A DNA stretch of 20,523 nt, from IMG/VR virus record IMGVR_UViG_3300030107_006195, positions 1 through 20,523 of that record; one strand, 5' to 3'. The notes under the pieces were generated by a model. The model was not told the origin of the DNA. It did no database searches and was given only the letters and a program-made list of their open reading frames with translations. The first letter of the stretch is position 1, and each line of letters begins with the position of its first letter. A program made the position numbers and the translations under genes. Source of the DNA: a virus. This document shows, in pieces, positions 1 to 20,523 of this stretch.

Positions 1-837
1 ATTACTGTTCCTGCAGGAACTTATAGTATTAGATGGAGTGCTCCTGCGTGGCGTGTAAACACTTTTACTTCTAAAGTGGAATATTCCACTGATTCTACAT
101 TTGCAACTGGTGTAACTTCAGTACAGGGTTCTAATGGATTTTCTAGTAATAGTGGTTCAGATGGTACTGAATCTCAGACAGTTACAATAGGAACACTTGC
201 TTCTGTAACCTTTTCTGCTACCACTTATGTTAGAATAAGGCAATGGAATGCACAAGCAAAGGATCCAGCAGCAGGAGATACTGATAATGCACTTGGTGTA
301 GCAACTAATGTTTCTGGAGCTGGGGATTCAGTTTATACCACCGTTGTAATAGAAGATTTAGCAACTGCTGTTAAAGAAGCTACTAGCAGTAGTAATGTCT
401 GGCATGTCCAGAAGACTACCAATCAAACTATTGATAGTGAGACTTGGACTGATATTACAGGTTTGTCTCAGACTGTTAGTTCCCCCACTGCCTCTACTAA
501 ATTTTTAATTATTGCTACTGTTAATGCTTCTATGAGTAATAATAGTGGATTTGATGGTCTGTTGAGATTGATGAGAGATGCCACTGTAATAGGAAGCACT
601 TCTACAGAGGGTAGTAGCAATGCTAATCAAACTGGTTTTGCACAAATAAGTGGTCAAGATTCATATTATACTATTGATAATGGTGGTATAACCTTCCTAG
701 ATACTCCTGGTGTAGGAAGTCATACATATCATATAGAAGGTTTAAATACTGATAATAGTTCTAATCTTATAATAAATGGTCGAACTGCTGGAAGTTTCTT
801 TATGGTTAGTCATATGTCAATTCAACAGTATTCTTAA
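1..837 (+). CDS. Tail fibre / virion structural protein, 3' part (5' end outside window)
   Basis: The reading frame is open from base 1 to the TAA at 835-837, so the gene begins upstream; the GTG at 76 is only an internal codon. 278 residues are visible, rich in Ser, Thr, Gly and Asn with no charged clusters, as in beta-rich virion fibres. The C-terminal part, from about visible residue 155, has the layout common to phage fibre tips: a WTDITGL segment, then a strand with LLRLMRD, then FLDTPGVGSHTY, then a final hydrophobic strand. I infer a trimeric tail-fibre or baseplate-attached fibre whose distal domain is intact here. The next gene follows after 18 bases behind a strong ribosome binding site. 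The exact fibre class cannot be named without the missing N-terminus. Confidence 0.75.
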   Translation: MTVPAGTYSIRWSAPAWRVNTFTSKVEYSTDSTFATGVTSVQGSNGFSSNSGSDGTESQTVTIGTLASVTFSATTYVRIRQWNAQAKDPAAGDTDNALGVATNVSGAGDSVYTTVVIEDLATAVKEATSSSNVWHVQKTTNQTIDSETWTDITGLSQTVSSPTASTKFLIIATVNASMSNNSGFDGLLRLMRDATVIGSTSTEGSSNANQTGFAQISGQDSYYTIDNGGITFLDTPGVGSHTYHIEGLNTDNSSNLIINGRTAGSFFMVSHMSIQQYS

Positions 838-855
838 AGAAGGAGTAATAATAAA

Positions 856-1266
856 ATGGCTTTAGATTTTCCAAGTAGTCCCACGGATGGTCAGACTTAT
901 ACTGCTAATAATATAACATGGGAATATAATTCTTCCACTACAACTTGGGATTTGCAAACTGCTGGTGCTGGTATGTCTTATTCTACTAAGACAGGGGCAT
1001 ATACTTTGGCTGCCACAGACGATCAAAAATTAATAGCAACGGATAGTCAGATTAATGTTGATCAGAATATTTTTAGTCCCGCAGATGCTGTAACAATTTA
1101 CAATAATAGTGCTCTTGATATTAGTATTACTCAGGGGAGTGGTGTTACATTACGTCTTGTAGGAACTGCAACAACTGGAAGCAGAACACTTTCTCAAAGA
1201 GGATTAGCAACAATAGTCTGTGTTGCAAGTAATGAATTTGTTATTAGTGGTGGTGGGGTAACTTAA
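856..1266 (+). CDS. Small fibre-type virion protein (136 aa)
   Basis: The start ATG lies behind AAGAAGGAG at 837-845, one of the few strong Shine-Dalgarno sequences in the structural block. The N-terminus MALDFPSSPTDGQTY is a type I associate with marine T4-like phage virion proteins that carry a short 'TDGQ-Y ... W-Y-....-W' attachment motif (here ITWEY and TTWDL). The C-terminal half has alternating hydrophobic strands, with LTITQGSGV-like and SGGGVT segments typical of a fibre-tip beta-domain. No enzyme motif is seen. The gene abuts the propeller gene with no gap (TAA then GTG), so the two are probably co-translated parts of one fibre or baseplate appendage. Structural role likely; exact location in the virion unknown. 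Confidence 0.7.
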   Translation: MALDFPSSPTDGQTYTANNITWEYNSSTTTWDLQTAGAGMSYSTKTGAYTLAATDDQKLIATDSQINVDQNIFSPADAVTIYNNSALDISITQGSGVTLRLVGTATTGSRTLSQRGLATIVCVASNEFVISGGGVT

Positions 1267-2772
1267 GTGGCAATAGTACAACAAATGCTTCTATATCGTT
1301 CTGAATCTGATTGGATAACGACTTTTGGTAGAACTGGTGGTACTAGGCAATTTCCAGGAGGAATTGATATAGATAATGCGGGGAACATATATTGGGCTGG
1401 ATACGGAGTAACTTCAGATGATACCAGTTATCCATATACTGATGGTATGAAAACTAAATTAGTTAAGTTTAATGCCAACGGTGAGCACCAATGGTCAAGA
1501 GAAATTGGTACTGATTCTAAAAGTGATGGGTATGAGGCTGCAAGAGGTATTTCTGTAAGTTCTGATGGAGAAAGAATCGCTGTTGTATCACAGTCAACGA
1601 GTAATCCTAATGGTGGAGTAGGTGAACAACCTGTTGATAGTTATGCAGGAATACATATAGCAATGTATAATAAATCTGGAACTATACAGTGGCAGAGATA
1701 CTTTGATAAGATGGAGATTGATGGAGTTGGAGTACCGTATGGCGGTTCTTATGATGACCGACCTCAAGATATTTACGTAGATAGTGATTATAATGTTTAT
1801 GTTTGTGGAAGTCAGAGTAATCAATGTGGATCAGGTGTAGGAACATGTAATCAAAATGCTTTGTTTTTTAAAACAAATTCTTCTGGTACAATTCAATGGC
1901 AGAAAGTATTACATGCATCTGGTGAATCTGGACACATGACAACTACCAATAGAGGTAGGCAGGAAAACTTCTATGCTATGACAGTACATAATGGAGATTT
2001 TTATCTTGTTGGTCAAGCACAACAAATTCACCAAGATTTGACTAGTTATGAAGTACTTGTTGTAAAATATAATAGTTCTGGATCAGTACAATGGCAAAAA
2101 AGAGTTGATTATGGTGATTCGGATATTGGACATGGTATAGCAGTAGATTCTAATAATAACATTTATATTAGCGGAAGAATAGGTAGTTTGGATAATTATC
2201 CACTGATTAGTAAATTCAATTCTTCAATGTCACATCAATGGACGAGACAAATTGAGTATGATTATGCTTCTATATGGAGTATTGAAGTTGATAGTAGCGA
2301 TAATGTTTATGCTGCTGGATATACCGGTCCTATATTAAGTGGAAGTACTGGTTTGAATATCTTTTTCTTTAAATTTAATAGTTCTGGAACTACTCTATGG
2401 GGTAGAAAAATGGGACAAACAGATGGTGATGATATATATACTGCTTATGGACATGGGTTTAGAGTTAAAAATGGTAAGTTTATATTGTCTTCATCTGGTA
2501 GTTCTCGCACTGGATCTAATGGAGGTAATGCACTTAGTATTTGGAAACTTCCTGATACTGGATCAAAAACTGGAAGTTATACTACAAGTAATCTGAGTGC
2601 TTCCTCTGAAACTATAAGGTATGAAGATAATACAGACACTATTAGTACACCATCAGCACCTTCTGTTAATGATGCTGGATTAACCAATTCTAACTATAGT
2701 ATGGGTGAATGGGATGCAACATTACCAGAACAGGCAGTACCTAATTGGGTTTATTATAATACTACAATTTAA
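1267..2772 (+). CDS. Seven-bladed beta-propeller virion protein (SBBP-like repeats)
   Basis: The 501-aa product contains a repeated blade pattern: 'xxD..NNIYxxGx' followed about 20-30 residues later by 'FNSSGTIQWQ'. The second element recurs with a conserved Trp at W76, W142, W211, W276, W325 and W378. A further copy at W16 (SDWITTFG) sits at the N-terminus, while the last blade (about 395-430) lacks one. This is the permuted closure expected of a seven-bladed propeller. The repeats resemble the SBBP/PQQ-like propeller families. About 70 C-terminal residues form a separate tail. The GTG start immediately follows the previous stop; an in-frame ATG at 1285 would cost only six residues. No signal peptide is seen. 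By context it is a virion appendage that may bind a host surface ligand; a catalytic role cannot be excluded. Confidence 0.8.
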   Translation: MAIVQQMLLYRSESDWITTFGRTGGTRQFPGGIDIDNAGNIYWAGYGVTSDDTSYPYTDGMKTKLVKFNANGEHQWSREIGTDSKSDGYEAARGISVSSDGERIAVVSQSTSNPNGGVGEQPVDSYAGIHIAMYNKSGTIQWQRYFDKMEIDGVGVPYGGSYDDRPQDIYVDSDYNVYVCGSQSNQCGSGVGTCNQNALFFKTNSSGTIQWQKVLHASGESGHMTTTNRGRQENFYAMTVHNGDFYLVGQAQQIHQDLTSYEVLVVKYNSSGSVQWQKRVDYGDSDIGHGIAVDSNNNIYISGRIGSLDNYPLISKFNSSMSHQWTRQIEYDYASIWSIEVDSSDNVYAAGYTGPILSGSTGLNIFFFKFNSSGTTLWGRKMGQTDGDDIYTAYGHGFRVKNGKFILSSSGSSRTGSNGGNALSIWKLPDTGSKTGSYTTSNLSASSETIRYEDNTDTISTPSAPSVNDAGLTNSNYSMGEWDATLPEQAVPNWVYYNTTI

Positions 2773-2773
2773 A

Positions 2774-2781
2774 CATAAATA
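2774..2781 (+). promoter_or_regulatory. Late-promoter box CATAAATA
   Basis: CATAAATA matches the NATAAATA form of the T4 late promoter (TATAAATA) described for marine T4-like phages. It begins two bases after the stop codon of the propeller gene and 51 bases before the next possible ATG, as expected for a promoter that restarts late transcription. Motif match only. Confidence 0.5.
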
Positions 2782-2799
2782 CTGAAATTCAGAATATAC

Positions 2800-2828
2800 T
2801 TGACAAACAACGTTGTTTATGATATGAT
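2800..2828 (+). promoter_or_regulatory. Sigma70-type promoter with palindromic spacer
   Basis: TTGACA (2800-2805), a 17-base spacer and TATGAT (2823-2828) make a near-consensus bacterial promoter. The spacer begins with the perfect 14-base palindrome AAACAACGTTGTTT (2805-2818), which overlaps the last base of the -35 box and is a plausible operator. The predicted transcription start is near 2835, just inside the open reading frame that begins at 2832. Confidence 0.65.
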
Positions 2829-2831
2829 ACT

Positions 2832-3032
2832 ATGAGTCACATTACTGCATGGATGGACGAAGAATTTTTAATGAAGTGTGTGGTTGATCCCACCAAGAAG
2901 ACTTTCTATCTCTATTCTAATGAAGGAGATACGAGAGAAGTTGTATGTGATAATACTGAGCAATTCATGAATGTGTTGGGGGTTGTTCGTGCAACTTGTC
3001 CTGAAGATAGATTAGTATATACTGATGTATAA
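2832..3032 (+). CDS. Small hypothetical protein (66 aa)
   Basis: The product is a compact 66-aa protein, acidic overall, with three cysteines and a hydrophobic strand pattern (KTFYLYSNEG, FMNVLGVVRATCP). I recognise no family. The start is uncertain: the ATG at 2832 lies only four bases after the -10 box of the upstream promoter, so a transcript from that promoter would begin at about 2835 and miss it. The ATG at 2853 (MDEEFLMK...) would then be the first usable start, giving 59 aa. A transcript from the late box at 2774 would include both. No Shine-Dalgarno sequence is visible for either. The stop codon is embedded in the next late-promoter box. Confidence 0.65.
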   Translation: MSHITAWMDEEFLMKCVVDPTKKTFYLYSNEGDTREVVCDNTEQFMNVLGVVRATCPEDRLVYTDV

Positions 3033-3035
3033 ATA
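3028..3035 (+). promoter_or_regulatory. Late-promoter box TATAAATA
   Basis: TATAAATA is identical to the T4 late-promoter consensus. It contains the TAA stop of the preceding 66-aa gene (3030-3032) and lies 23 bases before the ATG at 3059, so stop codon and promoter share bases. Confidence 0.55.
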
Positions 3036-3058
3036 TCGGAGGTAATGGAAAGTGACTA

Positions 3059-3187
3059 ATGGAAAAACGAATCAAGGCATTAGAAAGATTACATGATGAA
3101 TATAGGAAGGATAATAAAAAGAAGAAGGAAATAACAGAAGAAGAGTGGCTACGTCTTCAAAGAACTGGTGGTGGATGTGAAAGTTAA
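3059..3187 (+). CDS. Very small charged protein (42 aa)
   Basis: ATG at 3059 to TAA at 3185-3187 encodes 42 residues, mostly a Lys/Glu/Arg-rich helix (RKDNKKKKEITEEEW) ending in GGGCES. GGAAAG at 3047-3052 could act as a weak ribosome binding site. A stronger GGAGG at 3038-3042 stands just before a four-codon frame (ATG 3045, MESD, stop TAA 3057-3059) whose stop overlaps this ATG as TAATG, so start may occur by reinitiation. It sits between two late-expressed genes and overlaps the next start region. No family recognised. The chance that it is not a gene is real, but the coupling at both ends favours translation. Confidence 0.5.
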   Translation: MEKRIKALERLHDEYRKDNKKKKEITEEEWLRLQRTGGGCES

Positions 3188-3506
3188 TTCTTGTTATCGA
3201 ATATCTTCCACTTATTGTTGGTATAAAGATTGGGTAAATGAGAATAGAAAACTAGTCAGGATGTATTTTATAAATGATATTCCTTTTACATGGGATGAAT
3301 TGGAAGATATTGGAATAACTCCTAAAGAAATACCTGGTCTTAAAATTATTGCAGACAATCAAAAAGAATATAATGTAGAGGATTTGTATAATTATCATGC
3401 TTATTTAATGGAAGAAGAGTTTAATCCTCTCATATTTTCACTAGAATTGGAGAATCCTGAAGATCTGCCTGATGATCGAAAATATGAGGAAGATCTAGCT
3501 AACTAA
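3168..3506 (+). CDS. Hypothetical acidic protein (up to 112 aa)
   Basis: The frame has alternative starts: GTG at 3168, 3171 or 3177, all overlapping the end of the preceding 42-aa gene, or ATG at 3261, which would give an 81-aa protein beginning MYFINDIPFTWDEL. The later part looks most like a conserved domain: WDELEDIGITPKEIPG, then ADNQKEYNVEDLYNYHAYLM, then a very acidic tail. The region before 3261 is Cys- and Trp-containing (CYRIS, YCWYKDW) and still reads as protein. I do not recognise the family. The gene directly precedes the giant fibre gene in the late block, so an assembly or chaperone role is possible, but nothing in the sequence shows it. Confidence 0.6.
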   Translation: MVDVKVNSCYRISSTYCWYKDWVNENRKLVRMYFINDIPFTWDELEDIGITPKEIPGLKIIADNQKEYNVEDLYNYHAYLMEEEFNPLIFSLELENPEDLPDDRKYEEDLAN

Positions 3507-3542
3507 ATAAGATATAGTAATAATTTTAGTAGTCATAATCCC

Positions 3543-6500
3543 ATGCCTCTGAATAAATTAGATAATTTTATAAAGAATACAGAGGGTCGTATTCTTTATG
3601 TGAGTCCAAGCGATTTAGACTCAACAGATACGATTGATAATCAAGGTAATTCACTTGCAAGACCATTTAAGACATTACAGAGAGCTTTAATTGAAGCTTC
3701 CAGATTTTCTTATGTTAAAGGGAATAGTAATGATATAATAGAAAAGACAACAATCCTGTTGATGCCTGGTGAACATAGTATTGATAATAGGCCAGGTTTA
3801 GCAATATATGCCGATGGAGATGTTGCAAGAGTGCGAGAAAAAAGTAGCACAGGTACTGGAACTCTTGCTCAAACTACATTGAATTTGGATTTAAATACAA
3901 ATTTTGATATAGAACAAGAAGATAATATTCTCTATAAATTTAATAGTGTTGATGGAGGTGTTGTAGTTCCTAGAGGAACCTCTGTTGTTGGATTAGATTT
4001 AAGAAAGACTAAAATAAGACCTAAGTATGTTCCTAATCCTACGGATGATAGTGTCCCTACATCTTCAATATTTAAAGTAACTGGTTCATGCTATTTCTGG
4101 CAATTCTCTATTTTTGATGGAAATGATTTAGAGACTGTTTATACTGATGATAAAGTTTTTAGTGAAGCAAAGAGAGCAGTTCCTACTTTCTCTCATAATA
4201 AATTAACAGTATTTGAATATTGTGATGGTGTTAATAATGTACCTGGTTATACCAGTAATGATCTTGACATGTACTATTATAAAGTAGGAAATGCATATAA
4301 CGCTGGATCTACAAGAGAAATAGAAAGTAATCAGAAATATCCTCTTAGTCTTTTAGCATTTGAACCAAGAAGGCCTGAGTGGGAAATCGTTGGTGCATTT
4401 GCTACTGATCCTATTAGACTTTTAAGTATTCAAGCAGGATCAGATGCTGGTCCAACTTCGGTGGTTACGGTTACAACAGTAACTCCACATAATCTTCAAG
4501 TGGGAACACCCATTAAGGTTAGAGGTGTCACTAATGCTCCTGGTTATAATATTTCAGCGATTGTTACTTGGGTAAGTGATACTGATGTCAATGTGTTCAC
4601 TTATACTTGCCCTGCAGTTACACAAGATCCTACTGCATTTCCAAGAGGAAATGTATCTTCTGCCACAGTTACCGTTGAAACAGATACAGTAGAGGGTTCT
4701 TCTCCTTATATCTTCAACTGTTCCATGAGATCAGTTTATGGTATGAATGGAATGAAAGCAGATGGTGATAAAGCCAGTGGTTTTAGATCCATGGTTGTTG
4801 CTCAATTTACTGGTGTATCTCTGCAAAAAGATGATAGAGCATTTGTAAAGTATAATAATGCTACGAGAAATTATGAATCTAATTCTTATAGTGCTGTAGA
4901 TGGTTCTGCACTTTCTGCAGGATCTTCTAAGAGTGTAGGGGGAGAGGCATATCATTTAGATTCGGGAGCAATATATCGACCAGGTTGGGAAACCAGTCAT
5001 ATTAAGATTACTAATGATGCTATTTTACAGATAGTTTCTGTATTTGCTATTGGATATACTAAACATTTTGATGCACAAACTGGTGGTGATGCTTCTATTA
5101 CTAACTCTAACTCAAACTTTGGTCAATTGGCTTTGGTTTCCGATGGATTTAAGAAAGAGTCATTTACAAAGGATAATAAAGCATTTATTACATCTATTAT
5201 TACTCCTAGAAGTATTGAGTCAACCGAAGAAAATCTTGATTGGGTAGGAATTAGTACTCTTTATGCAAGTGATAGTTCTAAATTATATCTACATGAATAT
5301 ACTCTTGAAGATATTAAACCCCCTATTCTTACTCAAGGATATAAGGTAGGTGCTGCCGTAAATGATAAAGTATATGTAGAAGTCGGTGTAAGTACCTATA
5401 GTGCATCTGTTATAATGCCTAATGGCAGCAGTTCACTTAAATCTTATAGTGTTACTACTCCACCTAGTGCAAGTAGTAATAGTTTTACCATAGGAACTAA
5501 TACTTTATCCACAGGAGAAAAAGTAATTGTTATTAGTGATGATGGTGATTTGCCAGAAAATATTGAAAATGATGTAGTATATTATATTATTAATAATGGA
5601 GATAATAATACTGTTAAGTTATCTTCCTCAGAATCAAATGCTACTAATGGTTTAGAAATTACTGTTTCTGGTGGAACTGGTCTTAATATTGTTAGTAGAG
5701 TTACTGATAAAATTCCAGGTGAAGCAGGTCATCCAGTGCAGTGGGATTCTACACAGAGTAATTGGTATGTAAATGTTGATAGCACACAAAATACAATTAC
5801 CTCACAATTACCTGCTATTCAAGGAAATACCACAGAGATTGGATATATTAAAAGAAAAGATGATGCAAGAAGTTTAGATGAAAAGATTTACCAATTAAGA
5901 GTTGTAATTCCAAAAGAGTCTTCTGATGCTAAAAATCCAGAGAATGGATTTATTATTCAGGAATCAAGTAGTACTGGAGTTTCCACTGATACTGAATTCA
6001 CTCAGACAACTGATTTAACTGAAAATGATTATGGATTTGAAAAGAATCCATCCTTTATTAGTACTTGTTTTTATGACTCAACGGTTGGAATTGCTTCTAT
6101 AAGAACAGATCATCCTCATACCTTAGATATTGGAGATACTGTAATTGTTAAGAATGTTCAAGATTCTGCTAATACTGTAGGTGCAGCTAATAGTGGTTAT
6201 AATGGAACCTTCACTGTGAGTAGTGTTCCTAATAACATGGAGTTTAAGTATAATACTAATTCTCAGACTCCTGGATCTTCAATGACTGGTATTACTACCA
6301 TTAGATCTACTGATTTACCACGATTTGAAAGAAATAACTTACAGAAAAATCTTTATATTTTTAGAAATGAAGTAATATCTTCATATATTGAAGGTCAGCA
6401 GGATGGTATCTATCACATTTATGTTCTTTCTGCTGATAATGCAATACCAACAACATTTACTAATTTAAAGTATAGTCAAAATGTAAGAGATCTATATCCT

Positions 6501-8990
6501 CAAATGGATAGAGATAATCCAGATGATAATCCACAGTCTTCTGCTTCTTTTGCTAAGAGATCTCCACTTGGTCAAGTTGTAACAAGTAACCTTAAAAAGA
6601 GTATAACCAGAGAAAGTACTGATCTTGTCACTAAAACTTTAGGAATAGGAGTTACTGTATCTTCAGTATCTGGTCTTTCGGGTGGTATATCTACTGTTAC
6701 TTTTACAGATAGACATAACTTTGGTGGTCTTACCAGTGGAAGTGTTGGAAATGCAGGAACTAATTATAATACTTCAGGAGTATATCAGAATGTAAAACTT
6801 TATAATGATAGTTCATTAGAAACTTGGTATGGTGCAACTGCTAGAGTAGAAGTAAGTGGAGGAGCTGTTACTTCTGCCACTCTTATTGCACAGGGTTCAG
6901 GATATTGGGGTGTAACTTCAGGAACACTTACATTATACTATGATAAAAATGCTATTGGTGGTGGTGATGGTAATGCAACTTTTGTAGCTACAGGAACGCA
7001 AGATTATGTTTCTACTATTGGTAATGTAGTTCAATTTAGTGGTGTTGGTATTGCTACAGATAGTTATTCAAGAGTAACTACAACTCCTAGTGACACTAAA
7101 ATTGCTATTGCTAGAACTGTTGGAGATCCTGATATTGTTGCAGGTCAATATGCACTTTCAGTCTCACCTTCTATTACAGTTTCATCTGATACATATGATT
7201 CAAATACAGGAATATCCACCTTTAATTGTTCTGCTGCTCATGGATTAGTAGCTGGTAATAGTTTTAGAATAGTTGATAGTAGTGATAATAATTTGGGTGA
7301 TTATATAGTTAAGTCAAAAGTGGATGTAGATTCATTCTCTGCAATTACTAATGCTAATTTAGCAGCTTCTAAAATCTATAAACTAGGATTTGCAGCTAAT
7401 GAAAAGGTATCTGATCTCACTAATGAGAATCTTACTGTAAGAGGAACTGCTTTATTTGATGAACAATACGCATATTTAACTTCTGTTGGGGGAAATACAA
7501 TAACTGTATCTCTCCCAGGATCAGAGACTGGACTTATTGATAGATTCCCATATGGATCTTATATTCAAATAGATGATGAAATAATGAGAATTGCTTCTCC
7601 AACAGTGGGTGGACCAGGTAACGATGAACTTACTGTTATTAGAGGTGCATTAGCAACTCCTACTTCTTCACATGATGCTAATTCTTTAATTAGAAAAATT
7701 AAACCAATCGCTATTGAGTTCCGTAGACCTTCTATTTTACGAGCATCAGGTCATACATTTGAATATCTTGGTTATGGGCCAGGTAATTATTCAACTGCAT
7801 TACCACAGGTTCAAGACAGAACACTTACTGAAAGGGAAGAGTTTTTATCTCAATCTCAAGAAAAAGGTGGTGGTATAGTTGTTTATACTGGTATGAATAG
7901 TAAAGGTGATTTTTATATTGGAAACCTGAAGAAATCATCGGCAACTGGTGAAGAAACTACTTATGACACACCAATTCCAACTGTAACAGGTCAAATACCT
8001 TCACGATTGAGTGGAGTATTTGATGAAGTGACAGTTAAGGAAAGAATAGTGGTTGAAGGTGGTGATTCAGGTGAAGTTCTCTCTCAATTTGATGGCCCAG
8101 TTACTTTTAACAAAGAAATCAGAATCAATGGTGGTCTTTCATTAACCAATCCTTTAATTATTAAAAATGAAAATGATGCTACGAGTACTACCACAGGTGC
8201 TGTACAGGTAACTGGTGGTGTAGGGATTCAGAAGAGTCTTCATGTAGGTGCTGGATTAACTGTTGGTACTGGAGCAACAATCGGAGGAGACCTACATGTA
8301 GGAGCTGCAATTACATGTTATGCTTCTACAGGTATTGTATCTGCTTATGCATTTTATGGTTCTGGTGCTAATTTATCTGATATTACAGTTCCTGGTGGTG
8401 CTGATGCATTACATTTGAATGATAATGTAAAATTGACATTTGGTGATGCTGCCAGTCCTGATATGGAGATCTATCATAATGGTACCGCTAGTTTTATAAG
8501 AGATATTGGTACAGGTGATCTTCATCTCCAAGGTGCTGCAGCAGTTGCAATCGAAGACACATCAGGTAATGATAGTGCTGTTTTCTTTACTAATGCTGGT
8601 GTTCAACTTCACTGGAGAGGTGCTACTGATCCTGGTGTTAAGTTTGAAACCACTCAAACAGGAGCAAAGGTAACAGGTGAATTGCAAGTAACTGATGATA
8701 TTACTGCTTTCTATTCTTCAGACAGAAGATTGAAAGATAATATAGTACCTATTCCAAATGCTTTAGATAAGGTTATATCTATTAGTGGTAACACTTTTGA
8801 TTGGAATTCTTCATCTAAAAAGGAAGGTAGTGAAGTCGGGGTAATTGCACAAGAGATTGAAGCACTCGGTCTTCCTGGTATTACTACTATCAGAGATGAT
8901 GGTAAATATGCTGTTAGATACGAGAAATTAGTTCCTCTTCTTATTGAAGCAATTAAAGAATTATCAGCTAAGGTTGATGCTTTATCATAA
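3543..8990 (+). CDS. Giant tail fibre / structural protein with C-terminal S74 autocleavage domain
   Basis: The 1815-aa product starts MPLNKLDNFIKNTEGRILYV, then has ARPFKTLQRALIEASRFSYV and TTILLMPGEH (to about residue 80), resembling the entry of pectate-lyase-like right-handed beta-helices. Along the middle, modules with a 'H-x-L-x-x-G' turn recur near residues 315, 857, 1057 and 1231. Near 1560-1700 come short repeats (HVGAGLTVGTGATIGGDLHV; YHNGTASFIRD). Residues 1726-1815 form a peptidase S74 / intramolecular chaperone domain: S-D-R-R-L-K (Ser1726, Lys1731), GVIAQEIEALG, YEKLVPLLIEAIKEL. In known S74 fibres the domain drives trimerisation and then cleaves itself off before this Ser. No Shine-Dalgarno sequence is seen; the CTAAATAA at about 3503-3510 may be a degenerate late box. 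Likely a major host-contact fibre. Confidence 0.88.
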   Translation: MPLNKLDNFIKNTEGRILYVSPSDLDSTDTIDNQGNSLARPFKTLQRALIEASRFSYVKGNSNDIIEKTTILLMPGEHSIDNRPGLAIYADGDVARVREKSSTGTGTLAQTTLNLDLNTNFDIEQEDNILYKFNSVDGGVVVPRGTSVVGLDLRKTKIRPKYVPNPTDDSVPTSSIFKVTGSCYFWQFSIFDGNDLETVYTDDKVFSEAKRAVPTFSHNKLTVFEYCDGVNNVPGYTSNDLDMYYYKVGNAYNAGSTREIESNQKYPLSLLAFEPRRPEWEIVGAFATDPIRLLSIQAGSDAGPTSVVTVTTVTPHNLQVGTPIKVRGVTNAPGYNISAIVTWVSDTDVNVFTYTCPAVTQDPTAFPRGNVSSATVTVETDTVEGSSPYIFNCSMRSVYGMNGMKADGDKASGFRSMVVAQFTGVSLQKDDRAFVKYNNATRNYESNSYSAVDGSALSAGSSKSVGGEAYHLDSGAIYRPGWETSHIKITNDAILQIVSVFAIGYTKHFDAQTGGDASITNSNSNFGQLALVSDGFKKESFTKDNKAFITSIITPRSIESTEENLDWVGISTLYASDSSKLYLHEYTLEDIKPPILTQGYKVGAAVNDKVYVEVGVSTYSASVIMPNGSSSLKSYSVTTPPSASSNSFTIGTNTLSTGEKVIVISDDGDLPENIENDVVYYIINNGDNNTVKLSSSESNATNGLEITVSGGTGLNIVSRVTDKIPGEAGHPVQWDSTQSNWYVNVDSTQNTITSQLPAIQGNTTEIGYIKRKDDARSLDEKIYQLRVVIPKESSDAKNPENGFIIQESSSTGVSTDTEFTQTTDLTENDYGFEKNPSFISTCFYDSTVGIASIRTDHPHTLDIGDTVIVKNVQDSANTVGAANSGYNGTFTVSSVPNNMEFKYNTNSQTPGSSMTGITTIRSTDLPRFERNNLQKNLYIFRNEVISSYIEGQQDGIYHIYVLSADNAIPTTFTNLKYSQNVRDLYPQMDRDNPDDNPQSSASFAKRSPLGQVVTSNLKKSITRESTDLVTKTLGIGVTVSSVSGLSGGISTVTFTDRHNFGGLTSGSVGNAGTNYNTSGVYQNVKLYNDSSLETWYGATARVEVSGGAVTSATLIAQGSGYWGVTSGTLTLYYDKNAIGGGDGNATFVATGTQDYVSTIGNVVQFSGVGIATDSYSRVTTTPSDTKIAIARTVGDPDIVAGQYALSVSPSITVSSDTYDSNTGISTFNCSAAHGLVAGNSFRIVDSSDNNLGDYIVKSKVDVDSFSAITNANLAASKIYKLGFAANEKVSDLTNENLTVRGTALFDEQYAYLTSVGGNTITVSLPGSETGLIDRFPYGSYIQIDDEIMRIASPTVGGPGNDELTVIRGALATPTSSHDANSLIRKIKPIAIEFRRPSILRASGHTFEYLGYGPGNYSTALPQVQDRTLTEREEFLSQSQEKGGGIVVYTGMNSKGDFYIGNLKKSSATGEETTYDTPIPTVTGQIPSRLSGVFDEVTVKERIVVEGGDSGEVLSQFDGPVTFNKEIRINGGLSLTNPLIIKNENDATSTTTGAVQVTGGVGIQKSLHVGAGLTVGTGATIGGDLHVGAAITCYASTGIVSAYAFYGSGANLSDITVPGGADALHLNDNVKLTFGDAASPDMEIYHNGTASFIRDIGTGDLHLQGAAAVAIEDTSGNDSAVFFTNAGVQLHWRGATDPGVKFETTQTGAKVTGELQVTDDITAFYSSDRRLKDNIVPIPNALDKVISISGNTFDWNSSSKKEGSEVGVIAQEIEALGLPGITTIRDDGKYAVRYEKLVPLLIEAIKELSAKVDALS
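8718..8987 (+). other. S74 intramolecular chaperone domain and predicted self-cleavage site
   Basis: This is the coding region of residues 1726-1815 of the giant fibre. The Ser1726/Lys1731 spacing of five matches the catalytic dyad of the endosialidase-type intramolecular chaperone. The downstream VxAQExE motif and the terminal helix LVPLLIEAIKEL are also present. Cleavage would occur just before the Ser codon at 8718-8720 and release a 90-aa chaperone. Confidence 0.8.
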
Positions 8991-8996
8991 TAAATA
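8989..8996 (+). promoter_or_regulatory. Late-promoter box AATAAATA
   Basis: This NATAAATA box overlaps the stop codon of the giant fibre gene (8988-8990) and lies 19 bases before the ATG at 9016. It would give a leader of roughly a dozen bases for the next fibre gene. Confidence 0.5.
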
Positions 8997-9015
8997 ACTA
9001 AAAATGTAGCTATCA

Positions 9016-11049
9016 ATGGCAAATTATAATAAGTCGTTTAACTTTAGAAATGGAGTTCAAGTTGATAATGATAACTTTATCGTTAATTCAGCTGGTTTAG
9101 TTGGTATTGGAACTACTATACCCACTGATTACTTAGATGTATATGGAACTTCTACATTTAGAGATGATATAACAATAACAGGTTTAGTTACATCAAGTAA
9201 TTTATATGTATCAGGTATTTCCACAATTTTAGGAAATGTTGGAATAGGAACTACAAATATAAATATTGCAGCTGATTCAAATAATAATACAATTCTTAAT
9301 GCAGGTATTGTAACTGCTAATTTTTATTATGGTAGTGGATTATATTTAACTGATGTTGTTGGATTTGCAACTCAGGGATGGAATGTTGTTACTCCTGAAG
9401 ATGGTGCTGTTAGAACAGGATTATCTACAACCTATAAAGTTGGTATTGGTACTACTCAAACTATACAGAAATTTGATTTATTAATAGGTAGAGATCCCGA
9501 TACTCCAAGTTATGAAGGTATAGGTTTTGCTGGTAATGCTGGTAATATTAGAGCTACTGGTATTGTAACAGCTGGAATAGGATTTACTGGATCATTATCA
9601 GGAAATGTTACGGGAAATGTAACAGGTGATGTAACATATAGTTCAGGAATATCATCCTTTACAACATTATTAGTTGGAAGTGGTATAACTCTCACTTCAA
9701 TCGCTTCTACCTTTGTTAATGCTGTAGATATAGATGGAAATTTAGATGTAGATGGTCATACAGAATTAGATGATGTAGTTGTATCTGGTGTCTCTACATT
9801 TAGTAGTGTCATAAATGCTAGTGATGATTTAGATGTAGATGGTCATACAGAATTAGATGATGTAAATGTAACTGGTGTTTCTACCTTTAATTCTAATGTA
9901 GGAATAGAAGATACAATATTCCATGTTGGAGATACAAATACCACATTAAGATTCCCTGCTGCTGATACAATTACAGCAGAAACAGCTGGATCGGAAAGAG
10001 TTCGTATTGCATCTGATGGTAAAGTTGGTATTGGTACTTCGGGGCCAACATCCGACCTACAAATTAAATCATCCACATCCGCCAATTTACAAGTAACCAG
10101 TGGTAGTAGTTACGGTGTAATTGCTGTAGGAAAGAGTTCGAATATTGATGGTTTTAATTCTCAACTGAGGTATGGATATGATAGTGGTTCGTTTAAGTAT
10201 AGTGATAATCGTTCTTTAGATCTCGTTAATTATGGATATGGTAATTTTAATCATATTCTTAATCCTAATTTAGGAATTGCAACTGGAAATTTCCATTGGT
10301 TACATGGGGAAAATGTTGATCCTTTGATGACTCTTACTTGGCAAGGTCAATTAGGAATTGGAATAACTGAACCACTTCAAGATGTTCATATTGTGGGTGT
10401 AACTACTTTCCAAGGAGAGGTTTATACATCTGGAAATGTTATTGTTGGAAATAACTTAACGGTTAAGGGAAATTTAGAAATAGATTCTGGTACCTTTAGT
10501 GGTAATATAATTGGAGATGTTAAATCACCTGATGGTAATATAGTAATAGATAATGGAACAACTGATGGTCAGAATGCTCGTGTATTTGCTAATACTTATA
10601 AGTTAAGTGGTATATCTACTTTTGGTCTTTTAGACGCTTCATCCGTAGGAATTGGAACTACAGCTGATAGTAATTATTATTTCCGTTGTGGATTACCAAC
10701 AGAACCAGAAAATAATCTTTTTGCTGACACCACAGGGCATCTTGGTATTAGAACCAGTGAAAGTTATGCTGGAGCAGGTGATAGTATTGGTTTAGCAGTT
10801 ATGGGTAATTCAAGTGCTATCGTAGAAGATAGGATAGGAATTGGAACCACAACTCCTAGATGTGCTTTAGATGTAGGAATAGGAGCGACGCAATCTACTG
10901 CGAGATTTATGATACTTCCAAAAGTTTCTGGTGTTGAAAGGGGTAATTTAGTTGGTCTTTCATCTGGAGCTTTAATATACAATACTACCACAGGTAAACT
11001 TAATTTTTATAATGGAGCTGGTGCATGGGAAACAGTAACGAGTAGTTAA
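9016..11049 (+). CDS. Tail fibre protein with VGIGTT-type repeats (677 aa)
   Basis: The protein begins MANYNKSFNFRNGVQVDNDN and is built from short beta-repeats of the type 'xVGIGTTxPxxxLDVxG', which recur at least seven times from about residue 30 to 640, as in many phage and marine surface fibres. A 29-residue tandem repeat lies near residues 242-283. GVSTF/SGISTF motifs separate the modules. The C-terminus (GNLVGLSSGALIYNTTTGKLNFYNGAGAWETV) is the 'W-E-T/P-V' end typical of fibre tips; it has no S74 domain, unlike its upstream neighbour. The start has no clear Shine-Dalgarno sequence but is fixed by the late box just upstream. It ends two bases before the glycine-rich gene, so the two are probably co-expressed fibre components. 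Confidence 0.82.
   Translation: MANYNKSFNFRNGVQVDNDNFIVNSAGLVGIGTTIPTDYLDVYGTSTFRDDITITGLVTSSNLYVSGISTILGNVGIGTTNINIAADSNNNTILNAGIVTANFYYGSGLYLTDVVGFATQGWNVVTPEDGAVRTGLSTTYKVGIGTTQTIQKFDLLIGRDPDTPSYEGIGFAGNAGNIRATGIVTAGIGFTGSLSGNVTGNVTGDVTYSSGISSFTTLLVGSGITLTSIASTFVNAVDIDGNLDVDGHTELDDVVVSGVSTFSSVINASDDLDVDGHTELDDVNVTGVSTFNSNVGIEDTIFHVGDTNTTLRFPAADTITAETAGSERVRIASDGKVGIGTSGPTSDLQIKSSTSANLQVTSGSSYGVIAVGKSSNIDGFNSQLRYGYDSGSFKYSDNRSLDLVNYGYGNFNHILNPNLGIATGNFHWLHGENVDPLMTLTWQGQLGIGITEPLQDVHIVGVTTFQGEVYTSGNVIVGNNLTVKGNLEIDSGTFSGNIIGDVKSPDGNIVIDNGTTDGQNARVFANTYKLSGISTFGLLDASSVGIGTTADSNYYFRCGLPTEPENNLFADTTGHLGIRTSESYAGAGDSIGLAVMGNSSAIVEDRIGIGTTTPRCALDVGIGATQSTARFMILPKVSGVERGNLVGLSSGALIYNTTTGKLNFYNGAGAWETVTSS
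9740..9864 (+). repeat. Tandem 87-bp repeat inside the 677-aa fibre gene
   Basis: A 38-base sequence at 9740-9777 recurs identically at 9827-9864, with a similar but diverged stretch after each copy. The period of 87 bases equals 29 codons, so the repeat keeps frame and duplicates one fibre module (DLDVDGHTELDDV then VSGVSTF). Identical bases, including third positions, point to recent duplication or gene conversion. Confidence 0.85.
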
Positions 11050-11051
11050 TT

Positions 11052-12137
11052 ATGGCTATTAATAAAACATCTGGAGAAACTCTTAGTTTTGAAGAGATAG
11101 AAAATGAATTTGGTCAAATTGCTGGTGCAAACAATAGAAAATTAGGATCTTATAGAGTTAATTATAGTAATGTAGCTGCTGGTGGTGGATTATCTAATGA
11201 ACCTTTGGATGAGGGAGTTCCACAATCTGGGCCAATTAAGTTTAGTGATTTTTATGGTAAAAAATTAAATATAGTAGTTGATTGTTATAGTTCACCTGCA
11301 CCTGCTAATGCTCATACTCGTGTTATAGCCAAAGATAATTATGATAATGGTGATGCAGAAGTAATAGGGCCAGGTTATTTTCCATCTCTTCCCAATTCCA
11401 ATAGTGGAGTGTCTGGTAAAAAAATTATTATTAATGTCAATACCAAATTTCAATCTGCAAGTACAGGCCCACTAGGGGATACTACACAATGTGCTTTACG
11501 AACTGGTCAGTGGCAGAGTGGAACCAGTGTTCAAGTTGATGTATCAGGAAGTGGTAAAATTATGGGAACAGGTGGTAATGGTGGGCAAGGAGGGCCAGAT
11601 GGTAATGCTGGTGAAGCTGGTAAAGATGGCTCAAGTGGTTTAGGTATTCAACAAGAAAATACTGTTGTAAATGTTCATTCTGGTGGTGCAATTATCACTG
11701 GATATGGCGGTGGCGGTGGCGGAGGATGGCATAAACAAAAAGATTGGGGGAGAACAAGGAATTCTGCTGGTGGAGGCGGCGGCGGTGGTGCTGGTGCTCC
11801 TAATTCAGTTGGTGGCTCACCTGGAGGTGGAGAAGGTGCCAGGGCAGGTGCGCCAGGAATAGAACCTATGGGTGGAGAACAAGGTGGTGCTGGTGGGCAA
11901 GGAGGAAATGATGATGGAGAAGCAATCGGTGGAGTTGGTGGCCGTGGAGGAGATCAATTAGATGCTGCTCAAGCTGGTCAGAGTAGGAGTGCATCAGGTG
12001 GAGCTGGTGGTAATAATGGTGCAGCAATTCGTAGATCAAGTGGTTCAATTTCTTGGACTTATGGTGCAACTCATGTGGGTAATGTGTGGGGTGCTGGATC
12101 GGGAGGATCTTCAGAATCTGGAACAGGAGTTAGTTAG
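11052..12137 (+). CDS. Glycine-rich, collagen-like adhesin candidate (361 aa)
   Basis: An N-terminal module (residues 1-72: SGETLSFEEIENEFG, then PLDEGVPQSGPIKFSDFYGK) looks like a conserved virion-attachment domain. After a middle beta-rich region, residues 172-196 have Gly at every third position (GNAGEAGKDGSSG), a collagen-like stretch. The rest carries runs of six or seven glycines (219-225, 240-246) and GG-x-GG repeats to about residue 323. The C-terminus has Trp and Gly (SISWTYG, NVWGAG). Glycine-rich sandwiches of this kind form the receptor-binding tip of T4-family gp38 adhesins, so a terminal adhesin role is plausible, though gp38 identity is not shown. It lies two bases after the 677-aa fibre gene. 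The TAG stop sits in a short TAGA repeat (12135-12148). Confidence 0.75.
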   Translation: MAINKTSGETLSFEEIENEFGQIAGANNRKLGSYRVNYSNVAAGGGLSNEPLDEGVPQSGPIKFSDFYGKKLNIVVDCYSSPAPANAHTRVIAKDNYDNGDAEVIGPGYFPSLPNSNSGVSGKKIIINVNTKFQSASTGPLGDTTQCALRTGQWQSGTSVQVDVSGSGKIMGTGGNGGQGGPDGNAGEAGKDGSSGLGIQQENTVVNVHSGGAIITGYGGGGGGGWHKQKDWGRTRNSAGGGGGGGAGAPNSVGGSPGGGEGARAGAPGIEPMGGEQGGAGGQGGNDDGEAIGGVGGRGGDQLDAAQAGQSRSASGGAGGNNGAAIRRSSGSISWTYGATHVGNVWGAGSGGSSESGTGVS

Positions 12138-12170
12138 ATAGATAGATAATACTACGAGATTGATTTTATT

Positions 12171-12752
12171 ATGATTACTGATTTTATTACCCGTTATGAA
12201 GGAGTATTTTCTCCTCAAGAATGTAAGGATATTATTCACCAGATTAATTATTTTGATGAACATCATTTTTTATATGGAGGTGAAGGTGACGCTCCTCATC
12301 TTTTAGATCACAAAGCAATTAATTTATCATGCAGTCATAGTATACCTGGAACTAATAAAATTGCTGAGTTAATAATTCCTAAGTTTAGACCTTGTGTTGA
12401 AGATTATTTAAAAACATATAGTGTATTAGGTCAATCTAAATTCTTAGTATATGATTGTAAATTAAAAAAGATTCCTCCAGCTGGAGGATTTCATGCTTGG
12501 CATTATGAAAATAGTAGTTTATTAGCATCTCAAAGACATTTTGCGATTCAATTATATGTTAATGATGATTTTGAAGGAGGAGAAACAGAGTTTTTATATC
12601 AAAATAGACGAGAACCACCTAAGGCTGGAGATGTAATAATATTCCCCTGTGGATTTACTCATGTTCATAGAGGTAATCCCCCTATAGGTGGTATTAAATA
12701 TCTTGCTACTTCATGGGGTTGGATACAAGCCGATAAATCGGATGTTTATTAA
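12171..12752 (+). CDS. 2OG-Fe(II) oxygenase, prolyl-4-hydroxylase-like (193 aa)
   Basis: The protein has the double-stranded beta-helix signature of the 2-oxoglutarate/Fe(II) dioxygenases. The first metal site is H111-Y-E113 (AWHYE), a HxE variant of the usual HxD. The second part reads GDVIIFPCGFTHVHRGNPP, with H166 as the distal His, followed by GGIKYLATSW with K176 at the 2OG carboxylate position. The GGETEF strand between them is typical of prolyl-4-hydroxylase-like members. Such enzymes hydroxylate protein or small-molecule substrates using O2 and 2OG in the cytoplasm. It directly follows the glycine-rich adhesin gene and precedes a second oxygenase. The substrate is unknown; modification of the adjacent virion protein is a guess. 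No obvious Shine-Dalgarno sequence precedes the ATG. Confidence 0.85.
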   Translation: MITDFITRYEGVFSPQECKDIIHQINYFDEHHFLYGGEGDAPHLLDHKAINLSCSHSIPGTNKIAELIIPKFRPCVEDYLKTYSVLGQSKFLVYDCKLKKIPPAGGFHAWHYENSSLLASQRHFAIQLYVNDDFEGGETEFLYQNRREPPKAGDVIIFPCGFTHVHRGNPPIGGIKYLATSWGWIQADKSDVY

Positions 12753-12753
12753 T

Positions 12754-13299
12754 ATGGATATTTTAGTTAAAGATAATATCTTTGATAATATTGATGAAAT
12801 AAGACAACAGGGATTAAATAGAAAAGATTATGACCATGACGATCATCCTTATAGGGGTGGTTGGAAAGGATATAGGTCACTTGAATTAAATGAGAAAGAT
12901 ATAATTTGTCAAAAAATTATTAATATAGTTGGTGATGTTTATGATATTAGATCTTACCCATTTCGTAGAGTTGCTTTTCATGTAACAGATATACCTTCTT
13001 GTAGAGAAAAACAACCTTTATTTCATAATATTAAATGGCATCAAGATGCTAAGTATCCTGATAGTTATGCTGGAGTAGTTTATTTACATCCTAATCCACC
13101 ACCAAATTCAGGATCTTCTATTTTAGATGGTGATAAGAATGAAATAATACATATTGATAATGTTTATAATCGTTTAGTATGTTGGCCTTCTTATTGCACT
13201 CATGCACCTACAAATGTATTTGGTGACGGTATAGAAACAGGAAGAATGACTCTTGTTTTCTTTATTCATCAACCAGAAGAACCATTTATGGAAATATGA
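12754..13299 (+). CDS. Second 2OG-Fe(II) oxygenase-like protein (181 aa)
   Basis: With the ATG at 12754 the product is MDILVKDNIFDNIDE... (181 aa). An ATG at 12742 in the same frame would add four residues and overlap the previous stop; a GTG at 12688 is unlikely because it adds a segment read out of frame from the preceding gene. The iron-binding motif is WHQD (H96, D98), the distal His is in YCTHAPT (H150), and GRMTLVFF supplies R164 for 2OG. Between them lie AGVVYLHP and LVCWPS, as in oxygenases that act on large substrates. The pairing with the preceding oxygenase, with which it shares little sequence, suggests two enzymes acting on related targets. It belongs to a different subfamily, similar in layout to DUF6445-type proteins; this assignment is tentative. 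Confidence 0.78.
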   Translation: MDILVKDNIFDNIDEIRQQGLNRKDYDHDDHPYRGGWKGYRSLELNEKDIICQKIINIVGDVYDIRSYPFRRVAFHVTDIPSCREKQPLFHNIKWHQDAKYPDSYAGVVYLHPNPPPNSGSSILDGDKNEIIHIDNVYNRLVCWPSYCTHAPTNVFGDGIETGRMTLVFFIHQPEEPFMEI

Positions 13300-13378
13300 A
13301 TTTATATACATAACTCTGTTAGGGTTTAAGTCGAGGCTCTATAATTCTTTAAGGCAACCAGTAACGGAACTGACACAC

Positions 13379-13401
13379 GACCCTATACAGGGGTCTTTTT
13401 T
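13379..13401 (+). terminator. Rho-independent terminator after the oxygenase pair
   Basis: GACCC (13379-13383) pairs with GGGTC (13391-13395), with a possible T·G pair inside, leaving a loop of five to seven bases. Six T follow at 13396-13401. It ends the block coming from the structural genes. The rest of the gap (13300-13378) shows no further gene. Confidence 0.75.
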
Positions 13402-13402
13402 A

Positions 13403-13411
13403 TGGTATAAT
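13403..13411 (+). promoter_or_regulatory. Extended -10 promoter directly after the terminator
   Basis: TGGTATAAT is an extended -10 element (TGN-TATAAT) starting two bases after the terminator T-run. No -35 match stands 16-18 bases upstream, since that position lies in the hairpin. Transcription would begin near 13418, about 15 bases before the helicase ATG at 13433. Confidence 0.6.
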
Positions 13412-13432
13412 ATATTCAGTTACAAAACATTA

Positions 13433-14617
13433 ATGCCATTACGTCCACACCAAGTTGATGCTGTTACTGCGATGTGGAATAATGTCAAGGGGCAGGTCAT
13501 CGTTCCTACAGGTGGTGGTAAGACCATGTGTATGATTGAGGATGCCCAGAAAGTATTTCACACCAGAGAGATTGCAACCATTGTCGTGGTTGCTCCACGC
13601 ATCCTATTAGCAGAGCAACTATGTTCTGAGTTCTTGGAAACAGGAGAGTTTCCCGATGTAAGAGTCATGCACGTTCACAGTGGTGAGACTGAGCATTTCT
13701 CTTCAACTAAAGTTTCTGATATTAGATACCATAACTTCCTATGTTTTGAGTCTAATGCACATCAGTTGATCTTTACAACATATCATTCATTACACAGAAT
13801 ACAAGAGAGTAATATTATTGTAGATACAATATACTTTGATGAGGCACATAATTCAGTTCAGAAAAACTTCATTGGCCCTGTTGAGCATTTCTCATGGGAT
13901 TCTGATAGGTCTTACTTCTTTACTGCCACACCTAAGCATAGTCTCACACCATTCAAGGCAGGTATGAATGATTCTGATATATTTGGTAATGTAATATGTC
14001 AAGTACCAGCACCTAAGTTAGTAGAGCAAGGTTATATTCTACCACCAAAGGTAGAAGTATATGAGTCACGTTTACTTAATAAGCATGAGTTAGTTGCTGA
14101 TAAGGATTGTGAGCAAATGATTCAGTCTATTGATAACTTACAGAAGAGTAAGGTATTGATATGTGCTAAGTCAACAAAGCAGATTACTAATTTAGTATCA
14201 CAGACTGACTTCTGTTGCCAATTAAGAGAACGTGGTTATAATTGGATGTATATTACTGCAAAGACTGGTGCATTTATTAATGGTAAGAAAGTTAAGAGAG
14301 ACAAGTTCTTTGAGGTATTGAATCAGTGGGGTAAGGATGATTATACTAAGTTTGTAGTTCTACATCATAGTATATTATCTGAGGGTATCAATGTAAATGG
14401 TCTTGAGGCCGTCTTGTTCTTAAGATCTATGGATTATATCGGTATCAGTCAAACAATCGGTAGAGTGATCCGCAAGGGGGCAACTGATAAGGCATACGGT
14501 TTAGTTTGCGTTCCAGTTTACTCTAAGGTCGGTGTCTCTACTGCACGTAAAGTAGAGGCCGTTGTTGATACTATTTTCAACAAGGGTGAAGCAGCAACAT
14601 CGGTGGTAACAAAATGA
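13433..14617 (+). CDS. SF2 DNA/RNA helicase (394 aa)
   Basis: This is a complete superfamily 2 core: Walker A PTGGGKT (25-31), motif Ia VVAPRILLAEQ (52-62), DEAH box (136-139), TATP motif III (164-167), SEGIN motif V (316-320) and QTIGRVIR motif VI (340-347). The N-terminus RPHQVDAV is the usual Q-like entry, so the ATG at 13433 is chosen. The frame stays open back to 13253, but that stretch spans a terminator and promoter. It is shorter than T4 UvsW and lacks an obvious N-terminal DNA-binding domain, so the symbol uvsW is not given. Such enzymes remodel branched DNA or RNA during phage replication and recombination. It is the first gene of a tightly packed run, overlapping the next gene by ATGA. 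By eye it uses more C-ending codons than the oxygenases around it. Confidence 0.9.
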   Translation: MPLRPHQVDAVTAMWNNVKGQVIVPTGGGKTMCMIEDAQKVFHTREIATIVVVAPRILLAEQLCSEFLETGEFPDVRVMHVHSGETEHFSSTKVSDIRYHNFLCFESNAHQLIFTTYHSLHRIQESNIIVDTIYFDEAHNSVQKNFIGPVEHFSWDSDRSYFFTATPKHSLTPFKAGMNDSDIFGNVICQVPAPKLVEQGYILPPKVEVYESRLLNKHELVADKDCEQMIQSIDNLQKSKVLICAKSTKQITNLVSQTDFCCQLRERGYNWMYITAKTGAFINGKKVKRDKFFEVLNQWGKDDYTKFVVLHHSILSEGINVNGLEAVLFLRSMDYIGISQTIGRVIRKGATDKAYGLVCVPVYSKVGVSTARKVEAVVDTIFNKGEAATSVVTK

Positions 14618-15174
14618 ATCTTATATTCCCTTCCAGTTTTTATACACAATATAAAGCTCCTAATGCGGATGAATTAATTGAGGTTATTAATTCATATCAG
14701 GATAAGTTAGTTAATAATTCTAAATTTAACTGGGGAGAGGTGTGTTCTTCTGATAAAATACCATTAAAATTTGAAGACTTTCTACCTTTATTGGAACCTA
14801 GTATAAATCTTTTTGCTGAAGATATTGGAGTAACCTTTAATTATACTCTTTTTAATCCATGGATAAATTTATATAAAAAAGGAGATTTTCAAGAAATTCA
14901 TGACCACATTGCTCAAGATTTTGCATGTGTGTTTTTTGCGAATGATGGAGAGAATTTTGCTAAGTTTTATTTTTCAGATAGAAATTCTACTGCATTAACA
15001 AGAGGGGCAAAGACTCTATTAAAATATCAGAATAATCATTTTCCCAAGTTTAATGTAGGTGATATTATATTTTTTCCTAGTCACATATTACATGGTGTAA
15101 CTCCTCATCGAAGTGATATAATAAGAAAAACATTAGCTTTTAATTTTGATATTGAACACTATTATAAACCTTAA
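14614..15174 (+). CDS. Third 2OG-Fe(II) oxygenase-like protein (186 aa)
   Basis: The start overlaps the helicase stop as ATGA. The layout matches the small phage 2OG-FeII_Oxy_5 type: NPWINLYKKGDFQEIHDH (H96 and H98), a beta strand ACVFFAND, then GDIIFFPSHILHGVTPH with distal H160, and IRKTLAFNFD with R171 for 2OG. The first metal motif reads H-x-H where most relatives have H-x-H-P or HxD, so one ligand is uncertain. These enzymes are frequent in marine T4-like phages, with mostly unknown substrates. Base use is strikingly A/T-rich compared with the helicase it is fused to in the transcript, which suggests separate acquisition. Probably an oxidative modification enzyme of the early/middle gene set. 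Confidence 0.78.
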   Translation: MNLIFPSSFYTQYKAPNADELIEVINSYQDKLVNNSKFNWGEVCSSDKIPLKFEDFLPLLEPSINLFAEDIGVTFNYTLFNPWINLYKKGDFQEIHDHIAQDFACVFFANDGENFAKFYFSDRNSTALTRGAKTLLKYQNNHFPKFNVGDIIFFPSHILHGVTPHRSDIIRKTLAFNFDIEHYYKP

Positions 15175-15179
15175 TAATA

Positions 15180-15425
15180 ATGAAAAAAGAAATCCCTACA
15201 ACAGAATACATGGTAGATGGATGGGATAGAGGCCCTAGTGGTTCCCATCCATATAAGAGAGGTTCTCGTCATAATAAGATTGGGATGTGGATCATGTGGA
15301 TATTTTATGGTATAGTGATTGTACAATTATTACATGTATTTACTGTGATACCATTCTTCCCAATTACTTTTACAATACTATCAGGATTGGGATTCATATA
15401 CTATGTGGCATGGAGGGCAACATGA
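15180..15425 (+). CDS. Small membrane protein with two predicted transmembrane helices (81 aa)
   Basis: About 33 polar N-terminal residues (with DGWDRGPSGSHPYKRGSRHNK) precede two hydrophobic segments, roughly residues 35-54 (MWIMWIFYGIVIVQLLHVF) and 58-77 (FFPITFTILSGLGFIYYVAW). They are separated by a Pro-containing turn, and a basic/polar end WRAT follows. The basic N-terminus suggests a cytoplasmic location by the positive-inside rule. The start ATG follows TAATAA of the upstream oxygenase by two bases, and the stop overlaps the next ATG as ATGA. No family recognised. Small early phage membrane proteins of this kind can act in host takeover or envelope modification; that is inference only. 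Confidence 0.72.
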   Translation: MKKEIPTTEYMVDGWDRGPSGSHPYKRGSRHNKIGMWIMWIFYGIVIVQLLHVFTVIPFFPITFTILSGLGFIYYVAWRAT

Positions 15426-15655
15426 ATGACTGGATAAAGGGTTATGAGGATAAGCACTCAAATCCTGTTTATAAACATTGTAAGAATCCTGACCAATGGG
15501 ATATAAGTGCTGATAGATTCCATATTACATATTATGGTGAAGGTGGTGCAATAGATATTAAGGTCTTAGATTCTAAGACTGATTTTGCACATCATGTTAA
15601 CATTACCATTGAGGATGGTAAGTTAAAAGCAATGGTATCTGAGCAAACTAAATGA
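15422..15655 (+). CDS. Hypothetical small protein (77 aa)
   Basis: The start at 15422 (MNDWIKGYEDKHSN) is chosen because it overlaps the preceding stop as ATGA; a start at 15287 in the same frame would bury 130 bases inside the membrane-protein gene. The product is a soluble 77-aa protein with strands FHITYYGEG, AIDIKVLD, HHVNITIEDGKLKAMV, which could form a small beta sheet. Its stop overlaps the methyltransferase start as ATGA, so translation of the three genes is probably coupled. I do not recognise the family, and no catalytic motif is evident. Confidence 0.7.
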   Translation: MNDWIKGYEDKHSNPVYKHCKNPDQWDISADRFHITYYGEGGAIDIKVLDSKTDFAHHVNITIEDGKLKAMVSEQTK

Positions 15656-16494
15656 AAGACACTATCCTTTATGGTGACTGTCGAAAGACTTTATGTGCAT
15701 TTTTGCCACAGAGTGCTAGGGTATGTGTTACATCTCCACCATACTACGGTCTAAGAAACTATGGTGGAGAAGAGTCACAAATAGGATTAGAACAAACTCC
15801 AGAAGAGTTTATTGATGAGTTAGTTAAAGTATTCAGGGAGGTGCGAAATGTGCTCACAGATGATGGAACTTGTTGGGTTAATATTGGGGATAGTTACTAT
15901 AATTACAGGCCAGGTAGAGGACAAGGATTGGCAAAACAAACAGTCTCAAATACTAAACAAGACTTACCAGATGTGTGTCCTCGCAGAGGAAATAAACTTG
16001 AAGGATTTAAAGAAAAAGACCTCATCGGAATCCCATGGATGTTCGCATTTGCCATGCGAGCAGATGGATGGTATTTAAGACAGGATATTATATGGAATAA
16101 ACCTAATCCAATGCCTGAGAGTGTGAGAGATAGATGCACAAAATCACACGAATATATCTTTTTGTTTAGTAAGAGTCAGAATTATTATTTTGATGTGGAT
16201 GCCATTAAGGAAGAGACAAGACGTAAGAGAAGTGTATGGAATGTGACTAAGAAACCATACAAGGGAGCTCACTTTGCTGTATTCCCACCTGATTTGATTG
16301 AACCATGTATATTGGCTGGTAGTGAGAAGGGTGACACCATATTAGATCCATTCATGGGTTCAGGAACCACTGCCATGGTATCCAAGAAGTTAAATAGACA
16401 TTACATAGGTTGCGAATTACATGAGAACTATGGTAATCTAATAGAGGAGAGAGTGTCATCTTATGAGAATAAATTAGAGAAGTTTTTTAAATGA
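15652..16494 (+). CDS. Beta-class DNA N4-cytosine/N6-adenine methyltransferase (280 aa)
   Basis: Motif IV is TSPPYYGLRNYG (27-38) near the N-terminus, and the AdoMet-binding motif I DPFMGSGTT (232-240) is near the C-terminus. This order defines the beta class of amino-methyltransferases. SPPY is frequent in N4-cytosine enzymes but also occurs in N6-adenine ones. Further family features are HEYIFLFSKSQNYYFD (166-181), SVWNV (194-198) and AHFAVFPPDL (206-215), and the domain appears complete. The enzyme would transfer a methyl group to one DNA base within a short recognition site. No restriction endonuclease gene is adjacent, so it behaves as an orphan methylase, probably protecting phage DNA or marking it. 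Both ends overlap neighbours by ATGA. Confidence 0.9.
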   Translation: MKDTILYGDCRKTLCAFLPQSARVCVTSPPYYGLRNYGGEESQIGLEQTPEEFIDELVKVFREVRNVLTDDGTCWVNIGDSYYNYRPGRGQGLAKQTVSNTKQDLPDVCPRRGNKLEGFKEKDLIGIPWMFAFAMRADGWYLRQDIIWNKPNPMPESVRDRCTKSHEYIFLFSKSQNYYFDVDAIKEETRRKRSVWNVTKKPYKGAHFAVFPPDLIEPCILAGSEKGDTILDPFMGSGTTAMVSKKLNRHYIGCELHENYGNLIEERVSSYENKLEKFFK

Positions 16495-17561
16495 AGATAG
16501 CAATAGTAGGAGCTGGCAATGCTGGATGTGTAACTGCTTTACATTATCACAAGTATCTTGAGATTGATAATGAGATTGTTATATACCATAACCCTGATGA
16601 ACATCCAATAGAAAGAGTTGGTCAGGGAACACTTTTTTCTATTACAGATTTAATATCTTCTACATTAGGTATTAATTGGTATGATAATCCTATTGATGCC
16701 ACATTTAAAACAGGTATATTATATGAGGGATGGGGTAAGAAAAAGGATATATTATTTCATCCTTTTCCTCTACCTGATATGTCAATACATTTTGTTCCAC
16801 AGAAGTTATCAAAGGCAGTATTAGAATCAGGATATTTTAAAGTCATTGAAAAGACTATAACTGATCCTGAAAAAGAAATAGATGCTGATGTCATATTTGA
16901 CTGTAGAGGTAGGCACAATAGAGATAAGAGTAACTATGATACATTGATTGATCCTTTAAACTCTGTGTTATTATATAAGAAACAAGGCAGAGATCCCGAT
17001 CTAATCTATACCCGATCTGTTGCAACACCTAATGGATGGACATTTGTTATTCCCAACAAGGATAGTATATCTTATGGTTATCTCTATAATAATACTATAA
17101 CCTCAAAGGAAGATGCCAGAAAGGATTTCTTAGATAGATTTGATTTACCTGAAGTAGATGGTGAACTAACCTTTGAGAATTATATGGCAAAGAATATGTT
17201 TGCAGGTGAGAGAACCATTCTACAAGGTAATATGTATGGATTCTTAGAACCATTGGAGGCAACGTCATTAGGATTCTATAGAATTATTTGTAAGCAGGCT
17301 TGGGATGCTATATTTCATATTAAATCATTAGATGAATGTAATACTGAGGTTAGAAGGGTAATGAAAGAATTGGAGAATGTAACACTGTGGCATTATCAAT
17401 ATGGTTCTAAGTATGATACTCCATTCTGGGAGTATGCTAAATCACTTCCATTTAAACCTGATAAAAGGTTTGATATGATGATAGATAATCCTGAGTCTAC
17501 TGAAATGTATGGTCAATGGGAAGGGTGGAATTTTAAAAATTGGAAGGAGGGCATGGAATGA
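16491..17561 (+). CDS. Flavin-dependent tryptophan-halogenase-like enzyme (356 aa)
   Basis: The N-terminus has the FAD Rossmann motif GAGNAG (7-12), after a strand MKIAIV. ATFKTGILYEGW (70-81) matches the segment that carries the catalytic Lys of FADH2-dependent halogenases (here K73). NGWTFVIP (181-188) followed by SYGYLYN stands for the W-x-W-x-I-P block, but with only one Trp. GFLEPLEATSLG (250-261) matches the chloride-binding 'EPLESTG' loop of PrnA-type enzymes. At 356 aa it is shorter than bacterial halogenases (about 510-540), so it is a compact version. It could halogenate an indole or another aromatic substrate, or act as a monooxygenase. It would need a flavin reductase from the host. 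It lies between a methyltransferase and a protease-like gene with ATGA overlaps. Confidence 0.85.
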   Translation: MKIAIVGAGNAGCVTALHYHKYLEIDNEIVIYHNPDEHPIERVGQGTLFSITDLISSTLGINWYDNPIDATFKTGILYEGWGKKKDILFHPFPLPDMSIHFVPQKLSKAVLESGYFKVIEKTITDPEKEIDADVIFDCRGRHNRDKSNYDTLIDPLNSVLLYKKQGRDPDLIYTRSVATPNGWTFVIPNKDSISYGYLYNNTITSKEDARKDFLDRFDLPEVDGELTFENYMAKNMFAGERTILQGNMYGFLEPLEATSLGFYRIICKQAWDAIFHIKSLDECNTEVRRVMKELENVTLWHYQYGSKYDTPFWEYAKSLPFKPDKRFDMMIDNPESTEMYGQWEGWNFKNWKEGME

Positions 17562-18034
17562 AAACAGTTAAGAGGCATAGGTATAAAGGTAAAGAGATAT
17601 TCCAGACAAGAATACTGGAGTTTGAACCTTATAAGTTTAGTTCAGTAAATATGTGTCTGGTAATTGGATTGATACAAAAGAATCTAACACCTGACTTACT
17701 GAAGCGTAAGAAGTTAATGTTCAGGGATGAGACTAACAAGTATTATGGTCATTGTTATCATGCTACACAGGCATTATATTATTTGATGGATACTGACAAG
17801 TTGGTTTCCATGAGTGGTGAAGATTATAGAGGTGAGAAGCACTGGTGGTTACAGAATGATGATAACATATATGATTGTACTGCGGAGCAATACTTGACAG
17901 TTGGTAAACTGCCACCCTACCATGTGGGTAAGAAGTCTAAGTGGTATGGATGGCAGCAAAGACCACAACAAGTATCATTGGATTTAATGGTCAAGGTATT
18001 GGGTGATAGAGTGGGCCTTGACAAGAATTATTAA
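17558..18034 (+). CDS. Unknown protein with papain/transglutaminase-like Cys-His-Asp layout (158 aa)
   Basis: The ATG at 17558 overlaps the halogenase stop and is preceded by GGAGGG at 17546-17551, a strong ribosome binding site, so it is preferred over the TTG at 17540. The order of residues is YGHCYHATQALYYLM (C66), then EKHWWLQNDDNIYDCTAEQY (H95, D106). A Cys at the head of a helix, a His in a Trp-rich strand, and an Asp in the next strand are what cysteine proteases and transglutaminase-like enzymes show. This is a structural analogy, not a family match. The C-terminus is basic (KKSKWYGWQQRPQQ). The end of the gene carries the -35 box of the next promoter. Confidence 0.65.
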   Translation: MKTVKRHRYKGKEIFQTRILEFEPYKFSSVNMCLVIGLIQKNLTPDLLKRKKLMFRDETNKYYGHCYHATQALYYLMDTDKLVSMSGEDYRGEKHWWLQNDDNIYDCTAEQYLTVGKLPPYHVGKKSKWYGWQQRPQQVSLDLMVKVLGDRVGLDKNY

Positions 18035-18046
18035 ATGATATATACT
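18018..18046 (+). promoter_or_regulatory. Sigma70-type promoter TTGACA-17-TATACT
   Basis: TTGACA (18018-18023), a 17-base spacer and TATACT (18041-18046) overlap the 3' end of the preceding gene. Transcription would start near 18053, leaving a leader of about 93 bases before the ATG at 18146. Confidence 0.65.
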
Positions 18047-18087
18047 TTATACATAATAACGTCGCAATCATTCTTGGATAATCAATC

Positions 18088-18150
18088 TTAAAACATTGAC
18101 TCCATAAAGAAAGAGAACGATGTAAAATTCATTCAATTTAAAACAATGAC
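18088..18150 (+). repeat. Direct repeat TTAAAACA(T/A)TGAC flanking the next start codon
   Basis: TTAAAACATTGAC at 18088-18100 recurs as TTAAAACAATGAC at 18138-18150, 50 bases apart and with one difference. The second copy contains the ATG of the ParB-like gene. It could be a binding site for autoregulation, or chance in A/T-rich DNA. Confidence 0.45.
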
Positions 18151-19393
18151 GAATAACTTAATTGAGGTTAAAGACCTCAAAGGTAAATTAGTTGCTAGAA
18201 AAGAACGTCAACTAATAAACTTGTTGCAAGAAGCAGAGAAAAGAGTTCAGTATGATTCTGACTACTATGCAACAAAAGGCAAGAACAGATCTAATTGGTT
18301 AAACATCACGCAATATAGGATCTGGGGAATTGCGAAAAATACTCTAACAGGCGAGAAGCAAGAATTTCCATTAATACCAGTATTCACTGACATTGAGAGT
18401 AGACTAAGCACAAAAAGATCAACACCATGCCTTATCTCTTTGTGGAATGTATTTGGCGATGCTTCATACAATAGATCTGAAGAAATCAATTGGTCACAGA
18501 TTGATGAGAATATTAGATACAGCGAGGGTTTCGATATTAGTGCAGCAGCATACATTGAGGTTCTATATGACCCTAAAACCGATAGATTTATCGTTACAAA
18601 AGGTCAGCATAGAGTAATCATGTTATGGTTATGTTGTGGTGATGATGCTCTCATTTCAGCAAACGTCAAGTTACTTGATGATGATTACACAGAAGAGGAG
18701 CATATTACTTCTGAGTCAAAAGATCATTATGTAGATGCACAAAAAGTTGCAAGACAAAAAGCACACCAAAAAGGTCTATCTGCATACGTTAGTGGTGATA
18801 AGGATGACATTAAATACACTAACTTCATACTATCACATGGTATTGGAGTCAAGGGTAAGATGCACTTATTCCCCCAATGCTCAGAGTTTAAACGGGTATG
18901 TGAGACTCCATGGGCAGTTCAAGCATCTCAAGATATTTCCCCAGAGAATACTTCCAGAGCATTACACTTACTAAATCAATACTTACCCTCTAAAGATAAA
19001 ACTATTGGAGGTAAGTCAATTAAGTGTGTTACACAGTATCTTACCATGTTTAATGACAAGATCATTAAAACAGTAGAGAAAAACCAACCTAAGTGGGATA
19101 CCACAGAAGACTTTGTAGAAGATGTATTTACATATATCTTTAAAAAACGTAATGTTCCCTCAAGCAAGTGGTTAAAAGGATCACAAGTCTTACGTGGAGA
19201 GAATATAACTCTACCATTAGCAAGATTAGTTAACTACACTAACGAGTTTTGTGCAGAGGCAAGAATAAAACTACCTGATGGTAGAAAATTTGATGATGGA
19301 GACTGGTGTTCAACTTCAGAAGACATTTGGACAACCTTCTTGAAAGATACTCCAAAAGAGTTACATTTGTCAATTAACTCTTTGATTGCATGA
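18146..19393 (+). CDS. Protein with ParB/sulfiredoxin-like GQHR motif (415 aa)
   Basis: Residues 135-180 read YIEVLYDPKTDRFIVTKG, then QHRVIMLWLCCG, then a strand NVKLLDDD. This is the arrangement of the ParB/Srx fold, in which the 'GxHR' loop (G153, H155, R156) binds a nucleotide. The N-terminal 90 residues hold a 'WLNITQYRIW' segment, and the C-terminal 230 residues are mainly helical and might bind DNA. The rest is not recognisable. The phage protein probably acts in DNA binding or processing; ParB-like nucleases are known in phages, but nuclease activity is not shown. It has its own sigma70-type promoter and is closed by a terminator, so it is a one-gene unit. No Shine-Dalgarno sequence is seen before the ATG. 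Confidence 0.6.
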   Translation: MTNNLIEVKDLKGKLVARKERQLINLLQEAEKRVQYDSDYYATKGKNRSNWLNITQYRIWGIAKNTLTGEKQEFPLIPVFTDIESRLSTKRSTPCLISLWNVFGDASYNRSEEINWSQIDENIRYSEGFDISAAAYIEVLYDPKTDRFIVTKGQHRVIMLWLCCGDDALISANVKLLDDDYTEEEHITSESKDHYVDAQKVARQKAHQKGLSAYVSGDKDDIKYTNFILSHGIGVKGKMHLFPQCSEFKRVCETPWAVQASQDISPENTSRALHLLNQYLPSKDKTIGGKSIKCVTQYLTMFNDKIIKTVEKNQPKWDTTEDFVEDVFTYIFKKRNVPSSKWLKGSQVLRGENITLPLARLVNYTNEFCAEARIKLPDGRKFDDGDWCSTSEDIWTTFLKDTPKELHLSINSLIA

Positions 19394-19419
19394 CAATACA
19401 GTTGAATAAGTGTCACAAG

Positions 19420-19443
19420 AGGGGTCGTTAAGATCCCTTTTTT
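19420..19443 (+). terminator. Rho-independent terminator after the ParB-like gene
   Basis: AGGGGTC (19420-19426) pairs with GATCCCT (19432-19438), seven pairs with one G·T, around the loop GTTAA. T-run at 19438-19443. It lies 27 bases after the stop codon. Confidence 0.75.
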
Positions 19444-19447
19444 ATTA

Positions 19448-19453
19448 TATAAT
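19448..19453 (+). promoter_or_regulatory. -10 promoter element TATAAT directly after the terminator
   Basis: TATAAT starts four bases after the T-run, the same distance as in the unit at 13379-13411, and shares the wider pattern TTTTTTATNNTATAATAT with it. No -35 match is seen. Transcription would start near 19460, about 19 bases before the ATG at 19479. Confidence 0.55.
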
Positions 19454-19478
19454 ATGAACATACCAAACGAGGAATCTC

Positions 19479-19619
19479 ATGCGTTGCGAAGTCAAACTCT
19501 ATGTTGCGGGTCAAGTCTTCTATGAAGAGGTCAATGCTCGTAACTATGATGATGCAAGACAAACTGCACTTGCCAGAAACCCAACTGCTACTGTTATAGC
19601 CGTTAATGCGAAATTCTAA
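19479..19619 (+). CDS. Small conserved-looking phage protein (46 aa)
   Basis: ATG at 19479 (MRCEVKLYVAGQVFYEEVNA) to TAA at 19617-19619. GAGGA at 19468-19472 gives a good ribosome binding site six bases before the ATG. The layout is strand (EVKLYVAGQVFYEEV), helix (ARNYDDARQTALARN), strand (ATVIAVNAKF), a compact alpha/beta fold that I associate with small cyanophage proteins, though I can give no function. Codon use is richer in G/C than in the fibre genes, as in the helicase. The stop lies inside the start region of the next gene, so the genes are translated together. Confidence 0.75.
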   Translation: MRCEVKLYVAGQVFYEEVNARNYDDARQTALARNPTATVIAVNAKF

Positions 19620-19809
19620 CTATCAAACATTCTATAAGGATGCCATCCAAAAGAAACAGGGTTATGTGACTAAGGATGGCACATGGGCTGCTATACCCAT
19701 CATGGGCAGTAAGAAACTTGCTATTATTCATAATGGTGAACGTGTTCATACTGCCCGAAACTTTGACTTTGCCCGATCATACATACTAAAGGAATCTAGG
19801 AAGAAATGA
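19606..19809 (+). CDS. Small basic hypothetical protein (67 aa)
   Basis: The ATG at 19606 lies 14 bases inside the preceding gene and reads another frame; the end overlaps the next ATG. The product (MRNSNYQTFYKDAIQKKQGY..., ending YILKESRKK) is basic, with many Lys and Arg, and has a central strand pattern WAAIPIMGSKKLAIIHNGERVH. It might contact nucleic acid because of its charge, but no motif supports this. Family not recognised. It belongs to the four-gene unit behind the promoter at 19448. Confidence 0.68.
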   Translation: MRNSNYQTFYKDAIQKKQGYVTKDGTWAAIPIMGSKKLAIIHNGERVHTARNFDFARSYILKESRKK

Positions 19810-20111
19810 GTGAAACTAAACAAGAGAAATGGGATCGTGGTAAGACTCTTATGCTGGAGTCTTTACATAAACCTGATGATAGATTGAGGGGCTGTGCCCA
19901 CAATCAAGAATGTTATCATGAGCTCATGGAGATAAGAGATCAGGTGATTGACATAGTAAGAGCAATGCCTAATCCTCATACTCCACCATTAGTATCAGGT
20001 CAAAAGAATAACTTTGAAGTTCCTACTGTTACCACACCAAATGGAGAGATTAGTGAAACTCTAATGAGTGGAGCATTGGGTGATTATTATGCAGACAAGA
20101 GAGAGTATTAA
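19806..20111 (+). CDS. Hypothetical protein (101 aa)
   Basis: The ATGA overlap with the preceding stop fixes the start at 19806. An N-terminal helical region (residues 1-55) has Glu/Lys pairs and CAHNQECYHELMEIRDQV, with two Cys and two His in a short span (C30, H32, C36, H38). A proline-rich linker and a Thr-rich segment (PNPHTPPLVSG, VPTVTTPNGE) and a short acidic end follow. The Cys/His cluster could bind a metal, but spacing is not that of a known zinc finger. No family recognised. The stop overlaps the next ATG as TAATG. Confidence 0.68.
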   Translation: MSETKQEKWDRGKTLMLESLHKPDDRLRGCAHNQECYHELMEIRDQVIDIVRAMPNPHTPPLVSGQKNNFEVPTVTTPNGEISETLMSGALGDYYADKREY

Positions 20112-20305
20112 TGACTGAAGAGGAATTAGAGGAACAGAGATGTATAGATGATGATTATCTTGTAATCAATCATTATTACAGAGCTAAAAGGTTACATCCT
20201 GATATACCATTCTACTTACAAGATGAAAATGGTCAAACATTTGAGTTTAAGTGGGATCTTATTTATCAATATATTGGGAAATTGAGTGACCATAAGATAT
20301 ACTAA
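20111..20305 (+). CDS. Small acidic hypothetical protein (64 aa)
   Basis: The start overlaps the preceding stop (TAATG). The product begins with an acidic helix (MTEEELEEQRCIDDDY), then INHYYRAKRLHPDIPFYLQD, then an amphipathic end FEFKWDLIYQYIGKLSDH. It is rich in aromatic residues for its size. No family recognised. It is the last gene of the small-gene unit; downstream come an inverted repeat and a late-promoter box. Confidence 0.68.
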   Translation: MTEEELEEQRCIDDDYLVINHYYRAKRLHPDIPFYLQDENGQTFEFKWDLIYQYIGKLSDHKIY

Positions 20306-20323
20306 TAGGCATAAATTTTTGTT

Positions 20324-20353
20324 AAATTGTATCAGGGAATACAGACACAATTT
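20324..20353 (+). repeat. Inverted repeat in the gap before the last gene
   Basis: AAATTGTATC (20324-20333) and GACACAATTT (20344-20353) are inverted copies with one mismatch, separated by ten bases. There is no T-run after the second arm, so a classical terminator is not supported. It could be a weak hairpin ending the small-gene unit or a protein-binding site. Apart from this, the late box and a ribosome binding site, the gap 20306-20427 shows nothing. Confidence 0.5.
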
Positions 20354-20354
20354 G

Positions 20355-20362
20355 CATAAATA
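20355..20362 (+). promoter_or_regulatory. Late-promoter box CATAAATA
   Basis: The same box as at 2774, 73 bases before the ATG of the last gene. It marks a return from early/middle genes to a late gene. Confidence 0.5.
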
Positions 20363-20427
20363 ATGATAGAATTAGGGATAACAAGATGATCTGAATCTCT
20401 TGGTTATTGTAGTTCATTCGAGGCAAT

Positions 20428-20523
20428 TATGCACAACTTAATTTCATTTAATCAACTAGCTGGATCAAAACATATGGAATATGCAGATTCACAAGATGAT
20501 TTACTCACAGAATACTACGAGTG
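20428..20523 (+). CDS. 5' part of a gene running out of the window
   Basis: ATG at 20428 with CGAGG at 20418-20422 as ribosome binding site. The 32 visible codons read MHNLISFNQLAGSKHMEYAD and then a stretch rich in Asp and Glu, and remain open to the window end. A late-promoter box lies upstream, so a virion or assembly protein is plausible. Too short to assign. Confidence 0.55.

Follow-up and report, generated by a model that had tools for sequence, protein, structure and literature searches.

Within a 20,523-base stretch of viral DNA (the window; the IMG/VR fragment from which it comes has 22,547 bases), the gene for a glycine-rich protein is followed directly by the gene for an oxygenase, and the locus raises the question of whether the second protein acts on the first and, if so, on which of its residues. 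The earlier note had read the pair as a collagen-like adhesin and a prolyl-hydroxylase-like enzyme, forming a system that would harden the fibre or tune receptor binding. The genes are arranged on the + strand in the order S74 fibre, fibB, adhesin, oxy1 (the oxygenase), oxyB, a helicase-like gene, oxyC, a DNA methyltransferase-like gene and a Trp-halogenase-like gene (Table 1), and the gap of 33 bases reported between the adhesin stop and the oxygenase reading frame was verified. We treat the group as T4-like cyanophages because the gp23 capsid proteins in the two long relatives' contigs that were tested share 85% and 74% identity with that of Prochlorococcus phage P-SSM2, an assignment made from these relatives.

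Table 1 Features of the window and examples of post-adhesin oxygenases at related loci (L numbers)
Feature	Position	Strand	Remarks
SBBP beta-propeller repeat protein	1267-2772		501 aa; tail region
Large tail fibre	3543..8990	+	S74 chaperone end; upstream of adhesin
fibB	9016..11049	+	Second tail fibre gene; stops 2 bases short of the adhesin start
gp38-like tail-tip adhesin (predicted)	11052..12137	+	361 aa; N-terminal anchor, beta-rich part, polyglycine-II sandwich domain
Polyglycine-II sandwich domain (predicted)	11565..12041	+	Residues about 172-330, boundaries approximate; block pLDDT mostly 87-96
Asp163 codon	11538..11540	+	Adhesin residue tied most tightly to oxygenase presence
Asp231 codon	11742..11744	+	In loop aligning with receptor-recognition loop B of PP01/T2 gp38
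Pro250 codon	11799..11801	+	Invariant with or without oxygenase, also in T2 and S16 gp38
oxy1	12171..12752	+	193 aa; 2OG-Fe(II) oxygenase of predicted prolyl-4-hydroxylase fold; proposed adhesin hydroxylase
oxy1 proposed iron ligands, His111-x-Glu113 (HxE)	12501..12509	+	Invariant in 36 relatives
oxy1 distal iron ligand His166 and 2OG-binding Lys176	12666..12698	+	Spacing +10; invariant in 36 relatives
oxyB	12754..13299	+	Second probable 2OG oxygenase; Pfam match below cut-off, HxD and distal His visible
oxyC	14614..15174	+	Third 2OG oxygenase of island; 2OG-FeII_Oxy_5
Tryptophan halogenase-like gene	16491..17561	+	Frequent island member
Post-adhesin oxygenase examples	window 12754-13299, 14614-15174; L003:1409-2586; L005:7362-7823; L059:6557-7273

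The glycine-rich protein is, as judged from its relatives and predicted fold, a gp38 tail-tip adhesin of the T2/S16 type, which bears out its earlier description as an adhesin candidate. An AlphaFold2 model built with an alignment of 52 relatives had a pLDDT of 82 (mostly 87-96 in the glycine-rich part) and a pTM of 0.81, and its only significant PDB matches were gp38 of phage S16 (6f45_D; VIA Z 17.7, rmsd 5.7, 245 residues aligned) and gp38 of phage PP01 (9v85_A; VIA Z 16.3, rmsd 3.2, 210 residues aligned, Foldseek E 3.5e-6). Pfam GP38 (PF05268) matched 11 of the 52 relatives (best value 1.6e-12) but not the window protein, and a PHROG tail-fibre family matched 38 of the 52. In gp38 of PP01 and S16, receptor-recognition loops protrude from a polyglycine-II sandwich (PMC12892980), an architecture that the window adhesin is predicted to share with gp38 of S16, PP01 and T2 (PF05268), although its identity to T2 and S16 gp38 is 26%. 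The invariant proline in the GGGGxP turn of T2/S16 gp38 is also present. In the window and most relatives the adhesin gene is placed straight after the distal tail-fibre genes (S74 fibre and fibB), just as gp38 of T-even phages immediately follows the genes for the long tail fibre (order 37-38 in T2 and S16). Unlike T2/S16 gp38, the window adhesin has an additional N-terminal anchor domain of ~130 residues, and the gene that follows encodes a 2OG oxygenase here and a holin in T2 and S16. The adhesin of AG-345-D19 (L086:8001-10097) is a longer form of 698 aa with a long additional C-terminal part.

The features on which the collagen comparison had been built were confirmed in the sequence: glycine at every third residue over positions 172-196 (nine Gly-X-Y triplets), the stretch GAPGIEP within the product of 11052-12137, and few prolines at the collagen Y position. 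The comparison itself failed, and a collagen-like fibre hardened by hydroxyproline is barely credible, as the predicted fold of the glycine-rich part is a gp38-type polyglycine-II sandwich and not a triple helix. The longest Gly-X-Y run is nine triplets in the window protein and 0-9 in relatives, where such runs are short or absent, and the glycine-rich domain holds five prolines in the window protein and as few as one in relatives. A collagen triple helix is ruled out by the predicted fold, the low proline content and the short triplet runs.

Proline is the main substrate of the P4H-fold enzymes whose structures have been solved, and the description of the next gene as a prolyl-4-hydroxylase-like oxygenase agrees with both its profile and its structure matches. 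The oxy1 protein matched Pfam 2OG-FeII_Oxy_3 (PF13640; E 6.9e-9; 37 bits, cut-off 27) and did not match PF05118, the profile of AspH-type Asp/Asn hydroxylases; it also falls in PHROG 61 (E 4.9e-42), so that the PHROG 61 2OG-Fe(II) oxygenases of cyanophages belong to the same family. Among solved structures, a profile of oxy1 relatives matched prolyl 4-hydroxylases best (6iuq, E 2.9e-9; 3itq, E 1.6e-8), and the oxy1 model (pLDDT 79) gave P. putida P4H as its top VIA match (4j25_E; Z 19.0, rmsd 2.6, 169 residues aligned), followed by PHD2 and, lower, by the PBCV-1 collagen hydroxylase. The active site is intact (HxE...H-x9-K), with H111, E113, H166 and K176 invariant across 36 relatives. The fold, the position of the facial triad and the Lys at +10 are common to oxy1, P. 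putida P4H, B. anthracis P4H, PBCV-1 vCPH and PHD2, whereas the iron site of oxy1 is HxE where prolyl 4-hydroxylases and PHD2 carry HxD. On its sequence and model, oxy1 is thus assigned as a 2OG-Fe(II) oxygenase of the P4H-type double-stranded beta-helix fold; the prolyl-hydroxylase-like structure of these phage oxygenases had already been noted in the Phold work (PMC12774648).

Conservation of the gene pair among relatives, proposed earlier as a check, was strong. Adhesin-anchored scans yielded 91 distinct testable loci after dereplication and, being anchored on the adhesin, involved no selection for the enzyme; the immediate downstream gene was a 2OG oxygenase at 78 of these loci (oxy1 at 46, oxyD at 15, oxyF at 10 and oxyE at 7). 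A 2OG oxygenase was present within five genes of the adhesin at 90/91 loci, and oxy1 itself at 65/91. Proximity is retained in two gene orders, one co-directional and one convergent, in which oxyE-oxyD-oxy1 face the adhesin. N-terminal adhesin alignments were the productive queries for these scans, the whole adhesin or Gly motifs returning zero or one locus, and among named phage records a tblastn search with the adhesin gave hits in AG-345-D19 and AG-345-L05 only. Conversely, an oxy1-anchored scan of 77 close loci had the adhesin on the same fragment in 65, most of the others being cut at an end. Circular-shift analysis of eight contigs of 102-236 kb placed 24 of 42 2OG genes <6 kb from the adhesin (3.65 expected, P < 5e-5), and in 15 cultured cyanophage genome records, which were not selected by position, 41 of 141 2OG genes lay <10 kb from the homologous fibre gene (18.9 expected, P 5e-5); both P values are optimistic because of shared ancestry, gene order being partly inherited.

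The main new result is a residue-level coupling between two aspartates of the adhesin and the oxy1 gene. In a discovery set of 86 adhesins whose fragments extend over three or more genes downstream (61 with oxy1 and 25 without), Asp163 was present in 60/61 adhesins with oxy1 and 0/25 without (p 8e-21), the latter having Glu, Asn, Gln, Val, Tyr or Arg at this position, and Asp231 was present in 50/61 and 0/25, respectively (p 2e-13). When ten kinds of neighbouring gene were scanned against all alignment columns and 20 residues, Asp163-oxy1 and Asp231-oxy1 ranked first and second. No other island gene among the ten neighbours had a comparable adhesin residue; the other island oxygenases gave weaker, apparently clade-specific signals with particular adhesin residues. 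A link between the Trp halogenase and an adhesin Trp was dropped, as the scan of all columns gave no signal for it.

The association was seen again in a held-out set of 46 adhesins from further loci (<90% identity to the earlier ones, all reading frames searched for oxy1), in which Asp163 was found in 32/33 adhesins with oxy1 and 3/13 without; this set is not fully independent because it comes partly from one clade. Across the combined 132 adhesins, Asp163 occurred in 92/94 with the oxy1 family at the locus and 3/38 without, and Asp231 in 62/94 and 0/38. The two adhesins with oxy1 and Glu163 (L198 and L313) look like one group, and the three with Asp163 and no oxy1 on the fragment (L307, L350 and L312) all come from fragments. 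AG-345-D19 has Asn at position 163, and its oxy1 relative is unlinked to the adhesin, lying at L087 downstream of gp46/47-like genes. In one clean case, five loci that have the S74-adhesin arrangement and lack oxy1 carry Glu163 (L114, L115, L121, L123 and L128), alongside L145 and L159, in which oxy1 and Asp163 occur together. Of the contigs lacking Asp163, one of 231 kb had no oxy1 match and one of 234 kb reached 35 bits only, compared with ~300 bits where oxy1 is present.

The link between oxy1 and Asp163/Asp231 holds after phylogenetic correction. Pagel-type independent and dependent two-trait models were compared by likelihood ratio (LR, 4 df) on trees from which the tested columns had been removed, and LR values of 42-64 were obtained over several trees, with 42-50 in the discovery set. 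On the combined tree of 132 sequences, the test covered the 56 columns whose raw association was strongest; Asp231 and Asp163 had LR values of 45.6 and 41.7, respectively, followed by columns 229 (24.5), 161 (18.1) and 171 (17.6), with a median of ~6 for the rest. A tree of the N-terminal half alone gave LR 58-64 with 14 changes of oxy1 status, and a tree of the C-terminal, glycine-rich half alone gave LR 50-52 with 10 changes. The coupled residues are few and mostly confined to segments 161-171 and 229-235, rather than spread over the protein. In the adhesin model, Asp163 is located in the last long beta strand preceding the first polyglycine-II helix; Asp231 aligns to a loop at T2 residues 160-168, the receptor loop B of PP01 being Q161-V170 (T2 and PP01 numbering assumed alike).

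Given the fold of oxy1, a proline would be the expected target, and the candidate is Pro250 in the GGGGGGGAGxP turn, the sole invariant proline of the glycine-rich domain and in some relatives its only one; its hydroxylation by an enzyme with a P4H fold and the Lys at +10 could stabilise the domain. We consider this improbable, and Pro250 as an enzyme-linked residue was ruled out. The Pro250 motif was found in 59/61 adhesins with oxy1 and 24/25 without, and this proline is invariant in T2 and S16 gp38 also, so the fold suffices to explain why it is conserved; in the same residue scan, none of the proline columns tracked the enzyme. Aspartate is favoured over proline because Pro250 is independent of the enzyme. 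In this respect, too, oxy1 differs from the prolyl 4-hydroxylases, as correlated evolution in the partner protein points to Asp and not to Pro. If so, the reaction would be of the same kind as that of AspH and FIH on protein Asp, carried out by an enzyme of a different family (2OG-FeII_Oxy_3, not PF05118); we know of no Asp-hydroxylating member of the P4H fold with the active site of oxy1.

These observations suggest a mechanism for which we would put the chances at about even, namely that oxy1 is dedicated to the adhesin and hydroxylates Asp163 and/or Asp231, tuning the receptor-binding tip. The gp38-type adhesin would cap the tail fibre of a T4-like cyanophage; oxy1 would bind newly made adhesin inside the infected cell, ahead of virion assembly, and convert Asp163 and/or Asp231 to beta-hydroxyaspartate, consuming O2 and 2-oxoglutarate with Fe(II); and the oxidised residues would adjust the receptor-binding tip and thus host binding. 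That the adhesin is the substrate, an Asp the modified residue and host binding the property affected is what we infer from the correlated evolution of enzyme and aspartates. The best account of Asp163 and Asp231 appears to be that they are the modified residues or a site required by oxy1, since correlation cannot separate modification from docking. Of the earlier proposals, receptor tuning, for which Asp had been listed among the candidate residues, fits this correlated evolution; the collagen and fibre-hardening part does not stand.

Docking without catalysis would make oxy1 an oxygenase-fold chaperone or assembly factor that recognises the Asp163/Asp231 patch, and the coupling could reflect such a binding interface; genes beside tail-fibre tips often encode assembly chaperones. 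This explanation is very unlikely, a pure chaperone being disfavoured because all of the catalytic residues, which it would not need, stay invariant in the 36 relatives. The main rival to adhesin hydroxylation, though still rather unlikely, is a co-inherited host-range cassette, in which the oxygenase targets something else in the phage or host and Asp163 and Asp231 are signatures of adhesin subtypes that fit the same hosts. This host-recognition island is variable and unites several oxygenase families and a Trp halogenase, and Fe(II) oxygenases and gp38 are listed together among such genes in the passages of the 2014 metaviromic island study that concern them, with no mechanism proposed there (PMC3909814). 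Co-inheritance sits poorly with a coupling that is limited to few residues, mostly in 161-171 and 229-235, that recurs on both half-adhesin trees with 10-14 changes of oxy1 status, and that has no counterpart for any other gene of the island.

Cultured cyanophages provide counter-evidence to a dedicated role. They carry many 2OG oxygenases even though, of 16 cyanophage records searched with the adhesin profile, 14 gave no match and only P-HM1 and MED4-213 a weak gp38-like one. Their oxy1 relatives are distant (~36% identity) and occur mostly in phages without the adhesin, and the PHROG 61 relatives examined there lie beside gp23/gp3, talC or other genes. The outcome that the earlier note had named as refuting the pairing, an oxygenase without the adhesin in most relatives, was therefore found among these distant relatives but not among close ones, where 65 of 77 fragments hold both genes. 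An enzyme for auxiliary metabolism or host takeover, with an EF-Tu-like host protein or a small molecule as its target and inserted by chance at a hotspot behind the tail-fibre genes, would fit the abundance of 2OG oxygenases (5-19 per genome in 15 cyanophage genomes), the roles in 2-oxoglutarate/nitrogen metabolism or DNA repair suggested by Sullivan and others for the many such enzymes of cyanophages (PMC3037559), and the activity of the nearest structural match, P. putida P4H, which hydroxylates EF-Tu. It leaves unexplained both the Asp163/Asp231 coupling and the repeated use of several 2OG oxygenase families in the post-adhesin slot, and we regard it as unlikely, more so than the cassette. 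In GU071098 (15-45 kb) and GU071099 (12-44 kb) (L250 and L251), 2OG oxygenases cluster near the large fibre gene without an adhesin, and one 2OG oxygenase of P-RSM4 is annotated as leprecan-like.

The region behind the adhesin contains 2OG oxygenases of several groups (2OG-FeII_Oxy_3, Oxy_5 and AspH-like PF05118), often 2-4 within a few genes; the PF05118 match belongs to another island gene in relatives (L005:7362-7823). A Trp-halogenase-like gene is common in the island (in the window and, for example, at L060, L066 and L090), with no adhesin Trp that tracks it. Two small unannotated families (~116 and ~157 aa; L005:6548-6895 and L005:6895-7362) recur together without a PHROG match, and proteins resembling them occur in AG-345-D19 (L086:11086-11915). 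A subtilase (Peptidase_S8) gene in the adhesin/fibre region (L088:9755-11788; also L202, L223 and L226) is possibly a fibre-processing protease. Some 2OG oxygenases of this analysis matched PHROG 274, 2297 and 1644, whose labels, DNA endonuclease (V) and minor coat protein, look like mis-annotations.

A broader proposal, which we advance tentatively and with less confidence than the hydroxylation of the adhesin by oxy1, is that T4-like marine cyanophages possess a modular system of tail-tip decoration, in which a gp38-type adhesin is combined with at least one protein oxygenase dedicated to oxidising particular side chains on the receptor-binding protein. In such a system, whose oxygenases form at least five sequence groups, often accompanied by a Trp halogenase, oxy1 would be the P4H-fold aspartyl hydroxylase for Asp163/Asp231, and adhesin chemistry that is not genetically coded could change host range. 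Our search of the literature outside subscription journals found no paper tying such an oxygenase to a phage adhesin, and the coupling to Asp163 and Asp231 identifies a partner protein and residues for oxy1. The comparative sequence evidence suggests that this marine phage alters the chemistry of the protein with which it recognises its host. Few accessory genes recur as often in marine T4-like phages as those for 2OG-Fe(II) oxygenases. Modification of the phage's own adhesin by at least the oxy1 subfamily would place some 'auxiliary metabolic genes' among the genes for host recognition, and infectivity would then depend in part on O2, iron and 2-oxoglutarate.
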